Shown: positions 1 through 47,930 of the stretch, piece by piece | Numbering within the stretch: the stretch's first letter is position 1 | Layout: each line of letters opens with the position of its first letter | Source of the DNA: Rubrivivax sp. | Lineage (GTDB): Bacteria > Pseudomonadota > Gammaproteobacteria > Burkholderiales > Burkholderiaceae_C | NCBI GenBank assembly: GCA_004210455.1 | Contig: SEFA01000045.1 | Span: 1-47,930 of the forward strand | Direction: 5' to 3' | DNA: 47,930 bases | Translations under genes and position numbers: made by a program | Notes under the pieces: model-generated | What the model was told of the DNA's origin: nothing | Database searches by the model: none | Seen by the model: the letters and a program-made list of their open reading frames with translations, nothing else

Positions 1-1352
1 TCGCTGTCCCGCCCGTCCTCCGGCAGCGGGAAGGGCGTTGAACCGATACGGCGGAAGAACTCGTGATGACGGCCGTCCTGGGTCGTCCGGAAGCAGGGGT
101 CGCCCGTCTGCGTCGACACGCAGTCCGCGCTGCGCGGTCCGAGCAATTGGCCCGCGATGACGTGCGCATCGTCGACCCGCCCTGCGTCGACCAGCGCCTT
201 GTAAATCCATGGCCAATGGGCGCTCAGCCGGGAGTGCGCGTGCATCCCCTCCACCACGCCGACCAGCAGGGCGCGGCCCGGCCGGCGTTCCGCCATCAGC
301 CCGGCTCCGGCGTCGGTGATCTGGAAAGGACTGACCCGGAAGGCCGGGTACATCCGGCCTGGCCCCGCCAGATCGAAGGACGTGACGTCGGCGCTCGTGC
401 CCACGGTGAAGATGGCCAGGTCATCAATGTCGCGATCCGGCGTTTTTTTCCTGCCGGGGAAGGTCCGTTCGATCAGCGTCTTCAGGTCGTAAGCGCTCCA
501 GCGGTACCAGAGCGCGTCTTCCTCCCTCTCGGCCTTCAGCCCGCTCGTGAACCGCTCCGGCTCCTGCAGGCGCAGCCGCGCGACAGAGCGATAGACCAGC
601 GGCGCCTTCAAGTCTGGCCCGTCCCAGGACGGACCGGCCAGCGCCGCCTCTTCCGACCACGGTGTCCGCCCGTGCATCGCCTGTGCGTAAGCCACAAAGC
701 GGTAGCCGATCCCAGGGTAGATCGGCCGGCTCCGGGCGTTGCCACTGACGGCGCTCAATCGTGTGCCCTGCGTGCGGTCGTAAGGGACGGATGGGTCCGG
801 CGACAGCGACGGATCACTCAGCAGGTTCCGCTCAAGGCGATATCCGGGAATCGGCACCGTCGACTGCTTGTCCCGCCACGGCGAACGCCAACCCGGGTCA
901 GCGAACTCGACCGTGACCTCGGGAACCCGCTCGCTCAACAGGATCAAGGCCGGTGCGAGCGATGACACGTCCGAGCGGGCGACGGCATCTTTGCCGGAAG
1001 GACGACGGCGCACCTCCCCTTCGAAGACTTTCCCAGTCAGGAGTTGTTTCATCCGGACCCGATCGGTCGCCGATCCGCGCACACATCGCTGCGACGTCAG
1101 CAACACGCTCGGAGCGATCAACGTCGCGGAACAGTGTGCATCGCCGAATGTCCAGGGCGGGATCGCGTCCTTCCGGTCCTGCCGACCCCGCCATTGCGAC
1201 CAGTCGGGGGGCGGAGGGCGGACCATCGTGCCTGCTGGCACCGGGGTCTCCAGTGCCCGCATTCCCGCTGCAGCACTCGACATCCCTGTCAAAGCCGTGA
1301 GACCCAGCAACCCGGCGCGCCCGATGGCGCTGATCGTCATCTTCAATGTCAT
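1..1352 (-). CDS. Secreted trypsin-like pseudoprotease paralogue A (partial, 3' end outside window)
   Basis: The frame stays open for 450 codons from ATG at 1352 to the left edge, so the C-terminus is missing. AGGAG lies just upstream of the ATG. Residues 1-30 look like a signal peptide ending in a small-residue stretch (SSAAAG). Residues about 70-400 fit an S1 trypsin-like fold: CSATLIAPSVLLTSQRC (74-90) matches the block around the catalytic His, but His is Arg89. TDAGAG (346-351) occupies the place of GDSGGP with Ser replaced by Ala348. HWPWIYKALVDAG (379-391), near the end of the domain, is shared with the two paralogues. The visible end (HHEFFRR, 429-435) starts a C-terminal repeat like those of the paralogues. 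I infer a non-enzymatic secreted or periplasmic protein. Its partner is unknown. Confidence 0.85.
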   Translation of the reverse strand, partial: MTLKMTISAIGRAGLLGLTALTGMSSAAAGMRALETPVPAGTMVRPPPPDWSQWRGRQDRKDAIPPWTFGDAHCSATLIAPSVLLTSQRCVRGSATDRVRMKQLLTGKVFEGEVRRRPSGKDAVARSDVSSLAPALILLSERVPEVTVEFADPGWRSPWRDKQSTVPIPGYRLERNLLSDPSLSPDPSVPYDRTQGTRLSAVSGNARSRPIYPGIGYRFVAYAQAMHGRTPWSEEAALAGPSWDGPDLKAPLVYRSVARLRLQEPERFTSGLKAEREEDALWYRWSAYDLKTLIERTFPGRKKTPDRDIDDLAIFTVGTSADVTSFDLAGPGRMYPAFRVSPFQITDAGAGLMAERRPGRALLVGVVEGMHAHSRLSAHWPWIYKALVDAGRVDDAHVIAGQLLGPRSADCVSTQTGDPCFRTTQDGRHHEFFRRIGSTPFPLPEDGRDS

Positions 1353-1620
1353 TGCCTTCTCCTCGCTCACCGACATCGGCGAGCTGGATCCTCAGTCCTC
1401 GACCTCGGGCGCGACGGACCGGTCTGAACAGGTGAGGCCAACGTGCGCGTCGGCAGCATTCAGCGGATTCATGCCACATCGCCAGACACCGGATCCGCAC
1501 GTCGAAGGAGACGGTTCATCAACGGGACGCGAGGCGGTTATGCCCTGCCCCCACAAGGTGATGCTCGCAATCCCCAGTCGCGGCGTTCCAGCGCCCGCGG
1601 GGCCGGAATAATGCGCGCCC
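1353..1620. promoter_or_regulatory. Divergent intergenic region, paralogue A / spmAB
   Basis: These 268 bp separate two divergently transcribed genes and must hold both promoters. The only element I can assign is the AGGAG ribosome-binding site of paralogue A (about 1361-1365, minus strand). I find no convincing -35/-10 pair or repeat. Confidence 0.4.
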
Positions 1621-2868
1621 ATGGTGCTCAACTTCATCTGGATCGGGTTCTTCCTGATCGGCTTCGCGGTCGCGCTGGCGCGGCTGGTCCAGGGCGACCT
1701 GACCATCTTCACGCAGGTGCTCACCGGCATCTTCGACACAGCCAAGACCGGCTTCGACATCTCGCTCGGCCTGGTCGGCGTGATGAGCCTGTGGCTGGGC
1801 CTGATGAAGGTCGGCGAGAACGCCGGCGTGATCCAGCTGTTCGCGCGCGCGATGGGGCCGTTCTTCGGCCGCATCTTCCCGGAGGTGCCGCGCGGCCACC
1901 CGGCGGGCGGCTCGATGGTCATGAACTTCTCGGCCAACATGCTCGGGCTGGACAACGCCGCCACGCCGCTGGGCCTGAAAGCGATGAAGGAGCTGCAGGA
2001 GCTCAACCCGCAGAAGGACACCGCCAGCAACGCGATGATCATGTTCCTGGTGCTGAACACCGCCGGCATCACGCTGATCCCGACCTCGGTCATCGCGATC
2101 CGCCAGGCGATGGCGGTGGACCAGGGCCTGGTCGGCTTCAACGCGGCGGACATCTTCCTGCCGACGCTGGTGGCGACCTTCATCTCCTTCATGTCGGGCC
2201 TGATCGCGGTGGCCTGGGTGCAGCGCATCAACCTGTTCAGCGCACCGGTGCTGGTGTTCGTCGGCGGCTTCATCGCGATCATGGCCGCCGTGTTCGGCTG
2301 GCTGCACAGCTACCCGCCGGAGGTGATGTCGCAGTACATCGGCCTGCTGGGCAGCGGCGTGATCCTGAGCATCATCGCGACGTTCATCGCCGTCGGCGCG
2401 TGGCGTCGCATCAATGTCTACGAGTCCTTCGTCGAAGGCGCCAAGGAGGGCTTCGGCGTCGCCATCCAGATCATTCCCTACCTGATCGCGATCCTGGTGG
2501 CGATCTCGGTGTTCCGCACCACGGGCTGCATGGCGTTCGTCGTGCAGGGCATCGCCGCCGGCGTGGCCGCGCTGGGCCTGCCGACGGACTTCGTGCCGGC
2601 GCTGCCCGTCGGGCTGATGAAGACGCTGTCGGGCAGCGGCGCGCGCGGCCTGATGGTGGACGTGCTCAAGACCTACGGCGTCGACAGCTTCGAAGGCAAG
2701 CTCGCCGCGATCATCCAGGGCTCGACCGAGACCACCTTCTATGTGCTCGCCGTCTACTTCGGCAGCGTCAACATCAAGAAGACCCGCTACGCGCTGACCT
2801 GCGGGCTGCTGGCCGACGTGGTCGGCCTGGTCGGCGCGATCCTGGTGGGGTACTGGTTCTTCAAGTGA
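1621..2868 (+). CDS. SpmA-SpmB fusion, nucleoside-recognition (Gate) domain membrane protein
   Basis: A 415-residue multi-pass inner-membrane protein. The N-terminal half (about 1-200) matches SpmA, including the LGLDNAATPLGLKAMKEL segment. The C-terminal half (about 215-415) matches SpmB, with GSTETTFYVLAVYFGSV near the end. Both halves belong to the Gate/nucleoside-recognition membrane family (PF07670). In Bacillus, SpmA and SpmB are separate spore-maturation proteins. Non-sporulating proteobacteria often carry the fusion, whose transport role is unsettled. The ribosome-binding site is weak (CCGGAA). The gene lies on the opposite strand between pseudoprotease genes A and B, and its stop is only 3 bp from the stop of gene B, so the two genes converge. 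The family call is secure; the substrate is not known. Confidence 0.9.
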   Translation: MVLNFIWIGFFLIGFAVALARLVQGDLTIFTQVLTGIFDTAKTGFDISLGLVGVMSLWLGLMKVGENAGVIQLFARAMGPFFGRIFPEVPRGHPAGGSMVMNFSANMLGLDNAATPLGLKAMKELQELNPQKDTASNAMIMFLVLNTAGITLIPTSVIAIRQAMAVDQGLVGFNAADIFLPTLVATFISFMSGLIAVAWVQRINLFSAPVLVFVGGFIAIMAAVFGWLHSYPPEVMSQYIGLLGSGVILSIIATFIAVGAWRRINVYESFVEGAKEGFGVAIQIIPYLIAILVAISVFRTTGCMAFVVQGIAAGVAALGLPTDFVPALPVGLMKTLSGSGARGLMVDVLKTYGVDSFEGKLAAIIQGSTETTFYVLAVYFGSVNIKKTRYALTCGLLADVVGLVGAILVGYWFFK

Positions 2869-2871
2869 GCG

Positions 2872-4188
2872 TCAGTCGGCGAACTTCAGCCGGCGTGTGG
2901 GCAGATCGGTGCCGAGAGAGGTCCACCAGGCGTTGTCTTTGCCGTCGGTGGGGAAGTACCAGTATCGGCCGTCAGACCCGAGCGACTTCAGCCTGAAGTA
3001 CTCGACCGTGCGGGTATAGGGATTGGCGTAGATGTAGAGGTCGCCCACGACGCCATGACGATCCGTCGTCCCCCACGTCTTGACGGGCACCGTGGCCTGC
3101 TCCCGGTCCGGCAGACGGGTCCCGAGGTACTCCCAATTCAAGTCGTCACGCCGATCGGTCGGGAAGGCTCCGTAACGGCCGTCGGGGCCCACGGCGGCCA
3201 GCCGGAAGAATTCCACGTCGTATCCGTTGGGGTTCTCGCGGACGTAGATGTCCCCGACCGTGGCCCTGCGATCGTTGTCGCCCCAGGCACCGGTACCCAG
3301 CACCGTCTTCGCCAACCCCACCGCGTCGGCGATCAGGCCCTCGCTCATCAGCCTGTCGTAGATCCAGGGCATCTGATGGCTGAGCCGTAGATGCGTGGCC
3401 TTCGACGTGACGCTCGCCACCAGCCACTCCTCGCCACTGGCGTCCTGCGCGAAGATGCCAGAACCCATGTCGGGGCTCCCCGGGCCCGGAACGATCGGCG
3501 AGGACAGGCCTCGCGCCCGGTCTGCGACGGTGGGAGCGACCACCAGGACCATGTCATCCACGTCCTGGTCGGTCAGCCCCGATCCAAAGGTCGCCGAAGG
3601 CTCGTCGGCGAGGACCTCCCGCCAAGTCCGATACACGATCGGCGTCGATGGCTGGCTCGAGCCGTGGAATTGCGTGGTCCGGCGCGCGTCAAGCGAGAGG
3701 AGGCCGGTGCCCGCGGCGCGATCCGTTCCATAAACGACCAAGGGGGTCGCCGCGCCGGCGGTCAGCAGCGTCTTCTCCTTTTGATAGCTGGGAATACGCG
3801 CGCGGGGCACATTCCCCGGACCGCCGTAAAGCGCGCTCAACCGATCCTGAAACCGGATCAGACCGATCTCTCCCAGCACCTCTGGCGCACCTGCTTGCGT
3901 GACGGCGTGAGTCCCCATCGGGGTCATGGGCCAGGATCGTCCGGTCTGGCGCTGGAACACGCCATCGAGGAGGCGGAACTGGAACGGTCGTCCACAGGTC
4001 AATGCCACCCTGGGCGTGATCAGCACCGCAGAGCAGGCAGGCGTCGCCGACAGGACCCACCCGGGCACTTCGCTCTCCTGCAGGGACGTGCCGCTGGGCT
4101 TGAGTGCCTGGGCGTGCAAGGCAGTGATGCCCAGCGCGAAACCCAGGCCCCATCGGACCAGCAGGGTGTTGTTCATGTTCGACTTCAT
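2872..4188 (-). CDS. Secreted trypsin-like pseudoprotease paralogue B with two C-terminal repeats
   Basis: I chose ATG 4188 (438 aa): AGGAG lies 6 nt upstream and a signal peptide follows at once (MKSNMNNTLL...ITALHAQA, cleavage near 28). ATG 4191 is the alternative. Residues about 43-300 form an S1-like domain: CSAVLITPRVALTCGRP (52-68) covers the His block, but Arg67 and Pro68 replace His and Cys. PDMGSG (239-244) replaces the Ser block, with Met241 at the Ser position. HQMPWIYDRLMSEG (271-284) is the family helix. Two repeats follow (about 303-361 and 373-431), each with Tyr-containing beta strands, (V/T)E(F/Y)FRL, G(P/S)DGRY, FPTD and W..LGT.LP. The gene lies 124 nt downstream of paralogue C and is probably cotranscribed with it. 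Predicted to be exported and non-catalytic. Confidence 0.88.
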   Translation of the reverse strand: MKSNMNNTLLVRWGLGFALGITALHAQALKPSGTSLQESEVPGWVLSATPACSAVLITPRVALTCGRPFQFRLLDGVFQRQTGRSWPMTPMGTHAVTQAGAPEVLGEIGLIRFQDRLSALYGGPGNVPRARIPSYQKEKTLLTAGAATPLVVYGTDRAAGTGLLSLDARRTTQFHGSSQPSTPIVYRTWREVLADEPSATFGSGLTDQDVDDMVLVVAPTVADRARGLSSPIVPGPGSPDMGSGIFAQDASGEEWLVASVTSKATHLRLSHQMPWIYDRLMSEGLIADAVGLAKTVLGTGAWGDNDRRATVGDIYVRENPNGYDVEFFRLAAVGPDGRYGAFPTDRRDDLNWEYLGTRLPDREQATVPVKTWGTTDRHGVVGDLYIYANPYTRTVEYFRLKSLGSDGRYWYFPTDGKDNAWWTSLGTDLPTRRLKFAD

Positions 4189-4312
4189 CATCGGCTCCTG
4201 TCTTGCAAAACCACGCGCCACGATGCGTGGGGAGGCTTCGTCCCGTCGACTCAGGCACAGGTTCAATCCGCAGACCTTGCGAACAGGGATGGCCGGGCAG
4301 CTCGCGCGCAAG

Positions 4313-6790
4313 TCAGGCGCATCCACCGGGCCCGCCCTCTTCGGCTGGCGGTGTCGGCAAGTCCGTCCCTCGATATCGCCAATGGCGGCTGTCCGTGCCA
4401 TTGGAGGGCGGCGGTTCGTATCCGCCTTCCGCAAAGGGAGCCACGAGCTCAAAGTATTCAAGGCGCCTGTTGACGTCGCTCCAGTGAACGAACAGCTCAC
4501 CAGCCGAGCCGTTGACTCCCGGGGACCCGGCCTTGACCGGCGTCAGCACCACATCGCAGGACGGCAATTCCGTCCCGAGGTACTCCCACTCTTCGTTGTC
4601 CTTCCGGTCGATCGGGAAGTAGCCGTAGCCATTCGAACCGCGGTCGGCGGCGAGGCGAAAGAACTCCACCTCCGCCGTCCACGGGTTGTCGTAAGCGTAG
4701 ACCCGCCCGACGACGCCACGCCGATCGAACGACTGCCAGTCGAGCAGGTCCGGACGCAGGTGGCCCAGCCGTGATTGCTGTACCCGCCGACGCGTCAGCG
4801 GGAGTCTCAGCGCATGCTCGATGTCCTGCCACGGATTCAGCACCTGCGAGGCCAGGATCAAGGCGTCCTCGCGGGCACCAGCGTTCATCAACGTGCGATA
4901 GATCCACGGCCAATGGTGGCTCATGCGCGGCGAACCTTCGAGGCCGTCGCGCATCACCGCGAACGGACCCCAGGTTTGCTCTTCGCGGACCCCCTTCAAG
5001 AACATCACCTTGCCACGCGGCAAGGTCCAGGAGGGGTTCGCCAAGACTTGAAGACCGTATCGGACCGTCGCCCGCGCTCGATAGCTGAAGAGGACAAGCT
5101 GCTGTTCCCAATCCTCCTTGGTCATGGGCATCCGTTGCTGCAGAAACCTGTCGCCTTCGCTGGCGGACAGGAGTTGGCGCTCCAGCTGATAACTGTTCAC
5201 ATAGGGACGCTGCCCATCCTTCAAAGGTGCGGGACCATCGAGGACCACCAGACCAAGACCCGGAAGTCCGGTCGTTTCAGCCGGCGCTTGCGCTTGCGAA
5301 CGGAAGCCTTTTCCGACCAGGATCTCTCCCGTCTCCAGCAGCTTGAATCGAGTCGGCCCGCCGTCCGCGACGCAGTCTGACGCGGTGATGATCGCGCGAC
5401 GCGCGATCAGCGCGCCCTCACACGCCTCATTCGCGACTCGGATCGGCGGCCGGGACTGGTCCAGATGCAGGCTCTGCTGGAAGTCGATGTCCCTGGACAG
5501 GTTGACGGCAGTGAGATTGGTACCGACATAGGCCCAATGGCGGCTCTGTTGCCCCGGCCGCGGAAAGGGGGCCAGTCTGCCATCGTTGCCGATCGCCAGC
5601 AGGCGGTAGTACTCGACGCCACCGTCGGCCCGACGCACATTGACGGCCATGGTCCCTATCGGCGTTTTCCCGTCGTCCGGCGCTGCCAGCGGCGAGCCAC
5701 GAAACGGGGTCGTCGCCGAAGCGAGGCTGGGCAGTTCCTCGCCCAGGTATTCCCATCCGTTGCCGTCACGCGAGCCGGGTGGCAACGGGCCCGGACGTCC
5801 ATCCGGCGAGGCCTTCACCAGTCGGAAGAACTCGATCTTCCTGGAGTCCTTGTGCTCGCGGGGCCATATGCTGCCCAGAGGCAATTCACGCATCGAGCCG
5901 CGCCAATCCTTCGCGGCGGCGTGGCCGTCGAGGCCCTTGAAGGGATGCAGCACGCGAAGCGCGAGGGACAGCGCGTCTTCACGCAAACCGTGATCGAGCA
6001 GGATCCGGTATGCCCGCGGCCAGAAGTTGCTGACCCTGACGTGGAACAGCGATTCGGTCGACAGACTCACGAGGCCCTGTTCCGCCCCCTTGCCCGCAAG
6101 GATGGCGCCGCCCCAGTTGTCGAGCGGAAAGTAGTACAACGCACCATTGAGGGTGAGCCAAGGCGGGATGGCGATCACCGAGTCGGCGTGGCCCAACATG
6201 TCCGCCAGGACGGCATTCGTCGGCCTGCCATAGTTCCAGATCCGGAAGGAGTCGGCGACGCTGGCCAGTGCCACTGGCTCAAACGGCACCTGACCTCCGA
6301 TGCCCATGAAGTAGTCGTAGCGAATCACGCCCAAAGGTTCGGCCTTCATGATGGGCTTACGCCAGTCGAAGGGCGCACTTCGGGTCAGCGGTCCATAGAC
6401 CGTCAGCGGCGTCCCCTCGACGACCATCTGCTGCTCGCTCCGGTAGGACGGAATGGGGACCAGCGGCCTGTCGACGGCCTGGTCCAGCACGATCGCGGCG
6501 ATGTCGTCGTGCGGCCCCCTGACGGCGGCCGGCGCGATCACCGTGCCCTTGGCGGGTGTCATGTCGTCCAAGTGCAGGAATATCTCCGACGGATACTCCT
6601 TCACACATCGTGCGTTGGCCAGGGCCATCCGGGGCGAGATCAGCGTGGCCTGGCATCTGTGATGGCCCAGCGCCCAGCCGGGTACGTCCCCGCCGAGCAG
6701 TTCGTTGCCGAATTCCCCGGCAGGCGAGGCGGTGGCATACGCCGCCAAGCAGAGACCAGTGGCAGCCGGGAGGAGCTTCCTGAGCGACAT
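4313..6790 (-). CDS. Secreted double-module pseudoprotease paralogue C (two S1-like domains, four repeats)
   Basis: 825 residues with signal peptide MSLRKLLPAATGLCLAAYA. It is an internal duplication: S1-like domain 1 (about 35-290) plus repeats at 304-354 and 375-425, then S1-like domain 2 (about 450-660) plus repeats at 691-744 and 761-813. Domain 1 has LISPRMALANARC (50-62), with Arg61 at the His position. DDIAAI (95-100) keeps the Asp. LDNWGGA (223-229) stands where GDSGGP should be. Domain 2 has LIARRAIITASDC (461-473), with Asp472 at the His position, and lacks recognisable Asp and Ser motifs. Each domain ends in the family FWPRAY / HWPWIY helix. It is codirectional with the LytTR regulator 93 bp upstream. 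No strong ribosome-binding site is visible. Confidence 0.88.
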   Translation of the reverse strand: MSLRKLLPAATGLCLAAYATASPAGEFGNELLGGDVPGWALGHHRCQATLISPRMALANARCVKEYPSEIFLHLDDMTPAKGTVIAPAAVRGPHDDIAAIVLDQAVDRPLVPIPSYRSEQQMVVEGTPLTVYGPLTRSAPFDWRKPIMKAEPLGVIRYDYFMGIGGQVPFEPVALASVADSFRIWNYGRPTNAVLADMLGHADSVIAIPPWLTLNGALYYFPLDNWGGAILAGKGAEQGLVSLSTESLFHVRVSNFWPRAYRILLDHGLREDALSLALRVLHPFKGLDGHAAAKDWRGSMRELPLGSIWPREHKDSRKIEFFRLVKASPDGRPGPLPPGSRDGNGWEYLGEELPSLASATTPFRGSPLAAPDDGKTPIGTMAVNVRRADGGVEYYRLLAIGNDGRLAPFPRPGQQSRHWAYVGTNLTAVNLSRDIDFQQSLHLDQSRPPIRVANEACEGALIARRAIITASDCVADGGPTRFKLLETGEILVGKGFRSQAQAPAETTGLPGLGLVVLDGPAPLKDGQRPYVNSYQLERQLLSASEGDRFLQQRMPMTKEDWEQQLVLFSYRARATVRYGLQVLANPSWTLPRGKVMFLKGVREEQTWGPFAVMRDGLEGSPRMSHHWPWIYRTLMNAGAREDALILASQVLNPWQDIEHALRLPLTRRRVQQSRLGHLRPDLLDWQSFDRRGVVGRVYAYDNPWTAEVEFFRLAADRGSNGYGYFPIDRKDNEEWEYLGTELPSCDVVLTPVKAGSPGVNGSAGELFVHWSDVNRRLEYFELVAPFAEGGYEPPPSNGTDSRHWRYRGTDLPTPPAEEGGPGGCA

Positions 6791-6800
6791 GGGCGTTCAT

Positions 6801-6827
6801 CCAGTGAGTTGAGACCCCCCACTGAGT
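6801..6827 (-). promoter_or_regulatory. Direct repeat ACTCASTGG upstream of paralogue C
   Basis: On the minus strand ACTCAGTGG (6827-6819) and ACTCACTGG (6809-6801) repeat with one mismatch and an 18-bp period, 11-37 nt before the start codon of paralogue C. Short direct repeats are the usual target architecture of LytTR regulators, and one is encoded just upstream. Assignment to that regulator is inference. Confidence 0.3.
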
Positions 6828-6883
6828 CGGCGAACACCGCCGCTGCGGGACGTCCGCCGCTCCCAGGCGCCGGACGGGACGAC

Positions 6884-7708
6884 TCACATCGACTTGAACA
6901 GATGCACGTAGGCCCGGCTCACGGGCAGCTCACTCGCATGACCGCGCACGCGCACGAACAGGCGGCTCAGTTCGTCGCGCCGCGTGCCGGTCACGTGGTC
7001 CAGGTTCACGATCGTCGAGCGGTGCACCTGCCAGAAGCGCTCGCCGTCGAGTTGTCCAGCAAGCTCGTGGATCGAGGTACGGATCAAGTATTCGGTCGTC
7101 GCGGTCTGGACGCAGGTGTACTTGTCGTCGGCGCGGAAGAAGAGCACCTCGTCGACGGGCACCTGATGCATCAGGTCGCCCTGTGTCGCGCGTATCCAGC
7201 GCAGCGGTCCGACCGGCCTGGACATCGCCCCGCCCGGTGCATGCAGGCGGCGCAGCGCGGCGAGCAGCCGGGCGTCCACGGCGTCCCCGCTGTCATCGGC
7301 CACGCCCGCCGCCGGCTTCGTCAGCGCGCGACGGATCCGTCCGACGGTGCGGGCAAGCCGGTCCGCCTCGACAGGCTTGAGCACGTAGTCGATCGCCTCC
7401 TGCTCGAAGGCCTGCACCGCGTACTGGTCATAGGCGGTGACGAAGACGACGCGCGTCCCGCCCTCGATGCCTTCGGCGACCTCCAGTCCCGTGAGACCCG
7501 GCATCTGGATGTCCAGGAAGGCCAGGTCCGGCTGCCGCGCCGCGATCTGCTCCGCCGCCTCCTGGCCGTTGCGGGCGATGTGGACGATGTCGAGGTCCGG
7601 CCAGACGACGCCCAGCTGGGCGGCGAGGGCGCGAGCCAGATGCGGTTCGTCGTCGGCGATCAGCGCGGTGAATGTGGCGGAAGCGGTGGGTGCGGTGGGA
7701 ATGCTCAT
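6884..7708 (-). CDS. LytTR-family response regulator
   Basis: 274 aa. An N-terminal receiver domain (about 12-130) has the acidic pair Asp19-Asp20 with Glu21, the phospho-acceptor Asp66 in LAFLDIQMPG, Thr91 and Lys111 in YVLKPVEADR. A C-terminal LytTR DNA-binding domain (about 168-274) contains WIRATQGD, the DDKYTCV segment, FWQVHRSTIVNL and the closing LPVSRAYVHLFKSM. It would be phosphorylated by the histidine kinase encoded 38 nt upstream on the same strand (stop 7747, start here 7708). Start ATG 7708 gives a short leader before the receiver domain. The next gene downstream is pseudoprotease paralogue C, a possible target. Confidence 0.93.
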   Translation of the reverse strand: MSIPTAPTASATFTALIADDEPHLARALAAQLGVVWPDLDIVHIARNGQEAAEQIAARQPDLAFLDIQMPGLTGLEVAEGIEGGTRVVFVTAYDQYAVQAFEQEAIDYVLKPVEADRLARTVGRIRRALTKPAAGVADDSGDAVDARLLAALRRLHAPGGAMSRPVGPLRWIRATQGDLMHQVPVDEVLFFRADDKYTCVQTATTEYLIRTSIHELAGQLDGERFWQVHRSTIVNLDHVTGTRRDELSRLFVRVRGHASELPVSRAYVHLFKSM

Positions 7709-7746
7709 GATCGTTGACTGGGCGTAGCGGTCGGCGGTCGGCGGGA

Positions 7747-8886
7747 TCAGACATCCAGCGGCACGCGCAGCGTGACGCGGCAGCCCGGTTCGGCGGGTTC
7801 GAGGGTCAGCGACGCGCGGTCGCCGTAGTGCGTCATCAGGCGCTCGCGGAGGTTGACGAGCGCGATGCCGTTGCCGGCGCGGCGCGAGGCACCGGGACCG
7901 ACGCCGTCGTCGCGCACCTCGACCACCAGGAAACCGTCGTTCAACGCGGCGTCGACGCGCACCGTGCCGCCCTCGATCTTCGGTTCGAGGCCGTGATGGA
8001 CCGCGTTCTCGACCAGCGGCTGCAGCAGCATCGGCGGCAGCGGGACGACGCGGGCCTCGGGAGAGGCGCTGATCTCGACACGCAGCCGGTCTTCCATCCG
8101 CGTCTGCAGCACCGTCAGGTAGGCGGCGGCCAGCGACAGCTCGTCGTCCAGAGGCCCCGTCTCGCGGCGCAGACCGCCGAGCGACGCCCGCAGATAGGCG
8201 GTGAACGCGCCCAGCATCTCCTTGGCCTTGGGCGCGTCGTAGTCGATCAGCGAGTGCACGTTGGCCAGCGTGTTGAACAGGAAGTGCGGCTCGATCTGTC
8301 CCTGCAGCAGGCGCAACTGCGCCTCGGTGGCGCGGCGCTCGGCGTTGAGCTGCCGGTTCCTGGACGCGAACCAGTGATGCAGCACGAAGGTGATGCACAG
8401 CGACAGCGCGGACGTGATGCCGATGATCTTCCCGCCCTGCGCCCAGTCCAACCGGACCCAGCCCGCCAGTCCCGCCATCCACATGCCCGGCACCCAGCCG
8501 ATCAGCACGCCCAGCAGCGGCACGCCGGAGAAGAACACCGTGCGCTTCCAGTTCGCCCAGGCGCGGATGCGGGGACGGCCGCCGAAGAGCGGCACGAGGA
8601 CGGTGAACAGGGTCTGGATGAGCAGGCCGATGGTCAGGCAGACGATGACGTTCTTCCAGTACCACCAGGCCCAGATCGCGGGATCGGTCCAGCGGGCGGT
8701 GCGGGCGTTCAGGACAAAACCCAGGACCGTGAAGCCGACCGCCAGTGCGCAGGAGAACAGCACCGTCCAGATCCACTGCAGCCACGCGGGGCCGCTGGGC
8801 CGGGCGTCGTTGCTCAGCCAGGCATGCCAGGAGGCACGCAGCCGGCGCGCATCGCGCCAGAGGGGACGGGACGGAGCGGGAGTCAT
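7747..8886 (-). CDS. LytS/YehU-type sensor histidine kinase
   Basis: With ATG 8886 the protein is 379 aa. Hydrophobic segments at about 38-58, 77-101, 117-143 and 153-173 predict four membrane spans with no large periplasmic domain. The cytoplasmic part holds the His_kinase block QIEPHFLFNTL (His201) and an ATPase domain with VENAVHHG (293-299), DDGVG (326-330) and GNGIALVNLRERL. This is the arrangement of LytS/YpdA/YehU-type kinases that pair with LytTR regulators, as here. The longer reading frame from 8979 adds an arginine- and serine-rich stretch without a ribosome-binding site, so I rejected that start. The stimulus is unknown. Confidence 0.92.
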   Translation of the reverse strand: MTPAPSRPLWRDARRLRASWHAWLSNDARPSGPAWLQWIWTVLFSCALAVGFTVLGFVLNARTARWTDPAIWAWWYWKNVIVCLTIGLLIQTLFTVLVPLFGGRPRIRAWANWKRTVFFSGVPLLGVLIGWVPGMWMAGLAGWVRLDWAQGGKIIGITSALSLCITFVLHHWFASRNRQLNAERRATEAQLRLLQGQIEPHFLFNTLANVHSLIDYDAPKAKEMLGAFTAYLRASLGGLRRETGPLDDELSLAAAYLTVLQTRMEDRLRVEISASPEARVVPLPPMLLQPLVENAVHHGLEPKIEGGTVRVDAALNDGFLVVEVRDDGVGPGASRRAGNGIALVNLRERLMTHYGDRASLTLEPAEPGCRVTLRVPLDV

Positions 8887-9011
8887 GCGGCGCAGTGTAG
8901 GGAGACGCCGGGGTCCCTCGGACGGGGGAAACGACGGATCGACGGCGTGACGGATGGATCGACAGCGCCGGGTGCCCAATAATCCGCCGGACGCATTCCA
9001 CGGAGACCCGC

Positions 9012-9377
9012 ATGAGCTACATCCTGCTGATCAACGAACCTGTCGGGCAGCGCGAGGCGCGCACGCCGGAGCAGGGCCGCGAGTCCTACGAGCGCATGAC
9101 CGCCTATGCCGACCAGTTGCAGGCCAAGGGCCTGCTGCACGCGGCGCAGTCGCTGCAGTCGGTGAACGGATCCACGCGCGTGGCGAAGCGCGACGGCCGC
9201 ATGACGACGGTCGACGGCCCGTTCGCCGAGGCCAAGGAGATGGTCGGCGGCTTCTTCTGGCTGAACGTGAAGACGCGCGAGGAAGCGCTCGCGATCGCCC
9301 GCGAATGCCCGGCGGCGGAGTGGTGCACGGTGGAGGTCCGTTCGATGGTGCCCTGCTACACCGAGTCCAAGGCCTGA
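9012..9377 (+). CDS. YCII/DGPF-family protein
   Basis: 121 aa, a single YCII-like domain (PF03795). The DGPF signature is at 68-71 inside VDGPFAEAKEMVGGFFW. The start is fixed by the conserved SYILLI strand and a GGAG 9 nt upstream. Small DGPF proteins are encoded next to ECF sigma factors of the ECF42 group in many bacteria, and an ECF gene of that type follows about 630 bp downstream. Their biochemical role is not established. The gene probably forms a functional unit with the VOC and sigma genes, although the candidate ECF promoter I see lies after this gene. Confidence 0.9.
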   Translation: MSYILLINEPVGQREARTPEQGRESYERMTAYADQLQAKGLLHAAQSLQSVNGSTRVAKRDGRMTTVDGPFAEAKEMVGGFFWLNVKTREEALAIARECPAAEWCTVEVRSMVPCYTESKA

Positions 9378-9450
9378 AGCCGCCGGCGCTTCCTGAACAT
9401 CCGGCGCGCCCGGCGCTTCTGGAGGATTTTTCGAGGACCGCGCGACGGCC

Positions 9451-9477
9451 TGTCGAAACCGGCGCGGCCGGATCGTC
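9451..9477 (+). promoter_or_regulatory. Candidate ECF42-type promoter for the VOC gene
   Basis: TGTCGA (9451-9456), a 17-bp spacer and CGTC (9474-9477), 54 bp before the VOC start codon. From memory the reported ECF42 promoter is TGTCGA at -35 and CG(A/T)C at -10. Both boxes match exactly with correct polarity, and the sigma gene is nearby. The consensus should be checked in the literature. Confidence 0.55.
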
Positions 9478-9531
9478 GTGGACATGTGGACCTTCTCCGC
9501 ATTCCCCCCCACCCGATCCTGGAGCTTCCTC

Positions 9532-9942
9532 ATGCGCCACAAGCAAATCTTCGTGAACCTGCCCGTCAAGGACGTCGAGCGCAGCAAGCGCTTCTACGCC
9601 GCGATGGGCTACGAGTTCAATCCGCAGTTCTCCAACGAGCAGGCCTTGTCGATGGTCATCTCGGACGACATCTACGCGATGTTGCTGGTCGAGGAGTTCT
9701 TCCAGACCTTCACGCCGCGGAAGATCTCCGACGCGCATGCCGCGACCGAGGTGCTGACCTGCCTGTCCTGCGAGAGCAGGGCGCAGGTGGACGAGCTGAT
9801 CGCCAAGGCCCTGGCTGCCGGCGGCACCGTGCCGCGCGAGCCGCAGGACATGGGCTTCATGTACTCGCAGGCATACGCGGATCCGGACGGGCACATCTGG
9901 GAGCTGATGTACATGGACATCACGCAGTTCCCAGGCGCCTGA
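9532..9942 (+). CDS. VOC (glyoxalase/bleomycin-resistance) family protein
   Basis: 136 aa from ATG 9532, chosen because GGAG lies 8 nt upstream and homology begins at once with KQIFVNLPVKDVERSKRFY. It shows the vicinal-oxygen-chelate fold signatures: a first beta-alpha-beta unit with AMGYEFNPQFSNE, a mid-segment helix (SRAQVDELIAKALAAGG), and the closing YADPDGHIWELMYMD, whose Asp/Glu are typical metal-site positions. The first-strand metal ligand is not obvious, so the catalytic role is open. It sits between a DGPF protein and an ECF sigma factor and is preceded by a candidate ECF promoter, so it is a likely sigma target. Confidence 0.9.
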   Translation: MRHKQIFVNLPVKDVERSKRFYAAMGYEFNPQFSNEQALSMVISDDIYAMLLVEEFFQTFTPRKISDAHAATEVLTCLSCESRAQVDELIAKALAAGGTVPREPQDMGFMYSQAYADPDGHIWELMYMDITQFPGA

Positions 9943-10011
9943 GTCCGGACGGGCGCGATCGCCCGGCATGCGGAGCGGCATCCCCGCGTCCGAGGCCGTA
10001 CGATCGCGCGC

Positions 10012-11304
10012 ATGACCGACGAGACCCATCGCGCGATCACGACCGTCTGGCGGCAGGAGTCCGCCAAGATCATCGGCGCCCTGTCGCGGCTGACGCGCGA
10101 CGTCCCGCTGGCGGAGGAGCTGGCGCAGGACGCGCTCGTCGCCGCGCTGGAGACCTGGCCCCGGCAGGGTCTGCCCGACAAGCCCGCGGCGTGGCTGATG
10201 ACCACGGCCAAGCACCGTGCGCTGGACCGGCTGCGCCACGTGAAGCTGAGCGGCGACAAGCTCGAACAGCTCGGCCATGAGCTCGACGCGCGCGAGGCGA
10301 TGATCGTGCCGGACTTCGTCGAGCGCCTGGATGACGATCGCGCGGCGCGCGAGATCGGCGACGACGTGCTGCGGCTGATGTTCTGCGCCTGCCATCCGGT
10401 GCTGAGCCTGGAAGCGCGCGTGGCCTTGACGTTGAAGATGGTGGCCGGCCTGACGACGGGCGAAATCGCTCGTGCCTACCTGCAGTCGGAGCCGACGGTG
10501 GCGCAGCGGCTGGTCCGCGCGAAGCGCACGCTGGGCGAGGCGAACGTCCCGTTCGAGCTGCCGCGCGGCGAGGCGCTGTCGGAGCGGCTGGCCGCCGTGC
10601 TGGAAGTGCTCTACCTGATCTTCAACGAGGGGTACGCCGCGACCAGCGGCGAGCGCTGGATACGCCAGGACCTGTGCGACGAAGCGCTGCGGCTGACGCG
10701 CATGCTGGTGAAGCTCGCGCCGCGCGAGGGCGAAGTGCTGGGGCTGCTGGCGTTGATGGAGCTGCAGTCTTCCCGAACCGCGGCGCGCGTCGATGCGCAG
10801 GGACAGCCGGTGCTGCTGCTGGAGCAGGACCGGTCGACGTGGGATGCGGCGGCCATCGAGCGCGGCCTGACGGCGCTGGAGGCGGCCGATCGCCTGGCGG
10901 CTGAACTCGATGACGGCCACGGCCTGGGGCCGTACGCGCTTCAGGCGGCGATCGCGGCCTGCCACGCGCGGGCGCGCCGCGCCGAGGACACCGAGTGGCC
11001 GCGCATCGCGGCGCTCTACGAGGCGCTCGCGGTGCGGCAGCCCTCGCCGGTGGTGGAACTCAACCGCGCCGTGGCGCTGTCGATGGCCTTCGGACCTGCG
11101 GTCGGTCTGGAGATCGTCGACCGCCTGAGGGAGGAGCCCGCGCTGAAGCAGTACCACTGGCTGCCCAGCGTGCGCGCGGACCTGCTGTCCAAGCTCGGCC
11201 GCAATGCGGAGGCGAAAGAGGAATTCGAACGTGCCGCCGCGATGACCGGCAACGAGCGCGAACGGGAGCTGCTGCTCAAGCGCGCCAGGGAGCAGGGGCA
11301 CTGA
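10012..11304 (+). CDS. ECF-type RNA polymerase sigma factor with long C-terminal extension (ECF42-like)
   Basis: 430 aa, about twice the length of a plain ECF sigma. Region 2 is near 25-85 (LAEELAQDALVAALETWP, then KPAAWLMTTAKHRALDRLR). Region 4 is near 125-175 (LTLKMVAGLTTGEIARAYLQ, then EPTVAQRLVRAKRTL). The remaining ~250 residues are helical and carry the conserved YLIFNEGYAATSGERWIR segment (DUF6596) and TPR-like helices at the end. Such extensions, together with an adjacent DGPF gene, define the ECF42 group, where no anti-sigma factor is known and the extension itself is thought to control activity. No anti-sigma gene is present here either. The start lacks a clear ribosome-binding site. 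Confidence 0.92.
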   Translation: MTDETHRAITTVWRQESAKIIGALSRLTRDVPLAEELAQDALVAALETWPRQGLPDKPAAWLMTTAKHRALDRLRHVKLSGDKLEQLGHELDAREAMIVPDFVERLDDDRAAREIGDDVLRLMFCACHPVLSLEARVALTLKMVAGLTTGEIARAYLQSEPTVAQRLVRAKRTLGEANVPFELPRGEALSERLAAVLEVLYLIFNEGYAATSGERWIRQDLCDEALRLTRMLVKLAPREGEVLGLLALMELQSSRTAARVDAQGQPVLLLEQDRSTWDAAAIERGLTALEAADRLAAELDDGHGLGPYALQAAIAACHARARRAEDTEWPRIAALYEALAVRQPSPVVELNRAVALSMAFGPAVGLEIVDRLREEPALKQYHWLPSVRADLLSKLGRNAEAKEEFERAAAMTGNERERELLLKRAREQGH

Positions 11305-11334
11305 CCTCGCCACAGCGGGCGATTCCGGTCGCCG

Positions 11335-12966
11335 TCAATCCGGCGAATCGCCCTCGCCTTCGCTCTCGTCGGTGAGCCAGGTGTCCGCCCTCGCGGCGCT
11401 CTTGCGCTCGCGCTTGGCGGCGTACATCGCGGCGTCGCTGCGCGCCATCAGCGTCTCCAGCGTGTCGCCGTCCTGGCGCTGCGCGGCGCCGATGCTGATG
11501 CTCACCTGCAGGCCTTCGGACACCGTCGACCAGTCGTGCCTGCGCACCGCCTCGTCCAGCCGCCGGCAGGCCTGCTGCGCAATGTCCTCGGTCGCGCCGC
11601 GCAGCAGCAGCACGAACTCGTCGCCGGCCAGGCGCGCCGCGACGTCGTGCTCCCGCACATGCTGTCGCATCAGCCGCGCGATCTCGCTCAGCACCTGGTC
11701 GCCGACGAGGTGCGAGTGCCGGTCGTTGACCTGCTTGAAATGGTCGACGTCGATCAGCGCCAGGCTCACCACGCCGCCGCCCGCGAGCTGCGCCCGCGCG
11801 TGATCCTCGAAGCTGCGGCGATTCGCAAGCTCCGTCAGCGGATCCTCCATCGACAGCTTCTCCAGCCGCAGCGCCTCGTCCGCCAGCTGCGCGCGGTCGC
11901 GCTCGCTGCGCCGCGCGTCGAGCTGCCATTGCACCGTCGCCTCGCGGCTCGCCAGGCTGGCGATGCGCACGCGCGCCTCGCGCTCCCGCAGCGCGCGCAT
12001 CCGTTGCAGCGCGCGCTGCGGCTGCCCCTGCTGTTCCTCGATCTGGCTGGCGATCAACTCGCCGAGCTGCGCCAGCGGCTCATGCTGCACCGCGTCCGCC
12101 GCGGTCACCGTCTGAGCCGCCGCGCGCCGCGCCTGCGGCCACAGTCGACGCGCCCAGGCGAGTTCCGCCTGCACCCACCCCGCCAGCGCGACCAGCCAGT
12201 GGCGCTGCTGTTCCGGCAGTTGCGCCAGCGTCTGCTGCAGCTCCGGCTGCGCGTAAGCCGTGGCGCCCTTCCAGATCTGCGCCATCGTCTGCATCAGCGT
12301 CCACCAGCAGTGCGACTCGGCGTCGCCTTCGGACAGCAGGTGACGCGCATTGATCAGATGTCCCTCCAGCGGGCCCAGCGGCGGCAGCTGGCCGCGCTGC
12401 TCGCGTTCGCCCGCGTAGGCAAGGAGTGACCCCAACGCCAGCCACAGGCAGGCGATCAGCGGGCTCAGCCGGGGCTTGCTCGCATTGGCCGCGTCGACGG
12501 CCTGCCGCAGCACCTCCGCCGCCTTGTCGAAATTGCGCGCCCACACGTGGCAGGCGCCCAGGTCCTGCAGCGCCACCACCCGCGCCGTGCCGTCGCCGCG
12601 CGACTGCGCCAGCCGCAGGCCGAGCAGCGCCGCCTCGATCGCTTCCTCGTGGTGACCGGCCGTGGAGGCGCTGTGCGCCAGCACCGACAGCGCGCCGGCC
12701 TCGCCGACCGCGTCCCCTTGCTGCCGGAACAGCCGCGCCGCGAGCTCGCTGCGCGCGCGCGCTTCGCCGGGCCGGTGCAGCACGCGGTCGCAGCGCGCCA
12801 GATGCAGCAGCGCCTGCGCGCGCTGCGCGTCGTCGCCCTCCTCCAGCGCCAGGAGCAGCCACTCCTCGCCGGGCGACTGCGCGGCGACGGCGTCGCCGGC
12901 CTGCAGCGCGGCGCGGGCTTGTTGGGCGATGGCGGAATGCGGGTCCAAGACGGGGTCGGAACGCAA
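11335..12966 (-). CDS. TPR-containing diguanylate cyclase (GGDEF)
   Basis: 543 aa. Residues about 1-360 are alpha-helical with TPR-like pairs (ARSELAARLFRQQGD, ALLGLRLAQSRGD, NFDKAAEVLRQAVDAAN) and end in a coiled coil. The GGDEF domain (about 370-525) contains DPLTELANRRSFED, ALIDVDHFKQVND and the signature as AGDEF (447-451), a tolerated variant. RxxD five residues before it (REHD, 438-441) is the product-inhibition I-site. It makes cyclic di-GMP from two GTP. There is no signal peptide, so it should be cytoplasmic. The only possible starts are TTG codons (12966 used here, 12948 next) because an in-frame stop lies just upstream. The N-terminus is therefore uncertain. Confidence 0.9.
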   Translation of the reverse strand: MRSDPVLDPHSAIAQQARAALQAGDAVAAQSPGEEWLLLALEEGDDAQRAQALLHLARCDRVLHRPGEARARSELAARLFRQQGDAVGEAGALSVLAHSASTAGHHEEAIEAALLGLRLAQSRGDGTARVVALQDLGACHVWARNFDKAAEVLRQAVDAANASKPRLSPLIACLWLALGSLLAYAGEREQRGQLPPLGPLEGHLINARHLLSEGDAESHCWWTLMQTMAQIWKGATAYAQPELQQTLAQLPEQQRHWLVALAGWVQAELAWARRLWPQARRAAAQTVTAADAVQHEPLAQLGELIASQIEEQQGQPQRALQRMRALREREARVRIASLASREATVQWQLDARRSERDRAQLADEALRLEKLSMEDPLTELANRRSFEDHARAQLAGGGVVSLALIDVDHFKQVNDRHSHLVGDQVLSEIARLMRQHVREHDVAARLAGDEFVLLLRGATEDIAQQACRRLDEAVRRHDWSTVSEGLQVSISIGAAQRQDGDTLETLMARSDAAMYAAKRERKSAARADTWLTDESEGEGDSPD

Positions 12967-12981
12967 TGGAGGCGACGGAGG

Positions 12982-13947
12982 TCAGGCGGCCGGAGCCGGA
13001 GATGCAGAGGATAGCGGCAACAGGCGAGGCGCCATCAGGTCGGCCAGCCATTGCATGAAGGCCTGGACGCGCCGAGGCAGTTGCCGGCGGTGCGCATAGA
13101 GCAGATGCACCGGCATCGGCGCAGGCCGGAACTGGGGGAGCACCTCGACGAGGCGGCCGTCCAGCACCTCCCCCTCGAAGCCGTGTCGCGGCACCTGCGT
13201 GATGCCGAGACCGGCGAGACACGCCGCCGTGTACGAGCCCGAGTCGCTCACTGTCAGCGCGCCCGCCATGGGCTCGAAGCGCGTCGCGCCGGACGCGTCG
13301 CACCACTCGAAGCCCGGGCAGCGCTGGCCCAGCGTCGTCGCATACTGGATCAGCCGATGACGCGCCAGGTCCTCCAGCGACTGCGGCGTCCCGAACGCCG
13401 CCAGGTACTCCGCGCTCGCCAGGTTGGCCATCGCCATGCCGCCCAGCGGTCGCGCGACCAGGCTCGAATCGCTCAGCGGCCCGACGCGCAGCACGCAGTC
13501 GAAGCCCTCGCGCACCAGGTCCACGCGACGGTCGGTGCTGCTGAGCTCCAGTTCCAGTCCCGGATGCGCCGCGAGGAACTCGGGCAGGCGCGGCACGACG
13601 ATGTCGTGCGCCACCCGCATCGGCATGTCGACCCGCAGCCGGCCGCGCAGGCCGCTGGCCGCCGGCTGGAACATCGTCTGCATGTCGTCGAGGTCGGCGA
13701 GCAGGTCCTTGCAGCGCTCGTAGCAGGACTGCCCATCCTGCGTCAGCTGCACGCGCCGCGTCGTGCGGTGGAACAGCCGCGTGCCCAGGCTGGCCTCCAG
13801 CCGCTGCACGGCCGTGGAGGCGCTCGCCTTCGGCAGCCCCAGGCTCTGCGCCGCCTGCGTGAAGCTCGCCAGCTCCGCGACGCGGATGAAGACCTGGAGC
13901 GTGTCGATCGAGGGCGGCGGTGAGGACAGGACGATGGCGTCGTTCAT
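12982..13947 (-). CDS. LysR-family transcriptional regulator
   Basis: 321 aa. An N-terminal winged helix-turn-helix (about 14-75: DTLQVFIRVAELASFTQAAQ, then KASASTAVQRLEASLGTRLF) and a C-terminal LysR substrate-binding domain (about 100-300: GRLRVDMPMRVAHDIV, VREGFDCVLRVG, LAGLGITQVPRHG). AAGGTG lies 5 nt before ATG 13947. It is divergent from the short-chain dehydrogenase gene at 14054 with a 106-bp shared promoter region, the classic LysR arrangement, so it probably controls that gene. It belongs to the CrgA-like subgroup common in Burkholderiales. The effector is unknown. Confidence 0.93.
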   Translation of the reverse strand: MNDAIVLSSPPPSIDTLQVFIRVAELASFTQAAQSLGLPKASASTAVQRLEASLGTRLFHRTTRRVQLTQDGQSCYERCKDLLADLDDMQTMFQPAASGLRGRLRVDMPMRVAHDIVVPRLPEFLAAHPGLELELSSTDRRVDLVREGFDCVLRVGPLSDSSLVARPLGGMAMANLASAEYLAAFGTPQSLEDLARHRLIQYATTLGQRCPGFEWCDASGATRFEPMAGALTVSDSGSYTAACLAGLGITQVPRHGFEGEVLDGRLVEVLPQFRPAPMPVHLLYAHRRQLPRRVQAFMQWLADLMAPRLLPLSSASPAPAA

Positions 13948-14053
13948 TTGTTCACCTTGGACGAACGGTCAAATCAGACTTAGGCGGTTTATACGCCATT
14001 CGTAGATCAATAAAGTGCCTGCATCCGATCCACACGCCCCACAGGAGCTCACC
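13948..14053. promoter_or_regulatory. Divergent LysR/SDR promoter region
   Basis: A 106-bp region between the regulator and dehydrogenase starts. It is more A+T rich than its surroundings, with TTTATACGCCATTCGTAGATCAATAAAG at about 13988-14015 and the dehydrogenase ribosome-binding site AGGAG at 14042-14046. It should contain the LysR operator, but I cannot single out one T-N11-A site with confidence. Confidence 0.45.
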
Positions 14054-14824
14054 ATGACGACTTCATCCACCACCAAGATCGCGCTGATCACCGGCGGCAG
14101 CCGCGGCCTGGGCCGCAATGCGGCGGTGCATCTGGCGCGCCGCGGCATCGACAGCATCGTCACCTACCGCAGCCAGCAGGGCGAGGCGCAGGCGGTCGTC
14201 GAGGAGATCCGGGCGCTCGGCGGGCAGGCCGCGGCACTGCAGCTGGACGTCGGCGACAGCGGCGCCTTCCCCGCGTTCGTCGAGGCGCTGAAGCAGACGC
14301 TGAAGCAGCACTGGCAGCGCGAGCGCATCGATCACCTGGTCAACAACGCCGGCATGGGCGTCCACACGCCGGTCGCCGACACGACCGAAGCGCAATTCGA
14401 CGACCTGATGCGCGTGCACCTGAAAGGCCCGTTCTTCCTGACGCAGGCGCTGCTGCCGCTGATCAACGACGGCGGCAGCGTGCTCAACGTGTCGAGCGGC
14501 CTGGCGCGCTTCACGGTGCCCGGCTACGGCGCCTACGCGACCATGAAGGGCGGCGTCGAGGTGATGACGCGCTACATGGCCAAGGAATTCGGGGCCCGCG
14601 GCATCCGCGTGAACACGCTGGCGCCGGGAGCGATCGAGACTGACTTCGGCGGCGGCGCGGTGCGCGACAGCAAGGAAGTGAACGGTTTCATCGCCTCGGT
14701 CACGGCACTCGGCCGCGCCGGACTGCCGGACGACATCGGCCCAGTCGTCGCCTCGCTGCTCTCCGACGACAGCGGCTGGATCAACGCGCAGCGCGTGGAA
14801 GCATCGGGCGGCATGTTCGTCTGA
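14054..14824 (+). CDS. Short-chain dehydrogenase/reductase (SDR), classical type
   Basis: 256 aa from ATG 14054, preceded by AGGAG at 7 nt. NAD(P)-binding motif TGGSRGLG (13-20), an acidic/polar LDVGD segment, NNAG in LVNNAGMGVHTP, the catalytic Ser in LNVSSGLARF and the YxxxK pair in YGAYATMKGG, followed by RVNTLAPGAIETDFGGG. The Arg after the glycine motif (SRGLGRN) is compatible with NADPH. The substrate cannot be told from sequence. It is divergently paired with the LysR gene, which likely regulates it. Confidence 0.93.
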   Translation: MTTSSTTKIALITGGSRGLGRNAAVHLARRGIDSIVTYRSQQGEAQAVVEEIRALGGQAAALQLDVGDSGAFPAFVEALKQTLKQHWQRERIDHLVNNAGMGVHTPVADTTEAQFDDLMRVHLKGPFFLTQALLPLINDGGSVLNVSSGLARFTVPGYGAYATMKGGVEVMTRYMAKEFGARGIRVNTLAPGAIETDFGGGAVRDSKEVNGFIASVTALGRAGLPDDIGPVVASLLSDDSGWINAQRVEASGGMFV

Positions 14825-14868
14825 TCCCCTGGGCGAAGGCGGCGGCGATGCCGCCCCTTCGCCGCGGT

Positions 14869-15930
14869 TCATCCGGCGCGTGCATAGGTCGACTGCGGCT
14901 CGCGCGCGCGCTGGACCACTTCGCCCAGGCAGTCGGGGTAGCGCCGCTGGAGGTGCTTCAGTCCCGTCTGCCGGCTGGCCTTGTAGTCCAGGGTCTCCTG
15001 CAGGAACTGCAGACGTGCGCGGTTCTCGTCGATGACTTCGGCCCACGTCGTCACGCGGACCGAAAAGTTGTAGGGAAGATGCACCTGTCGCTCCAGTTCC
15101 GCGTAATCGAGCGCGCCTTTTGCGAGCTCCCGGCCCACCAGCCAGAACGACCATTTGACCTCGACGCCGCGGAAGCGCTCGTCGCGGGACACACGCTTGG
15201 CGTAGCGGTTGATCTGATCGATCTCGTCCTCGGAGATCTTGACCCGCGGCGCCTTGAGTTCCACCACCAGATGCTCCAGCGTCGACGGCTTGTGGCGCCG
15301 CGTCGCGCGGGAGAACATGAGATCGATGATCGCCAGCTTCTCATTCGAGCCGACTGGCGGCTGGTCGATCTGGACCTCGCTTCCCAGCAGCTCCTGGTGC
15401 TTGCGCAGCACCTCCGTGAGCGACCGGTTGTCGACGGAGAGAGCAAACTCGTCGCCGAAGAGCCACGGGTTGCGCGCGACGATGGGATGCAATTCGCCGC
15501 GCTCCCTCACATGCGGCTGGAGCTGCTTGTCGAACAGGAGCGTCTCCAGTCCATCGAGCAGCTGAAGCCGCTGCGTGACCACATGCGACTCGCGGATCAC
15601 CGACGACAACGACACGTCCTTGAGGAGCTCCGCCATCATCTGCCGTTCTTCGGCAGGCAGATTGAGCACTTCCATCAGCAGGACCTGCAGCTCTTCCGGC
15701 CCGCATTCGACAGCCTGCCTCAAGACCCGGAACTGGAGCGCGACCGCCTCCGGTGCCAGTGTGCGGAACACGGGATGGAAGCGCGACAGATGCCAGGCGA
15801 CCTGGTCGAACAGCTGTCGTTCCAGCAACTCGACGGAGGTCTCCGGTTCGCGTGGGAACGGATAGAGGCCCTGCGCCTGCCACGCCTCCACGGGCGGGCG
15901 GTCCGCTTCGCGCTGGGATTGGGTCGTCAT
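14869..15930 (-). CDS. PD-(D/E)XK nuclease-like protein, Shedu-like layout
   Basis: 353 aa. GAGGTGGA precedes ATG 15930. The N-terminal half (1-140) is helical with no recognised motif. The C-terminal half resembles the DUF4263/Shedu nuclease pattern: HPIVARNPWLFGDEF (148-162), then IIDLMFSR (Asp203), HLVVELKAPR (Glu224-Leu-Lys226) and EIDQINRYAKRV (Gln239), followed by WSFWLVGREL. Asp...Glu-x-Lys plus a downstream Gln is the PD-(D/E)XK active-site pattern. Shedu proteins are single-gene antiphage effectors, but the same fold occurs in housekeeping and regulatory proteins. Neighbours give no defence context. The fold assignment is by eye; function is inferred. Confidence 0.7.
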   Translation of the reverse strand: MTTQSQREADRPPVEAWQAQGLYPFPREPETSVELLERQLFDQVAWHLSRFHPVFRTLAPEAVALQFRVLRQAVECGPEELQVLLMEVLNLPAEERQMMAELLKDVSLSSVIRESHVVTQRLQLLDGLETLLFDKQLQPHVRERGELHPIVARNPWLFGDEFALSVDNRSLTEVLRKHQELLGSEVQIDQPPVGSNEKLAIIDLMFSRATRRHKPSTLEHLVVELKAPRVKISEDEIDQINRYAKRVSRDERFRGVEVKWSFWLVGRELAKGALDYAELERQVHLPYNFSVRVTTWAEVIDENRARLQFLQETLDYKASRQTGLKHLQRRYPDCLGEVVQRAREPQSTYARAG

Positions 15931-16064
15931 GCATCCACCTCGACTGCTTGAAGCCCGCTTGGGGCGATGCAGTCACTCTAGGCAGTCGAGGCTCCGATGA
16001 CACCTGCCCGTTCACGGTCGACGCGCACGCGATTCCTACTGGTTCAAGTAGGCGCCTGGCGGAT

Positions 16065-16940
16065 TCACACCGTCCCGGTCGTCTCCCCGCTCCGGCTCGT
16101 CACGATGCCGCGTTCGAGCAGCTGCCGGCGCCGGCGCCGCCAGCGCCTTTTCGCGTTCAACGCACGCAGCGCCAGCGCGAGGCGCTGTCCCCATGGCGGT
16201 CGCACCTCGCGCACACCGCCGAAGAACTGGTACTTCGCGTAGAAGCGCGACGCCTCCCGTCCGTACTTCGCCAGCACGCGGCGTTCGTCCTCCTGCGGAT
16301 CCGCGTCCGGATGATTCTTGTAGAGATCGCCGCCACGGACCGGCCGCGTGTGCCACACCGGCGTCGCATCCAGCACCGCGATGCGGCGACGGTCCGTGTT
16401 GTCGATCAGGCCCGGCCACACGAAGTCCAATCCCCAGCCGATCCGGCTGTGATGGAAGGACTCCTGGCAGAGCCTCAGGGCGTCGCGCGAGAAGATCGGC
16501 GCCATCACCTCGACGAAGCCCATGTAGCGCAGCAGGAAGCCCTCCTGTTGCAGCAGCGTGTCGAAGGTGAAGTACGACTCGCGCGTCAACGCCGGCTGCG
16601 CCAGCGCCAGCCGGTGCGCATGGAAGAGATCGAACATCCGCGTGATCGTCGCCGTGTCCACCGCGAGGTCGTCGTCGGGCAGCCAGACCGCGTCGTAGCG
16701 CTCCGCGAGAGGCGGATGCCCGCCGAGCAGCTCGCCCAGGCACGGCCACTTCGGGCCGCGGCGGCGTTCGTACAGATCGCAGCTGTCCTCGTGCAGCCCC
16801 TCGACCGCGCCGTAGTACGACACCAGCAGGTCGAAGTTGCGTTGCGGGTCGGCCACCCACTGCGGATGCAGCGAGTAGTCGCCGGCGCGCACGATCACGA
16901 GGTTGCGGCGGGGGCGTTCGGGCAGGGCGAGAGAGGGCAT
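16065..16940 (-). CDS. DUF707-like protein (putative glycosyltransferase-related)
   Basis: 291 aa from ATG 16940; an alternative ATG at 16997 adds 19 basic, low-complexity residues. Conserved-looking segments are RNLVIVRAGDYSLHPQW near the start, FDLLVSYYGA, RRGPKWPCLGELL, YDAVWLPDDDLAVD (a DxD-like acidic motif), the IGWGLDFVWP block and VWHTRPVRGGDLY. This matches my memory of the DUF707 family, often described as nucleotide-sugar-transferase-like and seen near cell-surface polysaccharide genes. No such cluster is present here. The C-terminus is strongly basic (KRRWRRRRRQ). No signal peptide, so probably cytoplasmic. Confidence 0.75.
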   Translation of the reverse strand: MPSLALPERPRRNLVIVRAGDYSLHPQWVADPQRNFDLLVSYYGAVEGLHEDSCDLYERRRGPKWPCLGELLGGHPPLAERYDAVWLPDDDLAVDTATITRMFDLFHAHRLALAQPALTRESYFTFDTLLQQEGFLLRYMGFVEVMAPIFSRDALRLCQESFHHSRIGWGLDFVWPGLIDNTDRRRIAVLDATPVWHTRPVRGGDLYKNHPDADPQEDERRVLAKYGREASRFYAKYQFFGGVREVRPPWGQRLALALRALNAKRRWRRRRRQLLERGIVTSRSGETTGTV

Positions 16941-17056
16941 GGGTCGCTTCAACGAGGGCGGGCGCCGTCGCGGCGAGGGCCGCGCGGTGCCTCCCATTGA
17001 AGCGGTGCTGCGTATCGCCGGTTTGGCCGGCCCGTTGAGTCGCCGACACGATCGCC

Positions 17057-17086
17057 GCCGTTCGTATCGACCTTGATACGAACGGC
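17057..17086. terminator. Perfect 12-bp inverted repeat after livF
   Basis: GCCGTTCGTATC (17057-17068), a 6-nt loop and GATACGAACGGC (17075-17086) lie 10 bp beyond the livF stop codon. The stem is strong but has no T-run on the minus strand, so it may end the operon as a stem-only terminator or protect the 3' end. Confidence 0.5.
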
Positions 17087-17096
17087 ATCCGACCCG

Positions 17097-17819
17097 TCAG
17101 TGCCCGCCGCCCAGGTACGCCGCCTTCACCGCCGGATCGGTCCGCAACTTCTCCGCGGGCCCGTGCAGCGAGATGCGCCCGTTCTCCAGCACGTAGCCGT
17201 AGTCGGCCACCGCCAGCGCCGCCGCGGCGAACTGCTCCACCAGCAGCATCGTCACGCCCTCCGACTTCAGCCGCGCAATGATGCGGAACACCTCGTCCAC
17301 CAGGATGGGCGCCAGGCCCATCGACGGCTCGTCCAGCAGCACGACCTCGGGATTGAGCATGGTCGCGCGCGCCATCGCCAGCATCTGCTGCTCGCCGCCG
17401 GACAGCGTGCCCGCGAGCTGCAGGCGCCGCTCCTTCAGCCGCGGGAACAGCTCCATCGCCTTCTCGAGATCGGCCTCGACGTCGCCCTTGGGACGCGCGC
17501 CGGTGTAGCGCGGGAACGCGCCCAGCCGCAGATTGTCGGTGACGCTCATCGTCGCGAAGACGCGGCGACCCTCCGGCGAATGCGCCAACCCCAGCCGGGC
17601 GATGTGGTACGACTCCAGCCCGTCGATGCGCTTGCCGTTGAGCGTGATCTGCCCGGCGCTGGGCGCGATCATCCCGCTGACCGCGCGCATCGTCGTCGTC
17701 TTGCCCGCCCCGTTCGAGCCGATCAGGGTGACCACCTTGCCCTTGGGTACTTCCACCGAGATGCCGTGCAGCACCTCGACCTTGCCGTAGCCGGCATGCA
17801 GTTGTTCGATCTTCAGCAT
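17097..17819 (-). CDS. livF: Branched-chain amino acid ABC transporter ATPase LivF
   Basis: 240 aa from ATG 17819 (MLKIEQLHAGYG). Walker A GSNGAGKTT, signature LSGGEQQML, Walker B VVLLDEPSMGLAP and switch His replaced by Gln in LLVEQF, which is typical of LivF. The sequence ends in AAYLGGGH. It is the second nucleotide-binding subunit of a high-affinity branched-chain amino acid or related amide importer. It is the last gene of the minus-strand operon, 34 nt after the LivM-LivG gene. Confidence 0.95.
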   Translation of the reverse strand: MLKIEQLHAGYGKVEVLHGISVEVPKGKVVTLIGSNGAGKTTTMRAVSGMIAPSAGQITLNGKRIDGLESYHIARLGLAHSPEGRRVFATMSVTDNLRLGAFPRYTGARPKGDVEADLEKAMELFPRLKERRLQLAGTLSGGEQQMLAMARATMLNPEVVLLDEPSMGLAPILVDEVFRIIARLKSEGVTMLLVEQFAAAALAVADYGYVLENGRISLHGPAEKLRTDPAVKAAYLGGGH

Positions 17820-17853
17820 GTGCGTCCGTCCAGCTTCCCGTTCCGCTCGGCGC

Positions 17854-19809
17854 TCATGCCGGCTGCCCACCGAGGTAGGCCTCGATCACCTTCGGATCGG
17901 CCTGCACCTGCGCCGGCTTGCCCTCGGCGATCTTCTGGCCGAAGTCCAGCACCGACACCACGTCGCAGATGCCCATCACCACGTCCATGTGGTGTTCGAT
18001 CAGGATCACGGTGATGCCGTGGTCGCGGATCTTGCCGATGATGCGCATCAGCTCCTTGATGTCGGGCGCGGTCAGCCCCGCCGCCGGCTCGTCCAGCAGC
18101 AGCAGGCGCGGATCCAGCGCCAGCGCGCGGGCGATCTCCAGCAGCCGCTGCTTGCCGTAGGGCAGGTTGCGCGCTTCCTCGAACGCCAGGTCCGCCAGGC
18201 CGACGAACTCCAGCAGGCTCAATGCGCGCGCGCGCGCCTTGGCGTCTTCCTCCGTGTAGCGCGGCGAGTGCAGCGCCACCTGCACGAGGTTGCTGCCGAA
18301 GCTGTGGTGCAGCGCCACCATCACGTTGTGCAGCGCGCTCATCTCGCCGAACAGCTGCACGTTCTGGAAGGTCCGCGCGATGCCTGACAGCGCGATGTCC
18401 GCCGAGGTCCGCCCCACCAGCGAGCGGTCGACGAACTTCAGCTCGCCCGCCGTCGGCACGTAGATGCCGGTGAGCACGTTCATCATCGTGCTCTTGCCGG
18501 AACCGTTCGGCCCGATCAGGCCGTGGATGGTGCCGCGCCGCACCTGCAGGTCGACGTTGTTCAGCGCCTTCAGGCCGCCGAACTGCATCAGCACGCCGCG
18601 CGCGTCGATGAGGACCTCGTCGCCGCCGCCGGCGCCCGCACCGCCCGCGGCCTGGGAGATCGCGTCGGAGGGCTTCTCCCCGACCGGACCGCCCTCGCCC
18701 ACCGGCTTGGCCTTGAGGTGCATCGCGTTGCGCACGAAGCCGACGATGCCGTCCTGCAGGTAATACACGACGAACAGGGTGATCAGGCCGAAGATCGAGA
18801 GTCGCCAGTCCGTCATCGACTGCAGCACGAACGACAGCGCCGCCAGCGCGATGCTGCCGACCACCGGGATCGCGGCCTGCTTCAGGTCGACCTTGCCGCG
18901 GCGGTAGGCCACCACGGTGACGGCGGTCACCAGCATCGCGAAGATCACCGACACGTAGCGGAACAGTTCCAGGTCGTCGAGCAGCTTGGGCAGCACCACG
19001 ACGATCGCCGCGCCCAGCAGCGCGCCGGTGCGGGTCTTGCGGCCGCCCATGATGATCGCCAGCAGGAAGAAGACCGTCAGCTCGAAGTTGTAGGTGTTGG
19101 GCGAGATGTACTGCTCGGAGTAGGCGTACAGCGCGCCGGCCAGGCCGGCCAGGCCGGCGCTGATCACGAAGGCGTAGACCTTGTAGCGGTAGACCGAGAC
19201 GCCCATGCAGTCCGACGCCACCGGGCTGCCGCGCAACGCCTCGAACGCGCGCCCGAGGTGCGAGCGCAGCACGCGGTGCACGAACACCAGCGAGGCGATC
19301 AGCATCGCCACGACCAGCCAGTAGTACTCGTCCTCCGTCATCGTGTGGCCCATCAGCTGGGGCTTGGTGAGCGTGATGCCCATGGGCCCGTTCGTCAGGA
19401 AGTCCATCTCGTTGATGAGGATCTGGATGATGGTGCCGAAGGCCAGCGTCACCATGGCGAGGTAGGGGCCGGTCACGCGCAGCGCGGGCAGCGCCAGCAG
19501 CGCGCCGAAGCCCGCCGTCACCGCGATCGCGGCCGGCAGCGTCACGTAGATCGGCAGGCCGAACTTCATGACCAGCACCCCGGCCGTGTAGGCGCCGACG
19601 CCGAACAGCCCCGCGTGGCCCAGCGACACCTGGCCGGTGTAGCCCACCACGATGTCCAGCCCGAACAGGACGATCGCGTAGATCAGGATCGTCTCGACCA
19701 GGTGGATGTAATACGGGTTGCCGGAGACCAGCGGGAAGGCGATCAGCGCGACCAGCGCGATCGCGCCGGCCACCAGCCGCTTCGGGTTCATCTTTGCAAT
19801 GGCGCTCAT
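17854..19809 (-). CDS. livM-livG: LivM-LivG fusion: permease plus ATPase of branched-chain amino acid ABC transporter
   Basis: 651 aa in one reading frame. Residues about 1-330 are the LivM permease (LFGLDIVVGYTGQVSLGHAG, then the EALRGSPVASDCMGVSVYRYK coupling region). An additional hydrophobic segment (about 310-365) follows, then a Gly/Ala-rich linker (GGAGAGGGDE), and residues about 400-651 are LivG with Walker A GPNGSGKST, signature LPYGKQRLLEIARAL, Walker B LLLLDEPAAGL and His switch LIEHHMD. Fusion ties one membrane subunit to one ATPase, leaving LivH and LivF as separate partners. The start lies 4 nt after the LivH stop. Confidence 0.95.
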   Translation of the reverse strand: MSAIAKMNPKRLVAGAIALVALIAFPLVSGNPYYIHLVETILIYAIVLFGLDIVVGYTGQVSLGHAGLFGVGAYTAGVLVMKFGLPIYVTLPAAIAVTAGFGALLALPALRVTGPYLAMVTLAFGTIIQILINEMDFLTNGPMGITLTKPQLMGHTMTEDEYYWLVVAMLIASLVFVHRVLRSHLGRAFEALRGSPVASDCMGVSVYRYKVYAFVISAGLAGLAGALYAYSEQYISPNTYNFELTVFFLLAIIMGGRKTRTGALLGAAIVVVLPKLLDDLELFRYVSVIFAMLVTAVTVVAYRRGKVDLKQAAIPVVGSIALAALSFVLQSMTDWRLSIFGLITLFVVYYLQDGIVGFVRNAMHLKAKPVGEGGPVGEKPSDAISQAAGGAGAGGGDEVLIDARGVLMQFGGLKALNNVDLQVRRGTIHGLIGPNGSGKSTMMNVLTGIYVPTAGELKFVDRSLVGRTSADIALSGIARTFQNVQLFGEMSALHNVMVALHHSFGSNLVQVALHSPRYTEEDAKARARALSLLEFVGLADLAFEEARNLPYGKQRLLEIARALALDPRLLLLDEPAAGLTAPDIKELMRIIGKIRDHGITVILIEHHMDVVMGICDVVSVLDFGQKIAEGKPAQVQADPKVIEAYLGGQPA

Positions 19810-19813
19810 GGGC

Positions 19814-20689
19814 TCAGACCTTCTTGATCGCGGTCTTGCCGAACAGGCCGGCCGGCTTGAAGGCCAGCACGATCAGCAGCAGCACGAGGCCCGGCACGTC
19901 CTTGTAGCCGGTGGACAGGTAGAAGCCGGTGGTCGTCTCGGCGATGCCGAGGATGATCCCGCCGACGACGATGCCCATGCCCGAGGTCAGCCCGCCGATG
20001 ATGGCCACGGCGAAGGCCTTCAGGCCCAGCACCGCGCCCATCGTGGCGCCGGTCAGCGTGAGCGGCGCGATCAGCACGCCGGCAAAGGCCGCCGTCAGCG
20101 ACGACAGCGCATAGGAGAAGGTGATCACCAGCCCGGTGTTGATGCCCATCAGCTTGGCGGCGTCGCGGTCGTTGAAGGTCGCGACGACGGCACGGCCGTA
20201 GATCGAGCGGCGGTTGAAGAGCTCGACCGCCAGCATCATCGCCAGCGCGCCGCCGACGACCAGGATCTCCATCGGCAGCACGTTCGCACCGAGGAACTTG
20301 ATCGGCGCTTCCGGCAGCGGCGAGGGGAACTTCAGGTCGTCGCGGCCCCAGACGTTCTCGGCCACGTTCTTGAAGATGATGCCCAGCGCGATGGTGGACA
20401 TGATCCAGCCGAACTCCGACTTGATCTTGATGGCGGGCCGCACGCCGATGCGTTCGACGAAGGCGCCCTGCAGCGCGCCGAACAGGCACACGATCGGGAT
20501 CATGAGCCAGTAGTTGACGCCGTGGCCGACGAGGGTCAGGCCGACCAGCGCGCCGAGCATCAGCGCGTCGCCCTGGCCGAAGTTGAGGGTGTCGGAAGTC
20601 GAGAAAGTCAGCTGGTAGCCGAAGGCGATGACCGCGTAGATCATGCCGAGCGCGATGCCGCTGAACACCAGTTGGGTCAGGATCTGCAT
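19814..20689 (-). CDS. livH: Branched-chain amino acid ABC transporter permease LivH
   Basis: 291 aa, about eight membrane spans. Typical LivH features are the N-terminal QLVFSGIALGMIYAVIAFGY, the SDTLNFGQGDALMLGAL segment, the cytoplasmic coupling loop with GRAVVATFNDRDAAKLMGIN, and the C-terminal GLVLLLIVLAFKPAGLFGK. It pairs with the LivM half of the downstream fusion to form the membrane channel. It lies about 90 bp after the binding-protein gene, with a hairpin in between that may lower its expression relative to the binding protein. Confidence 0.95.
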   Translation of the reverse strand: MQILTQLVFSGIALGMIYAVIAFGYQLTFSTSDTLNFGQGDALMLGALVGLTLVGHGVNYWLMIPIVCLFGALQGAFVERIGVRPAIKIKSEFGWIMSTIALGIIFKNVAENVWGRDDLKFPSPLPEAPIKFLGANVLPMEILVVGGALAMMLAVELFNRRSIYGRAVVATFNDRDAAKLMGINTGLVITFSYALSSLTAAFAGVLIAPLTLTGATMGAVLGLKAFAVAIIGGLTSGMGIVVGGIILGIAETTTGFYLSTGYKDVPGLVLLLIVLAFKPAGLFGKTAIKKV

Positions 20690-20744
20690 ACGGAGTCCGG
20701 GACTGCGGGAGAAACGAGGGCGCCGTCGCGAGGACGGCGCGCGG

Positions 20745-20771
20745 AAAAACGGCCGCGCGAGGCGGCCGTTT
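20745..20771 (-). terminator. Hairpin with short T-run between livK and livH
   Basis: On the minus strand AAACGGCCGC, a 5-nt loop and GCGGCCGTTT (20771-20747) are followed by TT, giving a run of five T. It follows the binding-protein stop by 8 nt and precedes the permease gene. Probably a partial terminator that makes binding protein more abundant than the permease/ATPase subunits. Confidence 0.65.
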
Positions 20772-20778
20772 CACGGGG

Positions 20779-22011
20779 TCACTTCTTCTGCGGCATCGCA
20801 CCCTTGGCGTTGACGTCCTTGACCTTGACCTCGGACGCGGCCTTGAAGTCGGCGTCGTAGGCGTAGACCACACGCTGGCCCTTCACTTCGCCGAACACCG
20901 GGATGTTGGCGGTGATGGCCTCATGGTCCGTCTTGGTGAACGGCTTGTTGTAGGTCGTCACGACGCCTTCGACCGGGGTCTTCAGGTCTTCGAGCGCGGC
21001 CTTGACCTTGGGGCCGTCGGTGCCGCCGGCCTGCTTGATCGCGGCGGCCAGCAGGTAGATCGAGTCGTAGCCCTGCGCGGCCGACACCGGCGAATCGATG
21101 CGGCTGTTCTTCGGGTTGAAGGTCTTCAGGTAGTTGACGATGAAGGCCTGGCGCTTGGGCGTGGTCGGTTCCTGGATGAAGGTCTGCGGCATGCGCGCGC
21201 CTTCCCCGCCGGGGCCGGCGTTGTCGATGTAGTTGGCCATCGACAGCGTCCAGCTGCCGACCATGGGCACCTTCCAGCCGAGCTTGGTCATGCCGTTGGC
21301 AATCTGCGCGAGCTCGGGCCCGATGCCGTAGGTCAGGATGGCCTCGGCGCCGGCTTCCTTGGCCTTGAGCAGCTGGGCCGTCATGTCGACGTCCTTGATG
21401 TTGAACTTCTCGACGGCGACCGGCTTGACGCCCTTGAGTTCCAGCGCCTTCTCCAGGTCGGCGCGGCCGAGCTGGCCGTAGTTGGTCGAGTCGGCCAGGA
21501 TGGCGACCTTCTTGAAGCCGCGGCGGGTGATGGCTTCCTCCACGATCATCGGCGCCTGGATGGAGTCGTGGGCGGCGTTGCGGAAGACGTAGTTGTCGGG
21601 TGCGTCCTTGAACTGCTGGGTGATCACGGAGCCGGTGGCCACGTTGTTCATCACCGGGATCTTGGCGTCCTGGTAGAAGCGCTGGGCGGCCAGGGCGACG
21701 CCGGTGTTGATGAAGCCGACGGTGGCGGTGACCTTCTCGCGGTTGATCAGCTCCTGGGCGATCTGGACGCCGCGTTCGTTTTTCGCTTCGTCGTCGCGTT
21801 CGACCAGCAGGATCTGCCGGCCCAAGACCCCGCCGTTCTTGTTGATTTCCTGGGCCGCCAATCGCACACCGTCGCGCATGCTGACGCCCATCGACGACGA
21901 GCCGCCGGTGAAGGGTCCCGAGACGCCGATCTTGATCGGGTCGGCCGCGAGGGCGGCGAAGCTGGCGGCGGCCAGTGCGGTAGCGGTGATCCAACGCGCG
22001 CTGAACTTCAT
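20779..22011 (-). CDS. livK: Branched-chain amino acid ABC transporter substrate-binding protein
   Basis: 410 aa from ATG 22011, with GGAGAC upstream. Signal peptide MKFSARWITATALAAASFAALA followed by ADPIKIGVSGPFTGGSSSMG, the start of a type I periplasmic binding domain (Leu/Ile/Val-binding, PF13458). Later blocks: NKNGGVLGRQILLVERDDEA, ILADSTNYGQLGRADLEKAL, and ILTYGIGPELAQIANGM in the second lobe. It delivers the ligand to LivH/LivM. Ligand type (branched-chain amino acids, or amides/urea for related systems) cannot be settled by eye. First gene of the operon; its promoter must lie in 22012-22259. Confidence 0.92.
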   Translation of the reverse strand: MKFSARWITATALAAASFAALAADPIKIGVSGPFTGGSSSMGVSMRDGVRLAAQEINKNGGVLGRQILLVERDDEAKNERGVQIAQELINREKVTATVGFINTGVALAAQRFYQDAKIPVMNNVATGSVITQQFKDAPDNYVFRNAAHDSIQAPMIVEEAITRRGFKKVAILADSTNYGQLGRADLEKALELKGVKPVAVEKFNIKDVDMTAQLLKAKEAGAEAILTYGIGPELAQIANGMTKLGWKVPMVGSWTLSMANYIDNAGPGGEGARMPQTFIQEPTTPKRQAFIVNYLKTFNPKNSRIDSPVSAAQGYDSIYLLAAAIKQAGGTDGPKVKAALEDLKTPVEGVVTTYNKPFTKTDHEAITANIPVFGEVKGQRVVYAYDADFKAASEVKVKDVNAKGAMPQKK

Positions 22012-22170
22012 GTTTGTCTCCGAATGGTCTTTGTGCATGAGGGGTCGGAATGCCAACCCGCCAACGAGGAAGCCGTCAGACAACAAACGGCCCGTCGTTG
22101 GGCGTCAGCCTTCTCGGCACATGGTGCATCAAGCGTGTCGAATTGCACGCATGCCACTACTTACTCGGAA

Positions 22171-22184
22171 ACCCCGATCGGGGT
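22171..22184. repeat. 14-bp perfect palindrome upstream of liv operon
   Basis: ACCCCGATCGGGGT, 160 bp upstream of the binding-protein start and 76 bp beyond the Fic gene stop. It could be an operator for the liv operon or a 3' hairpin of the Fic gene. There is no T-run. Confidence 0.3.
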
Positions 22185-22259
22185 GTTCAGCGTCGTGTCA
22201 GGGAGTTGGACGTGTGGACGCGGCGCGCCAGGACGGTGCATCCACGGGCGTTGCGGCAG

Positions 22260-23252
22260 TCACGCGATGAAGGCCGCCGCATGCCTGCCGGTGGGTCGCC
22301 GACCGGAGGTGACGTACTCGGCCAGATGATCGCTGACCGCGTCAGCGTCGAAGCCGTCCGCCTTCATGACGTCGGACACCCGACTCGCACGCACGACCGA
22401 CTTCGCATAGGCACGGATGAAGGTCCTTTCGAGGACGCGAGCGCTGCCGAGTTCATAGAACGCCACCATGCCGCGGAGGTACTCGGCCTTGTCGACATCG
22501 ACGTAGGACAGCGGCAGCATCCCCGACTCCAGCAAGGGCAGATTGGCGGCGATGCGCGCGGTCCGCTTGTTGCCGTTCGCGAAGGATTGGATGTAGGCCA
22601 TGCGGGTCAGCAGATAGAAAGACGCCTGAACAGGGTGCAAGGTGCGGGCGACAGCCATCACCTGCCCGAGCAGCGAGGTGGCATGACCTGTCCCCGGTCG
22701 GAACGGCGGCAGGTAGGCTGACTGGCGCAGACGGATGTCCTGGAACTCGCGTGGCTTTCCGCGCTGTTCGAGCGGCAGGAAATGATCGGACCCGCAGACC
22801 TCCGCCAGACCATGGTCGTCGGTCAGCAACGCATGCATCCTGCAGACGTTGTCGACGCTCCATTCGCGATGGGACCAGAGATGCTCCGCGACCCGCTGAT
22901 GGTTGAGCGCGAGCACGGCCTCGTCCATCGGCTTGGATGGATTGCGCTCGCCGCGCTTGAGCAAGGCGGCGGTGTCGAGGACCGAATAGCTGCTGCCCTC
23001 CAGCAAAGAGGACGCCCAGGTGAAGTCGACGAGGAAGTCGGCGAGGAACGCGCGATCGAGCGGCCGGGCAAGCGCCTGGATGAAGCCGCAGCGCCCGGCC
23101 CGCATCGGAGAGAGTCCGGGCTCGGGATCGAGGAACTCATCGCGGAAGGGGGCGGCCGGCCGTGCGTCCGCGGGGAGCGAGAAGTGACGATCTTCTTCGA
23201 GGAATCGGGGAGCCGCCGGCGTGGGGCGGTCAAGGACAGCGTCGTTCTGCAT
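22260..23252 (-). CDS. Fic-family protein with altered active-site motif
   Basis: 330 aa. GAGAGG precedes ATG 23252. The Fic core is at 221-234: IQSFANGNKRTARI. Compared with HxFx(D/E)GN(G/K)RxxR, the Phe, GN, Lys/Arg and final Arg are kept, but the catalytic His is Gln222 and the metal-binding acid is Asn226. An N-terminal (S/T)xxxE(G/N) inhibitory motif is present as SSLLEG (81-86), as in class II Fic proteins. A C-terminal helical region (about 270-330) may be a winged helix. Canonical Fic proteins AMPylate protein hydroxyls. Without the His this one may be inactive or use another chemistry. It lies alone between the liv operon and an MFS gene. Confidence 0.85.
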   Translation of the reverse strand: MQNDAVLDRPTPAAPRFLEEDRHFSLPADARPAAPFRDEFLDPEPGLSPMRAGRCGFIQALARPLDRAFLADFLVDFTWASSLLEGSSYSVLDTAALLKRGERNPSKPMDEAVLALNHQRVAEHLWSHREWSVDNVCRMHALLTDDHGLAEVCGSDHFLPLEQRGKPREFQDIRLRQSAYLPPFRPGTGHATSLLGQVMAVARTLHPVQASFYLLTRMAYIQSFANGNKRTARIAANLPLLESGMLPLSYVDVDKAEYLRGMVAFYELGSARVLERTFIRAYAKSVVRASRVSDVMKADGFDADAVSDHLAEYVTSGRRPTGRHAAAFIA

Positions 23253-23324
23253 GGAGCCTCTCAGGAATCACGAGAGGCTGGATTCTTCGGAATCGTGCGC
23301 AGCGCGAAATGACCTAAAGCTGCC

Positions 23325-24563
23325 TCATTGAACCAGCCCGCGTTGGCGGGCCTGTAGCGTCCATGCGGCCATCGCGGCAGCGAGCAAGACGATCAGCGCA
23401 TACCCCACGAGCGCCCCCCATCCGCTGTGATCCCAGAACCATCCGCCCATCGCGCCGAGGGTGCTGGAGCCGATGTAGTACGCGAGCAGATACAGCGACG
23501 CCGCATGTCCCTTGCTGCGGCCGCCGAGCGCGCCGACCCAGGCGCTGCTGACCGAGTGCGCGACGAAGAAACCGATCGTCAGCAGCACGATGCCGACGAT
23601 CACCGCCGGCAGCCAGGTCGTCAGCGTGAGCAGCACGCCGGCGATCGCCAGTGCGATGCCGGAGAGCAGCGCCGGCGCGCGGCCGAAGCGGTCGGACAGT
23701 CCTCCCGCCGTCGCGGACGCGGCGATGCCGAACAGGTAGGCGCAGAAGATCAGGCCGATCGCGCTCTGGCTCAGCGAGAACGGCGCGCGCATCAGCCGGA
23801 AGCCGGCGTAGTTGTAGACCGCGACGAACATGCCCATCATCAGGAAACCCATCGCGAACAGCAGCGGCAGCATCGGATGCGTCAGGTGCCCGCGCCACGC
23901 CGCCACGTGCTCGGAGAGCTTCACGCCGGTCCGGCGCACGAAGTGCTTGGACGGCGGCAGCAGGAACCAGAAGCCGATCGCCGCCGCCAGGCCCAGCACG
24001 CTGACGATGAACAGCGCCGGCCGCCAGCCGAAGGCATCGCTCAGCACGCTCACGCCGACGCGGCCCATCATCCCGCCGAAGGCCGTGCCGCCGACGTACT
24101 GGCCCATCGCGCGGCCCAGTCCCTTGGGATGGATCTCCTCGGCCAGGTAGGCCATCGCCACCGCCGGCACGCCGCCGAGCACCAGGCCCTCGATCGCCCG
24201 CGCGACCAGCATGCCGTGCCAGCTCGGCACGACCGACGCGATCAGGTTCAGCACCGCGGCCATCGCCATCGACGCGAACATCAGCCGCTTGCGGTCCATG
24301 CTCTCGGACAGCGCGCCCGCGCACAGGATCGCGAACGCCAGCGCGCCCGTCGCCAGCGACAGCGACAAGGCGCTGGCCGCCGCGCCGACGTGGAACTCCG
24401 CCGCGAACAGCGGCAGCAGCGGCTGCACGCTGTAGAGCAGCGAAAAGGTCGTGAAGCCCGCCAGGAACAGCGCGAACGCGATGCGCCGGTAGGCGGTGGT
24501 GCCGGGCTCGGCGTAGTCGTGGAGAGAGGCGGCGGCACTCGCCGCGCCCGGGGGACTGCTCAT
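23325..24563 (-). CDS. Major facilitator superfamily transporter (YnfM-like)
   Basis: 412 aa with about 12 hydrophobic segments. Loop 2-3 contains the MFS motif as GALSESMDRKRLM and the corresponding C-half loop has GGLSDRFGRAPAL. The N-terminal LLYSVQPLLPLFAAEFHVG and the VPAVAMAYLAEEIHPKGLGRAMG segment are typical of the YnfM/arabinose-efflux-like exporter group. Probably a proton-driven exporter of small molecules; substrate unknown. It begins 76 bp after the UbiH-like gene on the same strand and may be cotranscribed. No good ribosome-binding site is visible. Confidence 0.9.
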   Translation of the reverse strand: MSSPPGAASAAASLHDYAEPGTTAYRRIAFALFLAGFTTFSLLYSVQPLLPLFAAEFHVGAAASALSLSLATGALAFAILCAGALSESMDRKRLMFASMAMAAVLNLIASVVPSWHGMLVARAIEGLVLGGVPAVAMAYLAEEIHPKGLGRAMGQYVGGTAFGGMMGRVGVSVLSDAFGWRPALFIVSVLGLAAAIGFWFLLPPSKHFVRRTGVKLSEHVAAWRGHLTHPMLPLLFAMGFLMMGMFVAVYNYAGFRLMRAPFSLSQSAIGLIFCAYLFGIAASATAGGLSDRFGRAPALLSGIALAIAGVLLTLTTWLPAVIVGIVLLTIGFFVAHSVSSAWVGALGGRSKGHAASLYLLAYYIGSSTLGAMGGWFWDHSGWGALVGYALIVLLAAAMAAWTLQARQRGLVQ

Positions 24564-24639
24564 GGGAAGGGGCGCGATCGGCCGCGGCTCAACGGGAGGA
24601 TAGGCAGGAGGGCTCGGCGGAACAGCGCGGCATCGCGGC

Positions 24640-25920
24640 TCATCGCCGGCCGAACATCATCTGCCCGGCCAGCGCGCGCTTGAGCGGCGGCAGCGCCTGC
24701 AGCGCGGCGAGGCCCAGACCTCGCGCCGCCGGCAGTCCCGGCCAGCGCCAGGCGAAGGTGCGCGCGAGGAAGTCGGTCGTGAGGATGGTCGCCCAGCGGT
24801 CCGGCGCGCGCTGCCACTCGACGCGCCGCAGCGCCGTGTCGATGCGCGGATCGCGCCGCAGCGCCTCGACCAGCGCGAAGGCGTCGCGCAGGCCGAGGTT
24901 GAGGCCCTGCCCGGCCACCGGGTGCAGCGTCTGCGCGGCGTTGCCGATGCGGATGCGGCGACCTTCGACCAGCGTGCGTTCGGCGTTCAGGCCCAGCGGG
25001 AAACACTTCAGCGGACCGATGCCTTGCAGCCGGCCGACGCGGTCCGGCAGTTGCTGCTGGATCACCGTCATTCGCTGCGCATCGGTCAGGCCGGTGACCT
25101 CGTCTTCGTCCTGCGGCTGGCACCAGATCAGCGCGGCGCGGCGTTGGCCGTCACGGTCCGGCAGCGGCAGCAACGCCAGCGGGCCGCGCCGCGTGAAGCG
25201 CTCGTAGGCCACGCCTGTCGGGCTGTCCGGCGACAAGGTCACCGTGCCCACCCAGGCGTTCTGCTTGTAGTCGTGCGCGAGCGCCTTGCGCGCCTGGTCG
25301 GAGAACACGCCGCCCTCGGCGACCACCGCCAGATCGAAACGTTCGGCGATGCCGGCGTCGATCTCGACCTCGTCGGGACGGTCCTGCTTGATGCCGTCCA
25401 CGGCCTGGCCGAAACGGCTGATCAGTCGCTTCGGTTCCAGCGCGCTCGCCTGCTGCCAGGCGGCCTGCAAGGGGGCCACGAGTTGCCCGTAGGCGAGCAC
25501 CGCACCGAGCTGCGGCACCGACTGCTCGGCGGCAGTGAGGTGGACTTCAGGCTCGCCCGACGGGCCGAACCAGGGACTGGAGAGCGTCGGCGGCGCCTGG
25601 CTCACGTGGACTTCGCGGATCGCCTGCGACTGCGCCGCGGGCCACACGCGCAGCCGCTGCAGCAATTGCACGCTGCCCAGCGACAGCGCGATGGTCCGCG
25701 GATCGCCGGAGACGTCGCGCTCGAGCGGCCGGGCGTCGAAGAGGCTCACCTGCGCCTGCGGCAGGTAACGCGCCGCGAGCAGCGCCAGCGCCAGGCCCGC
25801 CGGGCCCGCGCCGATCACCGCGAGACGCAGCGGCGGCGCATTCCCGTCGAACGAGGCGTCGAAGGCATCAGCGGCCGGCAAGGCGGCGGAAGTGGCATCG
25901 GAGACTGGAGACTGGGACAT
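24640..25920 (-). CDS. UbiH/UbiF/COQ6-family FAD-dependent hydroxylase
   Basis: 426 aa. The FAD Rossmann motif is in LRLAVIGAGPAGLALALLAAR (about 31-51), followed by FDARPLERDVSGDPRTIAL with the conserved Arg-Thr. The second FAD block is IRIGNAAQTLHPVAGQGLNLGLRDAF, nearly the UbiH form. This family hydroxylates the aromatic ring of ubiquinone precursors (C5, C6 or C8 positions). Which position this one serves is not clear. It precedes the MFS gene; no other ubiquinone gene lies nearby. Confidence 0.88.
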   Translation of the reverse strand: MSQSPVSDATSAALPAADAFDASFDGNAPPLRLAVIGAGPAGLALALLAARYLPQAQVSLFDARPLERDVSGDPRTIALSLGSVQLLQRLRVWPAAQSQAIREVHVSQAPPTLSSPWFGPSGEPEVHLTAAEQSVPQLGAVLAYGQLVAPLQAAWQQASALEPKRLISRFGQAVDGIKQDRPDEVEIDAGIAERFDLAVVAEGGVFSDQARKALAHDYKQNAWVGTVTLSPDSPTGVAYERFTRRGPLALLPLPDRDGQRRAALIWCQPQDEDEVTGLTDAQRMTVIQQQLPDRVGRLQGIGPLKCFPLGLNAERTLVEGRRIRIGNAAQTLHPVAGQGLNLGLRDAFALVEALRRDPRIDTALRRVEWQRAPDRWATILTTDFLARTFAWRWPGLPAARGLGLAALQALPPLKRALAGQMMFGRR

Positions 25921-26013
25921 GACGTCGACCCGGAAACTGATGCCGGCTGCGTCAGGCGGCCGGCTGCGGATGACTATAGCGCCGGCCTTCCCTGCACCGA
26001 GATGAGCGTGCGA

Positions 26014-26133
26014 CCCTCACCCCTACCCTCTCCCGCAGTGCGGGAGAGGGGGAAAGAGCAGCGAGCGTTGCGAACGGAGCCAGTCGGACTCCCTCTCCCG
26101 CACTGCGGGAGAGGGCGAGGGCGGGGGTGAGGG
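26014..26133. repeat. Palindromic dispersed repeat (two hairpins, MITE/REP-like)
   Basis: A 120-bp element with inverted ends (CCCTCACCCC ... GGGGGTGAGGG) and two strong hairpins, CCCTCTCCCGC/GCGGGAGAGGG at 26026-26050 (loop AGT) and 26091-26115 (loop ACT). The right half is the reverse complement of the left. A single-hairpin relative is at 45539-45574. It lies between phoD and the UbiH-like gene and might also stop phoD transcription. Confidence 0.85.
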
Positions 26134-26178
26134 CTGCGGTCTATCGCCGCACGGCCGACGCGGACCGCGATCAGATCG

Positions 26179-27960
26179 TCAGACCGCCACCAGCTTGCGG
26201 CCGCTCGCGCCGGGCAGTGTCCGCAGCGACTGCGCGACGTCCGCCGTGTACTCGCGGCTGAGGATGGTGCTGACGAAGATCCAGTCGCAGCGGCATTCGG
26301 TCACCGTCGCGGTCACCGTCATGTAGCCGCGGCGCGAGGTATCCGCGTAGACCAGCGGCCCGATCAATTGCGTCAGCGCGCCGGCGAGCTGCTGCGGATC
26401 CTCCTTGGGCAGGTACGCCTCGAAGCCCGGCGAACTCACCGACGAGGTCGCGAACTCGACGCCGATCTGGCGGTTCGACGCGTCCAGCAGATCGTTCGCC
26501 CAGGCGTTGTGCGTGTCACCGGCCAGCACGACCAGGTTCTTGTCGAGCTGGCGGGCCGTGCCCAGCAGCGTCTCGCGCGCTACCGGGTAACCGTCCCAGG
26601 CGTCCAGGTTGTAAGGGATGCTCGGCGACGCCAGCACCGCCTGCTCCTGCGGCGTCAGGCTCCCCGGATTGCTCCGCGCCTTCGCGACGATCGCCGCGTA
26701 CTGCGACACCGTCACGCCCGTGCCCGGCGCATTGGCCTCGAACAGGATGGGCGCCGGGATGTTCATCCGGCCCATCAGCACCTGCTGCCCCAGCACCTGC
26801 CAGGTCGCCGTGGAAGCCTGCAGCTGCGCCTGCAGCCACTGGCTCTGCGTCGCGCCCAGGAGCGAGCGGTCGGCGCGGGCCATGTCGGCCTGGAACTTCG
26901 CGCTGTCCAGGCCCGACGCGGTGAGGTAGTCGTTGTAGCTGAGCTGCCTGTCGCGCGCCACGACCCGGGTGTCCAGCATGTGCAGCGACATCAGCGCGCC
27001 GAAGTTGAAGCTGCGGTACGTGGTCAGCGGGTCGCTGCCGTCGCGCACCGGCAGCCATTCGTGCCAGGCCTGGACGGCGGCGGCACGGCGCACCGCGTAG
27101 TCGCCTTCGGTGGCCGGCTGGTGGTTCTCGGCGCCGTCCTTCCAGGCGTCGTTCGCGACCTCGTGGTCGTCCCACACGGCGATCATCGGCAGCGCGGCGT
27201 GCAGCTTCTGCAGATCGGCGTCGGCGCGGTACTGCGCGTAGCGTCGACGATAGTCGGCCAGCGCCACGATCTCCTTCGGCGGCTCGACCACGCGGCCCAG
27301 CGCCTGCGCGCCTGCGCTCGCGTACTGGCCCGGACCGTATTCGTAGATGTAGTCGCCCAGATGGACGGCCACGTCGTAGCTGTCCGTCCCGGCGCGCTTC
27401 GCGGCCTCGGCGTAGACGTTGAAGTAGCCGGTCGGGTAGTTCGAGCACGAGAACACCGCCAGCCTCACCTGCGCCACGTCGGCCGCCGGCAGGGTCTTCG
27501 CCCGGCCGACCGTCGAGGTCGCCGCGTAGGCCTTGAAGCGATACCAGTAGCGCACGCCGGCCTGCAGCCCGGTAGCGTCGACCTTCACGCAGAAGTCGCC
27601 CGAGGCGCGTGCCGTCGCGTCGCCCTTGGCCACGACCGAGACGAACTCCGCGTCGCTCGCGACCTCCCAGCTCACCGGCACGTCGCGCAGGTCGGCACTG
27701 TCCTGCGCCAGCACGCGGGTCCACAGGATCACGCGATCGCCAAGCGGATCGCCGCTGGCCACGCCGTGGCTGAAGACGACCGCGACCTGCGGCGTGTCGC
27801 CGTCGCCGTCGTCGCCGCCACAACCCGCCAGAGGCAGTCCGGCCAGGGCGCCCGCCGCCAGCGCGCCGCGCACCAGGTGGCGTCGGGTGTGGTCGATGGG
27901 CTCGGCGGACGCGACGGGATCGTCGTTCTTGAACAGGTTCAGCAGTGGCTTCTTGGTCAT
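26179..27960 (-). CDS. phoD: PhoD-type alkaline phosphatase/phosphodiesterase, Tat-exported
   Basis: 593 aa. Twin-arginine signal TRRHLVRG (25-32) with hydrophobic segment ending in a lipobox-like LAGC (44-47), so it may be a Tat lipoprotein. An N-terminal PhoD_N beta domain (about 58-155) precedes the metallophosphatase domain: VFSCSNYPTGY, AVHLGDYIYEYG, IAVWDDHEVANDAW and VVLAGDTHNAWANDL, which supply the Fe/Ca ligands of PhoD enzymes. It releases phosphate from phosphomono- and diesters outside the cytoplasmic membrane. A candidate Pho box lies 81 bp upstream, consistent with induction by phosphate starvation. Confidence 0.93.
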   Translation of the reverse strand: MTKKPLLNLFKNDDPVASAEPIDHTRRHLVRGALAAGALAGLPLAGCGGDDGDGDTPQVAVVFSHGVASGDPLGDRVILWTRVLAQDSADLRDVPVSWEVASDAEFVSVVAKGDATARASGDFCVKVDATGLQAGVRYWYRFKAYAATSTVGRAKTLPAADVAQVRLAVFSCSNYPTGYFNVYAEAAKRAGTDSYDVAVHLGDYIYEYGPGQYASAGAQALGRVVEPPKEIVALADYRRRYAQYRADADLQKLHAALPMIAVWDDHEVANDAWKDGAENHQPATEGDYAVRRAAAVQAWHEWLPVRDGSDPLTTYRSFNFGALMSLHMLDTRVVARDRQLSYNDYLTASGLDSAKFQADMARADRSLLGATQSQWLQAQLQASTATWQVLGQQVLMGRMNIPAPILFEANAPGTGVTVSQYAAIVAKARSNPGSLTPQEQAVLASPSIPYNLDAWDGYPVARETLLGTARQLDKNLVVLAGDTHNAWANDLLDASNRQIGVEFATSSVSSPGFEAYLPKEDPQQLAGALTQLIGPLVYADTSRRGYMTVTATVTECRCDWIFVSTILSREYTADVAQSLRTLPGASGRKLVAV

Positions 27961-28040
27961 GGTCGGGCGAGCGGTCGGCTTGCGGGATGAAGGTGAAGCA
28001 CGTGCAGTCGCCAGTGCGCGGCACAGTGTTCGACTTCACG

Positions 28041-28058
28041 GTGACATCACGACGACAG
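28041..28058 (-). promoter_or_regulatory. Candidate Pho box upstream of phoD
   Basis: Minus strand CTGTCGT, 4 nt (CGTG), ATGTCAC. Compared with the PhoB half-site CTGTCAT the matches are 6/7 and 5/7, with the correct 11-bp period, 81 bp before the phoD start codon and in the right orientation. Confidence 0.6.
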
Positions 28059-28134
28059 CGGGGACGGGGCATTCGGCATGCCGTCCGACGGCCGCCGCCG
28101 GGTTCGGCTACGCTTGCGCGCCTCTGAGAGAACG

Positions 28135-28150
28135 CTGAGCGCGCGCTCAG
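28135..28150. repeat. 16-bp perfect palindrome before the aldo/keto reductase gene
   Basis: CTGAGCGCGCGCTCAG, ending 22 bp before the start codon at 28173. Its symmetry and position suit a repressor operator, or a hairpin in the leader. No regulator gene is adjacent. Confidence 0.45.
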
Positions 28151-28172
28151 AAAAGCAACCACGGAGAAAAGC

Positions 28173-29153
28173 ATGCAATACCGTCGGCTCGGCCGCAGCG
28201 GCCTGCAGGTGTCCGAACTGTCCCTGGGCTCCTGGGTGACGTATCACAACCAGGTCGACACCGGCTCGGCCGTCGAACTGATGGCCGCGGCGCGCGACGC
28301 CGGCATCAACTTCTTCGACAACGCCGAGGCCTACGCGCTCGGCAAGAGCGAGGAGATCATGGGCCAGGTCCTCAAGCAGCTGGGCTGGGGCCGGCACACC
28401 TACGTCGTGTCGACGAAGTTCTACTGGGGACTCGACAAGTCGGGCACCACAATCAACTACAAGGACACGCTGAACCGCAAGTACCTGATGCAGGCCATCG
28501 ACGGCTCGCTGAAGCGCTTCGGACTGGACGAGATCGACCTCGTGTACTGCCACCGTCCCGATCCGCACACGCCGATCGAGGAGACCGTGCGCGCGATGAG
28601 CGACATGATCACGCAGGGCAAGGCGCTGTACTGGGGCACCAGCGAATGGAGCGCCGACGAGATCCGCGCCGCCTGGGAGATCGCCGAGCGCCACCACCTG
28701 CACAAGCCGGTGATGGAGCAGCCGCAGTACCACCTGTTCCACCGCCAGCGCGTGGAGAAGGACTACGCCCGGCTCTATGACGACATCGGCCTGGGACTGA
28801 CGACGTGGAGCCCGCTGGCGTCCGGCCTGCTGACCGGCAAGTACCGCAACGGCATTCCCGAAGGCAGCCGCGGATCGCTGGAAAGCATGTCCTGGCTGCG
28901 CGAACAGCTGCAGGAACCGCAGCGCAACGCCGCGGTCGGCGAACTCGGCAAGATCGCCGATGAACTCGACTGCACGATGGCGCAGCTGGCCATCGCCTGG
29001 ATCAACCGCAACCCGCGCGTGTCGACGGTGATCCTGGGCGCGAGCAAGCTGTCGCAGCTGCAGGACAACCTGGGCGCGCTCGCCGTCACGCCGAAGCTGA
29101 CGCCCGAGGTCCTGGCGCGCATCGACGCCATCACGCTGCCGCTGGCGAAATAA
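28173..29153 (+). CDS. Aldo/keto reductase, Kv-beta-like (YghZ-type)
   Basis: 326 aa; GGAG lies 7 nt before ATG 28173. AKR barrel features: [12 protein letters not shown], the catalytic Asp and Tyr in [16 protein letters not shown], Lys in [11 protein letters not shown], His in [15 protein letters not shown], and the NADPH-binding end [20 protein letters not shown]. Sequence style matches the potassium-channel beta-subunit subgroup and the bacterial YghZ-like reductases that reduce aldehydes with NADPH. It stands alone, divergent from phoD, with a palindrome in its leader. Confidence 0.93.
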
Positions 29154-29270
29154 GCGCGGCCCTCCCCTCGGGGTTTGTCCGCAGACCGCCCGCCAAGCCC
29201 CTCATTGACGGGGCCGGGTTGTCGCGCCAGTGCCGCATTCCGGACGGCAGCACGGCTAGCATCCCGCGCG

Positions 29271-32200
29271 ATGCTGCGACGACGTGCCGTTCCCCTGCTG
29301 CCGAGTCTGTGCGCCGCCGTCGTGCTGGTCCTGGCTTCGGCCATGGCGATCGCGCCGCGCGGCGTCGCGGCGTTCCCGGAAGGCTCAGGCACCGGACGCG
29401 TCGATAACACGGAGCGCACGGAGCGCACGGACCGTACGGACCGCCCCGTGCCGCCGGAGATCGCGCTGCTGGCCGAGCCGCGTTTCGAGACGGTCGGCAT
29501 CGACGCGCCCGTCCCGTTGAACATCATCTCGGCGGTCGCGCAGGACCGCACCGGTTTCCTGTGGATCGGCACCGGCGCGGGGCTGGTCCGTTTCGACGGC
29601 TACAACTTCCGCCAGCCGGGCGCGCCGATCGAGAACGGCGTGCGCTCGGCCCGCAGCCTCGGGTTCATCCGCGCCCTGCTCGTGGCGCGCGACGGCCGCC
29701 TGTGGATCGGCACCGAGGCCGACGGCCTGGCCGCCTACGACCCGCAGAGCGAGAAGCTGTCGCTGTTCCGCTCCGACGCCAATCCTCAGCTGCCGCGCAG
29801 CGCGGTCTCCGCCGGCACCATCCGCGCGCTGGCCGAGGACCGCGACGGACAGATCTGGATCGGCACGATCGGCCACGGCCTGGACCGCTACGACCCGGTC
29901 GAGGGCCGCTTCCAGCATTACCGCCAAGGGGCGCCGGGCGGCCTGCCCGACGACCGCGTCCAATCGCTGGCCATCGACCGCGAAGGCGCGTTGTGGATCG
30001 GCACCTGGAAGGGCCTGGCGCGCAAGCGCGCCGGCTCGGACCATTTCGAACCGGTGTTCTCGACGCCGGGCAAGCCGGGTCTTGCCGGCAAGATCGTGCT
30101 GAGCCTGTTCGTCGCGCCCGACGGCCGCGTCTGGGCCGGCACGCAGCAGGGCGACCTCGCCCTCGTCGACCCCAAGACCGGCGAAGGCACGCTGCTCGAA
30201 CGCGCCGAAGAGGCGGTGAACGGCTCGGTCAACGCCTTCGTCGCGCTGGACGACCGGCACCTCTGGCTGGGCCGCAACGGCGGACTGGAACTGCGCTCGG
30301 TCGCCGGCGGCGAACTGCTGCGGACCATGAAGCACGATCCGCTGAACCGCGGCAGCCTCGGCGGCAACGAGGTCCGCGCGTTGATGCGCGACCGCGCCGG
30401 CTGGATCTGGACCGGCGGCTACGGCGGCGGGCTGCAGCGTCACAACCCCGCCAACACCAGCACCTGGGTGCGCGGCCGCGACGCCGGCAAGCAGGCGCAA
30501 CTGATCGATCCGAGCACCCGCGCGATGGTGCAGCTCGACTCCGGCGAGGTCTGGCTGGGGAGCAACGAGAGCGGCGTGACCGTGCTCGACGAGCAACTGC
30601 GCTCGATCGCCACGCTGCGCCCCGCACCGGGGCAGCGCGGCGGGCTGTCGGGCGGCCGCATCTCCAGCCTCGTCCAGATGAAGGACGGCACGATCTGGCT
30701 CGGCAGCGACGGCGGCCTGCACCAGTACACCCGCGACCGCCAGCTGCTGCGCGTCATCCAGGCCGGCACGGGCCGCGCGCGGCGGCTGCTCGCCGGCCGC
30801 GACGGCACGCTGTGGATCGGCACGCAGGACGGTCTTTACCGCCTGCCGCCGGGCGCCCCGGCGGCACAAACCACGCCGATCCGGCTCCGGCAGGAAGGCG
30901 GCCAGCCGCTGACGGGCGACGTCAACGCACTCTCGGAGACCGCGGACGGCGGGCTGTGGGTCGGCACCGAGAAAGGGCTGTACCGCCTCGCCCCGGGCGG
31001 CACGGAATTGATCCCCGCGCGCGCCCAGCCGGGCCGGGACATGAGCCACCACTCCATCGTCGGACTGCTGGTCGACTCGAAGCAGCGCTTGTGGGTCGAC
31101 ACCGCGGCGGGGCTGCACCTGCTCACCCACTGGGACGGCCGCGACGCGGCGTTCGAACGCGTCAGCGAGAAGCACGGCGTGATCGGCCGCTCGTTCGGCG
31201 CCAACCTCCTTGAGGATGGCGAGGGCCGCATCTGGTCGCACAACTTCGTCTACGACCCGGCCAAGGACAACTACTACGAGCTGACCAACGCCGACGGCGT
31301 CGACATCGGCACCGGCTGGTTCCGCGCCTACCTGAAGACGCGCGACGGCCGGCTGCTGTTCGGCGGCAGCAAGGGCGTGCTGGTGGTGACGCCCGAGCGC
31401 TTCGAAGCCTGGGCCTACCAGCCGCCGCTCGTGACCACCGAACTGCACGTCGACGGCCAGCGCTTGGCGGCCGGCAAGCTGCCCGAGGAGGGGTTGACCA
31501 TCGGTGCGGACAACCGCAGCTTCAGTGTCGAGTTCGCCGCGCTCGATTTCAGCGAACCCGAACGCAACCGCTACGCGTACCAGCTGGAGGGCTTCGACCC
31601 GGACTGGATCAGCACCGGCGCCGACCTGCGCGTGGCCGTGTACACCAACCTCGATCCGGGCAAGTACCGGCTGCGCGTGCGCGGCACCAACCGCAACGGC
31701 GTGTGGAGCCCGCTGGAGCTCGACATTCCCGTGCGCGTGATGCCCGAGTGGTGGCAGACCTGGTGGGCGCGCACGCTGGGCGGCGCGGCCTTGATCCTGC
31801 TGGTCTACCTGCTGGTGGCCCTGCGGACCTCCTACCTGCGGCGTTCGCAGCTGGCGCTCGAGATCAAGGTGCGGGCGCGGACGGCGGAGCTGGAGCGCCT
31901 GTCGCTCGACCTGCAGGCGAAGACGGTGGCGCTGGAGGAGTCCAGCCTGTCCGATCCCCTGACCGGGCTCCGCAACCGCCGCTTCCTGACGCAGCACGTC
32001 GACGCGGACGTGGCGCTGGCGGTGCGTCGCCACGAACAGGCAGGTGGCGACGGCGGCGGCAGCGCCAATAGGAACGGCAACGGCAACGGCAACGGCCACG
32101 TCAGCGGCGCGACGCCGTCGGACGACGGCGACCTGATCTTCTTCCTGCTCGACCTCGACCACTTCAAGTCGCTGAACGACCGACTCGGCCACGCTGCGGG

Positions 32201-32684
32201 CGACGCGGTGCTGCAGCAGATGCGCGAGCGTCTGACCGCCGTGTTCCGCGAGGCGGACTATCTCGTCCGCTGGGGCGGCGAGGAGTTCCTCATCGTCGCG
32301 CGCGACACCTCGCGGGCGCATGCGGCGGAACTGGCCGAACGCGCACGGCGACAGGTCAGCGGCACGCCCTTCGATCTCGGCAAGGGCCGGACGGTCGACG
32401 TGACCTGCTCGGTGGGCTTCGCGGCCTTCCCGCTCGCGCCGGCGTTCCCGCGGGCGCTGGATTGGGCCGCGACGATCGCCCTGGCGGACGAGGCGCTCTA
32501 CGCGGTCAAACGCCGCGGCCGCAACGGATGGGAGGGTGTCGTCGGTGTCGCGCCGCACGAAGATGTCCCCGACCTCGAGGGCGCATTACGCCAGCGTTCG
32601 CGTGAAACGATGGCAGACTGGCTGTCGAGCGGCGGCCTGACGGTCGTGCGCTCTTCGCCGCCGGCCCCCGCTTCCGAGACCTGA
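29271..32684 (+). CDS. Two-component-propeller sensor diguanylate cyclase (GGDEF)
   Basis: 1137 aa from ATG 29271 (MLRRRAVPLL...), which gives a signal or anchor segment. Residues about 60-730 form beta-propeller repeats of the ligand-gated two-component type (FLWIGTGAGLVRFDG, RLWIGTEADGLAAYD, QIWIGTIGHGLDRYD and more). A Y_Y_Y domain (about 735-825: YAYQLEGFDPDW, PGKYRLRVRGTNRNG), a membrane span (about 831-852), a coiled coil, and a GGDEF domain with GGEEF at 1002-1006 and I-site READ at 993-996 follow. It senses a periplasmic signal and makes cyclic di-GMP. An Asn-Gly insert lies in the GGDEF domain. ATG 29271 has only a weak ribosome-binding site. Confidence 0.92.
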   Translation: MLRRRAVPLLPSLCAAVVLVLASAMAIAPRGVAAFPEGSGTGRVDNTERTERTDRTDRPVPPEIALLAEPRFETVGIDAPVPLNIISAVAQDRTGFLWIGTGAGLVRFDGYNFRQPGAPIENGVRSARSLGFIRALLVARDGRLWIGTEADGLAAYDPQSEKLSLFRSDANPQLPRSAVSAGTIRALAEDRDGQIWIGTIGHGLDRYDPVEGRFQHYRQGAPGGLPDDRVQSLAIDREGALWIGTWKGLARKRAGSDHFEPVFSTPGKPGLAGKIVLSLFVAPDGRVWAGTQQGDLALVDPKTGEGTLLERAEEAVNGSVNAFVALDDRHLWLGRNGGLELRSVAGGELLRTMKHDPLNRGSLGGNEVRALMRDRAGWIWTGGYGGGLQRHNPANTSTWVRGRDAGKQAQLIDPSTRAMVQLDSGEVWLGSNESGVTVLDEQLRSIATLRPAPGQRGGLSGGRISSLVQMKDGTIWLGSDGGLHQYTRDRQLLRVIQAGTGRARRLLAGRDGTLWIGTQDGLYRLPPGAPAAQTTPIRLRQEGGQPLTGDVNALSETADGGLWVGTEKGLYRLAPGGTELIPARAQPGRDMSHHSIVGLLVDSKQRLWVDTAAGLHLLTHWDGRDAAFERVSEKHGVIGRSFGANLLEDGEGRIWSHNFVYDPAKDNYYELTNADGVDIGTGWFRAYLKTRDGRLLFGGSKGVLVVTPERFEAWAYQPPLVTTELHVDGQRLAAGKLPEEGLTIGADNRSFSVEFAALDFSEPERNRYAYQLEGFDPDWISTGADLRVAVYTNLDPGKYRLRVRGTNRNGVWSPLELDIPVRVMPEWWQTWWARTLGGAALILLVYLLVALRTSYLRRSQLALEIKVRARTAELERLSLDLQAKTVALEESSLSDPLTGLRNRRFLTQHVDADVALAVRRHEQAGGDGGGSANRNGNGNGNGHVSGATPSDDGDLIFFLLDLDHFKSLNDRLGHAAGDAVLQQMRERLTAVFREADYLVRWGGEEFLIVARDTSRAHAAELAERARRQVSGTPFDLGKGRTVDVTCSVGFAAFPLAPAFPRALDWAATIALADEALYAVKRRGRNGWEGVVGVAPHEDVPDLEGALRQRSRETMADWLSSGGLTVVRSSPPAPASET
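32065..32096 (+). repeat. Short tandem repeat (AACGGC)n inside the GGDEF gene
   Basis: Repeated AACGGC units encode Asn-Gly pairs (NGNGNGNG) within a roughly 25-residue polar insert between the first helix and the FFLLDLDHFKSLND strand of the GGDEF domain. Repeat number could vary between strains. Confidence 0.7.
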
Positions 32685-32983
32685 TCCGCATCCTCGCGGA
32701 GGATCGGCGCCGGCAAGTCCTGACCCTGAGGCACGGCCGTCACCGGGATCCCTCCCGGACCGCCGATTGCCACACGTGCGACAAGACCGGCGCGGAGACG
32801 GCAATTGACGCTCCCGCCCGGTTGCCGATGACCGGCAATCGGTAAAGCCGACAAGTAAAGGCTGCCAGCACCTGTCCGACATCGCCGCGGCGGCGACCGG
32901 ATTGGCCCGATGATCGGGGGCTCCCCGGCCCACCGGCTCCCGGGCTGGCCGCCGTCCACGATTCGAGGAGAACCTTCGTCTTG

Positions 32984-34225
32984 ATGAACGACTTTGCGAA
33001 CTTCCTGCAGTTCAGCAGCTGGCCGCCCCGGCCCGACTGGCTGTTCTGGGCCTCGCTGACCATGGTGGCCGCCGGCGTGCTCGGCGAATTCGTCAACCGC
33101 CGGCTCGGCCTGCCCCGCGTGGTCGGCTACAGCGTCGTCGGCATGGTGCTGGCGGCGCTGGGTCATGGCATCTTCGCCAACGGCGCGCTGGACGCGCGCC
33201 TGCGGCTGGTCGTCGATCTCGCGCTCGCGCTGCTGCTGTTCGAGATGGGCTCGCGCGTGAACCTGCGCTGGCTGCGCAACAACAAGGCGCTGCTGGGCGC
33301 CAGCGCGGCCGAGGCCGTCGCCTCCTTCGGCATCGTCGGTGTCGGTCTGATGCTGCTGGGCGTCGCGCCGCTGATCGCCTTCAGCTGCGCGGTGCTCACG
33401 ATGGCGTCCAGCGCCGCCGTGGTCGGCCGGGTCGGCGCCGAGCTGCGCGCCGCCGGTCAGGTGAGCGAACGCATGCTCGCGCTGACCTCGCTGAACACGA
33501 TCTACGGCGTGCTCGCGCACAAGCTGCTGCTGGGCTGGCTGGCGCTGGACCAGAAGGGCGACTGGCTGGAGGCCGTCGCGCAACCGTTGTATGCCTTCAT
33601 CGGATCGATCATCGTGGCCGCGCTGCTGGCGCGGCTCACCGCGAACCTGATGCGCCGGCTGGACCTGCGCAACGAGAACTCGGTGTTGATGCTGCTGGGT
33701 CTGGTGCTGGTGGCGCTGAGCGTGGCGCGGGTGTTGAACCTGTCGACGCTGCTGGTGCCGCTGCTGGCCGGCATGATCCTGCGCAACACGACCGAACGCC
33801 CGTGGGTCTGGCCGCGCCACTTCGGCACGGCGGGCGGGGTGCTGGTGCTGATGCTGTTCGTCGCGGTCGGTTCCGCGTGGACGCTGGACGCGCTGGCGAT
33901 GGGGGCGGTGCTGGCGCTGGCGCTGCTGCTGCTGCGCCTGGTCGCGAAGGCGCTGGCCCTGACCGGCATGGCGCGCCTGAGCGGCATCGACGCCCGCCAG
34001 GGCATCGCGCTGGCGGTGTGCCTGAGTCCGGTATCCGGCACGATGCTGGTGCTTTTCAGCGAGGTGCAGCTGCACCATCCGCAGGTCGCGGCGACGCTGG
34101 CGCCGGTCATCCTGTCCACGATCGCATTGATGGAACTCGTAGGACCGATCGCCGTGCAATGGGGCTTGCGCCTCGCCGGCGAACATCACCCTGAAACGAC
34201 AGTCAAGGAGGCTGCGAAGAAATGA
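32984..34225 (+). CDS. CPA2-type cation:proton antiporter (Kef/NhaP-like membrane domain)
   Basis: 413 aa with about 12 hydrophobic segments. Features of the Na/H-exchanger fold: [18 protein letters not shown] near the start, [18 protein letters not shown], the discontinuous-helix region [34 protein letters not shown] and [16 protein letters not shown]. It lacks the TrkA-N domain of full Kef proteins. GAGGAG at 32965-32970 is 13 nt from ATG 32984 and 10 nt from TTG 32981, so TTG could be the real start. Its last codons overlap the start of the YbdK-type gene by 4 bp (ATGA), implying translational coupling. Confidence 0.88.
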
Positions 34226-35358
34226 GCCTCGAACCGTTTGCCATCTCCAAGCCCCTGACGATGGGCGTGGAGCTCGAGCTCCAGATCGTCAACCGCCACG
34301 ACTACGACCTGATGCCGGGGTCCAAGGACCTGCTGCGGGTGATGAAGGGCGAGACCGTGCCGGGCGACGTCACGCCCGAGATCACGGACAGCATGATCGA
34401 GCTCTGCACCAACGTGTGCACGAACTACGAGCAGGTGCTGGAGCAGCTGACGACCACGCGCGATGCGCTGGTGCGCAGCGCCGACCGGCTCAACCTCGGC
34501 CTGTCCGGCGGCGGCACGCACCCGTACCAGCACTGGAGCAAGCAGCGCATCTTCGACAAGCCGCGGTTCCAGGAGATCTCCTCGCTGTACGGCTACCTGA
34601 GCAAGCAGTTCACGGTGTTCGGGCAGCACGTGCACATCGGCTGCGAAGGCCCGGACCACGCGCTGCGGCTGCTGCACGGGCTGTCGCGCTTCATCCCGCA
34701 CCTGATCGCGCTGTCGGCGTCCTCGCCGTATGTGCAGGGTGCCGACACGGGCTTCCATTCGGCGCGGCTGAATTCGGTGTTCGCGTTCCCGCTGTCGGGT
34801 CGCGCGCCCTTCGTGCTGACCTGGGACGACTTCCTGGTGTTCTTCGAGAAGATGACCCACACGGGCGTCGTGAAGAGCATGAAGGACTTCTACTGGGACA
34901 TCCGGCCCAAGCCCGAGTTCGGGACGATCGAGGTGCGGGTGCTCGACACGCCGCTGACGATCGAGAAGGCCTCGGCGCTGGCGGCGCTGATCCAGTGCCT
35001 GGCGCGGTGGATCTCGCACGACAAGCCGTTCGAGCTGCACGAGGACGACTACCTGCCCTACACCTTCAACCGGTTCCAGGCGTGCCGGTTCGGGCTGGAG
35101 GGGACCTTCGTCGATCCGAAGAGCGGCGAGCACCGCAGTCTGCGGGAGGACCTGAACGTCACGCTGCACGCGCTGGAGCCGCATGCGGTCGCGCTGAAGG
35201 CGGAGCCGGCGTTGAGGTACGTCCGCGAGGAGATGCGCTGGCAGGGCAACGATGCGACGTGGGCGCGCGGGGTCGTGGAGAAGGAACAGCTGCTGAACGA
35301 GCTGGTGCGGCAGCAGTGCGAGCGCTGGGCCGGGAGGCCGGTGGCGACGGCGAGGTGA
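34222..35358 (+). CDS. ybdK: Carboxylate-amine ligase YbdK (glutamate-cysteine ligase 2 type)
   Basis: 378 aa, usual length for the family (GCS2, PF04107). Motifs: [12 protein letters not shown] near the start, [61 protein letters not shown], and [14 protein letters not shown]. coli YbdK has weak gamma-glutamylcysteine synthetase activity in vitro; physiological substrates of most members are unknown. Start ATG 34222 lies inside the end of the antiporter gene, so the two are translated together. Because Kef antiporters respond to glutathione adducts, the pairing may be functional, but that is inference. Confidence 0.92.
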
Positions 35359-35448
35359 TTGGCCAGACTGCGACGCCCCTCACTTGGAGGGACGCCGCAG
35401 GGTTGCGATTCGGGGGCTGGAAGCGCGGCAATCTGCCTGCGTGCCGCT

Positions 35449-36630
35449 TCAGGCAGCTTGGCGTCCCATCAGCGTGACACGCTGCGTCGACTCCGTCAGC
35501 AGGCGCCCCTCCTCCAGCGCTTCACGAATGCCGAACTCCTCCAGGGCATAGACACCGTGGACGGAGCGCCAGAGAAATCCCTTGTCCTTGAGCGCATCCA
35601 GCGCCTGTTGAACCGTTTCGACGTTGATCGGTTCGTCGACATCGTTACCGTCGTCCTGCTCAATCACCAGTCGAAAGGTCTCCAAAGTACGGTTCCAGAA
35701 CGGTACGAAACGCCGGCCCTGTGCGGCCAGGACGCGGAGTACCGCCGACTGAAGCGGGCTGAGTAGTCCGATCAGCGCCAGCAGGTTCTGAATGCGCGAG
35801 TCGGCCCGTGACTCGATGGTCTCGGCAAACACCGCTGCGGCCTCTTCCGGGGTCCAGTTGTCTCGCAAAGCAAGTGCGTTCAGGCCGATCTGCATCCATT
35901 CAGGACGGTAGCCCGAGCGCTCGAAGAGCGTGGACAACGCTCCCGCGTTCAACGCCGCGGAGGCCGGTGCGCGCTCGCAAATCCAGTTCAGGTAGTCGAC
36001 TCCGAGCGGCGGAAACTCCTTCATCGGAGCGCAGAAAAATGCCTGATCCTTCCATTCCACCAGCATGGCCAGCTTGTCGCGATTCGATCCGGTCGCCACG
36101 ATCCGAAGGCCGTGGTGCGGCCCCATGTTCAGTTTGTCCCGAGCGGCCTTCAACGCATAGAGCGCGTTGCTTCCCTTGTCCGTCGTGATCGCGTGCTGAG
36201 CCTCATCGACGATGAGCACGATCATTCGTTGGCACTCATCTGAGAGCATGGCCAACGCCTTCGCCAACGACACCTGCTTTCCGAGGCCGACCCGATCCAT
36301 GGTGAAGGCGACCCCACCCATGTTCACTCGCTCCATGCCGGCCGAACGCGCAAAGCGCATGACGACGCTTTCATGCCGAGCGAGTTCTTCGCGGATGGCT
36401 TCAATGATGACGTCACCAGGATCCTGGTCGCGCTCTTCCCAAAGATCGGCGTAGATGACGATGGCGCCGCGGCGCTTCAGCTCGGGGCAGAGGTCCTGCT
36501 GCAGAAAGGTCGACTTGCCGGTACGACGACGGGCGCCGAGGAAGAGGCCGGACCGAGCGGGCGCAAGGTCGTCGTCCAGGATGTGGGTCGCCAGCTCTTG
36601 GGCCAGCGCGGTGCGATGGAAGATGGGCAC
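35449..36630 (-). CDS. AAA-type ATP-binding protein
   Basis: 393 aa from GTG 36630, with GGAGA about 9 nt upstream. Walker A GARRRTGKST (32-41), Walker B RMIVLIVDEAQH (Asp142, Glu143), and a sensor-like IVATGSNRDKLAML. The C-terminal third (about 280-393) resembles a winged helix (NVETVQQALDALKDKGFLWR). This is the layout of small ORC/TniB/archaeal-ATPase-like AAA proteins. No transposase, nuclease or restriction gene sits beside it, so its partner is unknown. An FNR-like palindrome lies about 120 bp upstream. Confidence 0.85.
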   Translation of the reverse strand: MPIFHRTALAQELATHILDDDLAPARSGLFLGARRRTGKSTFLQQDLCPELKRRGAIVIYADLWEERDQDPGDVIIEAIREELARHESVVMRFARSAGMERVNMGGVAFTMDRVGLGKQVSLAKALAMLSDECQRMIVLIVDEAQHAITTDKGSNALYALKAARDKLNMGPHHGLRIVATGSNRDKLAMLVEWKDQAFFCAPMKEFPPLGVDYLNWICERAPASAALNAGALSTLFERSGYRPEWMQIGLNALALRDNWTPEEAAAVFAETIESRADSRIQNLLALIGLLSPLQSAVLRVLAAQGRRFVPFWNRTLETFRLVIEQDDGNDVDEPINVETVQQALDALKDKGFLWRSVHGVYALEEFGIREALEEGRLLTESTQRVTLMGRQAA

Positions 36631-36749
36631 GGGCTACTTCTCCAGATCGATACAACGAGGCTGAACGAGATCTCAACCGCCGCTCTCATTTGTCGAGCCG
36701 CAATCGGGATCACGAGTACGCATGCTCTGCGCATCGACCCGAAGGCTCT

Positions 36750-36763
36750 CTGATTTAAATCAA
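36750..36763. promoter_or_regulatory. FNR/Anr-like box 1
   Basis: CTGATTTAAATCAA differs from TTGAT-N4-ATCAA only at the first base. It is 120 bp upstream of the ATPase start codon. It is embedded in a 34-bp block shared with 37614-37647, so it may be part of a repeat rather than a dedicated operator. Confidence 0.4.
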
Positions 36764-36795
36764 AGACTTCCGGTGCTTCCTTACTAGGTAGGAAG

Positions 36796-36809
36796 AGGGT
36801 CAGGTCTTG
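36796..36809 (+). repeat. Dispersed word AGGGTCAGGTCTTG, copy 1
   Basis: An identical 14-mer recurs at 37696-37709 and a one-mismatch copy at 45617-45630. All three are intergenic and on the same strand. Confidence 0.6.
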
Positions 36810-36900
36810 TCCACTGGAGATGCACCAATCTGTTGCACAGCCGCGGTTGATACGCCTCAGTAGCCCGCTCGTTCTGCTTCGACGTCGTCTCATGAAACGA

Positions 36901-36930
36901 CGAAGGGCGCAGTCTTCACTGCGCCCTTCG
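36901..36930. terminator. Strong 13-bp hairpin
   Basis: CGAAGGGCGCAGT, loop CTTC, ACTGCGCCCTTCG. It lies about 55 bp beyond the stop of the small hypothetical gene (minus strand). No T-run on either side, so its role as terminator is uncertain. Confidence 0.5.
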
Positions 36931-36954
36931 AGCCCTCCCCAATTCAGTATCGAT

Positions 36955-36991
36955 GCTTCATCCTTTGAGATCGCAACTTGCGATCTCAAAC
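36955..36991. repeat. Perfect palindrome repeat, copy 1
   Basis: GCTTCATCC followed by TTTGAGATCGCAA, C, TTGCGATCTCAAA (36964-36990): 13-bp arms with one central base. The stop codon of the small minus-strand gene lies inside the right arm. A near-identical copy is at 37857-37893. Confidence 0.85.
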
Positions 36992-37357
36992 TGGCACCTC
37001 GTCGACGGCGCGGCCAACGATGCCGAGCATCCCGAGGCCTTCGCGCAGCGACTGGCGCACGCTCTCGACCACGTGGCGGGAGGGATCGCCCTCCACGCAG
37101 TTGTCCTCGACCAGAGACAGCGTCGCCGCTGCGGACACGAGCGTGTGACGCAGGTTGGCGATCGCCGAGGCGACGGACACGTCGGTGCGCAGGCACACCG
37201 CGTCGGCGCCGAGGCGCAGGCCGAAGAGCTGCGCGTCGCTCATGCCCCATTCGTTCTGAAGGCTGATGAGCGAGCCGAGGTCGCAGCCCGCCAGCGGACG
37301 GCGATCGCGGATCGGACCGCGCTGTTCGTTGGTACGCGTTTGATGCAGGGTTCCCAT
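36986..37357 (-). CDS. Small hypothetical protein
   Basis: 123 aa from ATG 37357; ATG 37390 would add 11 residues. No family recognised with confidence. The first 45 residues are polar and basic. The rest (about 45-118) is predicted helical, with LGADAVCLRTDVSVASAIANL followed by SAAATLSLVEDNC and a second helix region VVESVRQSLREGLGMLGIVG. The two-helix plan recalls small DUF3077/DUF6124-type proteins of pseudomonads, but I cannot claim homology. Its stop codon lies inside the left palindrome, and repeat units lie on both sides of it. Codon use is like the neighbourhood. Confidence 0.55.
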   Translation of the reverse strand: MGTLHQTRTNEQRGPIRDRRPLAGCDLGSLISLQNEWGMSDAQLFGLRLGADAVCLRTDVSVASAIANLRHTLVSAAATLSLVEDNCVEGDPSRHVVESVRQSLREGLGMLGIVGRAVDEVPV

Positions 37358-37439
37358 GTTCGTAAGACTCCGAAGAACTTTGGAAACCACCGACTTCGAT
37401 TGCCGAGTCGCGACATGCGGTCGATCGAATCGAAGGGGT

Positions 37440-37575
37440 GGGCGAGATGTTCAAACCACCTTGCTTTCGCCGTGTGACCACCCTCGCGGAATGGTCCATC
37501 TCGCCCATGATCGAAATGACATGGACGGCGCCCTCGCATTGAACGCGAGGGCTGGATCAGCAAGGTGGGTTTGAA
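37440..37575. repeat. Nested inverted repeats (possible structured RNA)
   Basis: GGGCGAGATG (37440-37449) pairs with CATCTCGCCC (37497-37506). TTCAAACCACCTTGCT (37450-37465) pairs with AGCAAGGTGGGTTTGAA (37559-37575, one bulge). GCCCTCGC (37530-37537) pairs with GCGAGGGC (37545-37552). The first two stems interleave, so they would form a pseudoknot or alternative folds. Confidence 0.6.
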
Positions 37576-37615
37576 ACACCGGAGTCCATCGTGCAACCGC
37601 TCGACGACTCACCCT

Positions 37616-37629
37616 CTGATAAAAATCAA
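37616..37629. promoter_or_regulatory. FNR/Anr-like box 2
   Basis: CTGATAAAAATCAA, again one base off TTGAT-N4-ATCAA. The flanks (CTCTGAT..AAATCAAAGA..TCCGG) match box 1. It is about 260 bp upstream of the small hypothetical gene, too far for a simple activator site. Confidence 0.35.
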
Positions 37630-37695
37630 AGAGCTCCGGCGCGTCCGCCATCGTGGGGTTGCGTGGAGTTGCATGGGGGATGCGCATCCCACCGA

Positions 37696-37709
37696 AGGGT
37701 CAGGTCTTG
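37696..37709 (+). repeat. Dispersed word AGGGTCAGGTCTTG, copy 2
   Basis: Identical to copy 1 at 36796-36809 and, as there, located between an FNR-like box and a palindrome. Confidence 0.6.
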
Positions 37710-37856
37710 CCAGGGCGCCGTCAACTTCGCCACGCGGCACTTGCCTCATCCCGAAGCGGCCGCATAGACTTCACCCCAACACACCCGCCACACGTCCTGG
37801 TTTCGATCAGGGTTCTGCGCAAGCAGACGTGCAATAGGCGGGTTTCTCGTTTCTGA

Positions 37857-37893
37857 GCCTCATCGTTTGAGATCGCAAATTGCGATCTCAAAC
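37857..37893. repeat. Perfect palindrome repeat, copy 2
   Basis: GCCTCATC then GTTTGAGATCGCAA, A, TTGCGATCTCAAAC (37865-37893): 14-bp arms around one base. It lies 15 bp past the stop codon of the MurU gene. Both copies of this palindrome sit at the 3' end of a minus-strand gene, which suggests an RNA 3'-end hairpin. Confidence 0.85.
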
Positions 37894-37908
37894 AGAGACT
37901 GCTTGCGC

Positions 37909-38601
37909 TCAGCCGTTGGCGTTGAGCTCATTGAGCTGTTCGGGCGCTCCCACATTCGCCCACGTCCCCGTGTAGAGCTCCGCCGTCACCGCTCGCGCGG
38001 CGATCGCGCGGTCGAGGCTCGCGCGGATGCGCTGATGCTGTCCCGCCTGCACGCCGTCGAAGAACGCGCGCTTGTACAGGCCGATGTTGCTGTAGACCTC
38101 CAGGTCGCCATCGATCGTCGCGAAGCCCGCCGCGTCGATGCCGAAGTCGCCCGTCGGATGACGCGGCTGCTTCGGCACGAACCACAGGTGCGCCAGTAGC
38201 GGGCTCGCCGCGAAGGCCGCGGCCTTCGCCGGCTCGAACTCGAACTCCGGAATGAAGATGTCCGCCGAGACCGCCCAGAACGCGTCGTCGCCGTCCGCGC
38301 ACAGCAGGTCCAGCGCCGTCGCGATGCCGCCGCCGGTCTCCAGCGCGCGGCCGTAGCGCTCGCCCTCGTGGCTGTAATGCAGCCTCACGCCGAATCGCGA
38401 GCCATCGCCCAGCGTCGTCTCGAACTGCTCGTGCAGCCAGGCCGTGTTGATCACGATGTCCTCGATGCCCGCGCGCGCGAAGGCCTCGATGTGCCACTCG
38501 ATCAGCGGCTTGCCCCGCACCTTCAGCAAGGGCTTGGGCGTATGGTCGGTCAGCGGCCGCATGCGCTCGCCGCGCCCGGCCGCGAGGATCATGGCTCGCA
38601 T
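37909..38601 (-). CDS. murU: N-acetylmuramate alpha-1-phosphate uridylyltransferase (MurU-type)
   Basis: 230 aa from ATG 38601. Nucleotidyltransferase signature MILAAGRGERMRPLTDHTPKP at residues 4-24, then VRGKPLIEWHIEAFARAGI, the metal Asp in VSADIFIPEFEFE, and ETGGGIATAL. Short length and these blocks match MurU, which makes UDP-MurNAc from MurNAc-1-P and UTP in the cell-wall recycling bypass that confers intrinsic fosfomycin tolerance. Other sugar-1-phosphate uridylyl/guanylyltransferases are the alternative. The usual partner kinase AmgK is not in the window. It is divergent from tkt with about 150 bp between starts. Confidence 0.85.
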   Translation of the reverse strand: MRAMILAAGRGERMRPLTDHTPKPLLKVRGKPLIEWHIEAFARAGIEDIVINTAWLHEQFETTLGDGSRFGVRLHYSHEGERYGRALETGGGIATALDLLCADGDDAFWAVSADIFIPEFEFEPAKAAAFAASPLLAHLWFVPKQPRHPTGDFGIDAAGFATIDGDLEVYSNIGLYKRAFFDGVQAGQHQRIRASLDRAIAARAVTAELYTGTWANVGAPEQLNELNANG

Positions 38602-38751
38602 CGAAAGGTCCAGAAATTGAGGCCGCGAGTTTAGAGCCCGCTCCGCGCTACGCCTCCGCGCACTTTTCGTCACCCCGCGCACACCCGGAAACCGCTTCCC
38701 GGCGTCTTCACTAGAATCTCGGGTTTGCCCCAACTCCTGCCCGAGACCACC

Positions 38752-40812
38752 ATGGCCGAGACCAGCGCTGCCGTCGTCACCCCGAACACCACCCAGATGG
38801 CCAACGCCATCCGTGCCCTGGCGATGGACGCCGTCCAGCAGGCCAACTCCGGCCACCCGGGCGCCCCGATGGGCATGGCCGAAATCGCCGTCGCGCTGTG
38901 GAAGCGCCACCTGCGCCACAACCCGGCCAACCCGCAGTGGGCCGACCGCGACCGCTTCGTGCTGTCCAACGGCCACGGCTCCATGCTGATCTACGGCCTG
39001 CTGCACCTGACCGGCTACGACCTGCCGCTCGCCGAGCTCAAGGCCTTCCGCCAGATGCACTCCAAGACCCCGGGCCACCCGGAAGTCGGCATCACCCCCG
39101 GCGTCGAGACCACCACCGGGCCGCTCGGCCAGGGCATCACCAACGCCGTCGGCTTCGCGCTCGCTGAAAAGCAGCTCGCCAAGGAATTCAACCGCGACGG
39201 CCACACCATCGTCGACCATCACACCTACGCCTTCCTCGGCGACGGCTGCCTGATGGAAGGCATCAGCCATGAAGCCTGCTCGCTGGCCGGCTCGTGGAAG
39301 CTGAACAAGCTGATCGCGATCTACGACGACAACGGCATCTCCATCGACGGCCAGGTCGGCCCCTGGTTCGGCGACGACACCGCCAAGCGCTTCGCCGCCT
39401 ACGGCTGGAACGTCGTCGGCCCGGTCGACGGCCATGACGTCGACGCCGTCGACGCCGCCATCGCGCTGGCCAAGACCAGCAAGGACAAGCCCTCGCTGAT
39501 CATCGCGAAGACCCACATCGGCAAGGGCAGCCCGAACCGCGCGAACACCTCCAAGGCCCACGGCGAACCGCTGGGCGCCGAGGAAATCAAGCTGACCCGC
39601 GAAGCGCTGGGCTGGTCGCACGAGCCCTTCGTGCTGCCCGCCGAGGTCTACGCCGACTGGGACGGCAAGGACGCCGGCACCGGCTTCGAGAAGGCCTGGG
39701 ACGACAAGTTCGACGCCTACGCCACGCAGTTCCCGGAACTGGCCGCCGAGTTCTCCCGCCGCATCGCCGGCGTGCTGCCGCCCAACTTCGCCGACGTCGC
39801 CGCGCAGGCCGTCATCGGCGCGCATGAGAAGGCCGAGACCGTCGCCTCCCGCAAGGCCAGCCAGATCGCGCTGGAAGCCTTCACCGCCGCGATGCCCGAA
39901 CTGCTGGGCGGCTCCGCCGACCTGACCGGCTCCAACCTGACCAACACCAAGAGCACGCCCGCCTTCCGCCTGGAAGAGGACGGCAGCTCCAACGGCGGCC
40001 GCCACATCAACTACGGCGTGCGCGAGTTCGGCATGGCCGCGATCATGAACGGCGTCGCGCTGCACGGCGGCTTCATCCCCTACGGCGGCACCTTCCTGAC
40101 CTTCAGCGACTACAGCCGCAACGCCATCCGGATGGCCGCGCTGATGAAGCAGCGCGTGATCCACGTGTTCACGCACGACTCCATCGGTCTGGGCGAAGAC
40201 GGTCCGACCCACCAATCCGTCGAGCACGTCTCCAGCCTGAGACTGATCCCCGGCCTGGACGTCTGGCGTCCCGCCGACACCGCCGAGACCGCGGTGGCCT
40301 GGACCCTGGCCCTGGCCAACAGCCAGCGCCCCAGCGTGCTCGCGCTGAGCCGCCAGAACCTGCCCTACCTGAAGAAGTCGGGCGAGGCCGTCGACGCCAT
40401 CACCACCGGCGGCTACGTCCTGAGCGAGCCGTCTGACGTCGGCCTGAAGAAGAAGGCGCAAGCCGTGCTGATCGCCACCGGCTCGGAAGTGCAGCTGGCC
40501 ATCGCGGCCCAGCAGCAGCTGGCCGTCGCCGGCATCCCGGTGCGCGTCGTCTCCATGCCCTGCACCAGCCTGTTCGACCGCCAGGACGCCAAGTACAAGA
40601 AGAGCGTGCTGCCGGAAGGCCTGCCGCGCGTCGCGATCGAGGCCGGCGTCACCGACCTGTGGTGGAAGTACGGCGTGTCCGCCGTCGTCGGCCTGGACAC
40701 CTACGGCGAATCGGCCCCGGCCAACGTGCTGTTCAAGCACTTCGGCTTCACGCCGGAGAACGTCGCCGACACCGTCAAGGTGGTGCTGGGCAAGGCGCGC
40801 CTGAAGGGCTGA
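38752..40812 (+). CDS. tkt: Transketolase
   Basis: 686 aa from ATG 38752 ([12 protein letters not shown]). Thiamine-diphosphate enzyme that moves two-carbon units between pentose, tetrose and hexose phosphates. N-terminal [19 protein letters not shown], cofactor motif [13 protein letters not shown], substrate-loop [10 protein letters not shown], and pyrimidine-domain blocks [37 protein letters not shown] and [11 protein letters not shown]. Full length for the bacterial type. A hairpin terminator follows. GAPDH lies 1.5 kb downstream on the same strand, a grouping common in Burkholderiales, here separated by an unrelated secreted-protein gene. Confidence 0.97.
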
Positions 40813-40859
40813 GCGCCCTTTCGCACGTGTTTCGCGTCGGACCGTTCCGGCGCGACGGG

Positions 40860-40884
40860 AAGAGGTGCCTGGAGCACCTCTTTT
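40860..40884 (+). terminator. Rho-independent terminator after tkt
   Basis: AAGAGGTGC, loop CTGGA, GCACCTCTT followed by TT, 48 bp beyond the tkt stop codon. Confidence 0.75.
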
Positions 40885-41059
40885 CACGTCCGGCTCCAAG
40901 GGTTCGACGCGCCTCTGCTGGCGACTGGAGAAGCATCCTCCGCCTGCTCTCCCCCTCCGAAGGGGGGCGCGATTCGACTGCGTCCCCGCATAGACTGCAC
41001 GACGCCCGGCGTGCTCAGCCGCCTCGGGTCAGGGACAGGACTCGAATCCAGGGAGCACG

Positions 41060-42070
41060 ATGACACGGCATCTCTTCGCACGCGCCTGCGGCGCGCTTCT
41101 CTCGTGGGCCATCGCCGGTATCGCGACGGCCGCCTCCGGCACCACGGACGTCAGTCCGCCCTCGCCGGCGCAATCGCTCAGCTGTCTGCAACGGCCTGAG
41201 CAGCCACCGAAGTTCCCGGAGCGCGGGAACTACGATCGCACGAGCGGCTTCGCGCGCGTCAAGCTCCAGTTCACCGCGCCCGACAAGGCGCCCGACGTGC
41301 AGCTGCTGGCCAATTCGCTGCGTGAGGACATGCTTGACGTCGTCACGCGCTACCTCGACCGCTACCGCCTGCCCTGCCTGCAGCCGGCCGACGGCACGGT
41401 CAGTGCGGTCCAGGAGTTCGAATTCTCCAACTCCCAGAAGGCGCCGTTGCCGCTGGCCCCTGACGAGACCACGCCGCGCGGACGGCTCGAGGTCTGCTAC
41501 ACGCGTCCGAAGCAGGACCTGGTCTTCGAAGGGCTCAGCACCGGCCGCGAGGTCAGCAACGTCGTCATCACGATGACGTTTTCGGGCGACGGCGAGCAGC
41601 CGCCGGAGGTCAAGGTGCTGCACGAGCAGGCCGCACCTTTTGCGGCCGACACGGTCGTGGAATGGGCGCGCTGGTCCCGCATGCCCTGCCGCAAGGCCGG
41701 CGATCCGCCCGTGGTGCTCCAGCAGATGTTCCGGCTCTATCCGCCCGGCGTGCAACGCCAGGTCCTCAAGGTGGAACAGTTGAGCCTCGTCGACTTCCTC
41801 GGCATGACCGAGAACCCCCATGCCGAAGGCCCCCGCTTCGACTTCAACACCATGGCCTGCCCGTTCAACGTGAACTACACGATGTACGGACCCGCGCTGC
41901 CCAACGAAGTCACCGACGGCGAAAAGAAGCCAGACCGGGCGATCTTCATCGACTGGCTGGCCCGGCAGAACCTGAGGTTCTCATCGGCGAAGCAGGCCCG
42001 TGCGCTGTTCGGCGAGGACCTCCAGATCCGCGTGCCTTGCGGGAAATTGGACCTCCAGGCTAAGACCTGA
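41060..42070 (+). CDS. Secreted protein with two TonB-C-like repeats
   Basis: 336 aa; GGGAG lies 5 nt before ATG 41060. Signal peptide MTRHLFARACGALLSWAIAG, cleaved near ATAAS. Two related segments (about 58-105 and 165-212) follow the TonB C-terminal pattern, beta strand with hydrophobic alternation, a helix, then a strand closing with (R)x(P)C: FARVKLQFTAPDKAPDVQLL ... YRLPC and VVITMTFSGDGEQPPEVKVL ... SRMPC. No membrane anchor or proline-rich spacer of a true TonB is present. Six Cys suggest disulfides. No function can be given. Preceded by the tkt terminator, so probably has its own promoter. Confidence 0.8.
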   Translation: MTRHLFARACGALLSWAIAGIATAASGTTDVSPPSPAQSLSCLQRPEQPPKFPERGNYDRTSGFARVKLQFTAPDKAPDVQLLANSLREDMLDVVTRYLDRYRLPCLQPADGTVSAVQEFEFSNSQKAPLPLAPDETTPRGRLEVCYTRPKQDLVFEGLSTGREVSNVVITMTFSGDGEQPPEVKVLHEQAAPFAADTVVEWARWSRMPCRKAGDPPVVLQQMFRLYPPGVQRQVLKVEQLSLVDFLGMTENPHAEGPRFDFNTMACPFNVNYTMYGPALPNEVTDGEKKPDRAIFIDWLARQNLRFSSAKQARALFGEDLQIRVPCGKLDLQAKT

Positions 42071-42075
42071 CTTGA

Positions 42076-43350
<1,275 letters not shown>

Positions 43351-43372
43351 GCGGCCTCTTCCCGACCTCCGA

Positions 43373-43396
43373 AGCCCCGCCCCGGCGGGGCTTTTT
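43373..43396 (+). terminator. Rho-independent terminator after gapA
   Basis: AGCCCCGCC, tight loop, GGCGGGGCT followed by TTTT, 22 bp past the gapA stop codon. Confidence 0.9.
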
Positions 43397-43570
43397 CGTT
43401 CCCGGAGCGCCCTCGATACGAACAGTCACCACTTTGTTCGCCGATAGCTCCTCTTTGCGTGCGGAATCCCCCTTTAGAGGTGATGCCTCGCAGCAAATGT
43501 GTCGCGCCATTAGCAATTTCTTAGCGGCCTCCCCCATAAACTGGCTAGCTCAGTTTTGTGGAGTTTCCGC

Positions 43571-45358
43571 ATGTCCGTGCTGTCTTTGCCGAAGCGTCTC
43601 GCCGCCGCCGCGGCCGTCATCGGTCTGTTCGGGGTCGGCACTGCCGGCGCGGTCACCGGGACCGCCCTGAAGCCGGATCAGCAGCCCGACTTCGCCCGCG
43701 TCATCGTGCGCTTCAAGGCCCAGGCCGACGCCGTCAAGGCGCGGCCGCTGGCGACCCGCGCCACCGCTTCCGAAGCGAAGGACATCGCGCAGGTGCGCGG
43801 CACCACGCTCGGCTTGAGACACGCCGCCACGCTGCAGGTCCGCCGCAGCCTGGACAACCGCACGCACGTCTACACGGCCACCGGCATGAGCTCCGCCGAA
43901 CTCGCCAAGCGTCTGGCCACGGACGGCGACGTCGAGTCGGTCGAGGTCGACCGCTGGTGGAAGCATTTCTCCGTGCCCAACGACCCGCTGTACGCCACCG
44001 CCTCCGCAGCCGGCGTCACCGCGGGCCAGTGGTACCTCAAGGCGCCCGATTCGACGGTGCTGTCGTCGATCAACGCCCCCGCTGCCTGGGACAAGTCGAC
44101 CGGCACCGGCGTTGTCGTCGCGGTCCTCGACACCGGCGCCCGCCTGGATCATCCCGACCTGGCCGGACAGTTCGTCCAGGGCTACGACATGATCGGCTTC
44201 GGCAACAGCGGCACCACCGTCATCGCCACCGCCAATGACGGCGACGGCGCCGACAGCGACCCGAGCGATCCCGGCGACTGGGTCGACCAGTCCGACATCA
44301 CCAGCGGCCGGCTGGGGTCCAGCTGCACTTCCGACGACATCGGCAACAGCTCCTGGCATGGCACGCGCGTGGCGGGCCTGATCGCGGCTGCCACCAACAA
44401 CGGCCAGGGCATGGCCGGTGTGGCCTACGGCGCCAAGGTCCAGCCGGTGCGCGTGCTCGGCAAGTGCGGCGGCTGGGCGTCGGACATCGCCGCCGGCATG
44501 CGCTGGGCGGCCGGCGTCGAGGTGCCCGGCCTGCCCGTCAACGCCACGCCCGCCAAGGTCATCAACATGAGCCTGGGCGGCGACGGGGCCTGCAGCTCGA
44601 CCTACCAGGACGCGATCACCGCGGCGTACAACAAGGGCGCTTCCGTCGTCGTCGCGGCCGGCAACGGCGTCGAGAACGACGATCCGACCAAGGAAGGCGG
44701 CATCGCCGTCGGCACGCCGGCCAACTGCGCCAACGTCATCGCCGTGGCCGGCCTGCGTCATGCGGGCACCAAGGTCGGGTTCTCCAACCTCGGCCCGCAA
44801 GTGACCATCAGCGCGCCGGGCGGCAACTGCGTCAACACGACCGGCGCCTGCCTGTATCCCATCCTGTCCACCAGCAACAGCGGCACGACCACGCCGGTCG
44901 CCAACAGCAACGCGTTCAACTACAGCGGCACCGGCACCAGCTTCTCCACGCCGCTGGTCAGCGGCACGATCGCGTTGATGCTGGCGGTGAATCCGAACCT
45001 CACGCCGACGCAGGTCAAGGCAGCGCTGCAGTCGTCGGCGCGGGCATTCCCCGCGGCGGCGGCGGGTGTCGCGCAGTGCGTGGCCGGCAACAGCACGCAG
45101 CCGCAGTTGGAGTGCAATTGCACGACCAGCACCTGCGGCGCCGGCATGTTGGATGCGAATGCCGCCATTGCGGCTGTCACGACGACGTCGACGCCTACGA
45201 CGCCTACGACGCCCACCACGCCGACCACGCCTACCGACACGTCGTCCGGCGGCGGCGGCGGGGGCGCGATGAGCGGCCTGTGGCTGGCCGGTCTGGTGAT
45301 GGCAATCGTGGCGCTGCGTTGGCCCAAGCCGCGTCTTGCCAAGATCCGCTCGAAGTAA
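43571..45358 (+). CDS. Subtilisin-like (S8) serine protease with GlyGly-CTERM-type tail
   Basis: 595 aa from ATG 43571, preceded by GGAG. Signal peptide (1-28), an I9-type propeptide (about 40-130), then the S8 domain with Asp187 in VVAVLDTGARLDHPDL, His263 in SSWHGTRVAGL, oxyanion Asn365 in VAAGNGVEN and Ser457 in GTGTSFSTPLVSG, so the triad is complete. Cysteine-containing loops suit the extracellular lineage. After residue 535 a Thr-Pro linker (TPTTPTTPTT) leads to SGGGGGG, a hydrophobic span and a basic end (RWPKPRLAKIRSK). That tripartite tail is the GlyGly-CTERM sorting signal, processed by rhombosortase and linked to type II secretion in families I know. No rhombosortase gene is in the window. 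Confidence 0.95.
   Translation: MSVLSLPKRLAAAAAVIGLFGVGTAGAVTGTALKPDQQPDFARVIVRFKAQADAVKARPLATRATASEAKDIAQVRGTTLGLRHAATLQVRRSLDNRTHVYTATGMSSAELAKRLATDGDVESVEVDRWWKHFSVPNDPLYATASAAGVTAGQWYLKAPDSTVLSSINAPAAWDKSTGTGVVVAVLDTGARLDHPDLAGQFVQGYDMIGFGNSGTTVIATANDGDGADSDPSDPGDWVDQSDITSGRLGSSCTSDDIGNSSWHGTRVAGLIAAATNNGQGMAGVAYGAKVQPVRVLGKCGGWASDIAAGMRWAAGVEVPGLPVNATPAKVINMSLGGDGACSSTYQDAITAAYNKGASVVVAAGNGVENDDPTKEGGIAVGTPANCANVIAVAGLRHAGTKVGFSNLGPQVTISAPGGNCVNTTGACLYPILSTSNSGTTTPVANSNAFNYSGTGTSFSTPLVSGTIALMLAVNPNLTPTQVKAALQSSARAFPAAAAGVAQCVAGNSTQPQLECNCTTSTCGAGMLDANAAIAAVTTTSTPTTPTTPTTPTTPTDTSSGGGGGGAMSGLWLAGLVMAIVALRWPKPRLAKIRSK
45180..45240 (+). repeat. Tandem Thr-Pro codon repeat in the protease linker
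   Basis: Repeats of about 9 bp (ACGCCTACG / ACGCCCACC) encode TPTTPTTPTT between the catalytic domain and the C-terminal sorting tail. Such a linker can change length by slippage without affecting the fold. Confidence 0.75.
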
Positions 45359-45425
45359 TCGAGCCTGGGATCGAAGAAGTCCTCGGTAGCAAAACCGGGG
45401 CAGTACAACAATGGTTGGGGACGGT

Positions 45426-45468
45426 GAGGCGTGAGGTTTCGGAGCTTGACTCCGGGGCCTCATGCCTC
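45426..45468. other. Long nested hairpin downstream of the S8 protease gene
   Basis: GAGGCGTGAGG (45426-45436) pairs with CCTCATGCCTC (45458-45468) with one G-T mismatch, enclosing GGAG/CTCC around a TTGA-type loop. It lies about 70 bp past the protease stop. No T-run, so it may be an RNA 3' structure or a remnant element. Confidence 0.5.
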
Positions 45469-45538
45469 GGCGGCCAACGCACCGGACGACTCAGGTGGGC
45501 GGTCTCCAGGAAGGTTCCCGTACTTCCACCGCCGCTGG

Positions 45539-45574
45539 CCCTCACCCTGCCCTCTCCCGCGGTGCGGAAGAGGG
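45539..45574. repeat. Half copy of the palindromic dispersed repeat
   Basis: CCCTCACCCTG then CCCTCTCCCGC GGT GCGGAAGAGGG, matching the left half of the element at 26014-26133 with a few changes. Confidence 0.75.
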
Positions 45575-45616
45575 AGTAAGAAGGGTTGAGCGTTCTTCTT
45601 CCCGAGAGGAAGCGAG

Positions 45617-45630
45617 AGGGTCAGGTTTTG
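45617..45630 (+). repeat. Dispersed word AGGGTCAGGTTTTG, copy 3
   Basis: One mismatch from the 14-mer at 36796 and 37696. It overlaps the region just past the SPOR-like gene stop. Confidence 0.5.
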
Positions 45631-45633
45631 TCG

Positions 45634-46326
45634 TCAGCGGCTCGCGCCGGAGCCGGATCCGTTCGCGGCGCTGGCGGCGGAAGAAGCCACAGGCGCTTCC
45701 ACCGAGCAGTCCTTGCGTTTCTCGCCCCAGGGCGGATTGGCCAGCGCGTTCAGCTTGCCGGATTGGACGCCGTCCAGCCGTGACAGGCGCAGCGTCGTCT
45801 GCTGCAGCGGTTCCTGCAGCCGCATCACGCGCAGGCCCTTGTAGTTCCGCTTGGTCATCCCGTCGAGCGCCGCCTGCGCGGCTGCTTCGCTGTCGTGCTT
45901 GCTGAGCACCAGCGTCGGTTGTTCGTCGGGGAAGCCTTGCAGCGGTTCGAAGGCGATCTTGGCGCTGCGGTAGGTGTCTTCCTTGCGTTCGCGGAAGTCC
46001 TTGCTGGGCATCTTGATCGTGGCCAGCGCCCAGACGCCGCCGCTGTTGACGGCCGTCGTCTCGATCGATGACGAGGGAATCCCGGCGCCCGACAGCGCCG
46101 CGTTGGCGCGCTTGAGCAGCTCATCGCCGATCAGCGGTCCCAGTTCCAGGCACGACCGTGCTGCGAGCTGCGTGACTGCGTTCTGGTTGAGCAGCGCCAG
46201 CCGCTCCGGGTTGATCTGCTGGTCCAGGCGCGGCGCGGCGGGTGCCATGCCGGCCACCCACCCCTTGTTCCACGCGAACACCAGCACGTTGACGACGAAG
46301 AGCAGGACGACCGCAGCGCGCAGCAT
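45634..46326 (-). CDS. Membrane-anchored SPOR-like protein
   Basis: 230 aa. One N-terminal membrane span (MLRAAVVLLFVVNVLVFAW) then a periplasmic part. Residues about 58-180 resemble a SPOR-type fold at low similarity: CLELGPLIGDELLKRANAAL at the start and repeated alpha-beta units later. A Ser/Ala/Gly-rich tail follows KDCSVE. In Burkholderiales a SPOR-like protein gene often follows birA and coaX; here it begins 6 bp after the birA stop, so the two are cotranscribed. SPOR domains bind denuded peptidoglycan at division sites, but this one is too divergent to be sure. Confidence 0.75.
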   Translation of the reverse strand: MLRAAVVLLFVVNVLVFAWNKGWVAGMAPAAPRLDQQINPERLALLNQNAVTQLAARSCLELGPLIGDELLKRANAALSGAGIPSSSIETTAVNSGGVWALATIKMPSKDFRERKEDTYRSAKIAFEPLQGFPDEQPTLVLSKHDSEAAAQAALDGMTKRNYKGLRVMRLQEPLQQTTLRLSRLDGVQSGKLNALANPPWGEKRKDCSVEAPVASSAASAANGSGSGASR

Positions 46327-46332
46327 CGTGGC

Positions 46333-47184
46333 TTATCCCTGTCCGGCGGAAGCGCCGCCCAGCCGCACGCTGACCTCGCCGCCGCTGACCGTCTGGCGGC
46401 CTTGCGGGGTGTCGATCAGCAGTTCACCGCGGTCGCTGACGCCCGCGCCCGTGCCTTCCAGGACGCCGGCGGTGATCGCCTTGCCTTGCAGCAGGTCGCG
46501 GCGCTCGAAGCGCTCACGCCAGGCGCCGAAGCCGCCCTGCGGGAAAGCCGCCAGCGCCTTCACCAGCGCCGGCGCCAGCAGCGCCAGCGCCTGCGGCGGG
46601 GTGACGTCGGGAATCAGTTCCTGCAGGCAGGCGAAGCCCGTGTTGAGCTGAGACTCCGCCACCTTCGCGCGGTCCGATACGTTCAGGCCCACGCCCACCA
46701 CCGCCATGCGCGAACTGCCGGCCGGCACCGTCTCGATCAGGATGCCGCCGAGCTTGCGCTCGTCCAGCCACAGGTCGTTGGGCCATTTCAGGCCCAGGCG
46801 GCTGCCCTCGGGGTCCAGCGCCTCGGCGATCGCGGCGCCCACCACCAGCGACAGCCCGGACCAGTCCGCCACCTCCACCGGGATCGACAGCGAGAAGGTC
46901 AGCGACGCGCCCGGCGTGCTGTGCCAGGCGCGGCCTTGCCGGCCGCGTCCGTGGGTCTGGTGTTCCGCGATCAGCAGGCACGGGTGCAGGTCGTGCTGGC
47001 GTCGCCCGTAGGGTCGATCGCCCGCGCGGCCCGCGGCCACGGTGCCCTCGTCGCGGCGCACGCGCTCGATCAGCGTGGCGTTGGTCGATTCGACCCGCGC
47101 CAGCACCTCGATGCTGAGCCCCGGCAGCAACGGCTCCAGGTCTTGCCACAGGGCCTCTGCGCCCCAGTTCTGATGTTCTTGCAT
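46333..47184 (-). CDS. birA: Biotin--[acetyl-CoA-carboxylase] ligase, monofunctional
   Basis: 283 aa from ATG 47184. BPL/LplA catalytic domain: VESTNATLIERV (31-42), AEHQTHGRGRQGRAWHS (73-89) with the GRGRxGRxW biotinyl-AMP loop, LKWPNDLWLDERKLGGILIE with the catalytic Lys, and VGVGLNVS. The C-terminal beta domain ends near GELLIDTPQGRQTVSGGEV. It lacks the N-terminal helix-turn-helix of E. coli BirA, so it is an enzyme only. It attaches biotin to the carboxyl carrier protein. No strong ribosome-binding site. The coaX gene often found next to it is absent between it and the SPOR-like gene. Confidence 0.93.
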   Translation of the reverse strand: MQEHQNWGAEALWQDLEPLLPGLSIEVLARVESTNATLIERVRRDEGTVAAGRAGDRPYGRRQHDLHPCLLIAEHQTHGRGRQGRAWHSTPGASLTFSLSIPVEVADWSGLSLVVGAAIAEALDPEGSRLGLKWPNDLWLDERKLGGILIETVPAGSSRMAVVGVGLNVSDRAKVAESQLNTGFACLQELIPDVTPPQALALLAPALVKALAAFPQGGFGAWRERFERRDLLQGKAITAGVLEGTGAGVSDRGELLIDTPQGRQTVSGGEVSVRLGGASAGQG

Positions 47185-47349
47185 CGCCGCGAATGTGATC
47201 CTGCGATCCCGTCTTGGTCTTCCCGGGCCGAGCTGCCCGGTGATCGTGAATGGTCGGAGTCTAGAGGGAGATGGTCCCGCCCGGAGCCCCGCACCATGAA
47301 TCGGTGGCTGTAGGACCTGACAGGGTGAGCACGCGCCCTCCAACGCGCT

Positions 47350-47930
47350 TCAGACGCCCTTGGATGTGCGTTGCGAGGAGGCGTTCGACGCCTTCTGCTC
47401 CTTGGACGTCTTCTCCTTGGCCTTGGACTTCTTCCCCTTGAGCGCTTTTTCCTTCGGGGCCTTCTCCTTGGGCGCCAGCATGGTGCCCCGGCAGCCCGGC
47501 GTGCCGCACCGGCATTCGAACCGCTTCTTCAGCTCGGGCGTATAGCGCTCCTCGATCACCAGACCATAGTCGTAGAACAGTTCCTCGCCAGGGGAAATGT
47601 CCGTCAACGCATGGATGAACACCCGGCCGTCGGCCTCGCGGGCTTCGCAGTTGGGGCTGCAGGCGTGGTTGATCCAGCGCGCCCGGTTGCCGTCGACCGC
47701 CGCGTCGATGACCCCGCCGGTCTCAAGGTGAAAGTAGAAGGTATGGTCCGGCTGCGACGGATCGTGCGGATGACGGTCCAGCGCCACGTCCCAGGAGATG
47801 TGTTCGCCCTTGTACTCGATCAGCTTGTCGCCCGCCTTCAGCGGCGCCACCGCATACACGCCGCGACCGTGCACGCCGGAGGCGCGGACCTCGATGCGCT
47901 GGCTGCGCTTGAGCGGGGTCGGATCGGCGG
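47350..47930 (-). CDS. SET-domain protein with lysine-rich tail (5' end outside window)
   Basis: The frame is open from 47350 to the right edge; an internal GTG at 47874 is not the start, since the SET domain already begins before it (RIEVRASGVHGRGVYAVA). Motifs: GDKLIEYKGE, the AdoMet-binding RWINHACSPNCEA, GEELFYDYG, and a post-SET zinc motif with Cys in ECRCGTPGCRG. The C-terminus (about 40 residues) is built of Lys/Glu/Ala/Ser repeats (KEKAPKEKALKGKKSKAKEK), like histone H1. SET proteins methylate protein lysines; bacterial members can target host or own DNA-binding proteins. Substrate unknown. Confidence 0.9.
   Translation of the reverse strand, partial: ADPTPLKRSQRIEVRASGVHGRGVYAVAPLKAGDKLIEYKGEHISWDVALDRHPHDPSQPDHTFYFHLETGGVIDAAVDGNRARWINHACSPNCEAREADGRVFIHALTDISPGEELFYDYGLVIEERYTPELKKRFECRCGTPGCRGTMLAPKEKAPKEKALKGKKSKAKEKTSKEQKASNASSQRTSKGV

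What the first reader, a model, noticed from the sequence alone, without database searches (positions are those of the whole stretch)
1..6790. Cluster of three secreted S1-fold pseudoproteases that all lost the catalytic His and Ser
Four trypsin-like domains in three paralogous genes keep the CxxxLI(S/T/A)(P/R)xxxL(T/A) scaffold but replace the catalytic His (Arg89 in A, Arg67 in B, Arg61 and Asp472 in C). The Ser block is Ala, Met or unrecognisable. Independent substitutions with conserved flanks argue for selection on a non-enzymatic role (binding, decoy, inhibitor or sensor) rather than decay. All are exported and carry a shared WPWIY helix; B and C also have terminal repeats, and A begins one at the edge.
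Basis: partly seen in the sequence, partly recalled or inferred. Interest (0 to 1): 0.8.

Follow-up and report, generated by a model that had tools for sequence, protein, structure and literature searches.

The report
Variable array of dead secreted proteases
A bacterium of the genus Roseateles carries a fast-changing set of apparently exported proteins built like the protein-cutting enzyme trypsin but without its cutting machinery, and these probably work by sticking to something outside the cell rather than by cutting.

The parts
3..1376 (-). Gene A: signal-like N-terminus, S1-like pseudoprotease domain (129-1172), start of first C-terminal module at the contig edge
   Evidence: continues on G000:C114 (49-bp exact end overlap)
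129..1172 (-). S1-like domain of A; Arg at His57 place, Ala at Ser195 place
1621..2868 (+). Conserved spmA-like gene (nucleoside recognition 'Gate' domain) between the two slots of the array
   Evidence: Pfam PF07670; present in 16 of 16 genus genomes; the name spmA is recalled
2872..4191 (-). Gene B: signal-like N-terminus, S1-like domain, two Hbp-d2-like modules
3286..4074 (-). S1-like domain of B; Arg at His57 place, Met at Ser195 place
3109..3273 (-). Hbp-d2-like module 1 of B
2899..3063 (-). Hbp-d2-like module 2 of B
4313..6790 (-). Gene C: two S1-like domains, each followed by two Hbp-d2-like modules
5936..6694 (-). First S1-like domain of C; Arg61 at His57 place, Trp at Ser195 place, Asp102 kept
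5729..5893 (-). Hbp-d2-like module 1 of C
5510..5674 (-). Hbp-d2-like module 2 of C
4826..5461 (-). Second S1-like domain of C; Asp472 at His57 place, Ser195 block unrecognisable
4562..4726 (-). Hbp-d2-like module 3 of C
4355..4519 (-). Hbp-d2-like module 4 of C
6884..7717 (-). LytTR-type response regulator, conserved flank of slot 2
   Evidence: family name recalled from sequence; orthologues by blastx
7747..8979 (-). Histidine kinase, conserved flank
   Evidence: family name recalled from sequence; orthologues by blastx

Best explanation
These are members of a family of exported, catalytically dead S1-fold proteins, found here only in Roseateles and kept as a variable gene array at one chromosomal place. 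Shown or predicted: S1 fold (model), no catalytic His in any of 17 domains, mixed Ser and Asp positions, Hbp-d2-like C-terminal modules, purifying but fast evolution, and copy-number change at a site with conserved flanks. Inferred: the d2-like modules tether the protein to a glycan (chitin, wall or exopolysaccharide), and the S1 domain binds a changing protein target of competitors, prey, host or phage, so the protein works by binding, not cutting.
For: No His at position 57 in 17 of 17 domains, while Cys42 and Gly196 are invariant and Cys58 is kept in 16 of 17. S1 fold by model and structure comparison. The 12 profile hits outside the genus keep the His motif. C/C orthologue pair dN 0.248, dN/dS 0.47 (0.39-0.57); its S1 parts 0.66 and 0.54, its modules 0.34 and 0.27. 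Controls in the same genome pair: secreted S8 subtilase dN 0.037, dN/dS 0.09; spmA 0.005/0.04; RR 0.011/0.05; LytTR 0.064/0.16; HK 0.051/0.22; four HtrA-type proteases dN 0.008-0.066, dN/dS 0.04-0.19. The same module sits on a GH19 chitinase and a PI-PLC-X protein of the genus. Slot 1 is empty (110-156 bp) in 4 genomes where spmA lies next to the same regulator gene.
Against: No target, ligand or phenotype was shown. Glycan binding is inferred from a module with no function assigned in Hbp (PMC9289746, passage). A higher dN/dS of the S1 part is seen only in C, and there only C1 against modules 3-4 has separate bootstrap intervals; F39/F43 and B40/B41 lean the other way with overlapping intervals (0.39 vs 0.56; 0.34 vs 0.43). 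Pfam Trypsin misses A, B and six of seven relatives scanned, the seventh lying just under its cut-off. Signal peptides were judged by eye only.
Confidence: 0.6

Rival explanations
1. Decoys for protease inhibitors: the dead S1 domain soaks up protein inhibitors from plants, fungi or competitors and so protects active secreted proteases such as the S8 subtilase in the same window.
For: The S1 fold is a natural ligand of protein protease inhibitors (general knowledge); a subtilase gene (family recalled from sequence) lies in the same window; fast change fits an arms race.
Against: Inhibitors of subtilisins need not bind an S1 domain; the cleft residues could not be judged from models with mean pLDDT 68-73.
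Confidence: 0.18
2. Non-functional remnants: a former protease family drifting to loss.
For: Truncated copy in G011; patchy presence, 7 of 16 genomes; fast evolution.
Against: Long open frames without stops in 6 genomes; dN/dS upper bootstrap limits below 1 in the nine pairs or segments tested; invariant Cys42 and Gly196.
Confidence: 0.1
3. Still enzymes, using a non-classical site or another chemistry.
For: Three of 17 domains keep Ser in the Ser195 place, two of them as DSGAG (D42) and TSGGG (F43).
Against: No one residue type holds the His57, Asp102 or Ser195 place; eight types occur at His57 and nine at Ser195.
Confidence: 0.07
4. Self- or kin-recognition or surface-structure proteins, with diversity kept by selection between strains rather than against an outside target.
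For: Species-variable array between conserved flanks, with duplication scars.
Against: I saw no partner, receptor or toxin-immunity pairing in the flanks read; this was not searched systematically.
Confidence: 0.12

Closest known systems
S1 (chymotrypsin-like) peptidases, MEROPS family S1 / PF00089
   Same: Fold and the Cys42-Cys58 and Gly196 blocks; C passes the Pfam cut-off
   Different: No catalytic His in any of 17 domains, Ser in 3, Asp in 5
Prokaryotic serine protease homologues (SPHs), 42 of 966 serine proteases over five families in 91 genomes in PMC2605481 (passages read)
   Same: Prokaryotic serine-protease relatives lacking catalytic residues
   Different: Here a fast-evolving multigene array, found only in one genus, with repeated d2-like modules
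[quoted passage not shown] passage in PMC5553898; S1 membership and expansion recalled)
   Same: Family of inactivated protease paralogues; reported there, with mite serpins, to inhibit complement
   Different: Animal, not bacterial; no d2-like modules (recalled); no common recent origin claimed
Insect serine protease homologue PPAF-II (2b9l), top VIA row for the C2 model; its inactive status is recalled
   Same: Inactive S1 fold
   Different: Clip domain and insect immunity role (recalled)
Hbp and other class 2 SPATE autotransporters (1wxr)
   Same: S1-like domain plus the same d2 module (E 2.9e-13; 63 columns at 41% identity, rmsd 1.5)
   Different: Active protease, beta-helix and translocator in Hbp (known); here no such domain was detected and the modules stand in tandem after a dead S1 domain

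Membership tests
S1 peptidase | Chymotrypsin-like fold | tested here: met
S1 peptidase | Catalytic His57 | tested here: not met
   0 of 17 domains
S1 peptidase | Catalytic Asp102 | tested here: not met
   5 of 17 domains; in the window only C1
S1 peptidase | Catalytic Ser195 | tested here: not met
   3 of 17 domains, none in the window
S1 peptidase | Proteolytic activity | not testable with these tools
   needs purified protein
Serine protease homologue (catalytically inactive S1 relative) | S1 fold with one or more triad residues lost | tested here: met
Serine protease homologue (catalytically inactive S1 relative) | Known non-enzymatic role | not testable with these tools
   no target known
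SPATE / S6 autotransporter | d2 chitin-binding-like module | tested here: met
SPATE / S6 autotransporter | C-terminal beta-barrel translocator and beta-helix passenger | tested here: not met
   no such Pfam family in A, B or C at E up to 1; S1 domains plus modules account for nearly all of B and C. A is cut at the contig edge; its remainder on C114 is 81 more residues, module-like
Chitin-binding module | Binds chitin | not testable with these tools
   only resemblance; no function assigned to d2 in PMC9289746 (passage)

The most novel reading that the evidence does not exclude
Roseateles uses the dead trypsin fold as a diversifying recognition scaffold: a hypervariable locus of glycan-tethered pseudoproteases, gained, duplicated and replaced between conserved genes, whose S1 domains are selected to bind changing outside targets. 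This would be a bacterial counterpart of the expanded dead-protease families of parasitic mites and insects.
Probability: 0.35. Interest if true: 0.75.

Novelty: new variant of a known kind. Interest (0 to 1): 0.52.

Why it matters
Expanded families of dead S1 proteases are best known from animals (recalled). A bacterial family in which no domain found keeps His, under purifying selection yet evolving several to fifty times faster in dN than its neighbours, points to non-enzymatic selection on the trypsin fold. It offers a compact system for asking what such proteins bind. It also warns that 'trypsin-like' labels in bacterial secretomes can hide non-enzymes, and it adds new settings (dead S1, GH19 chitinase, PI-PLC-X) for the Hbp d2 module, which has no assigned function in the review whose passages I read.

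Tried and rejected
A conserved C-terminal tail (PLPGTGPxLPAPxAAR) in several slot-1 proteins looked like a sorting signal. It is better explained by the genes overlapping the 3' end of the convergent response-regulator gene by 44-53 bp in 6 genomes; in R. noduli, gene E, not adjacent to that gene, ends in a relic of it. Rejected as a sorting signal.

WPWIY as a special shared helix: rejected; it lies at the start of model helix 241-254 in B, within the thrombin alignment.

Separate losses of His in each window gene: not favoured (17 of 17 lack it). The tree has 6 of 14 inner branches well supported, weak deep ones and long branches (X39, C43, B), so nine changes is a rough minimum.

An active member inside the family: not found. 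Genus 7 of 16 genomes match; family 4 of 299 at 1e-4, order 3 of 399 and phylum 8 of 398 at 1e-5, the own genome counted in each. The large searches scored only the best 5-7 candidates a genome. Of the 12 outside hits the loci of all keep a His motif (L056 by eye, 11 by pattern). A GDSGGP-like motif was matched in 6 of 12; the other 6 were not looked at for Ser.

Other S1-type proteins: of the own genome's six PF00089 hits five gave HtrA-like or related frames and L054 none by my motifs. R. noduli has seven, among them one intact-looking trypsin-like protein with TAAHC and GDSGG (L112); it lies elsewhere and is not among the family-profile matches at 1e-3.

A PI-PLC control found no match in R. 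noduli at 1e-20. A row C_3 found by my repeat pattern was S1 sequence and was dropped before the profile. A first dN/dS of the S8 control used the wrong strand and is void (right one). NG86 dN/dS is an average; dS of C (0.53) exceeds that of the six flanking genes, four HtrA-type controls and S8 (0.14-0.41), so older alleles or recombination may add to the divergence.

In the first attempt to file I had written 84-99% for flank identity (a 129-residue match is 79.8%), five flanking genes instead of six, that all S1 and module intervals overlap (one pair in C does not), and HELGH in four genomes instead of three; mended here.

Full report
What is there. On the minus strand lie A (3-1376, cut by the contig end), B (2872-4191) and C (4313-6790), with an spmA-like gene on the plus strand between A and B. 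The end of A overlaps contig C114 by 49 identical bases and stays in frame; C114 then holds a fourth paralogue, D. So the array has at least four genes and five S1-like domains.

The C-terminal modules. Repeats of about 55 residues (two in B, four in C) match domain d2 of the autotransporter Hbp: profile E 2.9e-13, 41% identity and rmsd 1.5 over 63 columns with the model. [quoted passage not shown] The other three hits of the same profile are two designed repeat proteins, with no stretch passing on its own, and one at E 0.17; I judge them chance. The module also occurs on a GH19 chitinase and a PI-PLC-X protein of the genus. So the modules are probably targeting parts of an exported set, but glycan binding is inferred.

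Family range. In the genus 7 of 16 genomes match the S1 profile: 17 complete domains in six, one truncated in the seventh. In wider samples the only other matches are weak (24.6-30.4 bits) and the loci of all 12 keep the His motif. Limits: only 5-7 candidates per genome were scored there, one genome per species is held, and metagenomes were not searched.

The locus. Conserved genes run kinase - LytTR regulator - slot 2 - spmA - slot 1 - response regulator - hybrid kinase - MetQ in the window genome and its nearest relatives; the kinase and LytTR genes were not seen in the stretches of G001, G014 and the more distant members (names recalled). Slot 1 is empty, 110-156 bp, in G003, G004, G008 and G013. 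It holds one to three family genes in six genomes and a truncated one in G011. In G009, G010 and G012 spmA is followed on that side by an unrelated long frame with a HELGH motif; G015 has a similar frame whose printout ends before that stretch; G005 was not resolved. In slot 2, G002, G003, G004, G011 and G013 have a GGDEF-type gene (GGEEF motif) where the window and R. noduli have family genes; G007 has both. In R. noduli a 210-bp copy of the LytTR 3' end, 100% identical, lies between two family genes, and a relic of the regulator 3' end lies behind gene E. These look like scars of duplication or recombination carrying flanking DNA.

Tempo. Window vs R. noduli: spmA 98.8% identical (dN 0.005), regulator 97.9% (0.011), sigma factor 97.4% over 271 codons (0.012), hybrid kinase 94.6% (0.030), kinase 89.7% (0.051), LytTR 89.5% (0.064); secreted S8 subtilase 93.3% (0.037); four HtrA-type proteases dN 0.008-0.066. 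Gene C is 65.1% (dN 0.248, dS 0.526, dN/dS 0.47, 0.39-0.57). In R. noduli the best long match of A is 31% identical, of B 30% (39% over 196 residues), of D 40%. In C the S1 parts have higher dN/dS (0.66, interval 0.48-0.89; 0.54, 0.37-0.78) than the modules (0.34, 0.21-0.57; 0.27, 0.15-0.45); only the first S1 part against modules 3-4 is clear of overlap. Two other pairs lean the other way with overlap (0.39 vs 0.56; 0.34 vs 0.43). The nine values bootstrapped stay below 1; four further pairs, not bootstrapped, are 0.46-0.50. This speaks against simple decay for the copies tested but does not prove positive selection.

How it most likely works. Exported by a signal peptide (by eye), held near a glycan by the d2-like modules, and binding a protein with the dead S1 domain. 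The S1 fold, the missing triad, the modules and the tempo are shown or predicted; binding, target and tether are inferred. Decoys for protease inhibitors are the best rival.

What is known. A survey lists 42 putative inactive homologues among 966 prokaryotic serine proteases of five families (PMC2605481, passages). Mite SMIPPs are an inactivated protease family said, with mite serpins, to inhibit complement (PMC5553898, passage). Searches for bacterial pseudoprotease families and for Roseateles or Mitsuaria showed no title on these genes among the papers listed: 5 of 5, 15 of 5,695, 12 of 17, 1 of 1, 10 of 47; this is a thin test of what is in print. I call it a new variant of a known kind.

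Noticed in passing
L039 3726-3935 and 5740-5949: A 210-bp copy of the LytTR regulator 3' end, 100% identical, lies between two pseudoprotease genes in R. noduli: a recent recombination scar.
   Followed up: partly
L037 1941-1990, L039 14681-14730, L040 6522-6565, L041 6932-6981, L042 7600-7643, L043 9550-9602: The last slot-1 gene overlaps the 3' end of the convergent response-regulator gene by 44-53 bp in six genomes, which explains a shared C-terminal tail.
   Followed up: yes
L038 1560-3017: A PI-PLC-X protein of the window genome carries two of the same Hbp-d2-like modules; no match in R. noduli at 1e-20.
   Followed up: partly
L045 1855-4014 (similar: L046, L047): GH19 chitinase (Pfam on L045) of a genus member without the array carries two of the modules by eye; L046 and L047 look alike by sequence but were not scanned.
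   Followed up: partly
L044 5076-5792: Truncated pseudoprotease gene in G011; the profile matches only positions 16-170 of 288: decay of the array.
   Followed up: partly
L103, L104, L105 beside spmA (similar frame in L100): A long frame with a HELGH motif (metallopeptidase-like, recalled M2) occupies slot 1 instead of the family genes.
   Followed up: no
G000:C158:48717-48905: A frame of about 2500 codons matches the B module (E 1.1e-7); protein not identified.
   Followed up: no
L112 1333-3102: R. noduli has an intact-looking trypsin-like protein (TAAHC, GDSGG) outside the array; not matched by the family profile.
   Followed up: no
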